From assembly GCA_944359725.1 (NCBI GenBank), contig CALVSY010000006.1, positions 1-64,000 of the forward strand: a stretch of 64,000 nucleotides of DNA. Direction: 5' to 3'. The translations under genes were made by a program, and so were the position numbers. The stretch is from an uncultured Bacilli bacterium. Lineage in GTDB: Bacteria > Bacillota_I > Bacilli_A > RF39 > UBA660. Under the pieces are notes generated by a model that had not been told where the DNA came from, ran no database searches, and saw only the letters and a program-made list of their open reading frames with translations. Below are positions 1 to 64,000 of the stretch, in pieces (position 1 is the stretch's first letter; each line of letters opens with the position of its first letter).

Positions 1-8
1 CTATGACT

Positions 9-32
9 ACAAACAAGGTTTACCTTTGTTTG
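9..32. terminator. Short hairpin near left edge
   Basis: Inverted repeat of about ten base pairs (ACAAACAAGG / CCTTTGTTTGT) around a TTTA loop. No T-run follows directly. It may end a transcript from beyond the left edge or simply be an intergenic hairpin. Confidence 0.35.
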
Positions 33-78
33 TTATCCACATTATAAATCGGTATCATTTTAACTAATGTTTAACATC

Positions 79-116
79 TAAAAAAATAGAAAATAAACAT
101 CTACTTTCTATTTTTG
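79..116 (-). terminator. Intrinsic terminator of the 101-685 gene
   Basis: On the minus strand, AAAAATAGAAA pairs with TTTCTATTTTT and runs into a T-tract. The stem overlaps the last codons of the gene it terminates. Confidence 0.7.
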
Positions 117-685
117 AATATCGTATAACCAACAAGACCAACTATAACAACAAGCATACCAATGATTAAAACACCGTTATTATTACCACCGGATGCTTCT
201 TTGACAACGGATAACGTTAAAAAATAATCAGAACAATGATCTATTTCAAATGATGCATAACCGTTTTGTACCATGATGTTGTTTTGGATTGTTTCAATCT
301 CATTTGTATTTTCATTATAATAATATAAGTTAAGTCTTTGACCATCTTCAAAGTTTTTAACCGGAACTTTCACGGTTGCTTCTGTAGGCAAAACGCCATG
401 ATAATTAAATGATACAAACTCTTTTTTAATATTATTAGAAATCAAGTTATTTATTTTTTCCTTGTTAGGACTTTTAAACTTAATTGTCATGTCAAATTCT
501 AAATCACTTTTATTATATTCATTTTTATCAAAACTCCAAGAATACAAAAACTCTCCGTTTCTATCTTGAATAAACATAACCTTATCTTTTGTTTCAGTTT
601 TTATTAATTTATCTGAGGCACTGATACTGCTTATGCCAGCAAAAGAAAGGACTACTGCTAAGAAAATAACAAATATTTTTTTCAT
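101..685 (-). CDS. Secreted protein with C-terminal membrane anchor
   Basis: 194 residues. A signal peptide (about residues 1-24: charged MKK start, hydrophobic core, SISAS cleavage region) precedes an extracytoplasmic domain of about 140 residues. A glycine/asparagine hinge then leads to one helix (about 171-190) and a basic KNRK tail. The protein should sit on the outer face of the membrane, held by its C-terminal helix; there is no LPXTG motif. I do not recognise the ectodomain. The hinge-helix-tail segment resembles the two tiny membrane peptides at 1812-1943 and 2047-2184, which suggests a shared anchor module. It lies 19 bp downstream of the CPBP-like gene and is probably co-transcribed. 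A good Shine-Dalgarno (AAAGGAGG) supports the start. Confidence 0.75.
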   Translation of the reverse strand: MKKIFVIFLAVVLSFAGISSISASDKLIKTETKDKVMFIQDRNGEFLYSWSFDKNEYNKSDLEFDMTIKFKSPNKEKINNLISNNIKKEFVSFNYHGVLPTEATVKVPVKNFEDGQRLNLYYYNENTNEIETIQNNIMVQNGYASFEIDHCSDYFLTLSVVKEASGGNNNGVLIIGMLVVIVGLVGYTIFKNRK

Positions 686-704
686 ACGCGTGCCTCCTTT
701 TTAT

Positions 705-1391
705 TTAAGCCCAATAAGCACTGCTTTGTATAAATAATTGAACTGCATAATAAATAATCCATGTAAAAACCGGGAAAAATATATTTTTCTTTTTAACATA
801 CATTGTAGTAATCAACATTCCAACAATCATATAAGGAATAGACGAAATTATTACAGATGGGTTGTTAAAATCAATTCCAACTTGCATAATTCCAAACAAT
901 ACTCCACTTACAATTACAAATAAAATTCTGTTTTTTATAAGATTACCTATAGCTTTATTAAAAATTATGCTTTCTACAATAGGAGTGTATATTATCATAA
1001 CAAATAAAGTATAAAACAACAATGATTTCATGTTAGGAAATATTAAAGAAATAGTATTAGCATTCTTAACATTAGTTATTAAAAACGTCAAATTATTTCC
1101 AATTATAACAATCAAAAAGCAACATATAAATATGCCAAAGCATAATAAAATGTTTTTAAAGAAATGTTTTTTAAAATCTTTAAATTCAGATTTGATATCA
1201 CCGAAATAAAGAAATACTAAAACAAATAATGTAAAAATCCCTAAAATTATATAATACAACGCATTAAAATCATCTACCGATGAACTTGTTGGAAAAGACA
1301 TTATTCCAAATATCAAGTATATTAATATTGAGAATATAGCTACTATATATTTGTTACGAAATATATTTTGTTTTTTCTTTGTTTTTTCCAT
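705..1391 (-). CDS. Degenerate CPBP-family membrane protein
   Basis: 228 residues with about six to eight membrane segments. The C-terminal half has the spacing of the CPBP (Abi) intramembrane protease family, but the signatures are eroded. The usual EExxxR region reads IVESIIFNKAIG, the FxxxH region reads FGIMQVG with no histidine, and the last HxxxN region reads FTWIIYY. It is therefore probably not a working protease. CPBP proteins are often bacteriocin self-immunity or peptide-processing partners, and two tiny membrane peptides lie directly upstream. An immunity-like role is possible but is inference. A strong terminator at 1418-1454 separates it from those peptides. Confidence 0.6.
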   Translation of the reverse strand: MEKTKKKQNIFRNKYIVAIFSILIYLIFGIMSFPTSSSVDDFNALYYIILGIFTLFVLVFLYFGDIKSEFKDFKKHFFKNILLCFGIFICCFLIVIIGNNLTFLITNVKNANTISLIFPNMKSLLFYTLFVMIIYTPIVESIIFNKAIGNLIKNRILFVIVSGVLFGIMQVGIDFNNPSVIISSIPYMIVGMLITTMYVKKKNIFFPVFTWIIYYAVQLFIQSSAYWA

Positions 1392-1417
1392 TTTTTCACC
1401 TCTATTATAAATATAGC

Positions 1418-1454
1418 ATAAAAAAATAAAGATTGAAAGCTCAATCTTTATTTA
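1418..1454 (-). terminator. Terminator between a leader peptide and the CPBP-like gene
   Basis: Minus-strand stem AAATAAAGATTGA / TCAATCTTTATTT with a GCTT loop, followed by a T-run. It lies between the 11-residue ORF at 1470-1505 and the CPBP-like gene, so it could act as an attenuator. Confidence 0.75.
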
Positions 1455-1469
1455 CTTTACACATAATTA

Positions 1470-1505
1470 CTAATAAAACCAAGCTCTAAGCCATTTGAAG
1501 ATCAT
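1470..1505 (-). CDS. Tiny ORF, MIFKWLRAWFY, possible leader peptide
   Basis: Eleven codons behind a strong Shine-Dalgarno (GGGAGG, 8 nt before ATG), ending about 16 nt before an intrinsic terminator and 79 nt before the CPBP-like gene. The peptide is rich in Trp, Phe and Tyr and is basic. It could be a leader peptide that controls read-through, or a very small membrane-active peptide. Coding is supported only by the ribosome binding site and position. Confidence 0.45.
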   Translation of the reverse strand: MIFKWLRAWFY

Positions 1506-1811
1506 AAACACATCCTCCCTTCTTTCACATATTTTTTACAACCTCTTCTAAGACATCATTTTGATATCTTCCTACACTTAAAATATATCATAATTGGAAA
1601 GAAAAAACAATATACACATGTTATACGTAAAATGATATAAATGTTTTTTCATATAATTATATGTATAGTATAAGCTTTGATGAAAAACAAAAACTATTTA
1701 ATTATAACTAGCCTTTGATACTGCTAGTTTTAGTGGGATAAGATTAATAGAATATTATTTATACATACTAATAATTTTACACTTTTATATTATCAACTAT
1801 GTCAAACAATG
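1506..1811. other. Intergenic region, AT-rich
   Basis: Contains a weak hairpin around 1708-1730 (AACTAGC / GCTAGTT) that may end transcripts from the tiny-peptide genes upstream. Nothing else is recognisable. Confidence 0.4.
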
Positions 1812-1943
1812 TTAATTTTTCTTGTTTTTAGTTATGATATAAATTATAAGTAATAATAGTATAACAACCATCAAAATTATTATTAAACCATTTTTATTAG
1901 TATTATTATATGCTTCTCTTACAATTGATAGTATCTTCACCAT
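1812..1943 (-). CDS. 43-residue one-helix membrane peptide (paralogue A)
   Basis: 43 residues. A short basic amphipathic N-terminus contains LSIVREA. An Asn/Lys-rich linker follows, then a hydrophobic helix (about residues 20-37) and a KNKKN tail. The Shine-Dalgarno region is GGTGAGGTGATA before ATG. It aligns along its length with the 45-residue peptide at 2047-2184 (shared LSIVR.A, NxGxLIILM, LIIYxIxKNK), which makes both likely real genes. Its helix and tail also resemble the C-terminal anchor of the 101-685 protein. The function is unknown: a leaderless bacteriocin, small toxin or membrane regulator are all possible. Confidence 0.6.
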   Translation of the reverse strand: MVKILSIVREAYNNTNKNGLIIILMVVILLLLIIYIITKNKKN

Positions 1944-2046
1944 TATCACCTCACCATTGCCTTATTAATTAAACATTATATCACTTATTAAATATATATA
2001 AAAGTTAGAATTTTCTAGTATAAAAAATAAAAATACTTTTTGTATT

Positions 2047-2184
2047 TTATTCGTTTTTGTTTTTACTTATAGTATAAATTATTAAAAATACTATTACAGC
2101 TATCATTAAGATTATCAAAATGCCAAAGTTTTGACTACTTAAAATAGCCTTCCTAACTATCGATAAAACATCAATTTGCCACAT
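2047..2184 (-). CDS. 45-residue one-helix membrane peptide (paralogue B)
   Basis: 45 residues beginning MWQIDVLSIVRKA, then a linker, one strongly hydrophobic helix (about 22-38) and the basic tail SKNKNE. GGAGTGA lies just before the start. It is paralogous to the peptide at 1812-1943. The two tandem copies with a conserved layout, in a stretch with no larger ORF, argue for selection on short proteins. No function is assigned. The neighbouring CPBP-like gene makes a bacteriocin/immunity reading worth considering. Confidence 0.6.
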   Translation of the reverse strand: MWQIDVLSIVRKAILSSQNFGILIILMIAVIVFLIIYTISKNKNE

Positions 2185-2361
2185 TATATAATCACTCCTA
2201 TCCTATGTTGTTTTTAAAAGCGGCTTTTTCATTATATCAATGTTTTTATAATAGACAAATAGTAAATTAATAATTATATATTTTTTAATAATTTGCATGT
2301 AAAAGAGTGTAAAAAGCTTTATATTAAACTTTAATTAATATATAATTATATAGGTGATTAT

Positions 2362-2880
2362 ATGAAAATACTTATCTTATCAGATATACATGGTAATTAT
2401 GAAGATTTAAAAAAAGTAATTAAAGAAAATAGTTTTGATAAACTAATAGTTCTTGGAGATTTATTTAATTATGGCTTTTATTCTAGTGATTTAAAAGATA
2501 ATAATATTATTAACTTGTTACAAACATATAAAGATAAATTAATTTTAATAAAAGGAAATTGTGATTATTATATAAATTATGATGAGTTAGGATTATTTGC
2601 ACATGACGTAATTACAATTCCATTAAATAATCATAACATAACGCTTACTCATGGCAATAAATACTCTAAAGGATTTTTACCAGAATATCATGGTGACATA
2701 TTTATGCAAGGTCATACGCACGTTACAATGCTTCTAAAAGAAAATGACATAATATATGTAAATCCCGGAAGCATTGGTAAACCAAGAGGTGGATCAAATA
2801 AATCATACGCTATATTTGATAATGATAAGATTACAATTAAAACAATAGATAATGACATAATAAAAGAAATGAAAGTTTAG
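2362..2880 (+). CDS. YfcE/MJ0936-family metallophosphodiesterase
   Basis: 172 residues, the usual length for the family. The binuclear metal motifs are all present: SDIHGN near residue 7 (D-x-H), GDLFN near 32 (GD), GNCDYY near 62 (GN-D), THGN near 92 and GHTH near 114, then the NPGS loop typical of YfcE enzymes. Members hydrolyse phosphodiester bonds in small molecules in a manganese-dependent way; the natural substrate is usually unknown. It is one of the few plus-strand genes here and converges on the next gene, sharing a bidirectional terminator at its 3' end. Confidence 0.85.
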   Translation: MKILILSDIHGNYEDLKKVIKENSFDKLIVLGDLFNYGFYSSDLKDNNIINLLQTYKDKLILIKGNCDYYINYDELGLFAHDVITIPLNNHNITLTHGNKYSKGFLPEYHGDIFMQGHTHVTMLLKENDIIYVNPGSIGKPRGGSNKSYAIFDNDKITIKTIDNDIIKEMKV

Positions 2881-2896
2881 TTTTTCATTTCTTTTC
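2864..2896. terminator. Bidirectional terminator between convergent genes
   Basis: AAGAAATGAAA pairs with TTTCATTTCTTTT. It overlaps the end of the plus-strand phosphodiesterase gene, and its other arm lies at the end of the minus-strand gene. Confidence 0.65.
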
Positions 2897-3242
2897 ATTT
2901 TAATTTATATACTTTTATTATTTTCATGTCTTTTACATCATCAAAAGTATTCTTATCATATAATACGTTATCAATCGCGCACATCATATGATACCAATCA
3001 TTAATGTGAGCAAAAACTATGTTAATGCCTTTTAAATTAATATCCTTTAATAGTTTGTCTTTAAAACCGTTATCCAATATAAAATCATTTTTAAATAAAT
3101 AATTTTCAAATACAGACACATCATTATAATTTATACCTAACTCTTTTTTAATAAGATTATAATCTTTATTTAAAGCTTTAGAAATGCTTCTTATTACGCA
3201 TGTACCTTTTTCATCTACTGGATTATAATATATAACTTTCAT
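2895..3242 (-). CDS. Small papain-like cysteine peptidase-fold protein
   Basis: 115 residues. The N-terminal GTCVIRSISKALN resembles the catalytic-cysteine helix of small papain-like/C39-like proteins (C-V-x-R-[AS]-[IL]). HMMCAIDNVLYDKNTFD near residue 85 matches the later histidine/aspartate strand. That gives a plausible Cys-His-Asp triad. Such stand-alone proteins are common in phages and gut Bacillota, without known substrates. It is the last gene of a minus-strand run of acetyltransferases and a zinc protease; spacing to the next gene is 4 bp, so they are co-transcribed. Confidence 0.5.
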   Translation of the reverse strand: MKVIYYNPVDEKGTCVIRSISKALNKDYNLIKKELGINYNDVSVFENYLFKNDFILDNGFKDKLLKDINLKGINIVFAHINDWYHMMCAIDNVLYDKNTFDDVKDMKIIKVYKLK

Positions 3243-3246
3243 ATCA

Positions 3247-3828
3247 TTATTCCTTTACAATTATTTTGTCTTGATATTCTTTTTTACTTTCTAATGATTC
3301 TTCTACATTAATCCAGTATCTACCAAGCGAAACATCATTATCGTTTTCCTTTATCTTATTTTCTAAAACACCATCAAATGCTAATATCGTTTTAACAGAC
3401 CCTTTATTATCATCATACGCAGTAAGTAAAACTTTTTTAATGCCTAAGTTTTTACACTTTATTAAACCCAAATATAAATTTATTTTGTTATAACCCTTCA
3501 TTCTTTCTTTTGGTCTTATTCCATACCCTATATGTCCTCCATGAATTAATAAAGCATCATTTAACTTATGCCTAATATTAATCATACCTACTATCTTATC
3601 ATCATTTTCTCTAATAAGAAAATATGTGCTAGAAGGAACGAAATTATCGATTCCTTTTTTCATTTCTTCCAGGTATGATAACCATTCTTCATATGTTTTT
3701 TCTTTTATGTAAAAATCTAACTTTCCAGTTCCATTAATGTTGGAACCACAATCCATATGTTCTTCAATATATTCTATTGCATCAATTTTCCTTTTTATAC
3801 TAGGTTTTTCTAAATAAAACTTTTCCAT
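3247..3828 (-). CDS. GNAT N-acetyltransferase
   Basis: 193 residues. The GNAT fold is visible: the strand region VGMINIRH, the acetyl-CoA loop-like segment GYGIRPKERMKGYN near residue 100, and a later KKVLLTAYDDNKGS strand. The layout matches the family whose members act on small molecules or proteins and that often confer antibiotic resistance. The substrate is unknown. It is 4 bp from the cysteine-peptidase-like gene and 5 bp from a second GNAT gene, so this is one operon. Confidence 0.75.
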   Translation of the reverse strand: MEKFYLEKPSIKRKIDAIEYIEEHMDCGSNINGTGKLDFYIKEKTYEEWLSYLEEMKKGIDNFVPSSTYFLIRENDDKIVGMINIRHKLNDALLIHGGHIGYGIRPKERMKGYNKINLYLGLIKCKNLGIKKVLLTAYDDNKGSVKTILAFDGVLENKIKENDNDVSLGRYWINVEESLESKKEYQDKIIVKE

Positions 3829-3833
3829 TTACA

Positions 3834-4376
3834 TCACCTTCTTCTATAATCATCTTCTAATATTTCCATTAGGATAATATCGTGGTACTTACCATCTAAG
3901 AAGTATGCCTCATGCCTTGTTCCATATTCTTTAAAACCTACTTTTTTATAACAATTAATCGCTCTTTTATTAAATGAAAATACTTCTAAGTTAACGTTAT
4001 GCATGTTTTGAAAATTAAAAGCATAATTTAAAAGCAAATTTAAAGCATCCTCACCATATCCTTTTGATCTTTTAATTTCTTCTCCAATAAAAATACCAAT
4101 TGTTGCACTTCTATATATTCTATCTATATTCATTAAAGAGCAATTACCAAGAAGTTCATCAGTTTCTTTTTCTACGATTGCAAAATTAACGTCACCTTTT
4201 TTACCGGCATTTAAAATCCATTCTCTTTCTTGTTCTACGCTTGTAATTCCAACCGTATTACCTAAGTTATCAGTAACACTTCTATCAGATAACCATTTAA
4301 CGTATTTTTCAGCATCATCCGTATGCATAACAGATAAATAAACTTTTTCTCCAACAAACTTTTTTACGTATTCCAC
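3834..4376 (-). CDS. GNAT N-acetyltransferase, RimJ/RimL-like
   Basis: About 180 residues from a GTG start. GTG at 4376 is preferred because AAGGAAGTGATTATA places a Shine-Dalgarno correctly before it. RimJ/RimL-type features are KVYLSVMHTDDAEKYVKWLSD at the start, the acetyl-CoA loop EIKRSKGYGEDAL, and FNKRAINCYKKVGFKEYG near the end. These enzymes acetylate protein N-termini or small molecules. It sits in the same operon as two other GNATs, which hints at detoxification rather than ribosome modification. Confidence 0.8.
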   Translation of the reverse strand: MEYVKKFVGEKVYLSVMHTDDAEKYVKWLSDRSVTDNLGNTVGITSVEQEREWILNAGKKGDVNFAIVEKETDELLGNCSLMNIDRIYRSATIGIFIGEEIKRSKGYGEDALNLLLNYAFNFQNMHNVNLEVFSFNKRAINCYKKVGFKEYGTRHEAYFLDGKYHDIILMEILEDDYRRR

Positions 4377-4390
4377 TATAATCACTTCCT

Positions 4391-5095
4391 TTACTTAACT
4401 TTACTTTTTCCTAAATAATATTCTTTCATTTCATTTACTATTTCATCACCCAATTCTTTAGATAATTCTTTATTTTCTAATATCGTTAATAACCCATCGT
4501 AACCTCTTGTTTGGATTAAGTATTTTACAACTAAATAAGATATTACATACCCATTATAATCATCATTCACGAACTTTTTACCATGCCTTAACTCATTTAA
4601 ATTAGGAATGTTTTTAAAAGATTTAAACCTATTTAAAAAATTATCAAAATCATCATCACTAAATTCTCCAGATAAGTTTTGTGCAAGACCTTCATCTAAC
4701 CAAATTATACGTTTATTTATATCATTTTTCAATATTTTTTCCAAATAGATTATATGTGCCAATTCATGAAAAATCATATGACTTTTTCTTTTATAAAATG
4801 GGCTATCCTTTTTAATATCAGATTTAAAATAAGCATTAATCATACCTTTATCAAAAGTTCCGGTTGCATACTTAGGCAATTCATCAACACTAACGCCTCT
4901 AATATTTGCAACAAAACTTTTAAACTCATCAGAATCATCAAATAAATTTACCGTTACACATCTAAAACTATCAATTTTAAAGAAGTCATATATCTCTTTA
5001 GTTTTATATAAAGATATTTCAAGCATGTCTTTTACAATATCAACTAAAGAATCAGAAAAGTTGATAGTAAAATACTTGTTTTTTAACTTCTTCAT
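4391..5095 (-). CDS. HExxH zinc metallopeptidase, peptidase MA-like
   Basis: 234 residues. The zinc motif HELAH (near residue 120) is followed about 30 residues later by WLDEGLAQ, whose glutamate is the third ligand of gluzincins. This pattern matches the peptidase MA-like family. There is no clear signal peptide or membrane segment, so the protein is probably cytoplasmic. Substrate unknown. It lies between GNAT genes with short spacings of 14 and 19 bp and is probably in the same transcript as the nucleoside phosphorylase upstream. Confidence 0.75.
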   Translation of the reverse strand: MKKLKNKYFTINFSDSLVDIVKDMLEISLYKTKEIYDFFKIDSFRCVTVNLFDDSDEFKSFVANIRGVSVDELPKYATGTFDKGMINAYFKSDIKKDSPFYKRKSHMIFHELAHIIYLEKILKNDINKRIIWLDEGLAQNLSGEFSDDDFDNFLNRFKSFKNIPNLNELRHGKKFVNDDYNGYVISYLVVKYLIQTRGYDGLLTILENKELSKELGDEIVNEMKEYYLGKSKVK

Positions 5096-5114
5096 AAAAT
5101 CACACTTCTTTCAT

Positions 5115-5597
5115 TTATAAATCATAAACATAAACATTCTCTAGATAAACTTTATCTTTTATTGTAAACTTGCTTTCACCAACTTTTTTACCGCCGATTT
5201 TTTTATAAAAAACGTTTGCACTGTTTGCTTTTAAAGTGCTTATTAAAACATGCTTATATTCATTTCTTAATTTATTAAAAACATAATTAACTAACTTAGT
5301 TCCAATTCCTTTTTGCTTATAATTATTATGAATGTACAGCATATAAATCTCAGCATAGCTATCATCATAACCTTTTTTATTTATTCCATATTTTACAAAA
5401 CCAATAACATCGCCATTTAATTCATACACTACATACTTATCAATATCATTGGTACATCTTTTGATACTTTTTTCACTTTTAGGATCAAGACCATCTAAAT
5501 ATTCTTTTGGAAAAATATTTTTATACTCTTTTTTCCAATCAATAACATTTATATATACAATCCTTTTAGCATCACTTACATTTGCTTTTCTAATCAT
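5115..5597 (-). CDS. GNAT N-acetyltransferase
   Basis: 160 residues with a canonical GNAT core: MIRKANVSDAKRI at the start, EIYMLYIHNNYKQKGIGTKLV (acetyl-CoA pyrophosphate loop, Q-x-x-G-I-G) in the middle and ANVFYKKIGGKKVG near the end. It is typical of single-domain small-molecule acetyltransferases. The substrate cannot be read from sequence. It is the third GNAT in this operon, directly downstream of the nucleoside phosphorylase. Confidence 0.8.
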   Translation of the reverse strand: MIRKANVSDAKRIVYINVIDWKKEYKNIFPKEYLDGLDPKSEKSIKRCTNDIDKYVVYELNGDVIGFVKYGINKKGYDDSYAEIYMLYIHNNYKQKGIGTKLVNYVFNKLRNEYKHVLISTLKANSANVFYKKIGGKKVGESKFTIKDKVYLENVYVYDL

Positions 5598-5610
5598 TTA
5601 AATCACCTTC

Positions 5611-6378
5611 TTAAATCTTTCTTGATAATTCTAAAGCAAGCGTCATAACTTCTTTTTTCTTATCTAGTTTTGATAAACCACTTAAACTTCTTTCATCCCA
5701 TACGGCTGAATCTAAATTATCTCCCGCATAATAAAACGTAAAGTAATCAATGTCTAAATATTTACAAACCGCTGCAATTATTGTACCTTCCATTTCAACA
5801 CATACTGCACCATTATCTTTAAAATACTTTATTTTATCTTTTGTTTCTCTATAAATAGCATCTGTTGTCCAAGTATAACCTTCTGTATAATCAAAGTTAT
5901 ATTTTCTTAATATTTCTATAAACTTATCTTTATATTTTGGGTTCATATCAATTAAATAATCATCGTCTATATAATGATAACTTGTTCCTTCATCTCTAAA
6001 GCCCTTTGTTGGAATTATAATTGAACAGTCTTCTATATTAGAATCTAAAACACCACAGTTACCAAATATTATAAACTTATTTACACCTGATGCATGAAGT
6101 TCTTCTATGTCTCCTGCAACCCAAGGACCAGACACACCTGCCATGAAAAAGGTTATTTCTTTATCCTTATAATTTAACTTATAAACTTTTCTTTCCGTGT
6201 TAGCTGTTGATAAAACGCCTTTTTCTTCACAAGGAAACTTACTTATAACATCTTCATATAAATGATGAGAAAAAACTCCTACTGCTATTTCAGGTAAATC
6301 ATTTACTCTTTTCTTTTTATCAACACTTTTAATTGGTTTTGCTTTTATAAAACCTTTTTCATTACTATACTTTATCAT
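5611..6378 (-). CDS. Nucleoside phosphorylase, PNP/UDP family
   Basis: About 255 residues from the ATG at 6378, which has GAAGGTGATAAAA as ribosome binding site. PNP_UDP_1 features are GVFSHHLY near the start, FFMAGVSGPW, FGNCGVLDSNI, and the C-terminal CVEMEGTIIAAVC with the ribose-binding Met-Glu pair. It cleaves a purine or pyrimidine nucleoside with phosphate; uridine- versus purine-type cannot be decided. It is the first gene of the GNAT/protease operon. A promoter and terminator-containing leader precede it (6413-6555), so the whole operon may be attenuated. Confidence 0.8.
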   Translation of the reverse strand: MIKYSNEKGFIKAKPIKSVDKKKRVNDLPEIAVGVFSHHLYEDVISKFPCEEKGVLSTANTERKVYKLNYKDKEITFFMAGVSGPWVAGDIEELHASGVNKFIIFGNCGVLDSNIEDCSIIIPTKGFRDEGTSYHYIDDDYLIDMNPKYKDKFIEILRKYNFDYTEGYTWTTDAIYRETKDKIKYFKDNGAVCVEMEGTIIAAVCKYLDIDYFTFYYAGDNLDSAVWDERSLSGLSKLDKKKEVMTLALELSRKI

Positions 6379-6412
6379 TTTTATCACCTTCTTTATAACC
6401 ATTTTTAATAAT

Positions 6413-6555
6413 ATAAAAACGGAGTCAAACTAGTAAATAATACTAGTGACTCCGTAATAACTACGTGTAGGCAATAACCCTTTGAGGCTAGATATAAATC
6501 ATACTCAAACTCACTTACTTGCTAATAAAATAACAAATACGATAATTTATGTCAA
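6413..6555 (-). promoter_or_regulatory. Promoter and attenuator leader of the nucleoside phosphorylase operon
   Basis: Minus-strand promoter TTGACA (6550-6555), 17-bp spacer, TATTTT (6527-6532). The leader of about 110 nt ends in a strong terminator (6413-6457: ACGGAGTCACTAGT / ACTAGTTTGACTCCGT then Ts), about 35 nt before the gene. Upstream, AGTGA (in AAGTGAG) can pair with TCACT of the terminator arm, and TTTGAG with CTCAAA, so alternative folds exist. It lacks the T-box core and does not match riboswitch classes I can recall. A four-codon ORF (MIYI) is present but weakly supported. Confidence 0.6.
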
Positions 6556-6650
6556 GCATTTTTATTAAATAATTTATTTATAAAACAAATTACGACATTT
6601 TATTATATAAAAATGAATTAGTATATTAGCCTATAAGAAAGGAAACATTT

Positions 6651-7217
6651 ATGTCTTTAAATAAAAACATAATAAAATATACTAAGAAAGAAGTAATGAA
6701 TATCTCTTCTAATAAAATAAAAATAGCTAAAAATACAAAGGATATAATGTTATTTGTAAAACAAGAACTAAATAAAAAAACTAGCAATTCAAAATTATAT
6801 TTTGGTAAAATAAACGATATTACATCAAATAGAATTAAAATGTTAACAGGATTAGATTTAAGTAATTATAATATATCTTTAAAAGGAGATAATGTAAGAA
6901 AAATTATAAAAGATCATGGTAATAAAGTTTTGGAAAAACTAAGAGGTCAAGAAGCTATCACGTTAGAAGATTTTAAACATATTGATGATATTATATTAGA
7001 AGCAGATAACATTTATTTATCAGGTAAAACAATAAATAATAAAGATGTAATTACATTTGTAAAAAAATTAAATAACAAATATACTTTAGTAGAATTTATA
7101 TCAACTAAAAGAAAAACTTTGGAGACACAAACAATGTATAAAAAAATAAAAAAGAACTCTGTCACTGCGGAAAATACTACTAATAGCACCTTTCCTAACG
7201 TCCGAAACGAACAGTGA
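6651..7217 (+). CDS. PBECR-like nuclease-fold protein (putative toxin)
   Basis: 188 residues, very lysine-rich. The central-to-C-terminal part has the pattern of phage-associated Barnase/EndoU/ColicinE5-RelE-like (PBECR) domains. DNVRKIIKDHGN carries the early histidine, EAITLEDFKHIDDIILEADNIYLSG gives the typical helix and strand, and VEFISTKRKTLETQTMYK is the late K-T-L-T-M core. In phages this domain ends MuF or polyvalent proteins; here it stands alone. The last 20 codons (TAENTTNSTFPNV region) are less AT-rich than their surroundings. No antitoxin gene is adjacent. AGAAAGGAAAC supports the start. Family assignment is by recall only. Confidence 0.5.
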   Translation: MSLNKNIIKYTKKEVMNISSNKIKIAKNTKDIMLFVKQELNKKTSNSKLYFGKINDITSNRIKMLTGLDLSNYNISLKGDNVRKIIKDHGNKVLEKLRGQEAITLEDFKHIDDIILEADNIYLSGKTINNKDVITFVKKLNNKYTLVEFISTKRKTLETQTMYKKIKKNSVTAENTTNSTFPNVRNEQ

Positions 7218-7326
7218 TACGAGTTCCTTGTTTGATAATATATCATAATAAAATATAAATGTCAATTAACATATTATCATTAATATTATAGTTTTAAAAA
7301 TAAATATTATAACTAAATGTCGTTAA

Positions 7327-8385
7327 TTAGATTTTTTGATTATTTTTTACTTCTTTTAGTACGTCTTTATAATCATCACCTGTTGTATCACTTAATATTC
7401 TTAAATAACTTTCATATCTATGAATATTTATAATTCCATTTAAAACACTTTTTTTAACAGCACATTTATTTATTGGTTCTTTAAAATGAATGCAATCTTT
7501 ATACTTGCATTTATCATTTAGGTCTTTAAACTCTGAAAAATAATATTTTATCTCCTCTTTTTTTAGCTGCGATAAATTAAGACTTCTAATACCTGGAGTA
7601 TCGATTATAGATGAATTATGATTCCACATATAATACGTACTTTTAGTTGTTGTATGTCTTCCTCTTTTAGTTTTACCACCGACACTATTTATTTTTACAT
7701 TATCATTTCCTGTTATTAAACTTGTTAAAGATGATTTTCCAACACCACTATTACCTACAAATATTGCTTGTTTTTCTTTTAACATTTCTTTTAATTCACT
7801 AATTCCTGTTTTATCATAAGTTGATGTTTCAATAACTTTTATTCCTATATCTTTATATGTTTTAAGTAATTCTTCTTCTTTTTTTGTTTTTAAATCAGAT
7901 TTATTTAAAACAATTATATATGGAATTTTACTATTTTCTAAAATCATTATATATCTATCAACAAACCTAGGATGAAACATAGGCTCTTTAAAAGATGCAA
8001 CAATAACAGCAAAATCTATATTACATGCAATTATTTTATTTGTAAAAGAATTATCATTTAATTTAGAACCATCTTTTACCATTCTTGATAATATATTTTT
8101 TCTTTTAATAAGATTAGTAATAATATAATTATTATTTTCATTTTTAATTAAAATCTTATCTCCTGGATATATAACTTTGTTACATGGATAATTAATTTCA
8201 TTTTTTAATTTTGCCAATATAACTTTATCCTGGTACAAAACAAATGCATCATTATATCTTACTTCTATAACAACCCCATAATTACTTGATTTTTCTATAA
8301 CAAAATCGTTTTTTATTTCTATATGTTTATTCTTATTTTTTCTTTTCTTACGTTTAAAACTTTCATAAGAATTTAAATGTGGCAT
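7327..8385 (-). CDS. rsgA: Ribosome small subunit-dependent GTPase A
   Basis: 352 residues. The circularly permuted GTPase order is diagnostic: NKSDL (G4, about residue 161) precedes GNSGVGKSSL (G1, about 211) and DTPG (G3, about 262). An N-terminal OB-fold contains GVVIEVRYNDAFVL, and the C-terminal zinc site includes CKYKDC..H..C near 295-310. RsgA checks late 30S subunit maturation and is stimulated by ribosomes. The N-terminus carries an unusually long Lys/Arg-rich stretch (residues 11-22), likely an RNA contact. It ends a short run with cdd and metG. Confidence 0.93.
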   Translation of the reverse strand: MPHLNSYESFKRKKRKNKNKHIEIKNDFVIEKSSNYGVVIEVRYNDAFVLYQDKVILAKLKNEINYPCNKVIYPGDKILIKNENNNYIITNLIKRKNILSRMVKDGSKLNDNSFTNKIIACNIDFAVIVASFKEPMFHPRFVDRYIMILENSKIPYIIVLNKSDLKTKKEEELLKTYKDIGIKVIETSTYDKTGISELKEMLKEKQAIFVGNSGVGKSSLTSLITGNDNVKINSVGGKTKRGRHTTTKSTYYMWNHNSSIIDTPGIRSLNLSQLKKEEIKYYFSEFKDLNDKCKYKDCIHFKEPINKCAVKKSVLNGIINIHRYESYLRILSDTTGDDYKDVLKEVKNNQKI

Positions 8386-8397
8386 ATAACACTTCCT

Positions 8398-8802
8398 TTA
8401 TTTGTAATATTTTTCACCCCACCATTTAGGTATTAATTCTTTTAATTTTACCGTTTTAAAATTATCAGTATCAACTAAAATTTCTATTTCAGGACTATTT
8501 TTTGATAACTGCATCATAAACTCCATACATGCACCACATGGAAGCATAGGCTTTTTATCTTCACCTAAACACACAACCTTCTTTATTTCTGTTTCTCCCT
8601 CACAAATCATAGATACAATTGCACTACGCTCTGCACATAAACCTAATGAGCATGATGTATCTATACATATTCCTTGATAAATATTTCCTTTATCAGTTTT
8701 TATAGATGCTGCAACACCACCATAACTTATAAATTCATCATCTTTAGATATTGATAATTTCTTTTCAGCTATATCAATTAATTCTTTCCATTCTTTATTC
8801 AT
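8398..8802 (-). CDS. Cytidine deaminase-family protein
   Basis: About 134 residues from the ATG at 8802 (AAGGTGATATAT before it). The zinc motifs are CAERSA (with catalytic Glu) and PCGACMEF, as in homotetrameric cytidine and blasticidin-S deaminases. The substrate-pocket segment reads SYGGVAASIKT rather than the usual SxxxVGAA, so specificity for cytidine/deoxycytidine is likely but not certain. It sits 13 bp from rsgA and 50 bp downstream of metG. Confidence 0.8.
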   Translation of the reverse strand: MNKEWKELIDIAEKKLSISKDDEFISYGGVAASIKTDKGNIYQGICIDTSCSLGLCAERSAIVSMICEGETEIKKVVCLGEDKKPMLPCGACMEFMMQLSKNSPEIEILVDTDNFKTVKLKELIPKWWGEKYYK

Positions 8803-8853
8803 ATATATCACCTTCTTTTATTACTATAATTGTACCACAAAAGAAATTCATTT

Positions 8854-10479
8854 TTATAATTTACTTATTTCTTCATCTATGATTTTTTTATCATATCTTT
8901 CATATAAGGGGTTAATATCGTTTGAAATATCAACTTTATCAATAGACTTATATCCCCAATTACTATTACTAATTCTTAAATATTCATCAACTTTGTCACA
9001 CGTAAATGGCAAATATGGTTTTAATAAAGTATTTACATTATAAATTATGTTGCAACAATTAAATAGTACATCATTACATTTTTGTTTATTTTCTTTTACT
9101 AAAATCCAAGGAGCTTTTTCATCAAAGTACTTATTCGCATAACTTATAAAATCAAATATTTCATTTATACCCTCTTTTACGTTTGCGTTTTCAATATATT
9201 CTCCTACGTTTTTATATAATTCTTTAAGTTTACTTTGTATTTGATCTTCTATTTTTGCTTTAGATAATCTTCCATCAAAAGATTTATTAATAAACTTTAG
9301 CGTCCTATTAATAAAATTACCCCATTTTCCAAGTAATTCTCCGTTATGAGAATTTATAAAGTCAGTCCATGAAAAATTAAAATCTTTTTTTACTGCATCA
9401 TTTGATAAAAAGAAATACCTAATACTATCAGCAGGATATTTATCTAGTAAATATCTTAGACTTATATAATTACCACTGCTTTTTGATAATTTCTTATTTT
9501 CAATTGTTAGATAATTATCACTTACTATATAATCTGGAAGTTTATAATTTTCTTTAGTAGCTAAAAGAAGTGATGGAAAAATAATGGTATGAAATGGAAT
9601 ATTATCTTTTGCATGCACTAAATATATTTTATTGTCATGATTACTTTTCCAAAAATGATTCCAGTCTAAACCAATTTCTTCACAATGTTTTTTACAAGCT
9701 GTTACATATCCCCAAACATTTTCAAACCAACCATATATTTTTTTATCTTCATATCCTTTTATAGGTACTTCTATACCCCAATTTAAACTTCTAGATGCAC
9801 ATCTATCTAAAATACCTTCTTTTAAATATCTTTTTGTAAATGAAACCGAGTTTTGCCTCCATTTATCTTTACTTTTATTACATAGTTTATTAATGTCCTT
9901 TTGAAACTTTGATAATGCAAAATATAAATTATTCGTTTCTTTAAGTGTAGTTTTATTACCGCACAACGCACATTTAGTATTAATAACCTCATTAATGTTT
10001 AATAAACTTCCACATTTTTCACATTCATCTCCTTTAACATCAGCTCCACACTTAGGGCAAACTCCTACAATATAACGATCTGCTAAAAATAAATTACAAT
10101 GCTCACAATATAATTGTTTTTCTTTCTTTTCATATAAATATCCATTATCATAATATTTTTTAAATACGTTTTGCACAAACCTTTTATGATATAAATCATC
10201 AGTTCTATTATATAAATCAAAACTAATACCTAAATCTTTCCAATCTTTAGAAAAACTTTCATGGCATAAATCAACTAATTCCTTTTGTGTTTTCTTCTCC
10301 TTTAAAGCTTTAATATCAATCGGTGTGCCATGACAATCCGTTCCCGACACTAGACATACATTTTCTCCTTTCAACCTATAATATCTTGCTATCACGTCAC
10401 CCGGTAAGCTACTTGCAGCATGACCTATGTGCAGCTCTCCATTTGCAAAAGGCCAACTAATTCCAACTAAAACATTCAT
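8854..10479 (-). CDS. metG: Methionyl-tRNA synthetase
   Basis: 541 residues, class Ia. HIGH is at residues 17-20 (ELHIGH) and the KMSKS equivalent is KLSKSSGN (about 335). Two zinc knuckles lie in the connective peptide (CEHCNLFL..CPKC and CEKCGSLL..CALC), which makes it the double-knuckle MetRS type. It has no C-terminal tRNA-binding (EMAP/Trbp111) domain. It charges initiator and elongator tRNA-Met. A T-box leader with an AUG specifier precedes it, so expression should rise when tRNA-Met is uncharged. Confidence 0.95.
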   Translation of the reverse strand: MNVLVGISWPFANGELHIGHAASSLPGDVIARYYRLKGENVCLVSGTDCHGTPIDIKALKEKKTQKELVDLCHESFSKDWKDLGISFDLYNRTDDLYHKRFVQNVFKKYYDNGYLYEKKEKQLYCEHCNLFLADRYIVGVCPKCGADVKGDECEKCGSLLNINEVINTKCALCGNKTTLKETNNLYFALSKFQKDINKLCNKSKDKWRQNSVSFTKRYLKEGILDRCASRSLNWGIEVPIKGYEDKKIYGWFENVWGYVTACKKHCEEIGLDWNHFWKSNHDNKIYLVHAKDNIPFHTIIFPSLLLATKENYKLPDYIVSDNYLTIENKKLSKSSGNYISLRYLLDKYPADSIRYFFLSNDAVKKDFNFSWTDFINSHNGELLGKWGNFINRTLKFINKSFDGRLSKAKIEDQIQSKLKELYKNVGEYIENANVKEGINEIFDFISYANKYFDEKAPWILVKENKQKCNDVLFNCCNIIYNVNTLLKPYLPFTCDKVDEYLRISNSNWGYKSIDKVDISNDINPLYERYDKKIIDEEISKL

Positions 10480-10501
10480 TTAAAACATCTCCTTTCAAAT
10501 A

Positions 10502-10815
10502 AAAAACCTCTTAGAACTTTATTTGTTCTAAGAGGTGAATATATCACGTTACCACTCTTTTTTATTAATGCATTACTACATTAACCTTACTAACCTACTT
10601 ATGTCTTAGCATAGTTATAGGTCTGTGCTATAACAGGCACACCTGTAGTAACTTACTTACATTTCAGTTACTCACCTTAAGGTCCATGTTCGAAAAATTA
10701 CTATATCCTCCCTCTCACCTAACGGAGTTCTCTTTAATACTTTAATTTTTCTACTCTTCCTATCAATGGCTTTGTGATTGATTAAAAATATATCATGATT
10801 TATATTATTTGTCAA
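10502..10815 (-). promoter_or_regulatory. T-box leader of metG (AUG specifier) with promoter
   Basis: Promoter TTGACA (10810-10815), 17-bp spacer, TATATT (10787-10792). The leader has stem I features (GATAGGAAGAGTAG, AAAGAGAAC, GGTGAGAGGG). The specifier context is GAAC-ATG-GACC with ATG at 10685-10687, agreeing with the downstream gene. The T-box core is AGAGTGGTAACGTG (10545-10558), slightly off consensus. The terminator ACCTCTTAGAAC / GTTCTAAGAGGT plus T-run lies at 10502-10537. Confidence 0.92.
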
Positions 10816-10841
10816 ATTAAACCTATAATGCCATATTATGA

Positions 10842-12038
10842 TTATTTTATAACTATTTTTACAAATTTTTTCTTTCCTTTTTGAATTACAAGTTCGTTAT
10901 TAACAAATTTTTTAAAAGTAATAACGGTATTAACATCATTTACTTTTGTTCCATTTAAGCTAATTCCATTTTGTTCAATCAATCTTCTCCCTTCTGACTT
11001 TGATGGAACAATTTTAGATAACAGTAATAAATCAGGTAATGAAATACCATTATCTATAATAGAACTTTCTATTTTTATTTCTTCAATATTATCGGGTATA
11101 CCACCTTTAGCAACTGTTTTATATCTCTCTTCAGCTTGTTTTATAAATTGTTCCCCATGATACATTTTAATTATTTCTCTAGCATACACTCTATGAGCTT
11201 CTACCACATCTTTTTCTGTAATTTTATTCGCTTCTTCTAAATTTATATCTGTAGTAAGTTTAAAATAATTCATCAATACATCATCAGGAATTCTCATTGC
11301 TTTTTCATACATAATCTCCGGGCTTTCATCAACACCAATATAATTTCCTAATGATTTACTCATTTTTTCTTTTCCATCTAAACCCACTAATAATGGAAAA
11401 CACATAACATCTTGAGGCTCTTGTCCATAATCCCTTTGCAATTCTCTACCAACTAATAAATTAAAGGTTTGATCTGTTCCACCTATTTCAATATCCGCAT
11501 GTAATGCGACAGAATCATATCCTTGCATTAATGGATATAAAAATTCATGAATACCTATTGGAATATTGTTTTTAAATCTGTTTGCGAAATCATCTCTTTC
11601 AAGAATTCTAGCAACCGTATATTTGCCAGTTAAATTAATTACATCTTCAAATGACATTTTTGAAAGCCATTCAGAATTATAAGCTATTTTAATTTTACTT
11701 GGATCTAAAATTTTTGCAACTTGCTTAAAATACGTTTCTCCATTTTTTCGAGTTTCTTCAAAACTTAATGAGGGTCTTGTTTTGGATTTTCCAGAAGGAT
11801 CACCAATCATAGCAGTAAAATCACCAATAACAAAAACTATTTCATGTCCTAATTCTTGTAGAATTTTTAATGCTCTAAGTGGAACAGTATGTCCCAAATG
11901 TAAATCTGGTCTTGATGGATCAGCCCCAAATTTAACAATCAGTTTTTTTCCACTATTTAATTTTTCCATTAATGTTTCCTTATTATGAACTTCTACAGAT
12001 CTTCTTAATATTAAATCAATTTGTTCTTCTTTTTCCAT
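10842..12038 (-). CDS. tyrS: Tyrosyl-tRNA synthetase
   Basis: 398 residues, class Ic. DLHLGH is at about residues 45-50, the KMSKS loop (EKMSKSLGN) near 229, and a C-terminal S4 domain with SEGRRLIEQNGISLNG binds tRNA. It activates tyrosine and charges tRNA-Tyr. The ATG at 12036-12038 has AAAGGAGATAGAAG as binding site. That site lies inside a small Tyr-rich ORF (12011-12115) that overlaps the tyrS start in another frame, so translation may be coupled to it. A T-box leader controls transcription. Confidence 0.95.
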   Translation of the reverse strand: MEKEEQIDLILRRSVEVHNKETLMEKLNSGKKLIVKFGADPSRPDLHLGHTVPLRALKILQELGHEIVFVIGDFTAMIGDPSGKSKTRPSLSFEETRKNGETYFKQVAKILDPSKIKIAYNSEWLSKMSFEDVINLTGKYTVARILERDDFANRFKNNIPIGIHEFLYPLMQGYDSVALHADIEIGGTDQTFNLLVGRELQRDYGQEPQDVMCFPLLVGLDGKEKMSKSLGNYIGVDESPEIMYEKAMRIPDDVLMNYFKLTTDINLEEANKITEKDVVEAHRVYAREIIKMYHGEQFIKQAEERYKTVAKGGIPDNIEEIKIESSIIDNGISLPDLLLLSKIVPSKSEGRRLIEQNGISLNGTKVNDVNTVITFKKFVNNELVIQKGKKKFVKIVIK

Positions 12039-12115
12039 CTTCTATCTCCTTTATGATTTGTACAGTTAATTAAATTACAATCATCAAAGCAATAATAGTA
12101 ATAATCACTATCCAT
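12011..12115 (-). CDS. 34-codon Tyr-rich ORF overlapping tyrS start
   Basis: It starts with ATG at 12113-12115 behind a perfect AAGGAGGTGG site, placed after the T-box terminator. It encodes MDSDYYYYCFDDC at the start, four consecutive tyrosine codons followed by Cys residues spaced C-x3-C-x4-C with a His nearby. It ends inside tyrS out of frame. It could be a translational leader whose ribosome stalls when Tyr-tRNA is scarce, or a tiny metal-binding protein. Support is the strong binding site, composition and position. Confidence 0.55.
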   Translation of the reverse strand: MDSDYYYYCFDDCNLINCTNHKGDRRWKKKNKLI

Positions 12116-12135
12116 ACAAACCACCTCCTTGAAAT

Positions 12136-12384
12136 AAAAAACGAGCAAACATCCAAAAGGACGAATTGCTCGTGGTACCACCTTTATTTGTAATAATAGC
12201 TTATTACCTCTTACCTATAACGGGATTATCCGATTTAAAATCATCATTTGTAATTCATTATTTTAATTGTACTTGTTTTCACCAGCCACAAGTTCTCTTT
12301 AAAACATTATAAAATAATTACTTCGAGTGAATCGCTTTTTAATTAACTTATACAAAGTTTAACATTATTTATAATAGTTGTCAA
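12136..12384 (-). promoter_or_regulatory. T-box leader of tyrS (UAC specifier) with promoter
   Basis: Promoter TTGACA (12379-12384), 17-bp spacer, TAAACT (12356-12361); the -35 abuts the valS stop codon. AAAGAGAAC and GGCTGGTGAAAAC mark stem I, and TAC at 12269-12271 is the likely specifier. The T-box core is AAAGGTGGTACCACG (12171-12185). The terminator ACGAGCAA / TTGCTCGT with T-run is at 12136-12173. Confidence 0.88.
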
Positions 12385-12385
12385 A

Positions 12386-14794
12386 TCAAATTTCTAATTC
12401 AATTTCTTTTATATTATAATCATCATTAATAATACTTAAATTAAGTTCATCAATAAATAACGTTGCTTTAAAATCTTTTATTGATTTATCAATTGCATTT
12501 TTCAAATTATTAGATACTTCAATATTCATTTTCTTAATTGGTGTTTTTAACGAAACGTTATTATTTGTTTTAATACCTCTTGCATAACTAATTATTTGCA
12601 TAATTTGATCACCAAATTTAATTTCATCTTTAAAATCAAATTTAAGCTCTTTTATATTTGTTAAATGAATAGATTTGTTATCATGATATAAATCTTGATA
12701 TATTTCTTCTGTTATATATGGGAAGAATATACTAAAATCTTGCAATAACTTATATAGTAGTATATAAATTGTTTTTTGACCAGAATATCTTGCTTTTTCT
12801 CCAAATTCTTCTGGTCTATATAATCTGTGTTTTACGATTTCAATATAATTATCGCAAAAGTTCCAAAAAAATTTTTCTAATACATTTAACCCCAATCCAA
12901 TTTCATAATTATCTAAATATTTAATATATTCCTTTTCCATATTAGTGAAATTTCCTATAATCCATTTATCAATGTATTCATAATCGTCAAATGGTTTATC
13001 TTTATAATCGGAAAGATGCATTTGAATAAACTTAGATACATTCCATATTTTATTAACTAATTTACGTCCTCTTTGTAAAGTTTCTTCACTAAATGTTATA
13101 TCAGTACCTAGCCTTCCAGAAGCAGCCCAATATCTTACTACATCAGCTGAATATTGTTTTATAAGATCTAATGGTTCTACTTTAGAATTACCTTTACTTT
13201 TACTTATTTTCTCACCTTTGTTTGCCATTACAAATCCAGAAATCATAACATTTTCCCAAGGTTTAATACCAAAGTGATAAAAACTTTTAACTATGGTATA
13301 AAAATCCCATGTTCTTATTATTTCGGATGCATTTGTTCTTAAGCTCATTGGTTTTAATATTTGCTCATAATTATCTTTTTCACCATACTTCATGTTTATT
13401 AATGGAGTTACTGATGATGTTGCCCACGTATCCATTACATCTTTCTCTGGTATAAATTTTTTACATCCGCATTTAGGACATTTTTCTGTTAAGGGACTAT
13501 CGATAAGAGGATTTACTGGAAGTTGTTCTTTTGAAGCAAAAATCGGTTCACCACAATCTTTACAATACCATACTGGAAATGGTACTCCAAAATATCTTTG
13601 CCTTGATATACACCAGTCCCAGGCAATATTGTTTACCCATTCATCATATCTATTATGCATATGTGAAGGGTACCAATTAATTTCTTTTCCTATTTTTAAG
13701 AAGTCTTCCTTATGGTTCATTATATCAATAAACCATTGTTTCATTACTGCATATTCAACTTCTTTTCCACATCTTTCATGTGTTTGTACCTCGTGTTCTA
13801 GATCTTCAATCTTAACAATAAATCCGGCATTTTGAAGGTCATCTATTATCTGTTTTCTTGCTTCCTTTATTTTTAGACCACCATAATTAGGAACAGTGTC
13901 AATAATTTTACCATCATCAGTAAAAATATATTTTAATGGCAAGTTATATTTTTTCCACCACTCAATATCAGTTTGATCACCAAAAGTGCAACACATAACA
14001 ATTCCCGTGCCTTTATCCATTGCAACTTTTTCATCAGCCATGATTGGAACTTCTACATCAATCACAGGTATATGAGCTGTTTTACCAATTAAATGCTTAT
14101 GTTCCTCATCATTAGGATTTACAAAAACACTTACTATTGCAGGAAGAAGTTCAGGTCTTGTTGTAGCTATTGTAAATTCTTCACCATCTTCTACAGTTTT
14201 AAAATTAATATAATTAAAAGTCGTTTTAATTGTTTTTGGTTCAAGTTCTGCTTGTGCTATAGAAGTTAAACATTCATTGCACCATAAAGCTGGACTTTCT
14301 TTATGATAACAGTATTCCTTTTTAATCAAATCAAGAAATGACAATTGACTTATCTTAATTGTGGAAGGACTAACTGTTTTATAATGCATGCTCCAATCAG
14401 TGCTTACTCCAAGTCTAGAAAACAAATCTTGAAATTCAGTTTCATATTTATCGGTTGTTTTGTAGCATAAATCAGAGAACTTTTCCCTACCTATTTCATG
14501 AGCTTTTTTACCTTGTTCTTTTTCTACTAACCTTTCACTCGGAAGTCCATTATCATCAAATCCAAATGGATAAAATACGTTGTATCCTCTTATTCTTTTA
14601 TACCTTGCAATCATTTCTGCTTGCGAATAAGAAAAAATATGTCCAATATGTATTTTTCCATTAACGGTTGGTGGAGGTGTATCTATTGAATATACTTTTC
14701 TATGATCTGGCTTAAATTCGTATATTTTATTTTCTTTCCAATAATTTAACCATTTTTCTTCTTTTTCAAGTGAATTATATTTTTTATCTAACAT
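12386..14794 (-). CDS. valS: Valyl-tRNA synthetase, copy 1 (T-box controlled)
   Basis: 802 residues, class Ia. IHIGH is at 48-52 in the ValS context DTPPPTVNG, the CP1 editing domain carries TIATTRPELL, and KISKSKGN is the KMSKS loop. GWDDNGLP-type FGFDDNGLPSERLVEKE and two zinc-like Cys clusters match the archaeal/Mollicutes-style ValRS. It ends shortly after the anticodon-binding domain, without the C-terminal coiled coil of E. coli-type ValS. It is followed upstream by a second full-length valS. Its T-box has a GUA specifier, confirming valine. Confidence 0.92.
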   Translation of the reverse strand: MLDKKYNSLEKEEKWLNYWKENKIYEFKPDHRKVYSIDTPPPTVNGKIHIGHIFSYSQAEMIARYKRIRGYNVFYPFGFDDNGLPSERLVEKEQGKKAHEIGREKFSDLCYKTTDKYETEFQDLFSRLGVSTDWSMHYKTVSPSTIKISQLSFLDLIKKEYCYHKESPALWCNECLTSIAQAELEPKTIKTTFNYINFKTVEDGEEFTIATTRPELLPAIVSVFVNPNDEEHKHLIGKTAHIPVIDVEVPIMADEKVAMDKGTGIVMCCTFGDQTDIEWWKKYNLPLKYIFTDDGKIIDTVPNYGGLKIKEARKQIIDDLQNAGFIVKIEDLEHEVQTHERCGKEVEYAVMKQWFIDIMNHKEDFLKIGKEINWYPSHMHNRYDEWVNNIAWDWCISRQRYFGVPFPVWYCKDCGEPIFASKEQLPVNPLIDSPLTEKCPKCGCKKFIPEKDVMDTWATSSVTPLINMKYGEKDNYEQILKPMSLRTNASEIIRTWDFYTIVKSFYHFGIKPWENVMISGFVMANKGEKISKSKGNSKVEPLDLIKQYSADVVRYWAASGRLGTDITFSEETLQRGRKLVNKIWNVSKFIQMHLSDYKDKPFDDYEYIDKWIIGNFTNMEKEYIKYLDNYEIGLGLNVLEKFFWNFCDNYIEIVKHRLYRPEEFGEKARYSGQKTIYILLYKLLQDFSIFFPYITEEIYQDLYHDNKSIHLTNIKELKFDFKDEIKFGDQIMQIISYARGIKTNNNVSLKTPIKKMNIEVSNNLKNAIDKSIKDFKATLFIDELNLSIINDDYNIKEIELEI

Positions 14795-14813
14795 TTCAAT
14801 TCCTTCCTTTCAT

Positions 14814-15080
14814 AAAAAAAGTTCATCCTAATCAAAGGATGAACTTAAAGTCCACGGTACCACCTTAATTCATATTATTTTATAATATGCAACTTGATAC
14901 TTTAACGCAGTAATACGTAATTTCCTACTAATAGTTCAGAAAAAAATGCTCCCAAGCTACCTTCAATTACCTTTTATGCAAATTCACACCAACCACTTGC
15001 TCTCTTTAATAAATTAATAATTTACTCCTCTTGTTCCCAGCAGATGTAAATATTATACCAATTTCTATTCATTTATTCAA
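14814..15080 (-). promoter_or_regulatory. T-box leader of valS copy 1 (GUA specifier) with promoter
   Basis: Promoter TTGAAT (15075-15080), 17-bp spacer, TATAAT (15052-15057). AAGAGGAGTAAA and AAAGAGAGCAAG mark stem I. The specifier context is GAAG-GTA-GC with GTA at 14958-14960. The T-box core is AAGGTGGTACCGTGG (14853-14867). The terminator AAGTTCATCC / GGATGAACTT plus a long T-run is at 14814-14846. Confidence 0.92.
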
Positions 15081-15114
15081 GAAAATTAAGTTGAATTTCA
15101 AAAAAAGATAAGTT

Positions 15115-17607
15115 TTACTGGTTTTTCTTATCTTTTTTGGCAAGTTTCATAATTTTTTGTTCTTCTTTAACTAAATTTTCTGTCGATTCCTCTTGAACAT
15201 AATTAACATCAATTTTTCTTCCAGTAATTGATACCTCTGTTATATCGCTTTTTTCAACATCTATATGTTTAGCACTAGTACAACTTTGAATATCTAAAAT
15301 CGAATCTCTTAAACATCTAATATTATCTAAAGATGTTGATATTTTTAATTCATCAATTGGTTCTTTCATTGATAAATTACGCTCAGTTTTATATTTACGA
15401 ACATCTCCAACAACCTTTTTCATTGCAGCACCAAATTCCATATACTTTTTATCAAAAGGTAGCTCTGCAAATTTACTTGTAGAAAGAAGTTCTTCTTTAA
15501 GTTTAAATTTATATAGTTCTTGATAAATATATTCTGTAATATGTGGAACAAAAGGTGAATACATTTTTAATACTTCAAGAAATACAGTTGCTAAAGTTTG
15601 TTGAGCAGCTTTTTGAGACTCTCCGTATTTATTATCAGAGTTATATAATCTTTCCTTAGCCATTTCTAAATAGTTATCACATAAATCATTCCAGAAAAAT
15701 TTATCAATTTCTTGTCTTGCTAATCCCATTTCATAATTTTCCATTTGTTGTTGATATTTTTCGAACGTTTCATGGCATCTAGAAATTAGCCATTTATCAA
15801 TAGATTGTAATTCTACATTTTGACTTAAATCAGCATCTTTAATATGCATGTCTACGAATTTAGCCGAATTCCATAGTTTATTCATAAATCTCTTTGAATT
15901 TTCTATATCCTTTGTATCAAACCATGTATCTGTTCCTAATTTGTTTGATGCAGTCCAATATCTTATCATATCTGCACCATAAGTATCTAATAAATCATTT
16001 GGAGACATTTTAGCGTTATTTTTAGATTTACTTATTTTTTCACCCTTTTTAGCAAGTACAAATCCTGAAATCATTAAATCTTTCCATGGTACTTGTCCAG
16101 TGTGATATAAGCTCTTTACAATTGAATAAAATGTCCATGTTCTTATTATTTCATGTGCATGGCTTCGCATACTCATAGGAAATAAAAATTTTCTTTCATC
16201 CTTCTCACCGTATTTCATGTTAATAAATGGCGATACTGATGAAGTAGCCCATGTATCCATTACAGCTGTTTCAGGTATAAATTCCTTGCATCCACATTTA
16301 CAAGCACCATGTGGGCTATGTTCTAATGGGTTTAATGGCAATTCTTTATCTTCAGGTATCATCACATCTCCGCAATCTTTACAATACCATACTGGAAATG
16401 GTACTCCAAAATATCTTTGTCTTGAAATACACCAATCCCATTTCAAATTGTTAACCCAATCTAAATATCTAGATTTCATAGATTCTGGATGCCAATTAAT
16501 TTCATCAGCAGCTTTAATCAATTCATCCTTTATACTTAAAATATCAATATACCATTGTGGAGAATTAATTATTTCTATTTCATTTCCGCATCTTTCATGT
16601 GTGCTTACAGAATGTGTGATTTTTTCACTTTTTACTAATAAACCTTGTTTTTGTAATTCGTCAATAATTTTCATTCTTGCATCAAGTGTTTTCATACCAC
16701 CGATTATAGCAACTTCTGGATTAATTGTTCCATCTGCTTGTATTATTTTTTTAATTGGAAGCTTGTACTCTTTTTGCCATTCCATATCTGTTTGATCTCC
16801 AAATGTACAACACATAACAACTCCTGTACCTTTGTCTATTGCAACTTTTTCATCTGCCATAATTGGAATTTGATTATTATATAATGGAACCGTAGCAGTT
16901 TTTCCAATTAAATCTTTATATCTTTCATCATTAGGATTTACAAATATTGCAACACAGCCACATAAAAATTCAGGCCTTGTTGTAGCTATTTCTAAATCTT
17001 TATTATCTACTGAAAAATTAATGTAATTAAAATAACTTTTTACATCTTTATTTTCAAGTTCTGCTTGTGCTATAGAAGTTTGACAGCAAGGACACCATAA
17101 TACTGGCATCTCCTTTCTATAAGCTTTTCCTTTTTTTAATAAATCTATAAATGACCTTTGTGAAACTTTTCTCGATAAGACATTTATAGTATCATAACCT
17201 AAATCCCAATCAGCACTAATTCCTAAGCGTTTAAATAAATCTTGAAATTCTTTAATATATTTATCTTTTGTTGTTGTACATTTTTCAATAAATTCACTTC
17301 TAGGTAAATCTTTTGCAAATATACCTTCTTCCTTTTCAACCAATCTTTCTGTTGGCAAACCATTATCATCAAAACCAAATGGATAATATACATTTTCTCC
17401 TTTTAACCTATGATACCTAACAAGCATCTCTGATTGCGTAAATGAAAATATATGTCCAACATGTAATTTACCACTTACTGTTGGAGGAGGTGTATCAACT
17501 GAATAAATTGGCCGATTATCCACACCTTTAAATTTATAAGCTTCTTTTTCTTCCCATAATTTTTGCACTTCTTTTTCATTTTCAAGAGTAAATCTTTTAT
17601 TTAACAT
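15115..17607 (-). CDS. valS: Valyl-tRNA synthetase, copy 2
   Basis: 830 residues and clearly paralogous to the neighbouring valS over its whole length: DTPPPTVSGKLHVGH (HVGH at 49-52), FGFDDNGLPTERLVEKEEG, editing-domain IATTRPEFLC, WDWCISRQRYFGVPFPVWYCKDCGD and KISKSKNN. All class Ia motifs are intact, so both copies should be active. It has a Lys-rich C-terminal extension absent from copy 1. Its own sigma-A-type promoter lacks a T-box, so it should be expressed constitutively. Confidence 0.92.
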   Translation of the reverse strand: MLNKRFTLENEKEVQKLWEEKEAYKFKGVDNRPIYSVDTPPPTVSGKLHVGHIFSFTQSEMLVRYHRLKGENVYYPFGFDDNGLPTERLVEKEEGIFAKDLPRSEFIEKCTTTKDKYIKEFQDLFKRLGISADWDLGYDTINVLSRKVSQRSFIDLLKKGKAYRKEMPVLWCPCCQTSIAQAELENKDVKSYFNYINFSVDNKDLEIATTRPEFLCGCVAIFVNPNDERYKDLIGKTATVPLYNNQIPIMADEKVAIDKGTGVVMCCTFGDQTDMEWQKEYKLPIKKIIQADGTINPEVAIIGGMKTLDARMKIIDELQKQGLLVKSEKITHSVSTHERCGNEIEIINSPQWYIDILSIKDELIKAADEINWHPESMKSRYLDWVNNLKWDWCISRQRYFGVPFPVWYCKDCGDVMIPEDKELPLNPLEHSPHGACKCGCKEFIPETAVMDTWATSSVSPFINMKYGEKDERKFLFPMSMRSHAHEIIRTWTFYSIVKSLYHTGQVPWKDLMISGFVLAKKGEKISKSKNNAKMSPNDLLDTYGADMIRYWTASNKLGTDTWFDTKDIENSKRFMNKLWNSAKFVDMHIKDADLSQNVELQSIDKWLISRCHETFEKYQQQMENYEMGLARQEIDKFFWNDLCDNYLEMAKERLYNSDNKYGESQKAAQQTLATVFLEVLKMYSPFVPHITEYIYQELYKFKLKEELLSTSKFAELPFDKKYMEFGAAMKKVVGDVRKYKTERNLSMKEPIDELKISTSLDNIRCLRDSILDIQSCTSAKHIDVEKSDITEVSITGRKIDVNYVQEESTENLVKEEQKIMKLAKKDKKNQ

Positions 17608-17642
17608 GACTATTTTCCCCCTTTAAAATAAGATTGTTTTAT

Positions 17643-17670
17643 ATTATAACATAAATTTAACTATAGTCAA
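17643..17670 (-). promoter_or_regulatory. Promoter of valS copy 2
   Basis: TTGACT (17665-17670), 16-bp spacer, TATAAT (17643-17648), then an AAAGGGGG ribosome binding site. No T-box, terminator or other leader structure lies between it and the start codon. Confidence 0.8.
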
Positions 17671-17884
17671 TTAAACTTTATAAAACTTATTAAATAACTT
17701 GATTATTATATATTTTTTTTATAAAACTAATATTTTATGTTATTTATTTAATTTTTTATATTTTACTAACTATTATTTTTTAAATACAATTTCACATGTT
17801 TTCTTGCAATCTTTTGTTATATCTAGTTTTTATTTTTTTTACTTTATTCAAAACATTAAAGTTATGAGCACACAATTGCTTTTA
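17671..17884. other. AT-rich gap downstream of the seven-gene operon
   Basis: Low-complexity AT sequence. I see no convincing terminator, precursor-peptide ORF or RNA gene here. A short plus-strand ORF is a by-product of base composition. Confidence 0.5.
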
Positions 17885-18829
17885 TCATATTTTCTTAAAA
17901 TAATTATCTATATAATTAACAATTTTATCTAATTTAATTTTATCAGTTTTAAATAATTCTGGAATGTTAGTTTTAATTGGCATCTTTGTACCGGCTCTCA
18001 TTCCTTCTTCTAAAAATATCCCCATTATAGGATTTACCTCGAGAACATATATTTTTTGATCTTCTTCTGATAAAATCATATCAACAATAGTTGTTGTTAC
18101 ATTAAGTATTTTAGCAGCTTTTAATGCTATTTTTTTGAATTCATCTGGTACAATAATATCTTCCATTGAACCTCCAGAAGAAATATTTGTTTTATATGTT
18201 CCACATTTACTACGACAATACGTTCCAATAACCTCACCATTAAATACCTCCACCCTATAATCATGAGATTCAAAAGGAATATATTTTTCTAAATAATAAT
18301 CCTGAATAAATAATTTTGTAGCTTCATAAAAATCACAAAACAACTCATAATTATCAATCTTAATTATCCCTTTGCCACCATGATTTGTCCTTGGCTTTAT
18401 AATTACAGTTTTCCATTCATCTATTATTTTTTTTAATTCTTTTTTTGTAAGTTTATTATTAATCAACATAGAAGGAGGAACTAAAATACCGCTTTTTCGT
18501 AATAATAAATTGCTTATAACCTTATCTTTACAATATATAAATGATTGATAATCGTTAAATACATGGACACCCGACAATTCTAATAATCTTAAAATATCAT
18601 TTTGATATTGATTTTGTTCATCAGCATTCATGTGATAAAATATGTCAACATCAGATAAACAATATCCATCTTTTGTATACACTTTTCCGTTTTTCAAATA
18701 ACACTCTCTCATATCAAAATTTGAGTAAACTTCATATCCTTTTCTCTCTAACGTCGAAACTAGCTTTTTCTTAATATTTATTCCATTGTCATTTTCATAC
18801 ATCCAAATACCGACTTTCTTTTTATCCAT
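17885..18829 (-). CDS. ATP-grasp ligase (RimK/GshB-like)
   Basis: About 314 residues from the ATG at 18829; GGAGGCGAAC before it and an 8-nt overlap with the upstream gene favour this over the longer frame. ATP-grasp landmarks are VIIKPRTNHGGKGI (ATP-binding lysine and Gly-rich loop, about 150), DYRVEVFNGEVIG, and the metal-binding VLEVNPIMG near 275. The closest families by motif are RimK, LysX and GshB carboxylate-amine ligases, which form peptide bonds through acyl-phosphates. As last gene of the operon, next to a GCS2-like gene, it probably adds the second residue in a glutathione-like scheme. Substrate unknown. Confidence 0.75.
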   Translation of the reverse strand: MDKKKVGIWMYENDNGINIKKKLVSTLERKGYEVYSNFDMRECYLKNGKVYTKDGYCLSDVDIFYHMNADEQNQYQNDILRLLELSGVHVFNDYQSFIYCKDKVISNLLLRKSGILVPPSMLINNKLTKKELKKIIDEWKTVIIKPRTNHGGKGIIKIDNYELFCDFYEATKLFIQDYYLEKYIPFESHDYRVEVFNGEVIGTYCRSKCGTYKTNISSGGSMEDIIVPDEFKKIALKAAKILNVTTTIVDMILSEEDQKIYVLEVNPIMGIFLEEGMRAGTKMPIKTNIPELFKTDKIKLDKIVNYIDNYFKKI

Positions 18830-19964
18830 TGTTCGCCTCCATATATTTTTCTTCACCATATTTTCTCATTTTTAATCCTCTAATGCTTAATTCTATTAAT
18901 TTTTCATTTGTTATTTTTCCATTGTCATTTAAATATTCTAATATTTCTAGATGATTCTTACATATGCCAACATTAAAAGCAATTAATTTAAATATATTCT
19001 CTTTGGATTGTGTACAATCACTTCTAATTTCTAAAGTGCCATATTTTGTTAATTCAACACTTTTATATGAACGAAAATAATCAAAATCTGAATACACAGG
19101 TACTATATAATGAATTTGTCCATTTTCATCAGTAGTTTTAATTCTTTTCTTGAAAAGATATTCATTTACTGACTGTTTTTTATTAAATAATAAGTATTTT
19201 TTATTTCTTTTAACAAAAAATAAATTTCTTTTTAAATAATCATTAATTAATTCATCTAAATTTTTGTAGTTAGAATTTATGCCTATATTTAAAGGGCCAA
19301 AATTACTATTTTCCCATAAATATTTTCTACTGTTTTTCAACTTTGTTTCTTCCATATATGAATTTGAGAACATCATTATTTTGTTATTTTCCACCTTCGA
19401 TAGCATATTTATTAAATTTACAATGTTATCTTTAGAAGTATTAATATGAGTCTGAATACTGCAACAATAAGAACAAAATTGATTATATAATTTATTATTA
19501 TTATTGGATAATAGTCTTTCAATAACTTTATATCTATCTTGATTTAAACTACTTTTATCTATGCAATGATAATTAGGATTTATACCTCCGCAATAAATCT
19601 CATACTCATATTTTTTTAAGTGTTCTTTAATGAAACTGTAGTACATTTCAAATTTTTCTTGTAATTTATCAATTTTTAATTCCTTACCTAATGACAACTC
19701 TATTGTATTAAATGAATATTCTAGAGATATGGTATCGTTAGTTTTTATATTTTTTATTGAAATAATATTTTCTTCATTATCATAGTTTTCAACTCTAAAA
19801 TCATTATTATTAAGAAAATTTAAAAATAATTCTTCCACTACATAATTATCAACTATATAAGGAGTATTTAAATTGATTATTGGCATTTCAATTTCAACGC
19901 CTACATAATCACTTTCCTTAAATTTATCAATATAATTTTCAATAAAATATTGCTTTGCTTCCAT
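18822..19964 (-). CDS. Glutamate-cysteine ligase-like (GCS2) enzyme
   Basis: 380 residues. The N-terminal DYVGVEIEMPI (about residues 19-29) is the GCS2-type signature with acidic metal-binding residues. YCGGINPNYHC (about 125), CSIQTHIN (about 168) and the late SVELTKYGTLEIRSDC with catalytic-type Arg fit the carboxylate-amine ligase fold of GshA/EgtA/YbdK. Such enzymes make gamma-glutamyl amides from glutamate and an amine. It ends ATGGATAA, so its stop overlaps the start of the ATP-grasp gene. The pair is a split analogue of bifunctional GshF, but the acceptor is not known. Confidence 0.7.
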   Translation of the reverse strand: MEAKQYFIENYIDKFKESDYVGVEIEMPIINLNTPYIVDNYVVEELFLNFLNNNDFRVENYDNEENIISIKNIKTNDTISLEYSFNTIELSLGKELKIDKLQEKFEMYYSFIKEHLKKYEYEIYCGGINPNYHCIDKSSLNQDRYKVIERLLSNNNNKLYNQFCSYCCSIQTHINTSKDNIVNLINMLSKVENNKIMMFSNSYMEETKLKNSRKYLWENSNFGPLNIGINSNYKNLDELINDYLKRNLFFVKRNKKYLLFNKKQSVNEYLFKKRIKTTDENGQIHYIVPVYSDFDYFRSYKSVELTKYGTLEIRSDCTQSKENIFKLIAFNVGICKNHLEILEYLNDNGKITNEKLIELSIRGLKMRKYGEEKYMEANNG

Positions 19965-19983
19965 AAGAATACCTCATTAAAAG

Positions 19984-20841
19984 CTACTTTCGTACCTGAT
20001 TATAAGAATTGCATCCTTTACAAACCGGCATTTTTTTTAATACTTTTACTCTTTCTGCTACAAAATCTGTATTATCATTTACATTACATATTTTAGTTAA
20101 ATTTTCAAAATCTTGAAAACAGCCAATCATTTCTCCTTTATAATTTATAAAAATACTTGTATCTCCGATAGGACAGTAATTTGGATTTTTCAAATCTCTA
20201 ACCTTTGTTTCATCTAAATATTCATCTTCTGAATAAAAAATATTATATTTTTCTATAAGTTTATTTCTTAAATCTAAAATCTCTTCTTCTTCAACATTAC
20301 CACCTCTATTCCATAAAGGAAATAAAAAAATATTATTAACATCATTTGATTTGAAAAATGATATAGTTTTTTCTAATGTAGGATATGTCTCCTGACCACC
20401 AACTAAATGAATATGTAACTTTTGAGGATTGTACTTTACCAATTTATTAATATTTGACCAAATTTTATCATAACTTAATCCTCTATGAATTTTTTTGAAA
20501 ACTTGTTCATCTATTGAGCTAACTGATACTCTCATAATATCCAATTCATCAAGTAATTGTTTATATGTATTATCATTAATTCCGTCAGTTGTTGTTACAA
20601 CTGATATTGTTGTTTCTAATGCTTTTAATTTTCTTATAATATCTATTAATTGAGGATGAAAAGTAGGTTCTCCTCTTCCAGAAATTGAAATTTCAAATAA
20701 TAAATAATCTTTTACTTTTTCCATTAATTTATCAACAGTTTGTAAAGAAATATACCCATAGTCGTTAACACAATCTCTAGGACACATACTGCAATTGGCA
20801 TCACAATAAGAGGTTGCCTCTAAATTTAATAATCTCTCCAT
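19984..20841 (-). CDS. Radical SAM enzyme with SPASM/Twitch-like C-terminus
   Basis: 285 residues. C13-x3-C17-x2-C20 binds the SAM-cleaving 4Fe-4S cluster. ISGRGEPTFHP (about 54-64) is the GGE-like SAM-binding segment. The C-terminal half has further cysteines (CPIGDT, GCFQDF, ICNV, CKGC), matching an auxiliary-cluster SPASM or Twitch domain. SPASM enzymes modify peptides, sugars or small molecules by hydrogen abstraction. No obvious precursor-peptide gene is adjacent, so a small-molecule substrate is as likely as a peptide. Spacing to neighbours is 10 and 19 bp. Confidence 0.82.
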   Translation of the reverse strand: MERLLNLEATSYCDANCSMCPRDCVNDYGYISLQTVDKLMEKVKDYLLFEISISGRGEPTFHPQLIDIIRKLKALETTISVVTTTDGINDNTYKQLLDELDIMRVSVSSIDEQVFKKIHRGLSYDKIWSNINKLVKYNPQKLHIHLVGGQETYPTLEKTISFFKSNDVNNIFLFPLWNRGGNVEEEEILDLRNKLIEKYNIFYSEDEYLDETKVRDLKNPNYCPIGDTSIFINYKGEMIGCFQDFENLTKICNVNDNTDFVAERVKVLKKMPVCKGCNSYNQVRK

Positions 20842-20851
20842 AAAATCCCTC

Positions 20852-21811
20852 CTATTTTGTTAATTTTCTATATAAAGTTTTGCACTTTGAACAATTTTGA
20901 CAATTTTTAATACAATTCGCTTTTTGTTCAAACAATGAATTCAATTGGTCATTTGGTAAATTTATAAATTCACTAAATTCTTTATCAACAATTTCTACTA
21001 AATTTCCATGATATGATTCAGTTGAGTATGCATGTATCATCTTTAACAAAGTTTCTTCATTAGTCGTTCTTCCAACTAATTTGAACATATCACTAATCCC
21101 TTCATATTCTTTTAGATCTTCTGGTCGTACAACATTATTTGTTAACATCATATAAGGTTTTTTCTCATATAAGTTCGTACAACTCATTGCATAGTCTAAA
21201 TCATATCCCCTTCTATCTGCGTGTGATAAAGAGTTTTGATGAAATCTTCTCCAAGGACAGTCTCCTAAACAAGCTTCATTAACTAATAATGACAATTTAG
21301 CTCTTTTTAAATTTGATTTTATTTTTTTCAGTTGATCTAAATCATAATTAATAGATGATGATGGAACTATTACATCAGCTCCCATATCTTCATAATATAA
21401 TGCACCACGTGGAGTATTAATGTCACAAATTATTGATGCAGCTATACTCAAGTTTGTATTTTCTTTTGCAAGAGACATTATAAATGGATGAGCAATAATA
21501 ACAGTATCAACTCCAATTGACTCTAAATGTTTCAAATATTTTTTTACATTTTCCCACCATTGTTTTTCCGAAAGAGGAGGAACATTACATGGTGAATTTA
21601 AAGTTACAGCTAGTCTTGAATTTTTATCATGAACAGCTTTAACTATTTTTTCCAGTTCTTGTTCACTCTCACTATGCTGATACCTTCCACTAGTTACTTC
21701 TTTAAGATAACCTCCTGTATAAAGCGTCCCTATTTTATTCTCTTTATCTTCATACATCTTTTCTAATAGGTCAAGATTCCCATTAAATCCTACTGATAAT
21801 TTATATTCCAT
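20852..21811 (-). CDS. Peptidase U32-family iron-sulfur protein
   Basis: About 319 residues from the ATG at 21811 (AGGAGG at good spacing). Features of the U32 (UbiU/UbiV, TrhP, RlhA) TIM-barrel family are DTVIIAHPFIMSLA, a GADVIVPSSS strand, and ACLGDCPWRRFHQNS followed by a further Cys about 25 residues on. U32 proteins that have been studied take part in oxygen-independent hydroxylation of RNA or quinone precursors and carry a 4Fe-4S cluster. A second cysteine cluster at the extreme C-terminus (C-x3-C-x2-C-x2-C) may bind another cluster. In this operon it may hydroxylate a small molecule without oxygen; that is inference. Confidence 0.72.
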   Translation of the reverse strand: MEYKLSVGFNGNLDLLEKMYEDKENKIGTLYTGGYLKEVTSGRYQHSESEQELEKIVKAVHDKNSRLAVTLNSPCNVPPLSEKQWWENVKKYLKHLESIGVDTVIIAHPFIMSLAKENTNLSIAASIICDINTPRGALYYEDMGADVIVPSSSINYDLDQLKKIKSNLKRAKLSLLVNEACLGDCPWRRFHQNSLSHADRRGYDLDYAMSCTNLYEKKPYMMLTNNVVRPEDLKEYEGISDMFKLVGRTTNEETLLKMIHAYSTESYHGNLVEIVDKEFSEFINLPNDQLNSLFEQKANCIKNCQNCSKCKTLYRKLTK

Positions 21812-21823
21812 ATTCAAACCTCC

Positions 21824-23002
21824 TTATATTTTTAAATTATCTATTATATTGAAGAAATAATCTATTTCTTCTTCAGTATTATAAAATTGCAATGATATTC
21901 TTATTCCTCCTTTTTCTTTAACACTATTATATAATGGCTGACAACATTGATAACCAGAAGAAACGCAAATATTAGCAGAATCAGATAAAATTTTTGCAAC
22001 ATAATTTAGATTTAAATTCTTATTTTTTAATTTAAAAGTAAAAATTGGGGCATGATTTTTAGAAATCGGAAAAATCAATTCAATATTTTTACTTGTTAAT
22101 ACTTTTTTATAAAAATAATCATTTAATTCCTTATTCCTTTTTGTAATATTGTCATAACCATACGATAAATAATATCTTATTGCACTTGCAAACCCTAATA
22201 TATTTTCTATTGCAGGTGTTCCTGCTTCAAAACAATATGGAATTTCTTTATATATAATATCTTCATTATTAATAATCCTATCAACCATTCCACCACCATA
22301 TTTTGCTTTTTTACACTTTAATAATAATTCTTTTTTACAATATATTATACCTAAGCCACTTGGTCCACACATTTTATGAGCGGATAAAGTTAAAAAATCA
22401 CAATCAATATCTTTTACATTTATTTTATAATGTGGTGCAAATTGACAACAATCCAGATTTACAAGAGCTTTATAATTATGAGCTATTTTACAAATTTCTT
22501 TAATTGGTTGAACATTGCCTGTGACATTTGATAAAGCTGTTACACTTACTAATTTGACTTTATTTTCTTTTAATAACTTTTCTAATTCTATTAAATTTAT
22601 TGTACCATCATCATTTAAATCAACAGTTAATATATTCGCATTATTTAACCAAGGAAGAAAATTCGAATGATGTTCTAACATTGAACAAATAACTTTATTT
22701 TTTTTATTTATATTTAACATTCTTACAAGCTGATTTATTGAATCAGTACAATTTGAAGTAAAAATAATTTCTCTAGGGGAACAATTTAGTAATGTTGCAA
22801 CAAGTTCTCTAGTTTCATCTATTTTTAACGAAACATATTCAGAATTAATATAACTACCTCTATACGCATTTGAAGTATATTTTGTATAAAATTCCGTAAT
22901 ACTATCTAGTACACTATATGGTTTCAAAGAAGTTGAAGAATTGTCAAAATAAATAATATTGCTTTTTAACATAGGAAAATCTTTTCTTATATCTTGTTTC
23001 AT
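21824..23002 (-). CDS. Cysteine desulfurase/class V aminotransferase-like enzyme
   Basis: 392 residues, fold-type I PLP enzyme. The PLP lysine is Lys210 in TLSAHK, with NLDCCQFAP ahead of it and PYCFEAGTPAIENI after it. Near residue 353 SSGYQCCQPL matches the group II (SufS/CsdA) active-site cysteine position. It could deliver sulfur as a persulfide or act as a selenocysteine-lyase-like beta-eliminase. No SufU/SufE or other Suf gene is nearby, and the operon context favours a dedicated biosynthetic role over general Fe-S assembly. Confidence 0.8.
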   Translation of the reverse strand: MKQDIRKDFPMLKSNIIYFDNSSTSLKPYSVLDSITEFYTKYTSNAYRGSYINSEYVSLKIDETRELVATLLNCSPREIIFTSNCTDSINQLVRMLNINKKNKVICSMLEHHSNFLPWLNNANILTVDLNDDGTINLIELEKLLKENKVKLVSVTALSNVTGNVQPIKEICKIAHNYKALVNLDCCQFAPHYKINVKDIDCDFLTLSAHKMCGPSGLGIIYCKKELLLKCKKAKYGGGMVDRIINNEDIIYKEIPYCFEAGTPAIENILGFASAIRYYLSYGYDNITKRNKELNDYFYKKVLTSKNIELIFPISKNHAPIFTFKLKNKNLNLNYVAKILSDSANICVSSGYQCCQPLYNSVKEKGGIRISLQFYNTEEEIDYFFNIIDNLKI

Positions 23003-23005
23003 TGA

Positions 23006-24154
23006 TTATATTCCTCTTTTTAAAATGGAAAACTTTCCTGACATCTCTGGTGATATTTCTTCAACTTTACTAAATGTTATTGAAATATTTAATCCCATAT
23101 CTTTAAGTTTATTAGTTATATACTCTCTCTCTGATTCTAACATTTCAGAGTTATCGAATGTTATATACTTAAAATTGCATATATTTTTATCAATAAAATA
23201 AAATTGATAAAGTAATATTTTGTTAGAAACGCTACTAATAATATCATCGAGCATTGAGAGCGATATTTTATTATCAATCAAATCTTTTTCTCTTCCAGCC
23301 ATTTTACTTACAATTCCAACTTTGTCAAAGTTTTCGTATTCGTCTGATGTGGCTTGAACAAGGTCCCCAACTTTATAATTTAAAAGTGGCATATATTCAT
23401 TTTTATAGCTGTCTATTATTATTGAGTAAATATTATTATTTTTATCGTCATTAATTGGTAAAAGTTTTATATTAATTAAATCTTTGCAAATACGCATTTT
23501 CCCTTTCTCATTCTCAAGGAAAACATATCCAAATTCAGTAGTCCCATATAAATTTCTGATGTCAGTTTTAAAATAATTTGAAATATAGTTTCTAAGATTA
23601 TCTGTAACATATTCATAACTTAACGTGATAATTGATGGAGTGAAAATTTTAGTTTTAATTTTGTATTTTTCTTTTAAATATAAAAATACTGCAAGATAAA
23701 CTGGATCCGCGTCTAAATAATAAGGTTTGAAATAATTTATTTCATTTATTATTTCTTGCACATTCTCTTTTGTCCAATCCCAGGGATTAAAAGTATTATT
23801 TACATATAATGTAGTTCCGATAGTTCTCTCTTCCATTGACGGTTTTTCTACAAAGCATACCAAATTTGAACATTGAGCAGTTGTAAAAATAACTTTATGT
23901 AATTTTTCCTCCAAATATTTTTCTAATTTTTTTTCATATGAGTAAGTTCTTTTGTATTCATCTTTCCACCAATTTGGTTTTCTTATTATTTCCATTCTAT
24001 CAGATGTCGTTCCAGAAGTTGTTGCATACTCATATTCTATGCCTTCTTTTATTTCAAAATTATGTGGAAAATTCGATACTATATCTTTTTTGGTCAAATA
24101 CTTATTAACTTGATTCTTATAAATTGGTAAACTTAAGATTGCTTTTTTATCCAT
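23006..24154 (-). CDS. Adenylate-forming enzyme, PaaK-like
   Basis: 382 residues. ANL-superfamily motifs are YATTSGTTSDRM (about 43-54, the phosphate-binding loop), LYGTTEFGYVF (about 195), and GDLVQATSDEYENFDKVG..GREKDLI (hinge region). The length and lack of an N-terminal extension resemble phenylacetate-CoA ligase/PaaK-like proteins used in secondary metabolism rather than fatty-acid CoA ligases. It should activate a carboxylate as an acyl-adenylate; partner thiol or amine unknown. Its start overlaps the end of the C26 gene by 8 nt. Confidence 0.75.
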   Translation of the reverse strand: MDKKAILSLPIYKNQVNKYLTKKDIVSNFPHNFEIKEGIEYEYATTSGTTSDRMEIIRKPNWWKDEYKRTYSYEKKLEKYLEEKLHKVIFTTAQCSNLVCFVEKPSMEERTIGTTLYVNNTFNPWDWTKENVQEIINEINYFKPYYLDADPVYLAVFLYLKEKYKIKTKIFTPSIITLSYEYVTDNLRNYISNYFKTDIRNLYGTTEFGYVFLENEKGKMRICKDLINIKLLPINDDKNNNIYSIIIDSYKNEYMPLLNYKVGDLVQATSDEYENFDKVGIVSKMAGREKDLIDNKISLSMLDDIISSVSNKILLYQFYFIDKNICNFKYITFDNSEMLESEREYITNKLKDMGLNISITFSKVEEISPEMSGKFSILKRGI

Positions 24155-24845
24155 TATTTGCCTCCTCTATGAATTTCTTTATAACATTAATATAATCACC
24201 ATAGTTATTTAAGCATTTCTCTATATGTCCTTGAAATGCGACTATAAATATTTCATCAAAATATTCTATGGCTTCAATAACACCATCAGAAGCAGTGGCT
24301 GATACAACTAAAGATTTACCTAATTTATCTATTGCTTGATGATGCACCGAAGAAATAGTGTAATTAGTTTTAGATATTAATTTTTTTAACTTAGTATTAT
24401 TTTTAATTTCTATTTCATGATAATTAATCCAACCATCCATACCAATTTTATGTTCTATTTTACTGCTATCAATATTTTTTAAAGTGCCTCCTTCAGCAAC
24501 ATTTATTATTTGCAGTCCTCTACAAATACCTAATATTGGTTTCTTATTTTTTTTGAAGTAATTATATATTTCAATTTCAAAATTATCTCTTGGATTCTTA
24601 CTTTTTTGCCCTAAGTAACAATTACTAGAAACATCCTCGCCACCTATTAATAACAAAGCATCAAATTTATCCACAATCGGTTTTAACGAATCAAATGTAT
24701 TTGTATTTGGAATAATGATTGGAACACCACCACACCTATATATCATATTTAAGTAATCATCATTTACATTATGAATTGGCTTTTTATATATTCCTTTTTC
24801 AATGTATTCTCTATTTGAAACTATCCCTATTATTGGTTGACTCAT
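24147..24845 (-). CDS. Class I glutamine amidotransferase/gamma-glutamyl hydrolase (C26)
   Basis: 232 residues. The nucleophile elbow is PILGICRGLQIINVAEGG (Cys near 100), with the partner His-Glu in AFQGHIE near 207 and an oxyanion segment LLIGGEDVSS. This resembles PuuD-type gamma-glutamyl-GABA hydrolases. It is the first gene of the seven-gene operon. With a gamma-glutamyl ligase-like gene five genes downstream, a protect-then-deprotect logic like the PuuA/PuuD pair is possible. It has a good AGGAGG site; no clear promoter lies in the 72 bp after rel, so transcription may read through from rel. Confidence 0.8.
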   Translation of the reverse strand: MSQPIIGIVSNREYIEKGIYKKPIHNVNDDYLNMIYRCGGVPIIIPNTNTFDSLKPIVDKFDALLLIGGEDVSSNCYLGQKSKNPRDNFEIEIYNYFKKNKKPILGICRGLQIINVAEGGTLKNIDSSKIEHKIGMDGWINYHEIEIKNNTKLKKLISKTNYTISSVHHQAIDKLGKSLVVSATASDGVIEAIEYFDEIFIVAFQGHIEKCLNNYGDYINVIKKFIEEANNG

Positions 24846-24917
24846 TGTTTTCCTCCTATTCCATTATATACTGTAACATTTATACTTTTTGGTTTTGCAT
24901 TTGTTAATATTTTAAGT

Positions 24918-26363
24918 CTATTTCCTATTGAACTCTCTTATTCTTCTTTTCGCATACGTCGTAACTGCTTTGTCTTCCCAATCTTCTCTTGGACCAAATG
25001 ATAAATCATCTGTTATTATTCTTACTCTATCTTTATTTTTAAGTGGCTTATCAACATCTACATACTCATCATTTACGATAGCAGCTACCATGGTATTACC
25101 AATATCAGTATGTATTTTATAGGCAAAATCTATCGGTGTTGCACCTACCGGTAATTCAACTATTTCTCCTTTAGTTGTGTATACATATATTTTATTTGAG
25201 AATAATTCATTTTTCACTTGATAGACAAACTCTTTATTATCCCCAAAAACTTTATCCATTTCAACTAGTGATGTAAAAAATTGATATTTATCTTTTAGTT
25301 CTTGTTGCATAACTTCTCTTGCATTTCCTTTTTCAATATCCCAGTAAGTTGATAATCCAAACGATGCTACTTTATCCATATCAAACGTTCTTATTTGTGT
25401 TTGTACTAATCTATCGTCTGGTGCAAATACGGTTGTATGAAGTGATCTGTACATGTTTGTTTTTGGATTGCATATAAAGTCTTTAAACTTGCCATTTACC
25501 GGATTATATTTGCTGTGAACAAGTCTTAATGTTTGATAACAATTATTAACCGTATCAACCATTACTTTAAGCGCTAATAAATCATGTATGTCAGATATTT
25601 TTCCGCCTTCATTTAACTTTTTATATATTCCATATATGTTTTTAGTCCTTACCTTTATTTCATTTGGAATTGCTTCATCATCAAGCATACTTTGTATCGT
25701 TTGTAACATTTCTTTTAAGCATGATGCACTTTCTTCTTCAATCCTTGTTTTCTTTTCCCCAATCTTTTTATACATATCAGGTTTTAAATACCTAAGTGAT
25801 AAATCCTCTAATTCTTGTTTTATTCTATATGCTCCAATGTAATATGCCATAGGAACAAATATCTCAAGTGTTTCTAGAGCATTTTCTTTTTGTTTGAATT
25901 CACTTTTAAACCCTAGCGTTCTCATGTTATGAAGCCTATCAGCTAACTTTATTAAAATAATTCTAACATCATTTGTTATACTCGTTATTATTTTTCTTGT
26001 GTTAGCTAGATTCTGATCTTGCTTTGATGAAAAGTTCATCTTACTTATCTTTGTTACTCCATCAACCAAGTTTGCAACATCACTGTTAAAATTCTCTGCA
26101 ATTTCTTCTTTAGAAATATTAGTATCTTCTAAAGTATCATGTAAAAGACCTGCACATACCGTATCTGAATCCGCTCTTAATTCTGCTAATATGTAAGCTA
26201 CATTTAACGGATGGATTATATAAGGTTCTCCGCTTTGCCTTTGCTGTCCTTGATGAAGTGTGTTTGCCATATTATATGCTTTTTTTATTTTTTCAACTTC
26301 ATCTGGGTTGTATGATTTAATAATATCTATTAAATCATTAACATCTAAACTTTCTTTACTCAT
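24918..26363 (-). CDS. rel: (p)ppGpp synthetase/hydrolase Rel, lacking C-terminal regulatory domains
   Basis: 481 residues. The HD hydrolase domain has H51 and HD at 75-76 (LLHDTLED). The synthetase domain contains VRTKNIYGIYKKL and NPKTNMYRSLHTTV. A TGS domain follows (VYTTKGEIVELPVGATPIDFAYKIH). The protein ends just after TGS and lacks the helical, zinc-finger/RIS and ACT regions of full-length Rel (about 730 residues). It should still make and degrade the alarmone, but ribosome sensing may differ. The gene is preceded by a 32-codon ORF and a terminator, suggesting attenuation. Confidence 0.9.
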   Translation of the reverse strand: MSKESLDVNDLIDIIKSYNPDEVEKIKKAYNMANTLHQGQQRQSGEPYIIHPLNVAYILAELRADSDTVCAGLLHDTLEDTNISKEEIAENFNSDVANLVDGVTKISKMNFSSKQDQNLANTRKIITSITNDVRIILIKLADRLHNMRTLGFKSEFKQKENALETLEIFVPMAYYIGAYRIKQELEDLSLRYLKPDMYKKIGEKKTRIEEESASCLKEMLQTIQSMLDDEAIPNEIKVRTKNIYGIYKKLNEGGKISDIHDLLALKVMVDTVNNCYQTLRLVHSKYNPVNGKFKDFICNPKTNMYRSLHTTVFAPDDRLVQTQIRTFDMDKVASFGLSTYWDIEKGNAREVMQQELKDKYQFFTSLVEMDKVFGDNKEFVYQVKNELFSNKIYVYTTKGEIVELPVGATPIDFAYKIHTDIGNTMVAAIVNDEYVDVDKPLKNKDRVRIITDDLSFGPREDWEDKAVTTYAKRRIREFNRK

Positions 26364-26387
26364 AAAACACCTCCTTTATATAACAAA

Positions 26388-26433
26388 AAGGCAGCAACTC
26401 ACAAGGTCATGCGACCTTAAAAGTTACTGCCTT
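26388..26433 (-). terminator. Attenuator-like terminator before rel
   Basis: AAGGCAGTAACT pairs with AGTTGCTGCCTT, with an inner stem AAGGTCGCATGACCTT, followed by a T-rich tract (TTTTTG) on the minus strand. It starts 4 nt after the stop codon of the small ORF and ends about 25 nt before rel. Confidence 0.85.
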
Positions 26434-26437
26434 AAAG

Positions 26438-26536
26438 TTATTTAATTAAGAAGCAGAATAAGCATAAGAAAATTAAGCTAACGAATTTGCTAGCTAAAAA
26501 TATTTTATTATTAGAAAGCAAGCTTTTATTTCTCAT
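26438..26536 (-). CDS. 32-residue Leu/Phe-rich leader ORF upstream of rel
   Basis: It begins MRNKSLLSNNKIFLAS and is hydrophobic at the C-terminus, with about eight Leu and five Phe. A strong Shine-Dalgarno (AAGGAG, 8 nt before ATG) precedes it. A promoter candidate TTGACA (26590-26595), 17 bp, TAATTT (26567-26572) lies upstream. The ORF's stop abuts the terminator before rel, the geometry of a leader peptide in transcription attenuation. It could also be a small membrane peptide. Confidence 0.55.
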   Translation of the reverse strand: MRNKSLLSNNKIFLASKFVSLIFLCLFCFLIK

Positions 26537-26667
26537 GCTACCAACTCCTTAAAATATTTTAAATATAAATTACTCTTTATTTTAAATGCTGTCAAGTATT
26601 TTTTGACAATTTTTTCCAATTTTTTATTTTTTATTATTAATATTAGTAATTAATTTATATTTTTTAC

Positions 26668-27246
26668 CTACTTATTAATAACCTCATTTAAAATTATCTC
26701 AGCTTTCTTAACAAAATAATTTCCCTTTTCATATGGTAAATCATACTCGTCAAATTCATTTATCATATCTTTTATATCTTCATATTTTTTATTTATGTAC
26801 TCTGGTTCATCTTCCATTTCAATAAAAATATATTTATTATTTACAAGCTCTACTACTAACTCTGTTTTATCATTACAATAAACAATACACTTATCATAAA
26901 TCTTAAAAAGTGATTTATAACCAATCGCATTCATAAAATCAAGAGCTTTTTTGATATCAAAAACAGGGCACTTTATTTTTCCTTGCTCTAATATATTACC
27001 ATTATCATCATACTTTTTATATTTATATAGTAATTGCTTTTCAATTCCAACGATGTCTCTTATTAAAACACACTTGCTTAAAATTTCTAAATTACTCATC
27101 TTATTTAATTTCTGTTTACCATCTATTAAATAATCATCATTTATTTCATATTCTTCTTTAATTATAAAACCTTTATCTTTTAGTATTTTATCTAAAGTTT
27201 TATAATCACAAGTTATTTTTACAGTTATTTCTTTTTCTAATTTCAT
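26668..27246 (-). CDS. CYTH-domain protein
   Basis: 192 residues. The N-terminal EKEITVKI matches the ExExK signature. Alternating charged strands (LLYKYKKYDDNGN, IVYCNDKTELVVELVNNKYIFIEMEDEP) form the triphosphate tunnel of the CyaB/thiamine-triphosphatase superfamily. Such enzymes hydrolyse inorganic or organic triphosphates. Activity on a specific substrate cannot be read. It overlaps nothing and is 1 bp from the DUF402 gene, so the two are coupled. Confidence 0.7.
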   Translation of the reverse strand: MKLEKEITVKITCDYKTLDKILKDKGFIIKEEYEINDDYLIDGKQKLNKMSNLEILSKCVLIRDIVGIEKQLLYKYKKYDDNGNILEQGKIKCPVFDIKKALDFMNAIGYKSLFKIYDKCIVYCNDKTELVVELVNNKYIFIEMEDEPEYINKKYEDIKDMINEFDEYDLPYEKGNYFVKKAEIILNEVINK

Positions 27247-27247
27247 A

Positions 27248-27796
27248 TTATAATCCTTTCATATATTTTAAATAGTCTTTATTTTTTCTTTTAACGAATT
27301 TATTAGTTTTATTTTTTAATTCATCCATAAGTTTTAATGCAACATTATATGCCATATCAAATTGTTTTTTATTAATATCTTTATTTTTATATGCATTTAT
27401 TAATTCTTTTTCATCTGCAAGCGATATATAACCACAGCATCCATTTGCATTTTTAGTGTGATATATAACATCTAAATATAAATCTTCATAATAAATATCA
27501 TCATTTTTTATTTCTATTTTATTTATAACATCAAAATAATACTCTAGTATTTTTCCTTTATCATTAAAAAATACTCTAACGTTATAATTTAAATTAGTTG
27601 GCGTATATTCTAATATGGCATAATCTTTATCTAGTATTGTTACTCTTTTACCATTTATAAATGCAGTGCAATCATCTTTCATTTTAATAACGGATTTAAT
27701 AGTAATATAACTTTTTAATTTTTCATCATATGTTTTAAATATTTTCTTTTTCGCAACTTCATTCATGTAAACATCATTTAATTTTTTTATTTTCAT
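27248..27796 (-). CDS. DUF402 (FomD/Ntdp-like) phosphatase-fold protein
   Basis: 182 residues with the DUF402 layout: LDKDYAILEYTP, then YYFDVINKIEIKNDDIYYEDLYLDVIYH carrying the metal-binding Asp/Glu residues, and the C-terminal helix with ADEKELINAYKNKDINKKQFDMAYN. Characterised relatives hydrolyse nucleoside tri/diphosphates (Ntdp) or activated phosphonates (FomD). It lies upstream of and adjacent to a CYTH triphosphatase-like gene, which suggests a small nucleotide- or polyphosphate-handling pair. Confidence 0.75.
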   Translation of the reverse strand: MKIKKLNDVYMNEVAKKKIFKTYDEKLKSYITIKSVIKMKDDCTAFINGKRVTILDKDYAILEYTPTNLNYNVRVFFNDKGKILEYYFDVINKIEIKNDDIYYEDLYLDVIYHTKNANGCCGYISLADEKELINAYKNKDINKKQFDMAYNVALKLMDELKNKTNKFVKRKNKDYLKYMKGL

Positions 27797-27814
27797 ATAA
27801 ACACCACTCCTTTA

Positions 27815-27845
27815 AAAAAGAGTATCATTTCTTAATTACTCTTGT
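27815..27845 (-). terminator. Terminator of the ABC-2 exporter operon
   Basis: Minus-strand stem AAGAGTA / TACTCTT with a long loop, then TTTTTT, directly after the permease gene ending at 27849. Confidence 0.6.
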
Positions 27846-27848
27846 CAA

Positions 27849-28625
27849 TTAAGATCCAACTGATTGATATTTTTTCATGCCTAACTTAAAAGCTAAAAAG
27901 CATGGAATTAAATATATAAACACAATTAATGGTGAAAATGCATACAAAGCGTTATTACTTTTACCTATAAAGTATAAAAGTGGATAATAATTAACAAATG
28001 CATATGGAATTATAAAGGTAAAAAATAATACGAATCCCTTTTTAAATACTCCTATTGGATATTGTGCCATGTGTTTGCCACCATCAGTAAATACGTTTCT
28101 TACCTCTAAACCTTGAATGGTTATAAAACAATAAGATGCTGCAAGTAAAAAGATTCCAAAGAAAATTACTACCGCACTTATTATCATAAGAATTAAAGTA
28201 ATTACTTTTAAAGGTGTTATAGTAACATGTAAATTAACTAGTGCAATAACCATTACGATAACCGCTTGAATAAGTCTTGATATTTTAATAAAGTCAGCAT
28301 CTGATGATAAAACTTGAACGATTATGTTTTTAGGTCTTAAAAGAAGTCTATCAAAATCACCGGTAATTATTAACCTATCAAACTTATCTATACCTCTTGC
28401 AAACGTCTCACAAAAAGCATATCCGAATTGAATTATTGAAAAGCAAAGTAAAACTTCGTATAAAGTAAATCCTTTAATGTTATCAAACTTATCAAATAAT
28501 GCAAGAATAATAAAATAGTATGAGAAGAAAACTATTATTTGAGATAAGAATGCTATTATAAAAGATGCTTTATACTCTAGCATTGACTTTAAATGCATTG
28601 ATAATGATTTTACATATAACCTCAT
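27849..28625 (-). CDS. ABC-2 type permease, COG3694-like
   Basis: About 258 residues from the ATG at 28625 (AAGGAGGTTAAT before it). It has six predicted membrane helices and the segment GDFDRLLLRPKNIIVQ, which is characteristic of the uncharacterised ABC-2 permease pair COG3694/COG4587. It is the second permease of a three-gene exporter with the genes at 28627 and 29427. Systems of this kind export lipid-like or toxic compounds; the substrate here is unknown. Confidence 0.8.
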   Translation of the reverse strand: MRLYVKSLSMHLKSMLEYKASFIIAFLSQIIVFFSYYFIILALFDKFDNIKGFTLYEVLLCFSIIQFGYAFCETFARGIDKFDRLIITGDFDRLLLRPKNIIVQVLSSDADFIKISRLIQAVIVMVIALVNLHVTITPLKVITLILMIISAVVIFFGIFLLAASYCFITIQGLEVRNVFTDGGKHMAQYPIGVFKKGFVLFFTFIIPYAFVNYYPLLYFIGKSNNALYAFSPLIVFIYLIPCFLAFKLGMKKYQSVGS

Positions 28626-28626
28626 A

Positions 28627-29430
28627 TTAACCTCCTTGAATAACAACTTTCTTAAGCGATTTTTTTAACACTATAACTCCAATTAAGACAATTATAATAA
28701 ACCAAACTATTTGAATTAACATTTGCTGTAATCCATCCGTGATTCCTATATTTCCTGAGTACAGTCTAAATGATAAATCACTTACGTATCTAAATGGAAG
28801 TATGTTTGCAACTACTTGTAAAAATGCCGGGAAAAACGGTATTGGAATAACTCCTCCAGATAGTATGTCCGCAACTGCCATAAAAATGTTTGTTACGCCT
28901 TTTTCATTTAATGTACTAAGTGTTAATACGTGATACAAAGTATTAATAGATGTCATTAAAAGCACTCCAACAAATAAAGTTATCAAAAACATAACAAAAC
29001 TTAAAGGTGATGCTGGAAGACTAAGGCCATATGGATAAGGAAGTAAAAATGCAACTATAATTACTGGTAAAAACCTTAAGGCAACATTTGATAGTCTTTG
29101 TGCAATTATTTTAGAAAACCACATAAAATATATTTTTTTAGGTCTTAAAAGTTCGTAGGCAATATTACCATTTTTTATCATGTTAAAGATTTCATCATCT
29201 TTATAAAACATGTAAGTAAGTGCAAAAAGTGCTTGATTAAGCCACAAGTAGGATACTAACTCATTTATCTCCATAGGACCATTACTTGAACTTGATTCAT
29301 AAAACGCTAAATAAACCATTATATATACAAGTCCAAAGAAAAGTTGTGTTGCTATTCCTGCTAATGCTGCTTTCCGGTACTGAAGTGATGTTATAAATCT
29401 AAGTTTAAAATAAGATAAGTAAAACCTCAT
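28627..29430 (-). CDS. ABC-2 type permease, COG4587-like
   Basis: 267 residues, six predicted helices. NGNIAYELLRPKKIYFMWF is the sister motif of the GDFDRLLLRPK segment in the next gene, and GGVIPIPFFPAFLQ is a further family signature. It forms a heterodimeric channel with the COG3694-like permease. Its start overlaps the ATPase stop by 4 nt (ATGA-type), so translation is coupled. Confidence 0.8.
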   Translation of the reverse strand: MRFYLSYFKLRFITSLQYRKAALAGIATQLFFGLVYIMVYLAFYESSSSNGPMEINELVSYLWLNQALFALTYMFYKDDEIFNMIKNGNIAYELLRPKKIYFMWFSKIIAQRLSNVALRFLPVIIVAFLLPYPYGLSLPASPLSFVMFLITLFVGVLLMTSINTLYHVLTLSTLNEKGVTNIFMAVADILSGGVIPIPFFPAFLQVVANILPFRYVSDLSFRLYSGNIGITDGLQQMLIQIVWFIIIVLIGVIVLKKSLKKVVIQGG

Positions 29431-30407
29431 ACGTTATACTCCTCATATAATTTAACGATTATGTTATCAATGTTTTCATTTTCTATTTCTACATCATCAA
29501 TTGATATATTCTTAGATATTAAATTAAGAAAATCAGATATGTTTATTATCTTAGAGTCTATTGTAAATTTATAACCTTCACTTATCTTTTCTTTTTTTAT
29601 AATGCCTTTATTTTTTATGTCTATTTTATCTTTTGTATTAAACGTTATATATTTATTATTATCATACTTATTTTTAAGTGATTTTAAAGAACCATCATAT
29701 AAAACGGTACCCTTACCTATTAAAATAATTCTTTTAGCAAGAGCTTCTATATCAGACATATCATGTGTTGTTAATATAACCGTTATTTTCTTTTCTTTAT
29801 TTAACTTCTTAATAAAGTCTCTTACGATTGTTTTTGATACCGCATCAAGTCCTATCGTTGGTTCATCTAAAAATAATATTTCTGGAGAATGTAAAAGTGA
29901 TGCTGCGATTTCACAACGCATCCTTTGACCAAGACTCAGTTGTCTTACTGGTACGTTTATAAAATCTTTTAAGTTTAATTTATCAATTAATTCATTTTTT
30001 ATTTTTATAAACTTATCATTTGGAATATCATAGACATCCTTTAAAAGATCAAAGGTGTCTTCTGCTGGAATATCCCACCAAAGCTGAGAACGTTGTCCAA
30101 ATACAACCCCTATGTGTTTAACGTACTTATCCCTTTGTTCATATGGAATGAATCCCTTTACTTTACATACGCCACTATCAGGTACCAAAATTCCACTTAG
30201 AATTTTAATCGTAGTAGATTTACCCGCTCCATTAGGACCAATATAACCTACTATCTCTCCTTTATTAATTTTAAATGATACGTTTTTTATCGCATCAATT
30301 TTTTTGTAGTCCCTTTTAAAAAAAGACCTAATGGCATTTTTTAATCCACTAGGTCTTTGGGCTACCTTAAACTGTTTTGATATGTTATTAACATAGATAA
30401 GCGACAT
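29427..30407 (-). CDS. ABC transporter ATPase, COG4586-like
   Basis: 326 residues. Walker A GPNGAGKST (about 58), Q-loop GQRSQLWWDIPAEDTF, signature LSLGQRMRCEIAASLLH, Walker B EILFLDEPTIGLD and an H-loop TTHDMSDIEALA. The WWDIPAEDTF segment and the divergent signature LSLGQ are typical of COG4586. It pairs with the two downstream permeases as an exporter. A leader with a terminator hairpin separates promoter and gene. Confidence 0.88.
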   Translation of the reverse strand: MSLIYVNNISKQFKVAQRPSGLKNAIRSFFKRDYKKIDAIKNVSFKINKGEIVGYIGPNGAGKSTTIKILSGILVPDSGVCKVKGFIPYEQRDKYVKHIGVVFGQRSQLWWDIPAEDTFDLLKDVYDIPNDKFIKIKNELIDKLNLKDFINVPVRQLSLGQRMRCEIAASLLHSPEILFLDEPTIGLDAVSKTIVRDFIKKLNKEKKITVILTTHDMSDIEALAKRIILIGKGTVLYDGSLKSLKNKYDNNKYITFNTKDKIDIKNKGIIKKEKISEGYKFTIDSKIINISDFLNLISKNISIDDVEIENENIDNIIVKLYEEYNV

Positions 30408-30438
30408 TTTTTATTCACCATCCTTTCTAATACATAGC

Positions 30439-30534
30439 AAAAAAGCCAGATATTTCTATCCAGTGGGTATAAAATATATAACTTTCTTGCAAAAACGTCA
30501 CTTAAAATATACTATAAATAAAATAATAATACAA
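30439..30534 (-). promoter_or_regulatory. Promoter and hairpin leader of the ABC-2 exporter
   Basis: TTGTAT (30529-30534), 17-bp spacer, TATATT (30506-30511). A terminator-like hairpin (CTGGATA GAAA TATCTGG with two G-U pairs, then TTTTTT) occupies about 30439-30466. The leader is only about 90 nt. It may attenuate the exporter; no ligand-binding motif was recognised. Confidence 0.5.
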
Positions 30535-30543
30535 TACGTTTAT

Positions 30544-32151
30544 TTAAATTTTTTTCTTATTTTTAAAATTATCATAATTACCAACGTAACTTACTAACTT
30601 TTTATTTTCAATGTTAATTATTCTTGTTGCAACTTTATTTATAAAGTATCTATCATGAGAAATAAATAAAACGGTACCAGAATAATTATTAATTGCTTCT
30701 TCCAGAACTTCCTTTGCATTAATATCTATATGGTTAGTAGGTTCATCAAGTATTAATACGTTATTATTCTCCTGCATCAAGCAAAATAATTTTAACCTTA
30801 TTTTTTCTCCACCGGAAAGTATACCTAATCTTTTAAATACATCTTGTTCGTAAAACATAAACTTACTTAAAGCACTTCTTAGAATACTTTCATCACCATT
30901 AAAATAACGTCTTGCCTCATCTAATATACACTTGTTTTCATCATCAAAACTAAACTCTTGAGGAATATATCCTACTTTTGCACTTTCTGAAATTTTTACA
31001 TCTTTATTGTCCAATAAGTATTTTATTAAAGACGTTTTACCAGTTCCATTATTTCCAATAATGCATAACCTTTCTTTATAATATAATTCTAAACTAGAAT
31101 CATTAATTAAAATATTATTATCAAAACTAATATTTATGTTTTTAGCAATTATAACATCTTTTCCCGATCTTTTATTTACATCTAACTTAAGGGGTATTTT
31201 ATTGTTTGGTTTAGGTTTATCTTTTCTTTCTAGTTTTTCTAATCTTTTTTCAATACTCTTTGCCCTTTTAAAAAATGTTTCTCCTTTAGGATAAGCTTTT
31301 TTACCAAATTCCCTTAATTTTTTAATAGACCTTTTCATTGCTTCTATTTTCTTTTGCTGATCTTTATACAGAGTAAATTCTTTTTCTATTCTTTTTTCGT
31401 TTTCTTTAACAAAGTATGAATAATTACCATGAAATACGTTTGCTCTTCCGTTTTCTATTAATATTGTTTTACCTGCTACTTTATCTAAAAAATATCTATC
31501 ATGTGAAACAATTAACACGGTTCCTTTATAATTTTTTAAATATTCTTCTAAGTATTCTAACATGTTAATATCTAAATGGTTAGTAGGCTCATCTAATAGT
31601 AATATATCAGGGTTAGAAAGTAATAAAGAAACTAAATTAATTAATGTTTTTTCACCACCGGATAATATCTCATATTTTAAGTTAAGTAATCTGCTGATAT
31701 TAAAAGCTGATGTTATTTTATCTACTTTAGATGTTATTTCATAGCCACCGGCACTAATAAATTCATCTTGTAATTTCAAGAATTTATTTATAGCATTTAT
31801 TTGTTTTTCTCCGGTTAAATAATTCATTTTTTCTTGATATTTATCCATCTTACTTTTAATCTTATTTAATTCATCAAAGCTTTTATATAATATTTCCTTA
31901 ACCGTTAAAGAAAACAAATCTTTAATGGGTTCTTGAGTAAGATATCCTATCTTAGAATCTTTTTTAATAAATATATAACCACTAGTTGGTAATTCTTGTT
32001 TTGTTATTAATTTTAATATAATTGACTTGCCACATCCGTTTTCTCCTACTAATGCAATTTTCTCTTGTGTTTTAACTTCAAAACTTAATCTATCTAAAAC
32101 GTTTTTAAAACCAAAGTTTTTAGTTACGTTATTTACACATATTTCCATCAT
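30544..32151 (-). CDS. ABC-F ribosome-protection-type ATPase
   Basis: About 535 residues from the ATGATG at 32151 (AAAGGAG before it; the longer frame upstream has no site). Two ABC domains without membrane segments carry Walker A GENGCGKS and GNNGTGKTS, signature LSGGEK twice, and DEPTNHLDI/DEPTNHID. They are joined by a long basic linker (about residues 250-310) that would reach into the ribosomal P-site region. Antibiotic-resistance ABC-F proteins dislodge PTC-targeting drugs. The attenuator upstream strongly suggests drug induction. The exact subclass (Msr, Lsa, Vga or other) cannot be told. Confidence 0.88.
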   Translation of the reverse strand: MMEICVNNVTKNFGFKNVLDRLSFEVKTQEKIALVGENGCGKSIILKLITKQELPTSGYIFIKKDSKIGYLTQEPIKDLFSLTVKEILYKSFDELNKIKSKMDKYQEKMNYLTGEKQINAINKFLKLQDEFISAGGYEITSKVDKITSAFNISRLLNLKYEILSGGEKTLINLVSLLLSNPDILLLDEPTNHLDINMLEYLEEYLKNYKGTVLIVSHDRYFLDKVAGKTILIENGRANVFHGNYSYFVKENEKRIEKEFTLYKDQQKKIEAMKRSIKKLREFGKKAYPKGETFFKRAKSIEKRLEKLERKDKPKPNNKIPLKLDVNKRSGKDVIIAKNINISFDNNILINDSSLELYYKERLCIIGNNGTGKTSLIKYLLDNKDVKISESAKVGYIPQEFSFDDENKCILDEARRYFNGDESILRSALSKFMFYEQDVFKRLGILSGGEKIRLKLFCLMQENNNVLILDEPTNHIDINAKEVLEEAINNYSGTVLFISHDRYFINKVATRIINIENKKLVSYVGNYDNFKNKKKI

Positions 32152-32175
32152 AATATCATCTCCTTTAATACATAT

Positions 32176-32253
32176 AAAAAAGCTACGCAAAAATCTGCAA
32201 TAGCTTATATTCTATGCAGATGTAGGCACGCCAAAAACACAGCACCTACATCC
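32176..32253 (-). promoter_or_regulatory. Attenuator of the ABC-F gene: mutually exclusive hairpins
   Basis: On the minus strand five segments can pair in alternation: CAGCACCT (32271-32278) with AGGTGCTG (32240-32247); GGATGTAGG (32245-32253) with CCTACATC (32219-32226); ATCTGCATAG (32212-32221) with CTATTGCAGAT (32193-32203). The last segment alternatively forms terminator AAGCTATTGC / GCGTAGCTT plus T-run (32176-32206). Each pairing blocks the next, the classic design of stalled-ribosome attenuation. Confidence 0.82.
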
Positions 32254-32279
32254 GTTTTAAAAAAGATGAAAGGTGCTGA

Positions 32280-32315
32280 TTAACAAGTATACATGATAGT
32301 TTTATTTGTATACAT
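32280..32315 (-). CDS. Leader peptide MYTNKTIMYTC of the ABC-F gene
   Basis: Eleven codons with a perfect Shine-Dalgarno (AAGGAGGG, 7 nt before ATG) directly at the start of the transcript. The stop codon is immediately followed by segment 1 of the attenuator, so a ribosome stalled on this ORF would mask CAGCACCT and switch the downstream folds. It contains the near-repeat MYTN/MYTC. Confidence 0.8.
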   Translation of the reverse strand: MYTNKTIMYTC

Positions 32316-32336
32316 ATTAATCCCTCCTTAATAATA

Positions 32337-32365
32337 AGTATATGTATAAATCATATTTATGTCAA
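32337..32365 (-). promoter_or_regulatory. Promoter of the ABC-F operon
   Basis: TTGACA (32360-32365), 17-bp spacer, TATACT (32337-32342). The expected start near 32330 coincides with the leader-peptide ribosome binding site. Confidence 0.85.
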
Positions 32366-32373
32366 TCATTAAT

Positions 32374-33672
32374 TTAAATTATGTTATTAATATATTCAAT
32401 TAAATATAAAGGTATGTTAATTACTTTACCATCTTTTTTTAAATTATTAAGAGATAAAAGAATTGAAATATCATTATTATTTTCTACATTATATTTAGTT
32501 AAACTAGTATGTTTTTTACTATTTCCTGCTTTTACCTCAATTGGTATTATCTTATCTTTATATTGAATTACAAAATCAATTTCATATCTATCAAAAGTAT
32601 AATAATTAATATCCATATCATATAAAATATTTAAAGCATTATAAACATAATTTTCAGTAAATGAACCCTTAAATTCTTCAAATAATTTATTACCTTCTAA
32701 TATAATACTGCTATCTAAATTAACCATACGTCTTAACAAGCCAACATCATTCATATATATTTTAAAAGATGATAAATCATTATATGCTTTTAAAGGAAAA
32801 TCATTTTTCTTAACGTTATAACACTTATGAATTAAATTAGCATCATTAAGCCAGTTTAATGCATCTTCGTACTCTCTTGCTCTTGCACCGGGTTTAATGG
32901 CTTGATAAACAAACTTCTTATTTTCCTTAGCAAGTTGAGATGGAATACCATTCCATATTATAGATATTTTATTAGCCTCAGTATTTGTTGTATGTTTTGA
33001 AAAATCACTTTCATACGCTCTCAAAATATTATCTTGAATTTTATTAACTTCTTCAATATCCTTATTTGTTGTCCAACTATAAACAGCCTCTGGCATTCCT
33101 CCTACAATAAAATAAGCTTTTAGCTTTTCTACTAACTGAGATTCAAATATTTTAGGAACTTCATTTATAGAGTTTATCTCATTCATATACTCTACTAAGT
33201 TTTCACACCCATCCGCAATTAAAAACTCACTAAAAGTCATGGGATTCATGCTTAAAAATTCAACTTTACCTACAGGAAATGATGTTTTTGAAAGCCTTAT
33301 TCCAAGTAAAGAGCCTGCACAAACTATATGGTATTGACTTGCTTCTTCACAAAAGTATTTAAGAGAGTTTAAAGCATCAGGACACTCCTGCACTTCATCA
33401 AAAATTATTAATGTTTCTCCAGGCTCAATTTTTTTACCTATTGCTAAAGATAATTGTTCTAGTATTCTTTTTGGATCCTTGGTATTTACAAATAACCCTT
33501 TTAATGCATCGTCATGATCAAAGTTAAAATATGCAACTGATTTATAGTATTTCGCTCCAAACTCTTTTAAAATATACGTTTTTCCAACCTGTCTTGCACC
33601 TTTTATTATTAGAGGTTTTCTTGTTTTACTATTTTTCCAACTTATTAACTTATCCATAATAAACCTTTTCAT
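32374..33672 (-). CDS. AAA ATPase with DUF4143 domain
   Basis: About 432 residues from the ATG at 33672 (AGGAGGTGC before it). Walker A is GARQVGKTYIL, Walker B LIIFDEVQECPDAL, sensor region GSLLGIRL. The C-terminal DUF4143 domain contains the PD-(D/E)xK-like YEIDFVIQYKDKIIPIEVKAG. This family (COG1373) is widespread in anaerobes, often in several copies, with unclear function; links to toxin-antitoxin or anti-phage roles have been proposed but are not settled. Three direct repeats cover its promoter. Confidence 0.85.
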   Translation of the reverse strand: MKRFIMDKLISWKNSKTRKPLIIKGARQVGKTYILKEFGAKYYKSVAYFNFDHDDALKGLFVNTKDPKRILEQLSLAIGKKIEPGETLIIFDEVQECPDALNSLKYFCEEASQYHIVCAGSLLGIRLSKTSFPVGKVEFLSMNPMTFSEFLIADGCENLVEYMNEINSINEVPKIFESQLVEKLKAYFIVGGMPEAVYSWTTNKDIEEVNKIQDNILRAYESDFSKHTTNTEANKISIIWNGIPSQLAKENKKFVYQAIKPGARAREYEDALNWLNDANLIHKCYNVKKNDFPLKAYNDLSSFKIYMNDVGLLRRMVNLDSSIILEGNKLFEEFKGSFTENYVYNALNILYDMDINYYTFDRYEIDFVIQYKDKIIPIEVKAGNSKKHTSLTKYNVENNNDISILLSLNNLKKDGKVINIPLYLIEYINNII

Positions 33673-33691
33673 ACTAGCACCTCCTGTTATC

Positions 33692-33775
33692 ATTATATCA
33701 CAGTTTTGCAAAAAATATTTGTTAAATTATCACAGTTTTGCAAGATTTTTTTGCAAATTTATCACACTTTTGCAA
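33692..33775 (-). repeat. Three 16-bp direct repeats, 32-bp period, at the DUF4143 promoter
   Basis: TATCACAGTTTTGCAA occurs at 33696-33711 and 33728-33743, and TATCACACTTTTGCAA at 33760-33775, each exactly 32 bp from the next (about three helical turns). The promoter-proximal copy overlaps the -10 hexamer TATAAT (33692-33697). No good -35 is present. This looks like a cooperative operator, perhaps for autoregulation. Confidence 0.8.
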
Positions 33776-33778
33776 ATT

Positions 33779-34399
33779 TTACATAATTTGAGGCATATCT
33801 TTTTCAAATAATACTTCTTTTTCTATCTTTTTATTTTGGTCTTTACATAACTCTTCATATTTATCATCCCATGATAGTTTATATGAATCTTCTATTTTTA
33901 AATTAAGTAATTTTAAATATTCATCTATTATTTTATCTTGATTATTATTCTTTTTAGCTTCTATTTCAAGTGCTAGTCCAAATGGATATAAATCAAGTGC
34001 TATTTCAACATCATCATTATAAAAAATAGTTCTATACCTTTCATAACATTCAACTAATTTTAAATGAAGTACGTTATTAATTATGAAAAATAAATTATCT
34101 ATTTCATCATCTTTAATGCTTAATTCTACTTCTTCCTGTTTATTGGTTAGAAGGCTGTCCTTTAACCTTCTTTTCCAAGATATCATGCACTTTTTTATAT
34201 TATCTTTTTCGGTTATTCTTATTCTAAACCTTCCATCTATATTTTTAGAGTAAAAATCATATTTTTTTAAAGGATGATTATACTGATATGTCTTTTCGTA
34301 AAACTTACCCTTATATTTTAATTTATCTATTTTATTTAACTTATTAAATAATTCATCATAGCATTCTTTTTTATAATAATATCTTACTTCACACTCCAT
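33779..34399 (-). CDS. CYTH-domain triphosphatase-like protein
   Basis: About 206 residues from the ATG at 34399 (AGGAGAATATTT before it). ECEVRYYYK at the start fits the ExExK-type motif. GRFRIRITEKD..ISWKRRL, QEEVELSI, YERYRTIFY and VEIALDLYPFGLALEIEAK alternate basic and acidic strands as in CYTH tunnels. It resembles class IV adenylate cyclase/ThTPase-like proteins, often acting on tripolyphosphate. It is distinct from the CYTH protein at 26668-27246. It follows the Nudix gene closely, so it is co-transcribed. Confidence 0.75.
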   Translation of the reverse strand: MECEVRYYYKKECYDELFNKLNKIDKLKYKGKFYEKTYQYNHPLKKYDFYSKNIDGRFRIRITEKDNIKKCMISWKRRLKDSLLTNKQEEVELSIKDDEIDNLFFIINNVLHLKLVECYERYRTIFYNDDVEIALDLYPFGLALEIEAKKNNNQDKIIDEYLKLLNLKIEDSYKLSWDDKYEELCKDQNKKIEKEVLFEKDMPQIM

Positions 34400-34409
34400 A
34401 AATATTCTC

Positions 34410-34916
34410 CTATTCATATAAATATTCAATCAAAGCATATATGGTATCTTTTAAAGTATTTTTGTTTTTACAAGTATTAAAAGTTTTAACAAGCTCATTA
34501 ATTACGTTATTTTTATTTATGTATTTGAATTCGAACATACCTTCTTTTTCATTTTCAGTTAAATTAATTAAATCCATATTGGGTTTTTGATCTGTTTTTA
34601 TAACATAATAGTTAGCATTAAATAAAGTGTTTAAGTTTTTACTTGGATAATCTTTACAATAATATTTTATTGTTAAAAATGGTTTATCATCAAAATCATC
34701 TATGGTAATTCCTGTTTCTTCTTTTACCTCTCTTATTAAACAATTTTTATAAGTTTCATTTTCTTCTACATGTCCTCCAATTATTTGATAATTATTATTG
34801 CCATATCCAAGTAATATTTCTCCTTTAGAGTTAACAATTATAACTTTAACCCTTTCTATAACATTATTTATATCACTATCTTTTAAATTATCTTCATTAT
34901 AAATTATCTCTTTCAT
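34410..34916 (-). CDS. Nudix hydrolase
   Basis: About 168 residues from the ATG at 34916. The Nudix box GGHVEENETYKNCLIREVKEETG (G-x5-E-x7-REVxEExG) is intact. The N-terminal MKEIIYNEDNLKDSDINNVIERVKVIIVN closely parallels the Nudix protein at 60160-60705, so the two are paralogues. The substrate is unknown. It overlaps the HAD gene. Confidence 0.82.
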   Translation of the reverse strand: MKEIIYNEDNLKDSDINNVIERVKVIIVNSKGEILLGYGNNNYQIIGGHVEENETYKNCLIREVKEETGITIDDFDDKPFLTIKYYCKDYPSKNLNTLFNANYYVIKTDQKPNMDLINLTENEKEGMFEFKYINKNNVINELVKTFNTCKNKNTLKDTIYALIEYLYE

Positions 34917-35457
34917 TTTTATCACCCATGTATTTATCTATTATTTCTAAAACGTTATAACCTTTTACCTGTTCTGATTTAATTTCACACTTTCTTGCAG
35001 CTTCAACGTTTTCTAATCTATCATCTAAAAATAATATTTCACTTGGTTTTACGTCTGCTCTTTCTATTAAAATATCATAAAATTTTTTATCAGGTTTATA
35101 TGCATTTATATCAGAAGATATAATAACATCATCAAATACATCACCATAATTTTCATTTAAAAACTCTCTTATAGAGGAGAAATGATTAGATGCTACAAAA
35201 AGTTTAACATCTTTATACTTATCTTTTATTTTTCCTACATCTACCTTTACATCATATATTTTAAATATTATTTCTTTAATACTTTTTATAACTTCGGTTC
35301 TACTTAAATTTGTTAATTTAATAGATGCTTCTATTAAATCTTCATCATTCTTGTTCTTACCAAATAATCTTTCTATTTTATCTTCATTTTCAGTTAAATA
35401 AGTATCATTTTCACCTAATAAAGCGCCTACTAGGTCAAACGTTATTACTTTAATCAT
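34897..35457 (-). CDS. HAD-superfamily hydrolase
   Basis: 186 residues. The HAD motifs are TFDLVGALLG (the second catalytic Asp of DxD is replaced), VASNHFSS (motif II Ser/Asn), and KPDKKFYDILIERADVKPSEILFLDDRLENVEAA (motifs III and IV, typical of the epoxide-hydrolase/YihX-like group). The motif I residue usually acting as acid/base is changed (D-L-V), so phosphatase activity may be weak or altered. Confidence 0.78.
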   Translation of the reverse strand: MIKVITFDLVGALLGENDTYLTENEDKIERLFGKNKNDEDLIEASIKLTNLSRTEVIKSIKEIIFKIYDVKVDVGKIKDKYKDVKLFVASNHFSSIREFLNENYGDVFDDVIISSDINAYKPDKKFYDILIERADVKPSEILFLDDRLENVEAARKCEIKSEQVKGYNVLEIIDKYMGDKNERDNL

Positions 35458-35473
35458 TTTATCTCCTTTAATA

Positions 35474-35824
35474 TTAATTATTAATCTTTTTTATCTTTAT
35501 TCCAACAACCCCATGTTTTTTTATATCTTCATCACTATAATACATAGACATATCACTTGGACTTGCTTCTTCATCTTCATTATAACCAATGGATACTTTA
35601 TCATGATTTTTATATAGTTCATCAAAATCTTTATACATATAAAGATTAATAACTCTTGTTATTAATTTTTCACTGTTTAATACATTAGTAAACTCAATTA
35701 AGTCTCCCACTTTTACTTTTTTTCTTTTTTCATCGTATAATCTCATTTCAATAGTTTTAGTTTCATCACTAATTTTTTTAAATGGATCATCCTGTAATTT
35801 CATTTCATGCAGCATATTTATCAC
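35474..35824 (-). CDS. ASCH-domain protein
   Basis: 116 residues. MKLQDDPFKKISDETKTIEMRLYDEKRKKVKVGDLIEFTN is the ASCH signature (K-x-I-E-x-R and GD-x-I-x-F), followed by a YSDEDIKKHGVVGIKI end. ASCH domains resemble PUA domains and bind RNA or modified nucleosides; some relatives hydrolyse N4-acetylcytidine. Here the role is unknown. It sits in a run of small enzymes. Confidence 0.8.
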   Translation of the reverse strand: MINMLHEMKLQDDPFKKISDETKTIEMRLYDEKRKKVKVGDLIEFTNVLNSEKLITRVINLYMYKDFDELYKNHDKVSIGYNEDEEASPSDMSMYYSDEDIKKHGVVGIKIKKINN

Positions 35825-35828
35825 TCCT

Positions 35829-36587
35829 TTATAAATTATAATTTGTTATATCTTTTACTTCGTCATCATCTATGAAGTTATAACACTTACCATCTTTAAA
35901 TAGATATGAAAGTCCATATAACATAACCTTATTATTAGCCTTTAAAATATAAGTACCACCAGGATATGCAAAAAATAATCTTTTTTTGCTATCGGGTAGT
36001 AATATATCTTTTTTAACATCTAAATTATCAAGTATAACAACCTCATCATCATTATAATGAGGATTAATACTTATGTTAATAAGCCCAAGACCTTTTAAAT
36101 ACCTTTCATACTCTTTATTTACTGCCTCGCCCTCTTCTTCTGGAGGAGAATAAACAATGCTGCTTGCATTCATACTACCTGCTGACACACCACATACTAC
36201 TACATCTTTATTTTCTTTTAACAAATTTTTTAAATCAATATTATTAAAAAATTTATTTTGAGTTGGAACATGTCCTCCTGCTAAATATATAAAATCGGTG
36301 TTTCTAACTAATTTTCTAGCATCTTTAATATTTCTTTTATCAAGTACTTGATAACTTTTAAAAGGGAGCGTTAGATCAAATGATTTAAATACAACTCTTG
36401 AATATAAATCATTTACCACATAATCATTTGGATCACTTGCAATATATAAAAAGTTATCATACTTATTTATGTACTTTTTAAAATTATCTAGTATGTGATT
36501 TTTATTTTCAAACTTTATTGGTGTTTTATTACCAAATTCATCTTTTACGTTAGTATTTATAGAACTAGTTAAAAATAATGCCTTCAT
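35829..36587 (-). CDS. Peptidase S51-family protein
   Basis: 252 residues. FIYLAGGHVPTQ (about 98) and the nucleophile elbow VVCGVSAGSMNASS (Ser near 137) match the S51 (dipeptidase E/cyanophycinase) family. The catalytic His candidate lies in INPHYNDDE. Likely a cytoplasmic exopeptidase acting on Asp-containing dipeptides or a related substrate. A second S51 gene lies immediately upstream; they share the fold but differ strongly in sequence. Confidence 0.78.
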   Translation of the reverse strand: MKALFLTSSINTNVKDEFGNKTPIKFENKNHILDNFKKYINKYDNFLYIASDPNDYVVNDLYSRVVFKSFDLTLPFKSYQVLDKRNIKDARKLVRNTDFIYLAGGHVPTQNKFFNNIDLKNLLKENKDVVVCGVSAGSMNASSIVYSPPEEEGEAVNKEYERYLKGLGLINISINPHYNDDEVVILDNLDVKKDILLPDSKKRLFFAYPGGTYILKANNKVMLYGLSYLFKDGKCYNFIDDDEVKDITNYNL

Positions 36588-36627
36588 ATCCTTCTCCTTT
36601 AACTAATCTAATTATAACATAACTATT

Positions 36628-36656
36628 TAAAAAACAAGCCTTTTTAAGCTTGTAAT
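36628..36656 (-). terminator. Terminator after the upstream S51 gene
   Basis: Minus-strand ACAAGC TTAAAAAG GCTTGT followed by TTTTTT. Confidence 0.8.
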
Positions 36657-36660
36657 AATT

Positions 36661-37359
36661 TTATTTTAACTCATTTAATTTTAATTCATTATCGTAATAT
36701 GCTTTAAATGCACAAGCATCCTTATTACTTTTAATTATCTTCATTCCATCATCATTAAACTCTACTGCACAGCAGTTATCTACGCATAAAGCTTTTATGT
36801 TTTTATTTTCTTTTAATACTTTTTCTAAATCTTCTTTCTTTTTAGGATCAGATGAAAAATGAGGAACAAACATGTAATCTAAAAAACCTAAGCCATCTAC
36901 CTTAACATAATTATTAGAAACACCTTCCATTATTTCAATATCAGATAATCCATATTTTAAATAAGTTATTGCACCTGCTGAAATACCTGCTAAAACGCAG
37001 CCTTTATCACCTGCTTTTTTTATCATTTCATCCATACCTGTTTCTTTTAAAGTGCTTACTAGTTTAACCGTGTTGCCGCCTCCAATATAAATAATATCAG
37101 CATCATTTATCTTTTTTTCAACAACTTCCATATGAGTTAATGTTTTGTTAGATATTTTATTTGTTTCACAACCCAAGTTCTTATAAATATCTTTTATTAC
37201 TTTATAATAAGAATCTGCAAAAGAGCTTGCAAGTCCAATGAATAAAAAGTTTGGTTTTTCTTTATTAGTTAATCTTACTATTTCCTCATCAATTTCTTTT
37301 GTTTCATATTTTGTGTTATTTCTTCCGATGTCTCCACCACCGATTAATACTAAACGCAT
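36661..37359 (-). CDS. Peptidase E (S51) family protein
   Basis: 232 residues. IIYIGGGNTVKLVSTLKE and CVLAGISAGAITYL (nucleophile Ser near 121) plus FVPHFSSDPKKKEDLEKV (His) form the S51 triad pattern of peptidase E, including the C-terminal ALCVDNCCAVEFND segment. It should cleave Asp-X dipeptides. The gene ends at a strong terminator and follows the 568-residue unknown gene by 16 bp. Confidence 0.85.
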   Translation of the reverse strand: MRLVLIGGGDIGRNNTKYETKEIDEEIVRLTNKEKPNFLFIGLASSFADSYYKVIKDIYKNLGCETNKISNKTLTHMEVVEKKINDADIIYIGGGNTVKLVSTLKETGMDEMIKKAGDKGCVLAGISAGAITYLKYGLSDIEIMEGVSNNYVKVDGLGFLDYMFVPHFSSDPKKKEDLEKVLKENKNIKALCVDNCCAVEFNDDGMKIIKSNKDACAFKAYYDNELKLNELK

Positions 37360-37375
37360 ATTATCACTTCCTTAC

Positions 37376-39082
37376 TTAATTAATGTAACTTTTAAATGCG
37401 GTATAAACATGTTTTAATGTATCTTCTATTTCATCTACGTCATACTCATTTAATAAAGTCTTATAAGTCATTATGTATAAAAATTCATCATAAGTAATTT
37501 CGTTATTTAAAACAAGTGAAGAAGCTATTCTTAAAACCTTTTTTCTGGAAAAAACAAATCTTCCTATTTTATATTGCAGTTCATTTATCCTGTAATTTTC
37601 TTCTAAATGTTTTATAATTGGAACCCGATAAATCATTGGAACTATTTTGTCAGATCCATTTACACTTAAAATGCCATCATATTCTTTTCTATTTTCTACC
37701 CTTGCATCTTGTAATCCAACACTTTTAACTATCGCCTTATACTCTCCTGCTTCTTCTTTTACAGAAGGATCAAGTCCTTTAGAAGTTATGTATTCCTTTC
37801 CTTCGTTTTTCTTTTTAAATATAACTACCGGAAGTGATTTTAAACTTGATAAAGTAGATAGATGTTCTAATATATAATCTTTTAAATCAAGTTCTATAAA
37901 TTGATCTAGCATAGTTATTATATTAGGTGAAAACAAAGTCATAGATCCTTTAATATCCTTTACGCTAATACCATATAAACTAAGTTCATTTTCTCTTTTC
38001 ATTAGTTTTTCAACCGGTATTTTCAAAATAGATTTCATTCCATCAAAAGTGCTATTATAAAAGTCATATTTTTTTAAATATTCACTTGTTCTAAACATCT
38101 CATCAGAATTTAACTCGTAATTATCATCATAATCATTATTAATAGACGATGAGGAACTATCTTTAGGTATTAAACTACTACTTATTTTATTTCTATGATT
38201 TATTGGCACTATCTTATCTATCCAAAAATTATATATTTTTAACGTTGCGTTTAAATTATACCTATTATCATTAATAATTTTATCATATGCGTTTTTAATA
38301 GTATTTTTTGACGTACCATTAATTAATATTTTCGCTAGAACATCGTTGTTAAAATTAAGTTTTAACTGTCTTATGGTATTTAATATTTCAGTTAAAGCGC
38401 CTAAAATATAATTAGCGGATATAATAGTTAAATAATTATTATCTTTTATATCAAAACCATATCTATTTAATATTTCTTTTACTTTTTCAAGACTTAGTGG
38501 AACATAACTTTTAAAGCAAGCTTTATTATACTTTTCTATTTCACTAATTAATTTTATTTTAAAAGCTTTATCAACCAATTTATCATCACATATAAAATCT
38601 ATAAAACTTTCATCCGTAATAACCTTTTTATTTTCAACATCACTTTTAATATCTTCAAACCACACCTTTAAAAGTTTCATATCTTCATTTTGTTTTTCAA
38701 ACAAAGTAAGTCCATTAGAAAGTTTTTCATAATTTTCATATAAATCATATTCACTTTTCTTTACTTTATCTAAAACGTTCATAACGAACTTATAATTACT
38801 TGATGTAAAAGATGGGCTTTTATTTACTAGTTCCCTTAAAAAACTAATAAATAACTCGGTTTCGTCCTTAGATAAAACATTGTACTTTAAAACGACTCTT
38901 CTAAATAAATCTCTGTTATTATATAAGAACATTGTTTCAAACTCATCAAAGTGATCACTAAGTTCCATAAATAAATTTAAGAAGTTTTCTAAATCTTTTA
39001 ATTCAAAAAACTTATCACTTTCAAGTTCCTTAGTAAATAATTTTATCTTGTAGTTTAAATATTTAATTATCATATGATCCAC
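37376..39082 (-). CDS. Large helical protein of unknown function
   Basis: 568 residues, no signal peptide or membrane segment, mostly predicted helix with many Asp/Glu/Lys residues. A serine-rich spacer (SSSSIN near 310) divides it into two halves. I do not recognise a family. Its start overlaps the stop of the 458-residue gene by about 20 nt, and both read in one operon with DUF3006 and the metallo-beta-lactamase gene. The two may form a complex. Confidence 0.55.
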   Translation of the reverse strand: MDHMIIKYLNYKIKLFTKELESDKFFELKDLENFLNLFMELSDHFDEFETMFLYNNRDLFRRVVLKYNVLSKDETELFISFLRELVNKSPSFTSSNYKFVMNVLDKVKKSEYDLYENYEKLSNGLTLFEKQNEDMKLLKVWFEDIKSDVENKKVITDESFIDFICDDKLVDKAFKIKLISEIEKYNKACFKSYVPLSLEKVKEILNRYGFDIKDNNYLTIISANYILGALTEILNTIRQLKLNFNNDVLAKILINGTSKNTIKNAYDKIINDNRYNLNATLKIYNFWIDKIVPINHRNKISSSLIPKDSSSSSINNDYDDNYELNSDEMFRTSEYLKKYDFYNSTFDGMKSILKIPVEKLMKRENELSLYGISVKDIKGSMTLFSPNIITMLDQFIELDLKDYILEHLSTLSSLKSLPVVIFKKKNEGKEYITSKGLDPSVKEEAGEYKAIVKSVGLQDARVENRKEYDGILSVNGSDKIVPMIYRVPIIKHLEENYRINELQYKIGRFVFSRKKVLRIASSLVLNNEITYDEFLYIMTYKTLLNEYDVDEIEDTLKHVYTAFKSYIN

Positions 39083-40439
39083 CTACAATCTGTTTTTTTA
39101 CGTTTCTTATTTGATCTTTTTCTTTATCACAAATACTTTTTGTAATAGAAATAAAATTTTTGTTTTTCCATTTATCCGCTGTTATGATTAAATAATTACT
39201 ATCATCTAGAATAATAAATGACAAATAAGTTAAATCCTGCTTGACATAAAAGATATTTTCATTGCCATTAACTATTTTTTTACCTCCTTTTTGATAAATT
39301 CCTTTTTTCATTTTTCCTATTATTTTTTCAGCATCACTTGCAAATTTCTTATCATTTTCGTTTTCTTTTAAAGCATCAAAGTAATAACTACTATCCTTCT
39401 TTTCATTAATTAGATAATGTATCGTAATATATTTATCCTCATCTAAATAATTTTTCGTATCATTATCTTCATCTTTTATGGATTTATCAGTCATTTGCTT
39501 TTTAAAAATCACGTAATTAGAATACAACTTTTTTAATTCGTTTATTTCATCCGATAACTCACTTTCTGTACACTTATCTTTATTATCGTTTATATAAGTA
39601 CTTATATATGAAATATTTATAATTAAATATTTCATATAATCCGTTTGTGATAGTGAAGGAATCAAACTTTCAAGCAAATCACTTAACAAAACATCCTTAT
39701 AAGCAATTGCCATGTTATAATCTTCTTTACTATATTCCTTTGGATACTCGCTTAATAACTTTTGAGCGTTATTTAAAAGGTTTTTAACTTCAAGTGAACA
39801 ATTCTTAGATAAAACATTTTTTCTTCTTAAATTTTCTTCTTTTTGCAAGTTCTTAATAATTATTTTATCTTCTTTTTCTTTCTGAGATTTATTTATTTCA
39901 TTTATCTTTTTACGATATACCTCCATGTTTTGTTTGCTAACAAAAGAACGTAGTCTTAAAATCTCATCATCTTTCAAACCTAATCTTATAAACATTCTTT
40001 CATGCCTAGAATCAAGATCGACAACATCTTTAGTCAAATTATCAAAAACCGATAATTCCTTATCTAAATCATAATAAAAATAAATGGGATTTCTATTTAA
40101 ATAACTTAATAGTTCTTTTAAACAATTAAGCATTTTATTTTTCTTTTCTACGGTACTATTATTAACGTTAGTAACTAGATCAGTCCAAGAAAATTTTTTT
40201 AAATCATCCATGGAATTAATGATGTTATTTTTTATACGATCATCATTTACAACGTCATTTATAAGATTTCTTACGTTAGAATTTTTTATAAAATCATCAA
40301 ACATAAACGTATCTTTATCTAAATACTCACATATAATGTTTATTAATCTTATTCTTTTATCATTTTGCTTTTTTAATGCCTGATTATTTTTAATTAATTT
40401 TTGTTTGATTTGCACTAAATAAGTATTCAACAACCTCAC
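39063..40439 (-). CDS. Large helical protein with possible RelE-like C-terminus
   Basis: 458 residues, cytoplasmic, coiled-coil-prone in the middle (INKSQKEKEDKIIIKNLQKEENLRRK near 185-210). The last 90 residues (AEKIIGKMKKGIYQKGGKKIV.., FYVKQDLTYLSFIILDD, YLIITADKWKNKNF) could form a small alpha/beta cap reminiscent of RelE folds; this is weak. Start and stop overlap the neighbours by a few nt, so translation is coupled with DUF3006 and the 568-residue protein. Confidence 0.5.
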   Translation of the reverse strand: MRLLNTYLVQIKQKLIKNNQALKKQNDKRIRLINIICEYLDKDTFMFDDFIKNSNVRNLINDVVNDDRIKNNIINSMDDLKKFSWTDLVTNVNNSTVEKKNKMLNCLKELLSYLNRNPIYFYYDLDKELSVFDNLTKDVVDLDSRHERMFIRLGLKDDEILRLRSFVSKQNMEVYRKKINEINKSQKEKEDKIIIKNLQKEENLRRKNVLSKNCSLEVKNLLNNAQKLLSEYPKEYSKEDYNMAIAYKDVLLSDLLESLIPSLSQTDYMKYLIINISYISTYINDNKDKCTESELSDEINELKKLYSNYVIFKKQMTDKSIKDEDNDTKNYLDEDKYITIHYLINEKKDSSYYFDALKENENDKKFASDAEKIIGKMKKGIYQKGGKKIVNGNENIFYVKQDLTYLSFIILDDSNYLIITADKWKNKNFISITKSICDKEKDQIRNVKKQIVGGSYDN

Positions 40440-40657
40440 CTTTTCTTTCTTAACTTTTCCATTTTTTCTCTTATTTCTTTTATTCTTAATTCTTTTTCAT
40501 CATTATCTAAAGTATAAGTTTTACCATCATAACTTAAAATATCAGTTTCTATTACGTTTGAAGGTAAATCTTTTATATTAACCTCTTTTTTACTTCCGTC
40601 TTTTATATTTTCAAGTAAAGCTACATCATTTTCTATTTTATCAATCGCGTATTTCAT
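40436..40657 (-). CDS. DUF3006 protein
   Basis: 73 residues. YAIDKIENDVALLEN..KEVNIKDLPSNVIETDIL is the DUF3006 pattern (I-D-R-x-E-x-x-x-A-V-L-E and a later LP-x-G-D). Members are tiny and usually sit next to ComEC-like metallo-beta-lactamase genes, as here (6 bp away). Function unknown. Confidence 0.75.
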   Translation of the reverse strand: MKYAIDKIENDVALLENIKDGSKKEVNIKDLPSNVIETDILSYDGKTYTLDNDEKELRIKEIREKMEKLRKKR

Positions 40658-40663
40658 AATTAC

Positions 40664-41584
40664 CTATCCATTCGTATCCGTTTTTACCGTTTTAACGCTC
40701 AAGTTAATACCATCACTTGTAAATATGATAGTTCCATCCTGATCCGTTCTATAAACCTTAATATTTCTGCTACTTAATTTTTGTAAAGTAGATTCTGAGG
40801 GATGATTATAAGTGTTGTTTAGTCCAACCGATATAACGGCATAATCTGGATCAACCCTATCTAAAAACTCATCAGTTGAACTATAGTTAGAGCCATGATG
40901 CGCAACTTTTAAAACGTCACTTTTTAAATCTTCATCAAGTATTAACTCCTCAACGTTACTAGTTGCATCACCAGTAAATAAAAAACTATTTTCACCATAA
41001 GTCATTTTTAAAACGATTGATGAATCATTTATGTCATTAGTATCATCACCAGAATAAATAACCTTAAAATAAGCATCACCAAGACTAAACTCCTGTCCTT
41101 TTTCTGGTACGTGATAAGTTAGATTATTACTTTCTAATGCATCTAAAACATCTTCAAAGGTTTTGGTAGTAGAAAGTTTATCAGGCATGTAATAATTATC
41201 AATCTTAAAATTATTAATTATATCATCCATTCCACCAATATGATCTTCATGTGGATGCGTTCCTACTACATAGTCAAACTCATCAACATTTAAACTTTTA
41301 AAATAATTAACAAGCTTTTGCCCATCCTCATTATTACCAGCATCAATAAGCATGTTTTTATCTTTATTTTCAATATAAATCGAATCAGCCTGACCAACAT
41401 CAATAAAGTAAACATTTAAATTGCCATCAACATCTAACTTTTGGGCCTCATCAATTGCCTTTGATACATTTGCAGAACTTTTATTAAAATCATTTATAAA
41501 GTCAGTTTTAAAAATAACCATCAAAATTATTATTAAACAGGCGATAAAACTAACTAATTTTCTTACGTTTTTCTTAAATCTCAT
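40664..41584 (-). CDS. ComEC/Rec2-like metallo-beta-lactamase-fold hydrolase
   Basis: About 306 residues from the ATG at 41584. An N-terminal membrane anchor (about 8-26) precedes the MBL domain: VYFIDVGQADSIYI, GTHPHEDHIGG (HxHxDH), FLFTGDATSN and KVAHHGSNYSS. It is the extracellular soluble part typical of ComEC C-terminal domains, here as a stand-alone membrane-tethered enzyme, possibly a nuclease or phosphodiesterase. Its partner is the DUF3006 gene. Confidence 0.85.
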   Translation of the reverse strand: MRFKKNVRKLVSFIACLIIILMVIFKTDFINDFNKSSANVSKAIDEAQKLDVDGNLNVYFIDVGQADSIYIENKDKNMLIDAGNNEDGQKLVNYFKSLNVDEFDYVVGTHPHEDHIGGMDDIINNFKIDNYYMPDKLSTTKTFEDVLDALESNNLTYHVPEKGQEFSLGDAYFKVIYSGDDTNDINDSSIVLKMTYGENSFLFTGDATSNVEELILDEDLKSDVLKVAHHGSNYSSTDEFLDRVDPDYAVISVGLNNTYNHPSESTLQKLSSRNIKVYRTDQDGTIIFTSDGINLSVKTVKTDTNG

Positions 41585-41618
41585 AAATACCATCCTATCA
41601 TGAACAATTATACCACAA

Positions 41619-41645
41619 AAAAAGATAATCTTAAAATTATCTTCT
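41619..41645 (-). terminator. Terminator after the 110-residue gene
   Basis: Minus-strand AAGATAAT TTTAAG ATTATCTT followed by a long T-run; overlaps the end of the gene at 41637. Confidence 0.8.
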
Positions 41646-41969
41646 TAATGAATAATTAATACGATCCCCGTTAACATCCTTATCAATTTTAAAATGATCT
41701 TTATAATTATCAATATCACAACTATCTTTAAAACTTATGTTACTTTTACTTACGTGATTAAAATCCAAAAGAGCCTTATGAAGCACTTCATCCATTAAAA
41801 ACGAACCAAATAATCCATTAAACTCTTTCTTACTAAAATTATATTTTACGTATGATTCATCTTTATCATTAGTAATATATATCTTACCTATTTCTTCATT
41901 ATTTATTAACACTAAATACACGATAAGCTTATCACTACTCATTATTTTTTTAAACTTTATTTCTCTCAT
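41637..41969 (-). CDS. Hypothetical protein, possibly GNAT-like remnant
   Basis: 110 residues, no signal or membrane segment. VYLVLINNEEIGKIYIT followed by FNGLFGSFLMDEVLHKALL vaguely resembles the first strands and helix of a GNAT fold, but the acetyl-CoA loop is missing. I would not assign a function. It lies alone between two terminators. Confidence 0.45.
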   Translation of the reverse strand: MREIKFKKIMSSDKLIVYLVLINNEEIGKIYITNDKDESYVKYNFSKKEFNGLFGSFLMDEVLHKALLDFNHVSKSNISFKDSCDIDNYKDHFKIDKDVNGDRINYSLRR

Positions 41970-41995
41970 AAAAACACCCCTTATTTAGTTTAAAA

Positions 41996-42016
41996 AAAAG
42001 CTTATTTTTAAGCTTC
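41996..42016 (-). terminator. Terminator after rpmF
   Basis: Minus-strand AAGCTT AAAAAT AAGCTT followed by TTTTTTT; overlaps the last codons of rpmF. Confidence 0.75.
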
Positions 42017-42214
42017 GTTTGTTTTAACTACTTCTTTTCCTTTATAGTTACCACAGTTTGGGCATACTCTATGTGGTCTAATTAACTCACCACATTTAGG
42101 ACATTTTACTGTTTGGTTAGCTTCAATTTTATAGTGAGTACGACGCATTCTTTTTCTTGTCTTACTTACTTTGCTGAATGGAACTGCAAACAATTGGATA
42201 TCCAATTTTAACAT
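42008..42214 (-). CDS. rpmF: Ribosomal protein bL32 with Prp-type N-terminal extension
   Basis: 68 residues. [17 protein letters not shown] is the conserved bL32 N-terminus, and [18 protein letters not shown] forms the zinc ribbon. In most bacteria bL32 begins MAVPxR; here it begins [14 protein letters not shown]. That prefix is nearly the Prp-protease recognition sequence found at the N-terminus of Firmicutes bL27 (MLKLNLQFFA). AAGGAAGGAG at the right distance supports the upstream ATG; the internal TTG has no binding site. It is paired with yceD as usual. Confidence 0.93.
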
Positions 42215-42229
42215 ATTCTCACTCCTTCC

Positions 42230-42709
42230 TTACTCTTTAATATAATCTTTTAACTTTGCAAGTCTTGGATCTATCTCTTCCTTTTTATCCTCATCCGTAA
42301 TAAGACGCCATCCATCACCTTCTAAAGGTTCTTCTTTAGCATCTGGTGCAAGAACTCTTAAAGGAATATCCACTAGTATATTTTGCCATACAATTGGAAA
42401 AATATCAAGGGTATTTTGATTAATTTCTAACGAATTTTCACTATTTTGACCAATTACATCATTAATTTTAATGTCAAACGGATATTTTACGTCCTTTAAA
42501 GTTCTGGCACAAGGTAAAATCATGGTGCCAGTAATATTTATATCAAGCTCTAATTCTTCTTCATTATTATATACGTATCCAATTACTTTAACCGGTGATA
42601 TTCTTCTTATATCAGTTTTAATAAGCATTTCATCAGGAATTATTATTTCTCCTTCTATAGGCACTTTATATGCGTTATTATATATAATTTTACTTAAATC
42701 AATCTTCAT
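42230..42709 (-). CDS. yceD: YceD/DUF177 protein
   Basis: About 159 residues from the ATG at 42709. DUF177 features are EGEIIIPDEMLI, TGTMILPCARTLKDVKYPFDI with the conserved Cys-Ala-Arg, and a C-terminal DPRLAKLKDYI. Members precede rpmF in most bacteria; a role in 23S rRNA accumulation or ribosome assembly has been described for plant and E. coli homologues. The gap to rpmF is 15 bp. Confidence 0.9.
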   Translation of the reverse strand: MKIDLSKIIYNNAYKVPIEGEIIIPDEMLIKTDIRRISPVKVIGYVYNNEEELELDINITGTMILPCARTLKDVKYPFDIKINDVIGQNSENSLEINQNTLDIFPIVWQNILVDIPLRVLAPDAKEEPLEGDGWRLITDEDKKEEIDPRLAKLKDYIKE

Positions 42710-42815
42710 ATAACCATCACCAACCAATGTAAGATAATTATACTATCTTTTAGTGCATCATGCAAGTAAGTTGTAACAAGATATAATAATATATGATTTT
42801 TAAAAATATTATAAA

Positions 42816-43721
42816 CTACTTTTCATAATAACTTCTTACATCTTTATTTAAATTAGAATTAAACTTCTTGTTTCTTATCATTTCTATTTCAAATTTATAA
42901 GGCGGATAACTTTTACCATCATCATACTTTATATAAGGTGTTTCAAGTATTTTAGGAACGTTTTTTAACCTTTCATTATAAATAACGTTAATTAATGAAT
43001 CAAAGCCTATATGGCCATATCCTATGTTTTCATGCCTGTCTTTTCTCGCACCCATATCATTTTTAGAATCATTAACATGTACGCATCCTATTTTATGAGT
43101 TCCAATTACTTTATCAAAATGCTCTAAAAACTCATCAAAACGTTTAATGTCATACCCAGCATCATTTAAATGACATGTATCTAAACATACCATTAACTTA
43201 TCATTCAACTTAACACCATCAATTATTCTTTTAATATCTTCTAATTTAAAGCCTACTTCACTACCTTTTCCTGCCATCGTCTCTAAACATATTAAAACGT
43301 TTTGATTAGAAGTTAAAATTATATTTAATGCATTTATTATGTTGTTTATTCCAGTATCAATATCTAAATCAACAAAACTTCCAGGATGAAGTACTAATTT
43401 TTTTATACCTAATTTTTCTACTCTTTTAATTTCTTCTTTTAAAAAATTAATTGCAAAAAGATACTTTTCTTCACTTTTATTGTTAGCTAAATTAATAATA
43501 TAAGGAGCATGACAAACAACGTTTTCAATGTTAATATCATTTTCCTTCATTAATTCTTTAGCCTTATTTGTTAAATCATCACTAATATCACATCTTTTAG
43601 TATTTTGAGGCGCTCCCGTATAAAACATAAAGGTATTCTCCCCATAACTTATAGCTTCCCTTGCACTTCCAAGTAACTGCTCCTTACCATTAAAAGATAC
43701 ATGTGATCCTATTACTAACAT
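42816..43721 (-). CDS. nfo: Endonuclease IV
   Basis: 301 residues. VIGSHVSFNG at the start, VCHAPYIINLA, LVLHPGSFVD, ICLETMAGKGSEVG, VCLDTCHLNDAGYD, and CVHVNDSKNDMGARKDRHENIGYGHIG carry the His/Asp/Glu ligands of the three-zinc site. It cleaves DNA 5' to abasic sites in base excision repair. Length and motifs are standard. It is a single-gene unit beside the pilin cassette. Confidence 0.95.
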   Translation of the reverse strand: MLVIGSHVSFNGKEQLLGSAREAISYGENTFMFYTGAPQNTKRCDISDDLTNKAKELMKENDINIENVVCHAPYIINLANNKSEEKYLFAINFLKEEIKRVEKLGIKKLVLHPGSFVDLDIDTGINNIINALNIILTSNQNVLICLETMAGKGSEVGFKLEDIKRIIDGVKLNDKLMVCLDTCHLNDAGYDIKRFDEFLEHFDKVIGTHKIGCVHVNDSKNDMGARKDRHENIGYGHIGFDSLINVIYNERLKNVPKILETPYIKYDDGKSYPPYKFEIEMIRNKKFNSNLNKDVRSYYEK

Positions 43722-43776
43722 AAATACACCTTCCTTCTATTAATAATTATACTAAATAATAGAAAAAGAGGCAAAA

Positions 43777-43807
43777 TAAAAAGATTGAATTAATTTCAAT
43801 CTTTTTT
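43777..43807 (-). terminator. Terminator of pilin A
   Basis: AAGATTGAA / TTCAATCTT with a T-run on the minus strand. The same sequence (AAAAGATTGAA / TTCAATCTTTTTT) ends pilin B, so the duplication includes the terminator. Confidence 0.8.
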
Positions 43808-44231
43808 ATGAACCAGTTACTTCACAATCAGTAAAAGTAATTGTTGCATCTTGACCAGAAATACTAATAGAATTTTTTGTATTTGTAGGAGTAATCATGT
43901 TATTAAATTGCCCTTTACCAGTTACTTTGATACTCCAAGAATTTCCACCAGAATCTTCAGTTACCGAAAGCTCATAATCTTCATCATCAGCTTCTATGTC
44001 ACTAGTATCTTTTATTTGTTGTAAAGTAATTCCTCCGGTTTGTGATGATGCGCATAACATTTTTGCATTTCTTTCAATCATTTGAACAGCATCATAAAAT
44101 GAATCTCCTCTTGATTTTTTGATAGTGTTGTTGATTTGTGTTGTAGCAATAACCATTATGATTGCTAATACTACGATAACCGCTAATAATTCGATTAACG
44201 TAAAACCTTTTTTGTTTTTTAATAATTTCAT
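43806..44231 (-). CDS. Type IV prepilin-like protein A
   Basis: 141 residues. The prepilin peptidase site is KNKKG|FTLIELL (cleavage after residue 9, Glu at mature position 5). A hydrophobic helix to about residue 30 follows, then a short pilin globular domain with two cysteines (CASS and TDCE). The N-terminal 45 codons are almost identical to pilin B at 45501-46010, while the globular parts differ. No assembly ATPase, platform or prepilin peptidase gene is in the window. A consensus promoter (44355-44383) reads into this gene. Confidence 0.85.
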   Translation of the reverse strand: MKLLKNKKGFTLIELLAVIVVLAIIMVIATTQINNTIKKSRGDSFYDAVQMIERNAKMLCASSQTGGITLQQIKDTSDIEADDEDYELSVTEDSGGNSWSIKVTGKGQFNNMITPTNTKNSISISGQDATITFTDCEVTGS

Positions 44232-44312
44232 TTTTTCTTTCCCTTCCTTTTCTCCTTTTTTTACTTATAGTAAACTGCTATTAAATATCTATTTATCCTT
44301 AAGTATATTACT
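44110..44312. repeat. Left 203-bp arm of the pilin inverted repeat
   Basis: Reverse complement of 45421-45622 with only a handful of mismatches and one indel. It covers the first about 40 codons of pilin A, its ribosome binding site and the AATAGCAGTTTACTAT segment. Confidence 0.88.
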
Positions 44313-44343
44313 ATAGGTATAAATACCTAATAGCAGTTTACTA
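44268..44343. repeat. 16-bp perfect inverted sites around a 44-bp spacer
   Basis: TAGTAAACTGCTATTA at 44268-44283 and its exact complement at 44328-44343. The same 15 bp recurs at 45450-45464. These are candidate recombinase core sites: 44268 and 45450 are inverted with respect to each other, and 44328 and 45450 are direct. The spacer contains GGTAT-TT-ATACC, a small palindrome. Confidence 0.75.
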
Positions 44344-44354
44344 TTTTCATTTAA

Positions 44355-44383
44355 ATCTTATCATTATTGGAACATATTGTCAA
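44355..44383 (-). promoter_or_regulatory. Promoter inside the invertible segment, facing pilin A
   Basis: TTGACA (44378-44383), 17-bp spacer, TAAGAT (44355-44360). It lies between the recombinase gene and the inner recombination site and reads into pilin A. No comparable promoter precedes pilin B. Confidence 0.75.
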
Positions 44384-44429
44384 TATTTATATTTTATAAA
44401 AATTATAATTGACATGAGATTTACAATAA

Positions 44430-45380
44430 TTATTTCATTAACTTATTGTATAAAATATTTATGCATTTTTCTTTTTGTGAAAGACTTGGATGAACATATA
44501 AATTTAATGTCATATTAATATTAGAATGTCCAAGTAATTCACTTACTGTTTTATAATCAATACCTAAGGATATACAGTTAGTTGCAAACGTATGTCTTAA
44601 TGAATGAAAATTAAAATGCTTAATTTCTAATTTTTTAAGAACATTATTAAAATAATTTCTGTATACTCTTGGTTCAATAAATTTATTAGAACCGGTTAAG
44701 ATATAATTTTCATTATCACTTTTTAATGATTTTAATATTTTAATAAAATCCTTATTTAAAGGAATAATTCTGTTTGCGTTTTTTGTTTTTGGAGTTGATA
44801 TTATAATTTTAGAATAATTATTATTTTTATCTTTTACATATATTCTTTGAATGGTTTTATTAATATTGACTAATCCATTGTTAAAATTAATATCTTTCCA
44901 TTTTAATGCGCAAACTTCTCCAATTCTAATTCCTGCGAATAAACAAATTAATATACCAATATTTTTATAATTTAAATTATTAATGGCATATTTCATTATC
45001 TTATTTTGCTCATCTTTTGTTAATACATACACGTTTTTATTAAAATTATTTTTTGGATAATTAAATTTTAAATTAAATACTTTTATTACCTTTTTATTAA
45101 ATAAAAATCTTATACTTGCTTTTAAAATAGATATTATATCTTTTATTGTTTTTATAGATAATCCTAATTTATTTTTGCCACCATTTTTATATAGCATTAA
45201 TATATAATCTTGAATTAATTCATGATTAATTATGTTAATTGAATAATCTCCTAATATTGGAATTATATAATTATAAATAATATTTGAATAATTCGCATAC
45301 GTTGATTCTTTTACGTAATCTTTTTTATACTCTAACCATTTACACAAGTACTGCTTAAATCTTGTTTTTTTAATAGTCAC
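44430..45380 (-). CDS. Tyrosine recombinase (XerC/D-like integrase)
   Basis: 316 residues from a GTG start (AAGGAGAAG before it). The catalytic set is Arg152 (AGIRIGEV), His259 and Arg262 (HSLRH), His285 (LLGHSNI) and Tyr295. An N-terminal SAM-like core-binding domain (YLCKWLEYKKDYVKESTYANY) is present; there is no AP2-type arm-binding domain. A promoter TTAAGT (45429-45434), 17 bp, TATAAT (45406-45411) reads into it. It lies alone between two inverted prepilin genes, so it is best read as the invertase of that cassette. Confidence 0.88.
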   Translation of the reverse strand: MTIKKTRFKQYLCKWLEYKKDYVKESTYANYSNIIYNYIIPILGDYSINIINHELIQDYILMLYKNGGKNKLGLSIKTIKDIISILKASIRFLFNKKVIKVFNLKFNYPKNNFNKNVYVLTKDEQNKIMKYAINNLNYKNIGILICLFAGIRIGEVCALKWKDINFNNGLVNINKTIQRIYVKDKNNNYSKIIISTPKTKNANRIIPLNKDFIKILKSLKSDNENYILTGSNKFIEPRVYRNYFNNVLKKLEIKHFNFHSLRHTFATNCISLGIDYKTVSELLGHSNINMTLNLYVHPSLSQKEKCINILYNKLMK

Positions 45381-45420
45381 TTTTTTCTTCTCCTTCCAAA
45401 TGGTTATTATATAACATTTA

Positions 45421-45622
45421 AGTAATATACTTAAGGATAATAGATGCCAAATAGCAGTTTACTATAAGTAAAAAAAGGAGAAAAGGAAGGGAAAGAAAAA
45501 ATGAAATTATTAAAAAACAAAAAAGGTTTTACGTTAATCGAATTATTAGCGGTTATCGTAGTATTAGCAATCATAATGGTTATTGCTACAACACAAATTA
45601 ACAACACTATTAAAAAATCAAG
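45421..45622. repeat. Right 202-bp arm of the pilin inverted repeat
   Basis: Covers TTAAGTA-ATA-TACTTAA-like palindromic sequence, the AATAGCAGTTTACTATAAG site, the ribosome binding site and the first about 40 codons of pilin B. Matches 44110-44312 in inverted orientation. Confidence 0.88.
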
Positions 45623-46010
45623 GGCAAATTCGTTCTATGATGCAGCACAAATGATTGAAAGAAATACTAACATGATATGTGCAAGTAGAACAGATGGTAA
45701 TGGAGAATTAACGAAAGAAGACATCGCTGAATTAAGTGACATTGAATATAGTGGTTCTGGTAGTTCTGCTACTATTACAGATGAGGATTATGATATTGAA
45801 ATAACTTTGGGTTCAACATCAAGTGATCCATCAACAATAAAAATCATTGCTAAAACCGGTGGCCAGTTTGATGGTGTTGATTTAAAAGACTATTATCACT
45901 TAAATACATGCACCACTGGTAGTGGTACAACTTGTGAGGGTTCCAGAATGAAAGAATCATTTACTGGATTAGAAAGTAATTCTATGACATTTAAAGCAGA
46001 ATGTCATTAA
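45501..46010 (+). CDS. Type IV prepilin-like protein B
   Basis: 169 residues, on the opposite strand to pilin A. It has the same KNKKG|FTLIELL prepilin site and N-terminal helix, but a longer and different globular domain with four cysteines (CASR, NTCTTGSG, TCEG, AECH). The shared 5' part and shared terminator type mark an inverted duplication followed by divergence of the exposed domain. No TTGACA-type promoter points into it, so in the present orientation it may be silent. Confidence 0.85.
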   Translation: MKLLKNKKGFTLIELLAVIVVLAIIMVIATTQINNTIKKSRANSFYDAAQMIERNTNMICASRTDGNGELTKEDIAELSDIEYSGSGSSATITDEDYDIEITLGSTSSDPSTIKIIAKTGGQFDGVDLKDYYHLNTCTTGSGTTCEGSRMKESFTGLESNSMTFKAECH

Positions 46011-46018
46011 TTATTCAT

Positions 46019-46047
46019 AAAAAGATTGAAAAATTCAATCTTTTTTA
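46019..46047. terminator. Bidirectional terminator of pilin B and rsmD
   Basis: AAAAAGATTGAA / TTCAATCTTTTTT. It serves the convergent plus-strand pilin and minus-strand rsmD. Confidence 0.82.
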
Positions 46048-46049
46048 TT

Positions 46050-46598
46050 TTACTTTCTTTTTAATATAGTAACAGTTTTATCTCCATAACGTCTTGTTTT
46101 ATAAATAATAAAATTACTATATTTTTCATAATTAATATCAAGTTCTGTTTCACATACTATAAGGACGTTATTAGAAAGTATTTTTATATTATCATTTATT
46201 GTTGTTAAAGATTTATCTAGTTCATTAGTTTTATATGGTGGATCTAAGAATATAATATCAAATACTTTTCTATTACCTATAAAGTATTTTAAAGCGTCTT
46301 TTGCATCATTATTTAAAACATATGCATTATTAATATTAAGCATTTTAAGGTTTTCATTAATGGTTTTAATAGCAATCTTATTATTATCTACTAAGAAAGC
46401 TTTTTTAGCGCCGTTAGATAATGCCTCTATCCCTAAATTACCTGTTCCAGAGTATAAATCTAGTATGGTAGAATCTTTTATATAATCTTGAATCATTGCG
46501 AATACTGATTCTTTTACCCGATCCATGGTAGGTCTTGTACCAACTATATTAAAGCCTTTTAATGTTCTTCCTTTATATTTACCACTAATAATTTTCAT
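46050..46598 (-). CDS. rsmD: 16S rRNA (guanine966-N2)-methyltransferase
   Basis: About 182 residues from the ATG at 46598. MKIISGKYKGRTLK, TRPTMDRVKESVFAMI, the SAM-binding ILDLYSGTGNLGIEALSNGA, and the catalytic IFLDPPYK identify RsmD. It methylates G966 during 30S assembly. In Bacilli it belongs to the ylbD-ylbH-coaD cluster; here coaD is absent and an ORF6N gene has been inserted upstream, overlapping the start by a few codons. Confidence 0.93.
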   Translation of the reverse strand: MKIISGKYKGRTLKGFNIVGTRPTMDRVKESVFAMIQDYIKDSTILDLYSGTGNLGIEALSNGAKKAFLVDNNKIAIKTINENLKMLNINNAYVLNNDAKDALKYFIGNRKVFDIIFLDPPYKTNELDKSLTTINDNIKILSNNVLIVCETELDINYEKYSNFIIYKTRRYGDKTVTILKRK

Positions 46599-47520
46599 TT
46601 GTATCACCTACATTACATTTTATCATACTAATAAGTAATTTTAAATAATGCTTATCATTTAGTTTATTAATAGCAAATACTTTCTTACCTAAGTCTTTTA
46701 ATGAAGCTCCTAGGTTATATAATTCATTGTTATCAATTATTATGAACCTGTCATAAAATGCATTTGTATATTTTATTCTTAATAAAGGATACTCACTATT
46801 AAATTTATTAATATCAGTGTTATTTAATTTACTTTTGTTTTCATCTGTTATTAAAAGTACTACAACACTTACTTTCTTCTTAGATAGAATATCAAGCGTT
46901 ACTTTATCTACATAATTATCTATTATTATGATTTCTTTATTTGCTTTACTTATAATATCTACTAAAAGACTATAAGCATCATATATCTCTCCACCAAAAA
47001 ACAATTTACTTTTTAAGTCTTCTTTTCTATCGAATTTATCAAATATTATTTCAAAATTTTTATCATGTTCCTTTAAAGTATTTTCTATAAAATCTGTTTT
47101 ATTTTCTATATTTATTATTCTTTTAAATACATTTTTATTTTCATTTATAAACCTTCTCATATAAACAAATGCATTCATTATGTTTACACTTATTTTAGCA
47201 GCATTATTTGTTTTCAAAACACTTGATAGCATCGCAACTCCCTGCTCTGTAAATACATATGGAAGTTTTCTTATTCCTCCATAAAAATTATCATTTGAAG
47301 TCCCAATTTGGGACTTCAAGTTTTGATATTCTTCTTTAGTTAATTGAAAATAAAAATTGCTTGGAAATCGTTCTATGTTCCTTTTTACTGCTTGATTTAT
47401 TGTCTTTGTTCCATTAGCGCACCCATAAAGAATGGCTAAATCACTATCTAGCATAACCTCTACACCTCTTACTTCATATATCAAATTTTTTATATCTATA
47501 TTTTCTTTTAGTTCTTGCAT
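46585..47520 (-). CDS. ORF6N-domain protein
   Basis: About 311 residues from the ATG at 47520 (AAGGAGG before it). The N-terminal half is an ORF6N DNA-binding domain: YEVRGVEVMLDSDLAILYGCANGTKTINQAVKRN..RFPSNFYFQLT and RKLPYVFTEQGVAMLSSVL. The C-terminal half (about 200-300) contains KEIIIIDNYVDKVTLDILSKKK and YDRFIIIDN, resembling a PLD-like or NERD-associated fold with an H/D-poor active site. Such proteins are frequent in mobile DNA. Its position between ylbF and rsmD suggests it was acquired. Confidence 0.85.
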   Translation of the reverse strand: MQELKENIDIKNLIYEVRGVEVMLDSDLAILYGCANGTKTINQAVKRNIERFPSNFYFQLTKEEYQNLKSQIGTSNDNFYGGIRKLPYVFTEQGVAMLSSVLKTNNAAKISVNIMNAFVYMRRFINENKNVFKRIINIENKTDFIENTLKEHDKNFEIIFDKFDRKEDLKSKLFFGGEIYDAYSLLVDIISKANKEIIIIDNYVDKVTLDILSKKKVSVVVLLITDENKSKLNNTDINKFNSEYPLLRIKYTNAFYDRFIIIDNNELYNLGASLKDLGKKVFAINKLNDKHYLKLLISMIKCNVGDTNENY

Positions 47521-47575
47521 TTTTACCTCCTTCATACTTATAATTCTCTGTATCTTTTAAAATTCCCCTAAAAAA

Positions 47576-47606
47576 TAAAAAAGTGTTACTTTTTATTAGT
47601 AACACC
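47576..47606 (-). terminator. Terminator after ylbF
   Basis: GTGTTACT AATAAA AAGTAACAC followed by a T-run on the minus strand. Confidence 0.8.
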
Positions 47607-47894
47607 ATCTGTTATTTGTTTTATTCTGTTATTTATTTTAATAGATAACATGTTAATTTTATTTTGAATATCTATATATTCTTTTAATATCTCATTTTCT
47701 AATAACTTCTTTTTAGCTTCTATAAAATCATCTTTTATTTTATATTTTTCATATAACTCTTTAGCGTTTTTAAAATTATCAATTATCTTTTTTAAATCAG
47801 GATCATTTTTTATCTCGTTTTTTATTTTTATTAATTTTTCATTTATATTAGAGTTTTGTATTTCATCAGTTATAAAATATGCTTTATCTATCAT
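47586..47894 (-). CDS. ylbF: YlbF/YmcA-family protein
   Basis: 102 residues, all helical (DDFIEAKKKLLENEILKEYIDIQNKINML). Matches the YlbF/RicF family, whose B. subtilis member joins YmcA and YaaT in the RNase Y-specificity complex and is required for competence, biofilm and sporulation. Position beside ylbE and ylbD agrees. Confidence 0.75.
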   Translation of the reverse strand: MIDKAYFITDEIQNSNINEKLIKIKNEIKNDPDLKKIIDNFKNAKELYEKYKIKDDFIEAKKKLLENEILKEYIDIQNKINMLSIKINNRIKQITDGVTNKK

Positions 47895-47898
47895 TTAA

Positions 47899-48120
47899 TC
47901 ACCTCAACACGTTAATTAATTTACTTACCATATCTATTTTATCCATAAAATTATTTATTTTATCTTCGGTCCTTAATTTATATTTTTCTTTTACTTCTTT
48001 GATGAAAGGATCAATCATATTAGGATTTCTATTTAGGGTTTTATACCAATATGAATTAGATCTTAGATATCTTTTATAATCAGGATTAGAATCTATTATC
48101 AATTTTATTCTAGTGTCCAT
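47899..48120 (-). CDS. ylbE: YlbE-like protein
   Basis: 73 residues. RIKLIIDSNPDYKRYLRSNSYWYKTLNRNPNMIDPF is the YlbE pattern (W-Y-R-x-L-x-R-x-P). Function unknown. Its start overlaps the ylbD stop by one base, so translation is coupled. Conserved only in Bacilli and relatives. Confidence 0.8.
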   Translation of the reverse strand: MDTRIKLIIDSNPDYKRYLRSNSYWYKTLNRNPNMIDPFIKEVKEKYKLRTEDKINNFMDKIDMVSKLINVLR

Positions 48121-48500
48121 TAATCTTCAAATTTTTTAAATACTTGTCTTGGCTCATAAGATGAAGAAGACGCATTTGATCCCGTTTTAGATCCTGTTAA
48201 TCCCTGCAGTAAACCCACTACTTTTTGCATGGAATTTACTCCTTTTTGAACCTGATTCATATCCACTTTTTTAACCCAATCAACAAGTGATGAAAAGCTG
48301 AAATTTTGATTATTAGTAGCATTATCATTAGCTATCCTATCATTTTCATTTTTATATTTACTCCATACTTTTTCATCATCACCATATAAGGACCAAATCT
48401 CATAAAATCTTTGCCAAGTCATGTCTCCTTTTGTTACGTAACTAATAAGTTCTGGTCTTTGTCTTACAAATGCTTTAAATTCTTCTTTTATGATAATCAC
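48120..48500 (-). CDS. ylbD: YlbD-like spore coat-type protein
   Basis: 126 residues. FKAFVRQRPELISYVTKGDMTWQRFYEIWSLYGDDEKVW matches the YlbD family, annotated as a putative spore coat protein in B. subtilis. A low-complexity Ser/Asn segment follows and a helix (VQKGVNSMQKVVGLLQGLTG). The start is not well defined: the GTG at 48500 has a weak site. First gene of the ylb cluster. Confidence 0.7.
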   Translation of the reverse strand: MIIIKEEFKAFVRQRPELISYVTKGDMTWQRFYEIWSLYGDDEKVWSKYKNENDRIANDNATNNQNFSFSSLVDWVKKVDMNQVQKGVNSMQKVVGLLQGLTGSKTGSNASSSSYEPRQVFKKFED

Positions 48501-48517
48501 CCTAATATAGTCTATGC

Positions 48518-49207
48518 TTATTTAGACATTTTTTTCATTTTCTTTAACATTATCTTATCTTCTTTTTTAACTCTTAGTGAATCACATATTTTGCTTATTG
48601 CCTTATTATATGTTATGTTATCTATTTTAGTATTTTTTAGATATTTTAATGTTTCTTTAGGATACTTAACATAACAAATACTAATAAGCCATGCCTTTAC
48701 CATCATTACGTAGTAAAAGTCGTTTTTATCATTTTCTATTAAATTAAATATATCATTTAAGTATTTATCTTCTATAAAGTAAGAAATTAAAATATCAAAG
48801 GCACATCTTACTTTCCATGGGTTTTTACTTGTTATTATTTTATTTACATAACTAAAGGCTTTTTCTTTGTTTTTATTTATTACTTTACAATTTGAAATAA
48901 CCATGTCACACACGCCCCAATTATCTATTTTAAGCATGAATTTATCTAGTTTTTCAATCATTTTATCAAAGTCTTTAATACCTGATATAACAAGTCCTTC
49001 TACCATTATTTGTTCGTAATATTCATCTTTTACGTTTTTTAAAAAAGAATCGTAATCACCCTTTAATATTGAATATGCTATTTTTTTTAATATAGGACTT
49101 CTTACCCCTATTGTTTTTTTATTAGTATTAACAATTTTATCATTAAATTCTTTATATTTTAAATCTTGATTAGAAAAAAGCATTTTTAAAAGTTCTTCAT
49201 TAGTCAT
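48518..49207 (-). CDS. AlkD-like DNA alkylation repair protein
   Basis: 229 residues of HEAT-like helices. GVRSPILKKIAYSIL, VMVEGLVI, DNWGVCDMVISNCK and SKNPWKVRCAFDILISYFI are typical of AlkD-type glycosylases, with Trp/Asp residues at the catalytic cleft. It should excise bulky or charged N3/N7 alkyl bases. It stands next to ylbD with its own ribosome site. Confidence 0.82.
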   Translation of the reverse strand: MTNEELLKMLFSNQDLKYKEFNDKIVNTNKKTIGVRSPILKKIAYSILKGDYDSFLKNVKDEYYEQIMVEGLVISGIKDFDKMIEKLDKFMLKIDNWGVCDMVISNCKVINKNKEKAFSYVNKIITSKNPWKVRCAFDILISYFIEDKYLNDIFNLIENDKNDFYYVMMVKAWLISICYVKYPKETLKYLKNTKIDNITYNKAISKICDSLRVKKEDKIMLKKMKKMSK

Positions 49208-49236
49208 TATTACACCTCTTAAAATAATTATAACAA

Positions 49237-49260
49237 AAAAAGTTCCTAAACGAACTTTAT
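49237..49260 (-). terminator. Terminator after the 212-residue membrane protein gene
   Basis: AAAGTTCG TTTA GGAACTTT-type stem followed by a T-run on the minus strand. Confidence 0.7.
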
Positions 49261-49895
49261 CTTTGGCATATTATGGTTAATACATAAAACTCATTACTTT
49301 CATAAACTAACTCATAAGAAATATTTATTTTTGTTTTTTCATCAAGCACATAATAATAGCCATCTTCAAGCATTGTTTCAATATATTTCTCTTTAGTATT
49401 AACATTCATAAAGTTTTTTAAAATATTATTACAATCCTCGCTAACTGATGTAGTAGTAAAATCATTTTTTTCATATATTAAATTTAAAGTTATGTAATTA
49501 ACTTTATTGTTATCATCATAATATACATTTATGTAATCAGTTAAATTATCACCATGATTTTTATATGCGTAAGTAGTAATATAACTTTCTTTATCATTTG
49601 ATTTTACTTCTTCATTAGATTCATCAAAACCTATTCTTTTAAATAATTCGCTTCTTTTAGAAGAAGGTATTTTAGCATAATCACCACTATACTCATTAAC
49701 CATTTTATAACTGTTATCTCCATACATTAAATACCAAACATTAAAAGCACTTGATGCTAATAAAATGATTATTAATATAATAATTAAAGATATTATTAAG
49801 GCCGTTCTTTTACTTTTATTTCTATCCTTTTTTTCATGGTATGTTTTTCCTGGAAACGCATCAAAATAAATCCCCTTTTTATTATCACTTTGCAT
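49257..49895 (-). CDS. Single-pass membrane protein of unknown function
   Basis: 212 residues. A cytoplasmic basic N-terminus (KKDRNKSKR), one long hydrophobic helix (about 33-55) and an extracytoplasmic domain rich in Tyr, Asn and Asp. No lipobox or sortase motif. Family not recognised. Located between AlkD and the 491-residue unknown gene on the same strand. Confidence 0.55.
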   Translation of the reverse strand: MQSDNKKGIYFDAFPGKTYHEKKDRNKSKRTALIISLIIILIIILLASSAFNVWYLMYGDNSYKMVNEYSGDYAKIPSSKRSELFKRIGFDESNEEVKSNDKESYITTYAYKNHGDNLTDYINVYYDDNNKVNYITLNLIYEKNDFTTTSVSEDCNNILKNFMNVNTKEKYIETMLEDGYYYVLDEKTKINISYELVYESNEFYVLTIICQR

Positions 49896-49954
49896 AACGT
49901 AACACCTCTATTTTAAATGATAACATTTATTTTCAAATTAAACAATACTTTAGA

Positions 49955-51415
49955 TTATTTCCTTTTCGTGTTTAACAACGTTTTTATTTCATCTTCAATA
50001 AATGCGTTTTCTTTTTCGTATTCATCAAATAACTCATTTATAGATAATGATGATACTAAAGATTTTTCTATTTTAACTAATTTATTATTTCTATTTTCTG
50101 TTTTATTTATAACATCAAAGCCTTTATGATCTTTCTTACAAAAAACACCTAAAATTATATATACGTTATCTTTTAATAATCTATAAGTTATTCTAATATC
50201 CTTTACTCTTAATTTAAATACTTTTCTTAATTTTGTTATGCTTGTTCTTTTTTCTTTAGCACCATCTTTTTTTATTAAATTTAGTCCATATAATATATCA
50301 TGATAATATTCATTAGGAATGTTATTTCTAATAATATCTTGATATATTTTATTTTTTCTTTCTAAAAACCCGTAATAAAAAATTATGTTTTCGTTATTAT
50401 CTTTTTTATTAACTTCTTCTTTTTCATCTTCTAATTTATATAAGTAATTAGTTATTATGTTTTTTAAGTTTAAATCCTCTTTTGAATCACTAAGTAAGTT
50501 AATTATTCTGTTAAGTATTATTTTTATGTTATAATCATGCTTAATTGAATCTAAGAAAGTATAAATATCGCAAGGTTCTTTTAAATACTTAATAGCGGCC
50601 AAATAATTTTCACATATATAATTTTCTTCTTTTAAATCTTCTATATCTTCTTGTTTTTCATCATAAGATAAGTCATTGTCAAAATACGTAACTTTTTGTT
50701 TTACCTTGCTTTCTTTTTCTGATAATTCTTCTTTTGGCCTATTCTCTATTTTTAATAAATAATCATTTAATTCTTTTAATAAAGTTTGCTTTAGTTCTTC
50801 GTCTTCTTGCTTGTTAATTAAATCAAGTACTAAAGATAAGTTTCTTGGAATCAATCTGTTATTTTGTTTAATATCTTTTATGGTGTAACTTAAAAAACGC
50901 TCTGTTTGTTTTAGATTTTCTTTTTCATTTAAAGTGCTTTCATATAAATCAATCATTACGCCTGCAACATACATAACTATTTTTTCATTTATTAAGAATA
51001 GCTCTTCATCTCTTTTTTTCATTTCAATTAATTTTTCATATATAGGTTTTAATCTTGGATTATTTTTAGAGCGAGCGCTTATGGTATTTAAAAAGTTATC
51101 ACTAAAAATAATGTTTTTAGAAAGTCCATACGCTCTTAATTTTTTATTTACCTCTTTATCATGATTTTCAAATAACACTTTATATTCAAGCATCTTTTCC
51201 ACCGCGATAAGGTTTGTTTTACTTACCAAGCTTGTTAATTTATCAAGTAATTCATCATTAAACGATAAGTTGATTATGTTTTCTTTTTTGAATTTTTTAC
51301 CCTTTGGTTTTAACGCATCATAAACCGGTTTATAATCTAGTAAATTCTTATTAAGGCTAATTATTTTTTTATCTATTTCTTTTATTTCTTCATTAATTAA
51401 GTTAATTAACAACAT
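49955..51415 (-). CDS. Large helical protein with RelE/ParE-like C-terminus
   Basis: About 486 residues from the ATG at 51415, which has a better binding site (AGGTGA) than the upstream GTG. The first about 400 residues are helical and charged. Near 410-465 KRTSITKLRKVFKLRVKDIRITYRLLKDNVYIILGVFCKKDHKGFD has the strand pattern and Arg/Lys positions of RelE/ParE toxins. The long helical part could be a fused regulator, or the domain may be an RNA-binding module. It occupies the position after sigE where sigG lies in B. subtilis. Confidence 0.5.
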   Translation of the reverse strand: MLLINLINEEIKEIDKKIISLNKNLLDYKPVYDALKPKGKKFKKENIINLSFNDELLDKLTSLVSKTNLIAVEKMLEYKVLFENHDKEVNKKLRAYGLSKNIIFSDNFLNTISARSKNNPRLKPIYEKLIEMKKRDEELFLINEKIVMYVAGVMIDLYESTLNEKENLKQTERFLSYTIKDIKQNNRLIPRNLSLVLDLINKQEDEELKQTLLKELNDYLLKIENRPKEELSEKESKVKQKVTYFDNDLSYDEKQEDIEDLKEENYICENYLAAIKYLKEPCDIYTFLDSIKHDYNIKIILNRIINLLSDSKEDLNLKNIITNYLYKLEDEKEEVNKKDNNENIIFYYGFLERKNKIYQDIIRNNIPNEYYHDILYGLNLIKKDGAKEKRTSITKLRKVFKLRVKDIRITYRLLKDNVYIILGVFCKKDHKGFDVINKTENRNNKLVKIEKSLVSSLSINELFDEYEKENAFIEDEIKTLLNTKRK

Positions 51416-51447
51416 GCACAATTTTATCACCTACTATAATTATAACA

Positions 51448-51475
51448 TAAAAGAAACTATAGTTTTATAGTTTCC
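51448..51475 (-). terminator. Terminator after sigE
   Basis: GAAACTATAAAACTATAGTTTC followed by a T-run on the minus strand; overlaps the end of sigE. Confidence 0.75.
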
Positions 51476-52146
51476 TTTATCTTTTTAATTACCTTTTTTT
51501 CTATTCTTGAAATATAACTTTGTGATATACTTAGCTTTTTAGCAAGCTCTTTTTGGGTAATTTCTTTTTCTCCAAAAAGGCCGTATCTTAATTTCATGAT
51601 TTCTCTATCTCTTTTTGGAAGCTTTTCAATTTCTTTTAACAAAGTATTTTTAAGATCGTTATTTTCTAGTTCCTTAGTTACTAAGTCAGGATCAGTACCT
51701 AGTATGTCTTCTAAGTGAAGTTCATTTCCTTCCGCATCAAAAGAAAGTGATTCTTCTAGTGATACATCAGCGTTTCTTTTTTTATTTTTTCTTAAATACA
51801 TTAGTATCTCATTATCAATGCATCTGGATGCATAAGTCGCAAGCTTTATGTTTTTATCAATCTTATACGTGTTTATGCCTTTTATAAGTCCAATGGTACC
51901 AATACTTACTAAATCTTCTAAGTCTATTTTGGTGTTTTCGTACTTCTTTGATAAATATACAACCAATCTTAAATTATGTTCAATAAGCTTGTTTTTAGCT
52001 TCCATACTTCCGTTTTCAAACTCTTTTAAGTACTTTAACTCTTCTTCCTTACTTAAAGGCTCTGGAAGCGCATCAGTTGATCCTATAAAAAATATAGTGC
52101 TTACCTTTTTAAATAACTTCTTTAAAAACATCAAAATCTTTTTCAT
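51457..52146 (-). CDS. sigE: Sporulation sigma factor sigma-E (pro-protein)
   Basis: 229 residues. The pro-sequence (about 1-25: MKKILMFLKKLFKKVSTIFF, basic and hydrophobic) tethers the inactive form to the membrane. Region 2 has NLRLVVYLSKKYENTKIDLEDLVSIGTIGLIKGI, and region 4 has ITQKELAKKLSISQSYISRIEKKVIKKI. Once cleaved by SpoIIGA it directs mother-cell transcription. The gene overlaps spoIIGA by 4 nt as a coupled pair. sigG, usually next, is missing here. Confidence 0.93.
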   Translation of the reverse strand: MKKILMFLKKLFKKVSTIFFIGSTDALPEPLSKEEELKYLKEFENGSMEAKNKLIEHNLRLVVYLSKKYENTKIDLEDLVSIGTIGLIKGINTYKIDKNIKLATYASRCIDNEILMYLRKNKKRNADVSLEESLSFDAEGNELHLEDILGTDPDLVTKELENNDLKNTLLKEIEKLPKRDREIMKLRYGLFGEKEITQKELAKKLSISQSYISRIEKKVIKKIKETIKL

Positions 52147-52937
52147 TTTAAATCCTCCTTAAATAATTTTTCATGCAAGAGTAAGTCTACTCCTTCAATT
52201 CCAAAATTATTGTCAGTTATACCGACCAAACACTCAGTTTCTATATTTTTACCATTTATGATAATTTTCTTTATTTTAAAACATTTAAGTAAACTTTCTT
52301 TGTTTACCGTCTTACAAGGAACCAATATGCACCTTGGATTGTAAGATTCTAAAACACTTTTATTAATAACGATAATAGGTCTTTTTTTATATGGATCATA
52401 CAAATTATTACCAGTGTCTAAAAAACCTGTTAGAAGCTTTGTTTTGCCATTTAAAAAAGTTATTTGGGTCTCATATTTTTTAGCATATTCCTCCTTTAAC
52501 TTTCTTTGCTTTTTTACATATATAAATAAAATTATTGGAGATAAGATAAATACTAAAATTAAGTTTATGCTAAATCCGTTATGATAAAAAATTAAACCCG
52601 TAGTTTTATATGCTAAAGAATCATTAATTAGGTATAAAGCGCCTCCTAAAATGATGCTTACTAAATATAAATAAACAATGTTGTTAATGGTGTATTTTAT
52701 GTCTTTAAAACCAAAGGAAATTAATACCATAAATATAGAAATAACAGCCTTTAACAAAAACAAAGTAAATGAATTAAACGGATAAAACAAAGAAAATATA
52801 CTTAATGCCCCTATTAAGGATGCAAGTAATAACCTTTTTATCTTAGCATTTCTTTTTAGTATTAAAGATACACAAAGCAAAAGGATAAAATCTAAAAAGA
52901 AATTTAAAAATAAAAGTAAGTCTAAGTATATTTTCAT
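52143..52937 (-). CDS. spoIIGA: Pro-sigma-E processing aspartic protease SpoIIGA
   Basis: About 264 residues from the ATG at 52937. Five to six N-terminal helices (about residues 1-145) precede the protease domain with the catalytic motif GFLDTGNNLYDP (D-T-G). The late VLVPC-like CILVPCKTVNKE and NNFGIEGVDLLLHE segments match the family. It cleaves pro-sigma-E after engulfment signalling from the forespore. Together with sigE this is strong evidence of a sporulation programme. Confidence 0.92.
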   Translation of the reverse strand: MKIYLDLLLFLNFFLDFILLLCVSLILKRNAKIKRLLLASLIGALSIFSLFYPFNSFTLFLLKAVISIFMVLISFGFKDIKYTINNIVYLYLVSIILGGALYLINDSLAYKTTGLIFYHNGFSINLILVFILSPIILFIYVKKQRKLKEEYAKKYETQITFLNGKTKLLTGFLDTGNNLYDPYKKRPIIVINKSVLESYNPRCILVPCKTVNKESLLKCFKIKKIIINGKNIETECLVGITDNNFGIEGVDLLLHEKLFKEDLK

Positions 52938-52961
52938 TTTTATCACCATTTTAAGTATAAA

Positions 52962-53030
52962 AAAAAGGCACTAATTAAAGTGTCGCAAAAAGATTAAATA
53001 TTTAAAAAAAAGCTTAATTAAAAGCTTCTT
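52962..53030 (-). terminator. Two terminators between ftsZ and spoIIGA
   Basis: AAGCTTTTAATTAAGCTT plus T-run (about 53007-53030) and GACACTTTAATTAGTGCC plus T-run (about 52962-52985), both minus strand. They insulate the sporulation pair from constitutive ftsZ transcription. Confidence 0.78.
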
Positions 53031-54097
53031 CTGTTCTTTAAGAAATTTGGTATATCATCGTCATCGTCGTCATCAATTAGATCATTTACCCTTGATTGAT
53101 TAATTTGCACATTATTGCTTGCAGCAGCTTGCTCTTTTGCCTTTTGTTCACCTTTTTCAAAACCTGTTGCAATAACCGTTACGATTACTTCATCAGTTAA
53201 ATTTTCGTTAATAACCGCACCAAAGATAGTGTTAATATCGTTATTAGAAGTTGATCTTACAACTTCTGCAGCATCCTCAGCTTCAAATAAAGTAAGGTTT
53301 GCTCCACCGGTTATGTTTATTATTGCATCCGTTGCACCAGATATATTAGTTTCTAAAAGTGGGCTTGACACGGCTTGCTTAGCAGCTTCAACTGCTCTGT
53401 TTTCACCGGTACCCATACCGATACCGATTAAAGCATTACCACTTTTTTCCATTACTGCTTTAACGTCCGCAAAGTCTAGGTTTATAAGTCCAGTAACAGC
53501 GATTAAATCTGATATTGATTGTACACCTCTATGAAGTACGTTATCAACTTCATGGAATGCCTCAACCATTGGAGTTGTTTTATCTATTATTTCTCTTAAT
53601 CTATCATTTGGAATAACGATTAAAGTATCTACGTTTGCCTTTAGCTCTGATAAACCTTCTATTGCCTGAGCCATTCTTCTTTTACCTTCAAAACTAAATG
53701 GCTTAGTTACAATGGCAACCGTTAAGGCACCTAAGCCTTGCGCTATTTCTGCTATTACAGGTGCTGCACCAGTACCGGTTCCACCACCCATACCACAAGT
53801 GATAAACACCATATCAGCACCCTTTAGTGCTTCTTCTATTTCCTTTTTAGACTCAACGGCAGCTTCCCTTCCAACCTCAGGACGACCACCGGCTCCTAAT
53901 CCTCCGGAAATTTTAGAACCAATTTGTATTTTAGTTTCTGCCTTTGAACTATTTAATACTTGTAAATCAGTGTTAGCAACGATAAACTCAACGCCTCTAA
54001 CACCACATTCTATCATTCTATTAACAGCGTTACCTCCGCCGCCACCGACACCGATAACTTTTATTTTTGCTAATTGATCTACTGGTAAACCAAACAT
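53018..54097 (-). CDS. ftsZ: Cell division protein FtsZ
   Basis: 359 residues. [11 protein letters not shown] near residue 18, [14 protein letters not shown] near 105 (tubulin signature) and NLDFADVK (T7 loop) are intact. The C-terminal peptide [17 protein letters not shown] retains the FtsA/SepF binding consensus. It polymerises into the Z-ring. Codon use is less AT-biased than neighbours, as expected for a highly expressed gene. It follows ftsA by 12 bp. Confidence 0.97.
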
Positions 54098-54109
54098 CTT
54101 ATTTCCTCC

Positions 54110-55360
54110 TTAATTGTCAAAAAAGTAGTTAAAAATTCTTCCTAATACCGAGGCATTTTTACCTATTTTAGTTTTATTATGGATTAAGCCATCGACATCA
54201 TCACTACTAAACATTGAATATTCTTTTCCCCTTAATTTAATCTTTTTAACAAAGTACTTAATAGCACCTGAAATAGTGATAAATCTTGCTTTTCTAATTC
54301 CTAAAGTGTTAAGTGTGTATGTTTTTGCATTTGCGTTAAAAACATCTTCCAAAACAAAATTAACACCTGGCATATCCGTTATGCCACCTAAAACCATTAT
54401 ATAACGAATTTGCTTATTTGTTAATACTTTTAATTCATTTTTCGCAACATTTAGTATCTCGGTTAACCTTTTATTAATGATTTTAGATAATTCATATTGA
54501 TTAATTTTAACTAGTTTGCCATTAACGTCATGAGCCTCATAAGTCTCTGTTTTGCTTGCGTACTTGGGATGTGCTATACCAAAGTTTTCCTTTATTTTTC
54601 TTGCGCTTTTTTTATTAGTGTAATAAATATAAGAAATATCATTATCTATTACGTTTGAACCTATTTTTAAAACCGACGCATTTGTTATAATCCCCTTGTT
54701 AAAAACCGATAAAGTAGTCGTTTCTTTTCCGATGTTAATAATTAAAGAGTGCACATTATCCATGTCTTCATCACGAACTTGTTCATAATCCGCAATTGGA
54801 GATAAAACAAGGTCAATAACCTCAACACCACATGCCTCAACAACTCTAGCATAATCTTTAACAAGCATCTTAGGAACGCACACCATCATCGCCCTAACCG
54901 CTAATCTATCACATATTTTATTTTTAGGATCACGAATCGTTTCAATTTCAGAACCATTCTCATAAATAGTAAAATCTATTGGGGTAACATTAACTAATTC
55001 CATGTTTGGCATAACACCTTGTGTAACCGAGTTTTGAACACGCAAGATATCTTTTTCAGTAACCATTTTCTCATCGTTTACGATTGGAACGTTACCATGA
55101 ACCAAACTGCATTCACAATCATATGCTGGAATCGTTATAATTGCTTTTTTAATTGGAATACCTATTCTTTTTTGGATATCCTCTAAGGCAAGTTTTAATC
55201 TTTCCTGTAAAGATGCCTCATCAGTTATCTTTCCTTTTTTAACGCCTTTAGATCTAACTGATGAAACTGCAAGGACCCGGTATTTTTTTAAAAAATACTC
55301 ATAAACTAGTATTCTAACAGTATCAGTTCCTATATCAATACATGTATATATTTTTTTCAT
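54110..55360 (-). CDS. ftsA: Cell division protein FtsA
   Basis: About 416 residues from the ATG at 55360 (GGGAG 8 nt before). Actin-fold motifs are CIDIGTDTVRILV, SLIINIGKETTTLSVF and YIMVLGGITDMPG; the 1C subdomain is present. The C-terminus (KNASVLGRIFNYFFDN) forms the amphipathic membrane helix. It tethers FtsZ filaments to the membrane and recruits later division proteins. Confidence 0.95.
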   Translation of the reverse strand: MKKIYTCIDIGTDTVRILVYEYFLKKYRVLAVSSVRSKGVKKGKITDEASLQERLKLALEDIQKRIGIPIKKAIITIPAYDCECSLVHGNVPIVNDEKMVTEKDILRVQNSVTQGVMPNMELVNVTPIDFTIYENGSEIETIRDPKNKICDRLAVRAMMVCVPKMLVKDYARVVEACGVEVIDLVLSPIADYEQVRDEDMDNVHSLIINIGKETTTLSVFNKGIITNASVLKIGSNVIDNDISYIYYTNKKSARKIKENFGIAHPKYASKTETYEAHDVNGKLVKINQYELSKIINKRLTEILNVAKNELKVLTNKQIRYIMVLGGITDMPGVNFVLEDVFNANAKTYTLNTLGIRKARFITISGAIKYFVKKIKLRGKEYSMFSSDDVDGLIHNKTKIGKNASVLGRIFNYFFDN

Positions 55361-55458
55361 AGGCATTACTCCCTTTAAACTCTACCATATAAGATAATTA
55401 TACTATATAAATCATTTTTTTAAAAGCATAAGTTTATTTTTTATCATGTTAAAAGTGA

Positions 55459-56133
55459 TTACTTAACCTCGAAGTAATCACCATAGTCCAAATATAACGT
55501 ACCATTTTGCTTACCTATGTTTTCTAATATCGTGTTATACTTATTAATCTTAGAAAACTTATTAACCGTAAGATAAACACTGTTACCATCATTCATGTAT
55601 AAATAATAACGATCGGCATCTATTTCATTCGGATCATACTTTATTTCTGATATTTGACACAAGATATCACTATTTATTTTATCCATTGCTTTTAAAAACC
55701 TTTTTTTCTTATCCTTTGGAACCTCATTAGTTAGGTATGGAGCACAAACTATTTTATCATCACTTATTTCTCCATCAGTAGTTACTTTATTACCAGTTTG
55801 TTTATCTATGTATAAAACCTTTTTTTCATCAATCGTTATTTTAACACTTAAAAGTCCCTTTGTTACCTTAGCGGTTTTAACATACGGATTTTTAAGAAGT
55901 TTATTTTTAATTTGAAAACTAAAAGTAGAAAAATAAGATGGATAATCCTCTAAATTCGCTTGTTCTATTACTTCTTGATCAGTTAAAACACTGTTACCTT
56001 TAATTATGATACTTCTTATTGGAACATCAACAAACTTTATAAATAAAAAACATATTAATGAAATAAAGATAATAAGCAAAAACAATCTTCCTACCCTAAG
56101 ACGTCTTTTCTTTTTTGGTTTGGTATTTTTCAT
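55459..56133 (-). CDS. ftsQ: Division protein DivIB/FtsQ
   Basis: About 224 residues from the ATG at 56133 (TTGGGAG before it). A basic cytoplasmic tail (KPKKKRRLRVGR), one helix (about 18-38) and a POTRA domain (DVPIRSIIIKGNSVLTDQEVIEQANLED) followed by an FtsQ beta domain with SVYLTVNKFSKINKYNTILE. It stabilises FtsL-FtsB and activates septal synthesis. It starts just after the murB stop. Confidence 0.88.
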   Translation of the reverse strand: MKNTKPKKKRRLRVGRLFLLIIFISLICFLFIKFVDVPIRSIIIKGNSVLTDQEVIEQANLEDYPSYFSTFSFQIKNKLLKNPYVKTAKVTKGLLSVKITIDEKKVLYIDKQTGNKVTTDGEISDDKIVCAPYLTNEVPKDKKKRFLKAMDKINSDILCQISEIKYDPNEIDADRYYLYMNDGNSVYLTVNKFSKINKYNTILENIGKQNGTLYLDYGDYFEVK

Positions 56134-56137
56134 ATTT

Positions 56138-57043
56138 CTACTCCCAATTAACAAACTCTTGTTCTATTTTTAAATCTACGCCAGTTTCTTCTTTTACTTT
56201 ATCATGAACGTAGTAAATCAAATCCTTAACGTCACTTGCTTTTGCTTTATTATAATTAATTATAAAATTAGCATGTTTTTCACTTACCTTAGCACCACCG
56301 ATTGAATATCCTTTTAAATTACACTCTTCTATTAGTCTTCCTGCAAAATCATTATCAGGATTTCTAAATACCGATCCGGCAGATGGGTATTCTAAAGGCT
56401 GCATCATAAGTCTTTTTTGTCTTCTTCTTTCCATTAAATCTTTTATTTCTTTTTTATCACCATGTCTTAAAACTATTTTTACTTCTAAGCTTATATAATC
56501 AGGATTATGTTTTAAATATGATGATCTATATTTATAATCAAGATCTTGATTATACAAAGTTTTAATCTCTAAATTTGGTGTTAACACTTTTACTTCCGAT
56601 ACAACAGATGCCATATCAGATTTATAAGCTCCAGCATTCATAAAAACAGCGCCACCGATTGTTCCGGGAATGCCGCTTGCAAACTCTAAACCGGTAAGCC
56701 CTTCTTTTAAACAGACGTAAGATAACTTTACTAAACTGTACCCGGCCCCAACCGTAATTACCGTATCATCAATTTTTAAATCGTCAAACGAATCTAACTT
56801 TATTATGACGCCATCATAAACATCATCACTAAATATTAAGTTAGATCCAAAACCAAGCACTTTATGTTTTACGTTACTACTTTTAAGTTCTTTTAACAAA
56901 AGTATTAGTTTTTCTATGTTTTTAGGATAAACTAGCACTTTAGCCGTGCCACCGACTTTATAAGTTGTGTAATTACTTAAGCTTACGTTTTCCTTTACTT
57001 TTCCAATGTCATTTTTCTTAATAAATTTAACTATGTCTTGCAT
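56138..57043 (-). CDS. murB: UDP-N-acetylenolpyruvoylglucosamine reductase
   Basis: About 301 residues from the ATG at 57043. FAD-binding segments NYTTYKVGG and VLGFGSNLIFSD, GLTGLEFASGIPGTIGGAVFMNAGAY, and the catalytic YPSAGSVFRNP (Ser) and EQEFVNWE-type C-terminus are all present; the type II (Bacillus) loop organisation fits. It reduces enolpyruvyl-UDP-GlcNAc to UDP-MurNAc. Confidence 0.95.
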   Translation of the reverse strand: MQDIVKFIKKNDIGKVKENVSLSNYTTYKVGGTAKVLVYPKNIEKLILLLKELKSSNVKHKVLGFGSNLIFSDDVYDGVIIKLDSFDDLKIDDTVITVGAGYSLVKLSYVCLKEGLTGLEFASGIPGTIGGAVFMNAGAYKSDMASVVSEVKVLTPNLEIKTLYNQDLDYKYRSSYLKHNPDYISLEVKIVLRHGDKKEIKDLMERRRQKRLMMQPLEYPSAGSVFRNPDNDFAGRLIEECNLKGYSIGGAKVSEKHANFIINYNKAKASDVKDLIYYVHDKVKEETGVDLKIEQEFVNWE

Positions 57044-58124
57044 CCTTATCACCTGCTAATTTTACTATTTCGTCATAAATTCTAGAAGCACTACCTCTAA
57101 CCTCAAAGCTTTTTAAATTTTCTTTTAATTTCTTAGTAAATATTCTATCATTTAGCACTTTTTCTACTAATCTTAAAAGTTCATCGCCTTCTAAATTTTT
57201 TTCTTCCAATATTAACGCTGCGTTTTTACAAGCCAAGTCCATTGCGTTTTTATACTGATGGTTTTCCGTTACGTAAGGACTAGGTATTAAAATAGAAGGT
57301 ACGTTTAAAGATGATATTTCACTTAAGGTTGATGCTCCCGCTCTTGATACCAAACAATCCGTTTTTTTAAGAAGTGAGACCAAGTTGTTTATGTATGAAA
57401 CTATTTTTATATTATTGGTATACTTCATCTTTTTAAATTCATCAAAATAATTCTTACCGGTTACGTATAATACCTCGTAATCTTTATTATTAAATAAAGT
57501 TAGCATTTTCTTCATTTTGTCACTTACCGTTTTAGAACCAAGCGATCCCATAACTATTAAAACGAGTTTTTTTCCATCGGTTAATCCATAGTCTTTTTTA
57601 TTTGCCTCTTTAGCTAAGTAAGCATCTTCGCTACACGGATTACCTGTATATATAACTTTTTTATCATTTATTTTTTCTTCTAGACTTTTAAATGATACAA
57701 ATATTTTATCTGCGTACTTGCTTGCGAATTTATTAGTCATGCCAAAGATGGAGTTTTGCTCATGAATGCAGCATTTAACTCCTAATTTATGAGCAGCATA
57801 AATAACTGGTGCTGATACGTATCCACCGAAGGTTACAACAACGTCAGGTTTAAACTTTTTTATTATCTTTTTACATTTAGATATAGCCGCTAAAAATAAA
57901 AACGCACTTTTTATGTTTTTAGGACTTAAACTACGTTTTAAGCCTTCTACGTTTACCGCGGCGTATTTAAACCCCTCTTTAGGAACAATGTCTTTTTCCA
58001 TTCTTTTAGTTGTTCCTATATAAAGGATATCGGATGCTTTATCTTTTTGCCTTATTTTCTTTGCAACGGCAAGTGCAGGATAAATATGTCCCCCTGTTCC
58101 ACCGGCTGCTATAATAACTCTCAT
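57027..58124 (-). CDS. murG: UDP-GlcNAc:lipid I transferase
   Basis: About 365 residues from the ATG at 58124. AAGGTGGHIYPALAVA at the start, CIHEQNSIFGMTNK, and SRAGASTLSEISSLNVPSILIPSPYVTENHQYKNA near 265-300 are the GT28 donor and acceptor signatures. It converts lipid I to lipid II on the inner membrane face. It overlaps murB by 17 nt. A separate promoter and structured leader/ncRNA precede it. Confidence 0.95.
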   Translation of the reverse strand: MRVIIAAGGTGGHIYPALAVAKKIRQKDKASDILYIGTTKRMEKDIVPKEGFKYAAVNVEGLKRSLSPKNIKSAFLFLAAISKCKKIIKKFKPDVVVTFGGYVSAPVIYAAHKLGVKCCIHEQNSIFGMTNKFASKYADKIFVSFKSLEEKINDKKVIYTGNPCSEDAYLAKEANKKDYGLTDGKKLVLIVMGSLGSKTVSDKMKKMLTLFNNKDYEVLYVTGKNYFDEFKKMKYTNNIKIVSYINNLVSLLKKTDCLVSRAGASTLSEISSLNVPSILIPSPYVTENHQYKNAMDLACKNAALILEEKNLEGDELLRLVEKVLNDRIFTKKLKENLKSFEVRGSASRIYDEIVKLAGDKDARHS

Positions 58125-58194
58125 AAGTATCACCTACTATATAATTATATCATAATTATATGTTTTTAAAATAAGAAAAAGAATGTCAGTTTAC

Positions 58195-58530
58195 AGGCGT
58201 ATAAACAAAAAAAATAACAGTCCTGATAAAACCGTTACTTTTTTAGTTTTAGAATGAAAAATCACTTTGAACCTAAGCAAACCTCAAATCCAAATTTTAA
58301 ATATTATCAGTATTTAATGTGACATCTTATTCCAATGAGTTTTCTTTCTCATTTACAATTGTAAAGCCTAGAGTTAAATAAGATTAGCTTTTTCGCTATT
58401 TTCGCTATCAAACTGCGATAGATTACAAATACATATAATCATTTAAAAAGAAATTGCTTTCTTTAATAAATATATGATTTGTAATACCTCTAGGATAATT
58501 CAATTGTAACATATTATGTTATTTTGTCAA
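58195..58530 (-). ncRNA. Structured untranslated RNA upstream of murG, with promoter and terminator
   Basis: Promoter TTGACA (58525-58530), 16-bp spacer, TACAAT (58503-58508). The RNA would start near 58496 with CCTAGAG (58488-58494), which pairs with CTCTAGG (58367-58373) and encloses a long hairpin (ATTACAAAT 58477-58485 with ATTTGTAAT 58422-58430) and a smaller CTATCGCAG..GATAG hairpin. AATGAG/CTCATT follows (about 58330-58353). A terminator (AACGGT / ACTGTT plus T-run) lies at about 58205-58240. It matches no RNA family I can recall. It could be an sRNA or a murG leader; the 437-bp gap has no ORF. Confidence 0.5.
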
Positions 58531-58570
58531 TACATATTTTTAAAAAAGTTAAAAAATGGAAAATAAATCT

Positions 58571-59662
58571 TTAATTTTCTATATGTCTTGATATGTTAAG
58601 GATTATTCCCATCTCTATTAAGGTAATTATTAAGCTACTTCCACCGTAGCTAAAAAATGGTAAAGTTACTCCTGTTACTGGTATTAAGCCTACTACAACC
58701 GCTAAATTTAAAAGTGTTTGAAAAGTAAGCTGAAATATTATTCCAAAACTTAAGAACTTGGCAAAATTATCAGGTGCTTTAATAGATATTTTTACGCTTC
58801 TTAATATTATTATTAAAAATAACGTAGCAACCGAAACTATTCCAATAATTCCAAGCTCTTCTGATATAATAGAAAAAATAAAATCAGTTTGAGGTTCTGG
58901 CAAATAAAAATGTTTTTGAATAGAATTACCAAAGCCCATTCCAAAAAGTCCACCGGGACCTATTGCAAAAAGTGATTGTATCGCTTGAAATCCCGTACCC
59001 AAAGGATCACTCCAAGGATTTAAAAACGACACTATCCTTTCCATTCTATATGGAGCCGCAATAATTAAAAGACAAACGCCAACCAAGCCAAGCATTCCTA
59101 TTTTAATAAAAAACGAAAAGTTAACACCAGATATAAAAAGCATTCCAACAATCGTCATAACAAGGATCGTACCAGTTCCAAAGTCTGGTTGTAACATGAT
59201 AAGAAAAAAAGCGAGCATAACAATGACTAATATTGGAAAAGCACCTTTTTTAACCGAGCGCATATCTTTAGGATTATTATATATGTATTTACTAGTAAAA
59301 ATAATGAGGCCTAGTTTCATGAACTCAGATGGCTGAATACCAAGCCCTCCTATTCCAAACCAACTACGAGAACCATTCCTTACGCTTCCAATACCTGGTA
59401 TTAAAACCAAAATTAAAAGAATAAAACAAATAAGTAAAATTAAATTAGATTTTTTCAAATAATAAGTATAAGGTATTTTACTTACGATAAACATTAAAAT
59501 TATGCCCACCAAAAAGAAGATACTTTGCATTATAACATAATGAAATTCATCATTAAATTTATATTCTGCCCAAATGTTTGATGCTGAGTATATCATTATA
59601 ATTCCATATATACAAATAATAAAAATAGTTATTATAAGCGGGGTGTCTATCTTCTTTTTCAT
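58571..59662 (-). CDS. ftsW: Lipid II polymerase FtsW/SpoVE (SEDS)
   Basis: 363 residues, about ten membrane helices. SEDS signatures are GSVRNGSRSWFGIGGLGIQPSEFMKLGLII, LQPDFGTGTILV (catalytic Asp), NPWSDPLGTGFQAIQSLFAIGPGGLFGMGFGNSIQKHFYLPEPQTDFIFSIISEELG and LPVTGVTLPFFSYGGSS (as PVTGVTLPFFSYGGSS). It forms the glycan polymerase with a class B PBP. Only one is seen here, so it may serve division (FtsW), sporulation (SpoVE) or both. Confidence 0.93.
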   Translation of the reverse strand: MKKKIDTPLIITIFIICIYGIIMIYSASNIWAEYKFNDEFHYVIMQSIFFLVGIILMFIVSKIPYTYYLKKSNLILLICFILLILVLIPGIGSVRNGSRSWFGIGGLGIQPSEFMKLGLIIFTSKYIYNNPKDMRSVKKGAFPILVIVMLAFFLIMLQPDFGTGTILVMTIVGMLFISGVNFSFFIKIGMLGLVGVCLLIIAAPYRMERIVSFLNPWSDPLGTGFQAIQSLFAIGPGGLFGMGFGNSIQKHFYLPEPQTDFIFSIISEELGIIGIVSVATLFLIIILRSVKISIKAPDNFAKFLSFGIIFQLTFQTLLNLAVVVGLIPVTGVTLPFFSYGGSSLIITLIEMGIILNISRHIEN

Positions 59663-59723
59663 TTAGTATCATCTCCAAGTAATAAAATAACTACTACTTA
59701 AAAATATTCTATAAAAAAGAAAA

Positions 59724-59752
59724 AAAGAACGCTAATAAAAGCATTCTAAATT
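59724..59752 (-). terminator. Terminator after the Nudix pair
   Basis: AGAATGC TTTTATTA GCGTTCT followed by a T-run on the minus strand. Confidence 0.72.
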
Positions 59753-60155
59753 ATTTTTTTAGATCTATTTTTATTTCTTCTATAATATGTCCTATGTTGC
59801 CTTCACCAGCATACTTATTCATATTAAAAAAATCATCATTAACCGGTACCCACTCTAATTTATTTACCTCTTCAACCAACTCGACATTCTTATTTAATAT
59901 TCCATAATATACTTCTAATTCTTTATCCCATTTAACATATGATATATTCATAAAATGAATTAATTTAACATCACTTTTACCTATATTTGTTTCTTCTTTT
60001 AATTCTCTATAAGCCTCATTTAAGCCATCGTTTTCTTTTTCTATTTTACCACCGACTAGATTGTACATTCCTTTATATGGTTCTTTGGCTCTTTTACACA
60101 TTAAAACTTTATTCTTGTTTTTATCAAAAATAGCAATTACATTCATTTTCTTCAT
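59751..60155 (-). CDS. MutT-like Nudix hydrolase
   Basis: 134 residues. Nudix box GGKIEKENDGLNEAYRELKEETNIG (G-x5-E-x7-REL-x-EE-x-x-x-G; one residue longer than canonical). CKRAKEPYKGMYNLVGG precedes it, as in 8-oxo-dGTP-type MutT proteins. Substrate uncertain. It is inserted between mraY and ftsW, where murD usually lies in Bacilli. Confidence 0.8.
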   Translation of the reverse strand: MKKMNVIAIFDKNKNKVLMCKRAKEPYKGMYNLVGGKIEKENDGLNEAYRELKEETNIGKSDVKLIHFMNISYVKWDKELEVYYGILNKNVELVEEVNKLEWVPVNDDFFNMNKYAGEGNIGHIIEEIKIDLKK

Positions 60156-60159
60156 ATTA

Positions 60160-60705
60160 TTACCTCTTTATACTAGCAGTTAAAACTAAATTATGGTAAT
60201 TATTTTTATACTCATCTAAAACAGGAAGCATCTCATACGCAAGATCTTTAAAACTAGCATGAGTTCTTGCATGATCTATTAGTAAGTCTTCAACGTTATC
60301 TATGTTAACAAAGCAAAGTTTAAATCCATTTTTTCTTTCATAATCACTTATGTTAGTTTCATCTATATTTATGTTTGGAATATTTTTATAAATAAAATAA
60401 ATCATGATGTTTAATCTGTTATTACCAGTTCTAAAATAGTTTTTTTCATAATGTTTAGTTATCATAAAAGGATAATAATCATCTTTTTTTGATTCTATTC
60501 CGGTTTCTTCTTTTACTTCTCTTATTAATCCAAAATAAGCATCTTCACCATCTTTTAAATGTCCCCCGGGAAACTGATAGTCATCATCACAATACGCGAG
60601 TAATATCTCGTTTTGCTCGTTTATCATTATCGCTTTTACTCTTGTTACGACTTCTTTTACATCTTCTTGTTTTAAATTATCTTTATTTATTATTAACTCT
60701 TTCAT
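60160..60705 (-). CDS. Nudix hydrolase, paralogue of 34410-34916
   Basis: About 181 residues from the ATG at 60705. Nudix box GGHLKDGEDAYFGLIREVKEETG is intact. Its MKELIINKDNLKQEDVKEVVTRVKAIMIN start parallels the Nudix protein at 34410-34916, so both belong to one subfamily with an extra N-terminal strand. Substrate unknown. 4 bp from the MutT-like gene. Confidence 0.82.
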   Translation of the reverse strand: MKELIINKDNLKQEDVKEVVTRVKAIMINEQNEILLAYCDDDYQFPGGHLKDGEDAYFGLIREVKEETGIESKKDDYYPFMITKHYEKNYFRTGNNRLNIMIYFIYKNIPNINIDETNISDYERKNGFKLCFVNIDNVEDLLIDHARTHASFKDLAYEMLPVLDEYKNNYHNLVLTASIKR

Positions 60706-60769
60706 AAAATGCCCCTTATCATCTTTATCCATATTACTAAAATAATTAATTTATTTCAAGGCTATAAAC

Positions 60770-60794
60770 AAAAAAGATGCAAATATGCATCTTA
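60770..60794 (-). terminator. Terminator after mraY
   Basis: AAGATGCA TAT TTGCATCTT followed by TTTTT on the minus strand; overlaps the end of mraY. Confidence 0.78.
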
Positions 60795-61784
60795 TAACCA
60801 AGCTCCATAAACAACGGCAACCGTTCCTAATATTAAGCCAACTATCCAAAATAGTTTTACGATGTCCTGTTCTTTCCATCCCAATTTTTCAAAATGATGA
60901 TGAAGCGGCGTCATTAAAAACACTTTCTTTTTAAATACGAACAATGAAAATACTTGTATGATAACAGATAATGTTTCTATAACAAATACACCCATGATAA
61001 CCGCAAAGGTAAGTTCGTGTCTTGTAAGGATGGCAATCGATGCTAAAACACCTCCGATTGCAAGTGATCCGGTATCACCCATGAATACCTTGGCAGGATA
61101 AGTATTATAAACCAAGAATCCAAGAAGTGCTCCTGCTAATATAAAACAGAAAATAGCAATATCTTGATATCCTGCAAGCCATTCAGTATTCCAAGTTATA
61201 ATACCTAAAACAAGCGTTGCAATAAATGAAAGCCCTCCGGCAAGACCGTCTAGTCCGTCCGTTATGTTAACGGCGTTTGATGATGCAACAAGCATAAACA
61301 AAATGAAAAATCCGTATAACCATCCAACATCTATTTTTAAATTAAACGCATGAATCCAAAACAATGGCTCTGATCCGCTTTTCATGTAAATAAAGAAAAA
61401 CACGATTGCAATTATTACTTGCCCAAATAGTTTTTGAATTTCTGTTAAACCCTCGTTTTGCTTTCTTTTAAGTTTCATAAAATCATCGGTAAAACCTAAA
61501 ATAGCATATGCAACAAACACGAATAAAACGATTAATAAATTACTGTTTATCTCTATTTTATTGGTAAAGTACATAATTAATATCGTTATAAAAGTTGGAA
61601 TAATAAATATTAATCCTCCAACCGTTGGTATTCCGTTTTTCTTTTTATGTGATGCACCAACAAACACACTTACTCTTTGAGATACGTTTAATTTCTTTAA
61701 AAGTGGTATCATAAAATAACCCATTACAACCGAAATTATAAATCCTATCATAAGTGCTAATAAAGACTTTGTTAATACAAACAT
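60792..61784 (-). CDS. mraY: Phospho-MurNAc-pentapeptide transferase
   Basis: 330 residues, ten helices. KKNGIPTVGGLIF, FTDDFMKLKRKQNEGLTEIQKL, NAVNITDGLDGLAGG (catalytic Asp), VFMGDTGSLAIGG and LMTPLHHHFEKLGWKE (HHH motif) are all conserved. It makes lipid I from UDP-MurNAc-pentapeptide and undecaprenyl phosphate. murE and murD, usual neighbours, are not here. Confidence 0.96.
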   Translation of the reverse strand: MFVLTKSLLALMIGFIISVVMGYFMIPLLKKLNVSQRVSVFVGASHKKKNGIPTVGGLIFIIPTFITILIMYFTNKIEINSNLLIVLFVFVAYAILGFTDDFMKLKRKQNEGLTEIQKLFGQVIIAIVFFFIYMKSGSEPLFWIHAFNLKIDVGWLYGFFILFMLVASSNAVNITDGLDGLAGGLSFIATLVLGIITWNTEWLAGYQDIAIFCFILAGALLGFLVYNTYPAKVFMGDTGSLAIGGVLASIAILTRHELTFAVIMGVFVIETLSVIIQVFSLFVFKKKVFLMTPLHHHFEKLGWKEQDIVKLFWIVGLILGTVAVVYGAWL

Positions 61785-61872
61785 CTATTATCACCTCTTA
61801 ACCTTGTATAATTATACTATATATTTTTAAATTTTTACACCATTTTATACTAACTTGATAAAATTTTACTTT

Positions 61873-62739
61873 TTATTTGTGAACCAAAACTTTCGTTCCA
61901 ACTGATACGTTTTCGTATACCGTCTTAGCATCAGCATACTTCATGTTTACACAACCATGAGAACCATTTAAATAATCATCATCGTCAAAACTCTTTCTCC
62001 AAGAAGCATCATGAAGTCCTTGACCCTTATCAAAAGGAAGCCAATAATTTACATATACTCTATAATCAGCACCATTTAAATATCTATCGGTTTGCTTTGC
62101 ATAAATAGGATTACATCCTAACCTGGTGTCATATTTGTTTTTCTTACCAGTTACAACATCCGCGGTTAAATAAAGTTCATCATCAACGTATAAATAAAGA
62201 TTTTGCTTTGATATATCAACCTCAACGAAAGTATCACCTAGTTCTTTTGTGTATTTTTTTGAGATATATCCTTTTTTATCCCCATAAGAAACATAATCCC
62301 AGCTGTCATTTGTTTTAATACGTTTTAACTTTTCAAATTTATTAATTACCGTTATTACTTTAGACTTTGTATTAGGTTTTTCTCTTAGATTTACGTTTGA
62401 TGTAACACATATGTTTCCTTCATCTTCATAAAATGATTTTTCTTTTTCCTCAGTTACTTTTGAAGTGGTTACTTCAGCAGTTTCTTTTTCTTTAGTTGTA
62501 CTTTCGGATGCCTTAGTGGTAGTTGCCACTTTAGTTGTTGTTACTGAAGTTGTAGTTTGCGTTGTTACTTCCTTTTTTGTTTCATTATCATTAGCATTTG
62601 AAGAAGATTCATATTCTGAAACAATACTAGCATCATCAGCACTATTAGATAAAATGCTTTGTCTTGCACATCCACTAATAGAAGCGCCAATGGTAAAACT
62701 TAAAAGTATAGATAATAAACGTTTATTTTTCATATTCAT
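61873..62739 (-). CDS. Lipoprotein L,D-transpeptidase with SH3 domain
   Basis: 288 residues. Signal peptide with lipobox SISGC (Cys24), a Thr/Ser/Lys-rich stalk (about 50-95, TTQTTTSVTTTKVATTT), a bacterial SH3b domain (ICVTSNVNLREKPNTKSKVI, about 108-165), then a YkuD domain ending GSHGCVNM (His261, Cys263). It cross-links peptidoglycan stems 3-3 or attaches proteins. It is unusual to find it inside a dcw cluster, between the PBP and mraY; this suggests L,D-cross-links matter for septal or spore wall. Confidence 0.9.
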   Translation of the reverse strand: MNMKNKRLLSILLSFTIGASISGCARQSILSNSADDASIVSEYESSSNANDNETKKEVTTQTTTSVTTTKVATTTKASESTTKEKETAEVTTSKVTEEKEKSFYEDEGNICVTSNVNLREKPNTKSKVITVINKFEKLKRIKTNDSWDYVSYGDKKGYISKKYTKELGDTFVEVDISKQNLYLYVDDELYLTADVVTGKKNKYDTRLGCNPIYAKQTDRYLNGADYRVYVNYWLPFDKGQGLHDASWRKSFDDDDYLNGSHGCVNMKYADAKTVYENVSVGTKVLVHK

Positions 62740-62766
62740 ATTAATTCGCCTTTCTTTATCAGAATT

Positions 62767-62795
62767 AGTCTATAACTTTTTTTATTGTTTGTCAA
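62767..62795 (-). promoter_or_regulatory. Promoter of the L,D-transpeptidase gene
   Basis: TTGACA (62790-62795), 17-bp spacer, TAGACT (62767-62772), starting immediately after the PBP stop codon. It lets the downstream cluster be expressed despite the interrupted PBP gene. Confidence 0.72.
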
Positions 62796-63470
62796 TTAAT
62801 TACCAAGCATCAACCTTACCGTTGAACCTTCTTCTAGTCTTGTTCCTTTTTTTGGTGATTGATCTACTATAACATCTCCACTACCACTATATTCTAAAAC
62901 AAAATTAGATAGAATTTTAGTTGCTTCTTTTGCCGTTTTTCCAACTACGTTTTTTACTGTATAATACTTCTTATCATCCCAATCATACTTCATCTCAGAA
63001 TCACCTTCTCGTCTTTCAATATCAAGTGCTTCTATCGCATCTGTTAGGATTGCTTTTGCAACTGGAGCCGCAACAACACCACCGTACTGAACTACTCTTT
63101 TTGGATTGTTTATCGCAACATAAACAACGATTTTTGGATCATCAGCGGGTAAAAAGCCAATAAATGATAAGATGTAGTTACCAACTAAATATTGTCCGTT
63201 TTCTACTTTTTGTGCCGTACCTGTTTTTCCTCCCACTCTATAACCTTCAATGTATGCGTTTCTACCACTACCATTTGTAACAACTGACTCTAATGCTCTT
63301 CTTACTTCTTTTGAGGTTTTACTCGTTATAACCTTCCGTACCTTTGTTGGAGTGTTTTCTTTTATTACTTGATTTGTTTCGGGATCATTTAAACTTTTTA
63401 CGATGTATGGTTTATAAAGGGTACCACCGTTAATCGCGGCGGATACTGCGGTTATTTGCTGTAAGAGAGT
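62796..63470 (-). pseudogene. 3' fragment of a class B PBP (SpoVD/PbpB type), split by a mobile element
   Basis: The frame is open from a stop at 63471-63473 to 62796. It reads TLLQQITAVSAAINGGTL, then VGGKTGTAQKVENGQ with the third transpeptidase motif KTGT, and ends in one PASTA domain (YTVKNVVGKTAKEATKIL..). The SxxK and SxN motifs and the N-terminal part are missing and must lie beyond the element. Position next to mraY and the single PASTA domain match SpoVD; PbpB of B. subtilis has two. The break is at the LQQITAVSAA region, where recombinase coding sequence joins in another frame. Confidence 0.85.
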
Positions 63471-64000
63471 CTAATAAATGAAACTTTCTACCTAATTTAT
63501 CAGAGAATGTATTTATACTTTCTCCTGTCTTCATATAAATATCTAGTTTTATCTTTTTATTTTCTTCTTTATAAACATAGATTCTGTCAATTAATTCATT
63601 AAAAACATCACCATAACATTTATCATCACTCAAACAATCATCTAATGTTTTTTTTAGTTCATTAATTTTATTTTCTATATAGTTTTGATCTCGCTTGTTA
63701 TTTTGTAATTCATTTAATTTTGTTTGATATGTAGTTATTTCTTTATTAATTAAGTCTACTTGTTTTTTATAGTCTTCTTTAGATAAGTATTCTTCCATAA
63801 CGAGTTCTAGTAGTTTGTCTTTTTTATTATTAAACATTAAAATTTTAGATTCGATATTTTTGATTTCAGATTCATTATTATTTGTTTCTAAATAATTTTT
63901 ACAGTCATTTAATATTTCACCAAAAATATGCTTTCTTCGTTTCAATAATTTATTAAACATATCTTTAAAAACAATATCTAGTTCATACTCAAATACTCTA
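63430..64000 (-). CDS. Large serine recombinase, C-terminal part (runs off window)
   Basis: The frame is open to the window edge, so the visible about 190 residues are the C-terminal portion. It begins RVFEYELDIVFKD (end of the zinc-ribbon/recombinase domain) and continues in a long coiled coil (about 45-135) with ELQNNKRDQNYIENKINELKK, as in large serine integrases. The last residues LLDSLTANNRSIRRD are encoded by DNA that also codes for the PBP in another frame, so the gene crosses the att junction. The resolvase domain lies to the right. Confidence 0.85.
   Translation of the reverse strand, partial: RVFEYELDIVFKDMFNKLLKRRKHIFGEILNDCKNYLETNNNESEIKNIESKILMFNNKKDKLLELVMEEYLSKEDYKKQVDLINKEITTYQTKLNELQNNKRDQNYIENKINELKKTLDDCLSDDKCYGDVFNELIDRIYVYKEENKKIKLDIYMKTGESINTFSDKLGRKFHLLDSLTANNRSIRRD
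63445..63480. other. Attachment junction (att) between element and PBP gene
   Basis: PBP homology (QQITAVSAAINGG) stops at about 63462-63470, with TAG in frame at 63471-63473. Rightward only recombinase sequence is found. The recombinase's last 15 codons overlap the junction. Confidence 0.7.

Follow-up and report, generated by a model that had tools for sequence, protein, structure and literature searches.

Several sporulation genes, namely sigK, spsM, spoVFB and gerE, are known to be split and rebuilt by recombinases, and an element has been described in yabG (PMC5025042, PMC4191935, PMC5595907, PMC10747680). The elements that we describe here are like skin in sigK (B. subtilis, C. difficile) and SP-beta in spsM, in that an element with a serine recombinase splits a mother-cell gene that precise excision restores (PMC5025042, PMC4191935). 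They also resemble gin in gerE of B. cereus ATCC10987 in carrying a serine recombinase, and perhaps in two further traits of gin, its non-prophage nature and its small directionality factor (PMC5595907), and are like yin in yabG of C. botulinum V73 and vfbin in spoVFB of B. weihenstephanensis, which reside in other sporulation genes (PMC10747680). Outside sporulation, the heterocyst elements of nifD and fdxN, sometimes several per locus, are excised in a terminally differentiating cyanobacterial cell, whereby the genes are restored. Lastly, in mycobacteriophages such as BPs (integration-dependent immunity), attP is found inside a coding gene (PMC4557955), and integration therefore changes the C-terminus of the product.

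A spoVD gene in two pieces

The window, i.e. the whole stretch of 64,000 nucleotides that was analysed, represents positions 1-64000 of contig C6 (which extends to 66273) in a genome of 1.21 Mb in 30 contigs, 93% complete with 5.2% contamination. All the genomes used here are metagenome-assembled genomes (MAGs), and everything was computed, without reads, circles or transcripts. The features of interest, including one found on another contig, are the following.

51457..52146, (-): sigE-like sporulation sigma factor gene; SigE is its best NCBIfam model (301.7 bits; cut-off 339)
52143..52949, (-): spoIIGA-like gene; TIGR02854, E = 3.1e-37, 128.5 bits, under the curated cut-off of 209.55
58571..59662, (-): spoVE/ftsW-type gene; TIGR02615 spoVE 440.8 bits, just under 448.8; ftsW model 403.9 bits
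60792..61784, (-): mraY, called from its sequence; intact relatives also have spoVD adjoining mraY
62796..63461, (-): spoVD 3' exon, 221 codons and stop; covers the last part of the transpeptidase domain plus a single PASTA domain
63430..64000, (-): large serine recombinase gene, 3' part; the whole gene, 65091-63430 on C6, codes for 553 aa
63460..63461, (-): attR crossover dinucleotide CA; the same CA is in attL, at C16:27293-27294
C16:26015-27294 (locus L008), other contig of the same genome: spoVD 5' exon, ending at the same CA core

The spoVD piece of the window, KTGT included, is open between the core (63461) and its own stop (62796), and the PBP-frame stop just upstream of it is a TAG (63473-63471). 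The recombinase gene is on the same strand, near the right end of the element, and because it extends 30 bases beyond the core, spoVD DNA supplies its last 10 codons and stop, in a different reading frame. Profile searches detected the PF00239 Resolvase and PF07508 Recombinase domains above their cut-offs (102.8 and 67.7 bits), with the zinc ribbon PF13408 slightly under (22.1 bits; cut-off 25.3). A preliminary description, made from sequence alone, had reported a PBP frame open through KTGT and one PASTA domain up to a stop at 63471, the 3' end of a serine recombinase overlapping PBP codons in another frame, and a cluster carrying spoIIGA and sigE with the PBP gene by mraY. All of this held, albeit with profile matches below the curated cut-offs for the cluster genes. 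We also observed a gene for a secreted SH3/L,D-transpeptidase-like protein between spoVD and mraY (61873-62739); G000, G001 and G003 have one, and the intact locus of G016 has none. Two NUDIX hydrolase-like genes are found between mraY and the spoVE-type gene (59751-60732), where relatives also carry one or two.

A search for transpeptidase domains in the window genome returned six stretches. Positions 162-298 of the profile match the window piece (C6:63045-63473) and positions 2-167 match C16:26780-27298. The 5' piece encodes 430 aa ending in ...VSVTPIHLGV and a stop, and the 3' piece reads on as Q(Q)ITAVSAAINGG...LMLGN. Joining the exons in silico at the TACA common to both element ends yielded one ORF of 635-647 aa, with VTPIQQITAVSAAINGG. 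In the attP predicted from the right and left ends, 14 of 20 positions are symmetric about CA, 13 of them in one run, whereas neighbouring dinucleotides taken as the centre gave only 6. This is the anatomy expected of a large serine recombinase site. As the two exons match, attP has this symmetry and the same junction occurs in ~60 other loci, chance is excluded. The exons, the att sites and the in-frame restoration are thus shown by computation. The preliminary description had called for a missing 5' half with a matching att site, which was found on C16, and had named, within one refuting condition, an intact spoVD elsewhere in addition to a decayed 3' fragment without excision; the window genome has no such second copy.

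The element is inserted after codon 414 of spoVD and is at least 9.1 kb long, its middle being unassembled. Its left end encodes PD-Lambda-4_A, AbiEi/AbiEii and a type IIG restriction enzyme. The ~9 kb that could be read, on either side of the unassembled middle, contain defence and unknown genes with no recognised phage structural genes; by eye, no phage gene was recognisable in the complete 7-kb element of genome G001 either.

The best match of the joined protein among solved structures is 7rcz, a SpoVD entry that we take to be that of C. difficile (420 bits), followed by a PBP1 (262 bits). It has the domain set of SpoVD, namely PBP dimerisation, transpeptidase and PASTA domains. On C3, after mraZ-mraW, another gene encodes an intact class B PBP of 709 aa with 33% identity to the joined SpoVD. 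Given the 7rcz match, the gene neighbourhood, this separate PbpB and a mother-cell-type box before spoVD (see below), the split gene is of the SpoVD type and the division PBP is untouched. The alternative raised in the preliminary description, that of a sole division PBP requiring excision in growing cells, is thereby excluded. The window genome also encodes SpoIVA, and its contig C8 codes for a second sigma factor, of the SigK-like type, which narrowly misses its cut-off (294.9 versus 298.65 bits).

Recurrence at three catalytic-motif codons

The nearest public records are Candidatus Aphodocola excrementigallinarum, Pelethosoma, Scybalousia and Onthousia. We take these names to place the host group, which consists of uncultured gut Bacilli, probably in the GTDB order RF39; Aphodocola is listed as Bacilli incertae sedis in the taxonomy listing. 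Among the 17 genomes of the genus with a match, 10 have spoVD in one piece, the closest being 95% identical, i.e. they carry empty, intact alleles, and 6 have a split gene, with the break at codon ~416 in three and at ~352 in the other three. For the family, we collected 386 genomes of 150 genera, 350 of which have a match at 1e-70. Genomes matching solely through PbpB were set aside before the spoVD tally, and the calls are our own assignment from E-values and fragment ranges. On this basis ~115 of the 386 genomes are split, 216 are intact and 55 lack spoVD.

Including the cases of the genus, 84 of 120 split genomes could be read at both gene ends. The interruption is at codon ~415 (site C) in 26 of them, at codon ~348 (site B) in 29 and at codon ~293 (site A) in 7, and the remaining 22 have different sites at the two ends, i.e. 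two or more elements. The other 36 split genomes could not be read at both ends, and some of these may be assembly breaks. Of the three recurrent codons, site A is in STFK, site B in SCN and site C in VTPIQ. The core is AA at site A, in the active-site motif STFK, and also at site B, in the SxN motif. At site C, it is CA at the same codon in all analysed elements except one, and attP symmetry in the elements with a CA core is 12-17 of 22 positions.

When we considered recombinase loci at least 60% identical to that of the window, 60 of 64 were found to have a spoVD exon in the available flank, and this recombinase family is therefore dedicated to the site-C codon. Two of the four others are cut at a contig edge (L108, L152), one is a tandem copy in G196 (L114) and one is unresolved (L156). 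In nearly every site-C element a gene coding for a 68-aa protein, shorter in the most distant elements, directly precedes the recombinase gene; the rest of the content varies. Family profile searches gave no significant family match for the 68-aa protein. Similar small proteins precede the site-A and site-B recombinases.

Related recombinases that are only 43-46% identical lie directly beside the 3' part of a D-Ala-D-Ala carboxypeptidase gene of DacF-like appearance, which is cut at its SxN motif (L170-L178). Other related recombinases abut a 5' part of a gene apparently coding for an NMT1-like ABC transporter substrate-binding protein (L165, L166, L168, L169); the targets are therefore not all sporulation genes.

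Several elements can share one gene. A single contig of G067 carries exon 1, an element with a type-B recombinase, an exon of 68 codons, an element with a type-C recombinase and the last exon. In G253, recombinases of all three types are found between four exons of 293, 55, 66 and ~220 codons, the last one on another contig. Three in-silico excisions yielded a SpoVD of 634 aa with no stop, and predicted attP symmetry is 16-17 of 22 at each of the three sites. The same series is present in G073, spread over several contigs. As a side observation, we noted a fourth spoVD site at codon ~545 in a gene already split at site C (L138:12020-16960), with a recombinase of 554 aa of a different kind.

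We also saw spoIVA split, in two or three pieces in 23 genomes of the family (e.g. G175:C8, G253:C15, G330:C53, G361:C70 and C7). The breaks are mostly at codon ~122, and also at ~95 and ~408, and G361 apparently has two insertions. The C-terminal spoIVA exon is directly adjoined by a related recombinase in the loci L163, L164 and L167.

At the far end of most site-C elements, an open tail of 36-37 codons (SPWCLINDTLTITRG..SKYTKKYDVEYEY...) continues the frame of the recombinase across attP. In 61 of 65 cases, the recombinase frame reaches the core in one and the same phase. We calculated pN/pS for 13 distinct tails and obtained 0.35 in frame and 1.9 in frame +1, which served as the control, as frame +2 had too few comparable pairs. 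The tail is thus under protein-level selection. After integration, 6-16 residues read from spoVD replace it. Only circles and tandem arrays join the tail to the enzyme, and forms of this kind must therefore have functioned over evolutionary time. Tandem arrays of two stacked site-C elements with an attP-like junction between them were found in G195:C29, G196:C20 and G058:C14 (L179-L184). A search for free circles by the attP pattern gave three matches in the 386 genomes, all of which we read as tandem junctions of two elements, and the same pattern had no match in viral contigs. The G002 MAG contains an occupied and an empty site-B allele, which differ at a single position in the ~109 bases leading up to the core AA; this fits a mixture of strains as well as it does excision.

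Use of the split gene and rival explanations

To evaluate whether the split spoVD is still used, we analysed 66 rows of site-C 3' exons, in which some genomes are counted more than once. All but one run for 210-213 aa to the same stop, and the remaining one leaves its contig. No decay was seen in these rows, contrary to the decayed 3' fragment that formed part of that refuting condition in the preliminary description. As pairwise pN/pS values over distant pairs were saturated, they were dropped and close pairs used instead. We considered close interrupted pairs with about the same divergence in recombinase and host gene, where the insertion may be older than the split of the lineages, and obtained dN/dS values of 0.02-0.07 for the orphan 3' exon. 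With the window genome and Ca. Aphodocola excrementigallinarum as the pair, the value is 0.066, with dS values of 0.41 for the recombinase, 0.36 for the exon and 0.22 for mraY. Median dN/dS is 0.069 for interrupted pairs versus 0.055 for intact pairs.

SpoIVA is kept in 111 of 115 split and 199 of 216 intact genomes, versus 23 of the 55 without spoVD (Fisher tests ignoring kinship among genomes: split versus intact, p = 0.16; split versus spoVD-less, 1e-15). Furthermore, when the 65 bases preceding spoVD were scanned, 42 of 62 windows had a CATAnAnT-type box, with ~4 expected. CATAnAnT is the -10 pattern of mother-cell sigma factors. By eye, CATA stretches are also found before spoIVA. As the split pieces evolve like a working gene, the elements are most likely removed at spore formation, although this excision is inferred.

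The signals that might control excision differ between types. In the subfamilies A1 (CATACACT) and B1 (CATAAAAT or CATACAAT), a mother-cell-type box is found just before the ribosome site of the recombinase operon. Such boxes are present in 7 of 23 automated windows, versus ~0.6 expected, and in one additional A1 case outside the automated window. In the A2 subfamily, the recombinase is 180-340 bases behind the spoVD 5' exon in five genomes, and since it is on the same strand directly behind that exon, it could be co-transcribed with spoVD. Before the site-C recombinase operon we saw no sporulation-type promoter (1.4 expected), and the sigma-E boxes that the preliminary description proposed to look for before the window recombinase were not found. 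Upstream of the site-C and several site-B recombinase operons, a short way ahead of the small gene's ribosome site, we noted a conserved hairpin resembling a terminator (GAACTTA..TAAGTTCTTTTTT). Attenuation is a possibility.

The likely explanation for these data is that, like skin and SP-beta, the elements leave spoVD by excision and so restore it, and that this probably takes place in the mother cell. Excision itself, its timing and the cell type are inferred. The large serine recombinase of the element would recombine attL with attR at the CA core and thereby remove it, probably with the help of the 68-aa protein of the same operon, a putative directionality factor, and spoVD would be restored exactly. 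Excision would take place in the mother cell, with the forespore keeping the element and its defence genes. The mother cell, which dies, is the only cell that needs spoVD, and excision there would therefore cost neither host nor element anything. The interpretation in the preliminary description, developmental excision restoring a SpoVD-type gene, is thus supported, with excision in sporulating cells remaining an inference. That some related recombinases interrupt a gene without a sporulation role speaks against this explanation, as do the absence of a sporulation-type promoter before the site-C operon, the attP-like sites being tandem junctions instead of free circles, and the exchange of recombinases between genera.

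The junction of the window genome spans two contigs of a MAG with some contamination, so that two contig ends might not belong together. Such an assembly or binning artefact can be all but ruled out, as the same architecture is found on single contigs elsewhere (e.g. G001:C12, G201:C3, G037:C3, G067:C4) and the two ends of the window genome yield one palindromic attP and one in-frame gene. We therefore rejected chimeric contigs. Plain inactivation would mean that the insertions abolished sporulation and that the exons are fossils. On its own, the 5' exon has no KTG motif and, we infer, cannot yield an active PBP, and some family members have lost both spoVD and SpoIVA. Nevertheless, with 65 of 66 exon rows undecayed, purifying selection on orphan exons, small middle exons of 55-68 codons still in frame, and SpoIVA retained far more often in split than in spoVD-less genomes, this is a very improbable account. 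A decayed pseudogene was likewise rejected; the lack of decay and the purifying selection on orphan exons are shown by computation.

The strongest rival is fast turnover, in which mobile elements leave and return often without developmental control. In that scenario spoVD is hit because the DNA of its catalytic motifs is conserved and the gene is not needed in growth, and its function is kept by selection during empty periods. The site-C recombinases are 83-93% identical in genera whose SpoVD proteins are only 50-70% identical. The elements therefore move between hosts, and with recombinases exchanged between genera the insertions may be young or cycle quickly. Occupied and empty alleles within one MAG and a site-C operon without a sporulation promoter also favour turnover. 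Nevertheless, pairs with about equal divergence in recombinase and host genes, with dN/dS of 0.05-0.07, suggest long residence, and with a third of the genomes occupied, many by two or three elements, empty periods would be few. The mother-cell-type boxes of A1 and B1 and the position of the A2 recombinases directly behind the spoVD 5' exon also argue against it. We thus consider fast turnover unlikely and favour excision in the mother cell.

A bolder reading is that spoVD, and also spoIVA, behave much like genes with DNA-level introns, with up to three independent elements, each with a recombinase recognising one catalytic-motif codon, all of which would have to be excised in the mother cell for the protein to be made. 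The swap of the recombinase C-terminus on integration would then be a possible built-in direction switch. Taken as a whole, this joint claim could as well be wrong as right.

Comparison with described elements

In the literature searched, where titles and abstracts of the matches were judged, we found no report of a split spoVD or spoIVA. A survey of RF39 predicted sporulation and listed spoVD among reduced or absent genes (PMC10868615), which split genes may help to explain. Developmental rearrangement in spore formers has so far concerned a handful of genes in Bacillus and Clostridium. If our interpretation is true, it would extend throughout a family of gut bacteria that is common but uncultured, affecting the spore-cortex PBP gene and spoIVA, with several elements per gene. 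Defence genes would be parked where vegetative growth is unharmed. The system also offers many recombinases with defined att sites, and selection on orphan exons provides a culture-free test of the use of split genes.

Of the features that define the known split sporulation genes, those shared here are a split sporulation gene, a recombinase near the end of the element, a matching core, in-frame restoration and intact relatives. For a small directionality factor under a sporulation sigma factor the signs are mixed, with the 68-aa gene in front of the recombinase and boxes in A1 and B1 but none at site C, and the release of circles has only the indirect support of the tail across attP. The mechanism is already known in kind. 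As far as we could find, what is new comprises the targets and the lineage, the recurrence at catalytic-motif codons, the presence of several elements in one gene and a recombinase gene that crosses attP. Compared with skin and SP-beta, the target is spoVD, which is hit at three recurrent codons and can hold as many as three elements at once; what was read of the window element contains defence genes and no recognised phage structural genes, and excision is inferred. While gin is one 28.6-kb element with three recombinase genes (PMC5595907), the spoVD elements each have one recombinase gene for one codon, and several can share the gene. The 72-aa putative directionality factor of yin (PMC10747680) is comparable in size to the 68-aa protein of the spoVD elements; nevertheless, yin is described as unique to one strain, whereas the spoVD elements are found in about a third of the family. 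The model of the fdxN recombinase, XisF, matches the window recombinase only weakly (91 bits; cut-off 375), and the heterocyst elements differ in phylum, genes and cell fate; we claim no membership. Lastly, while integration of BPs alters the repressor, in the spoVD elements it is the recombinase itself that is altered, by the exchange of a 36-aa tail.
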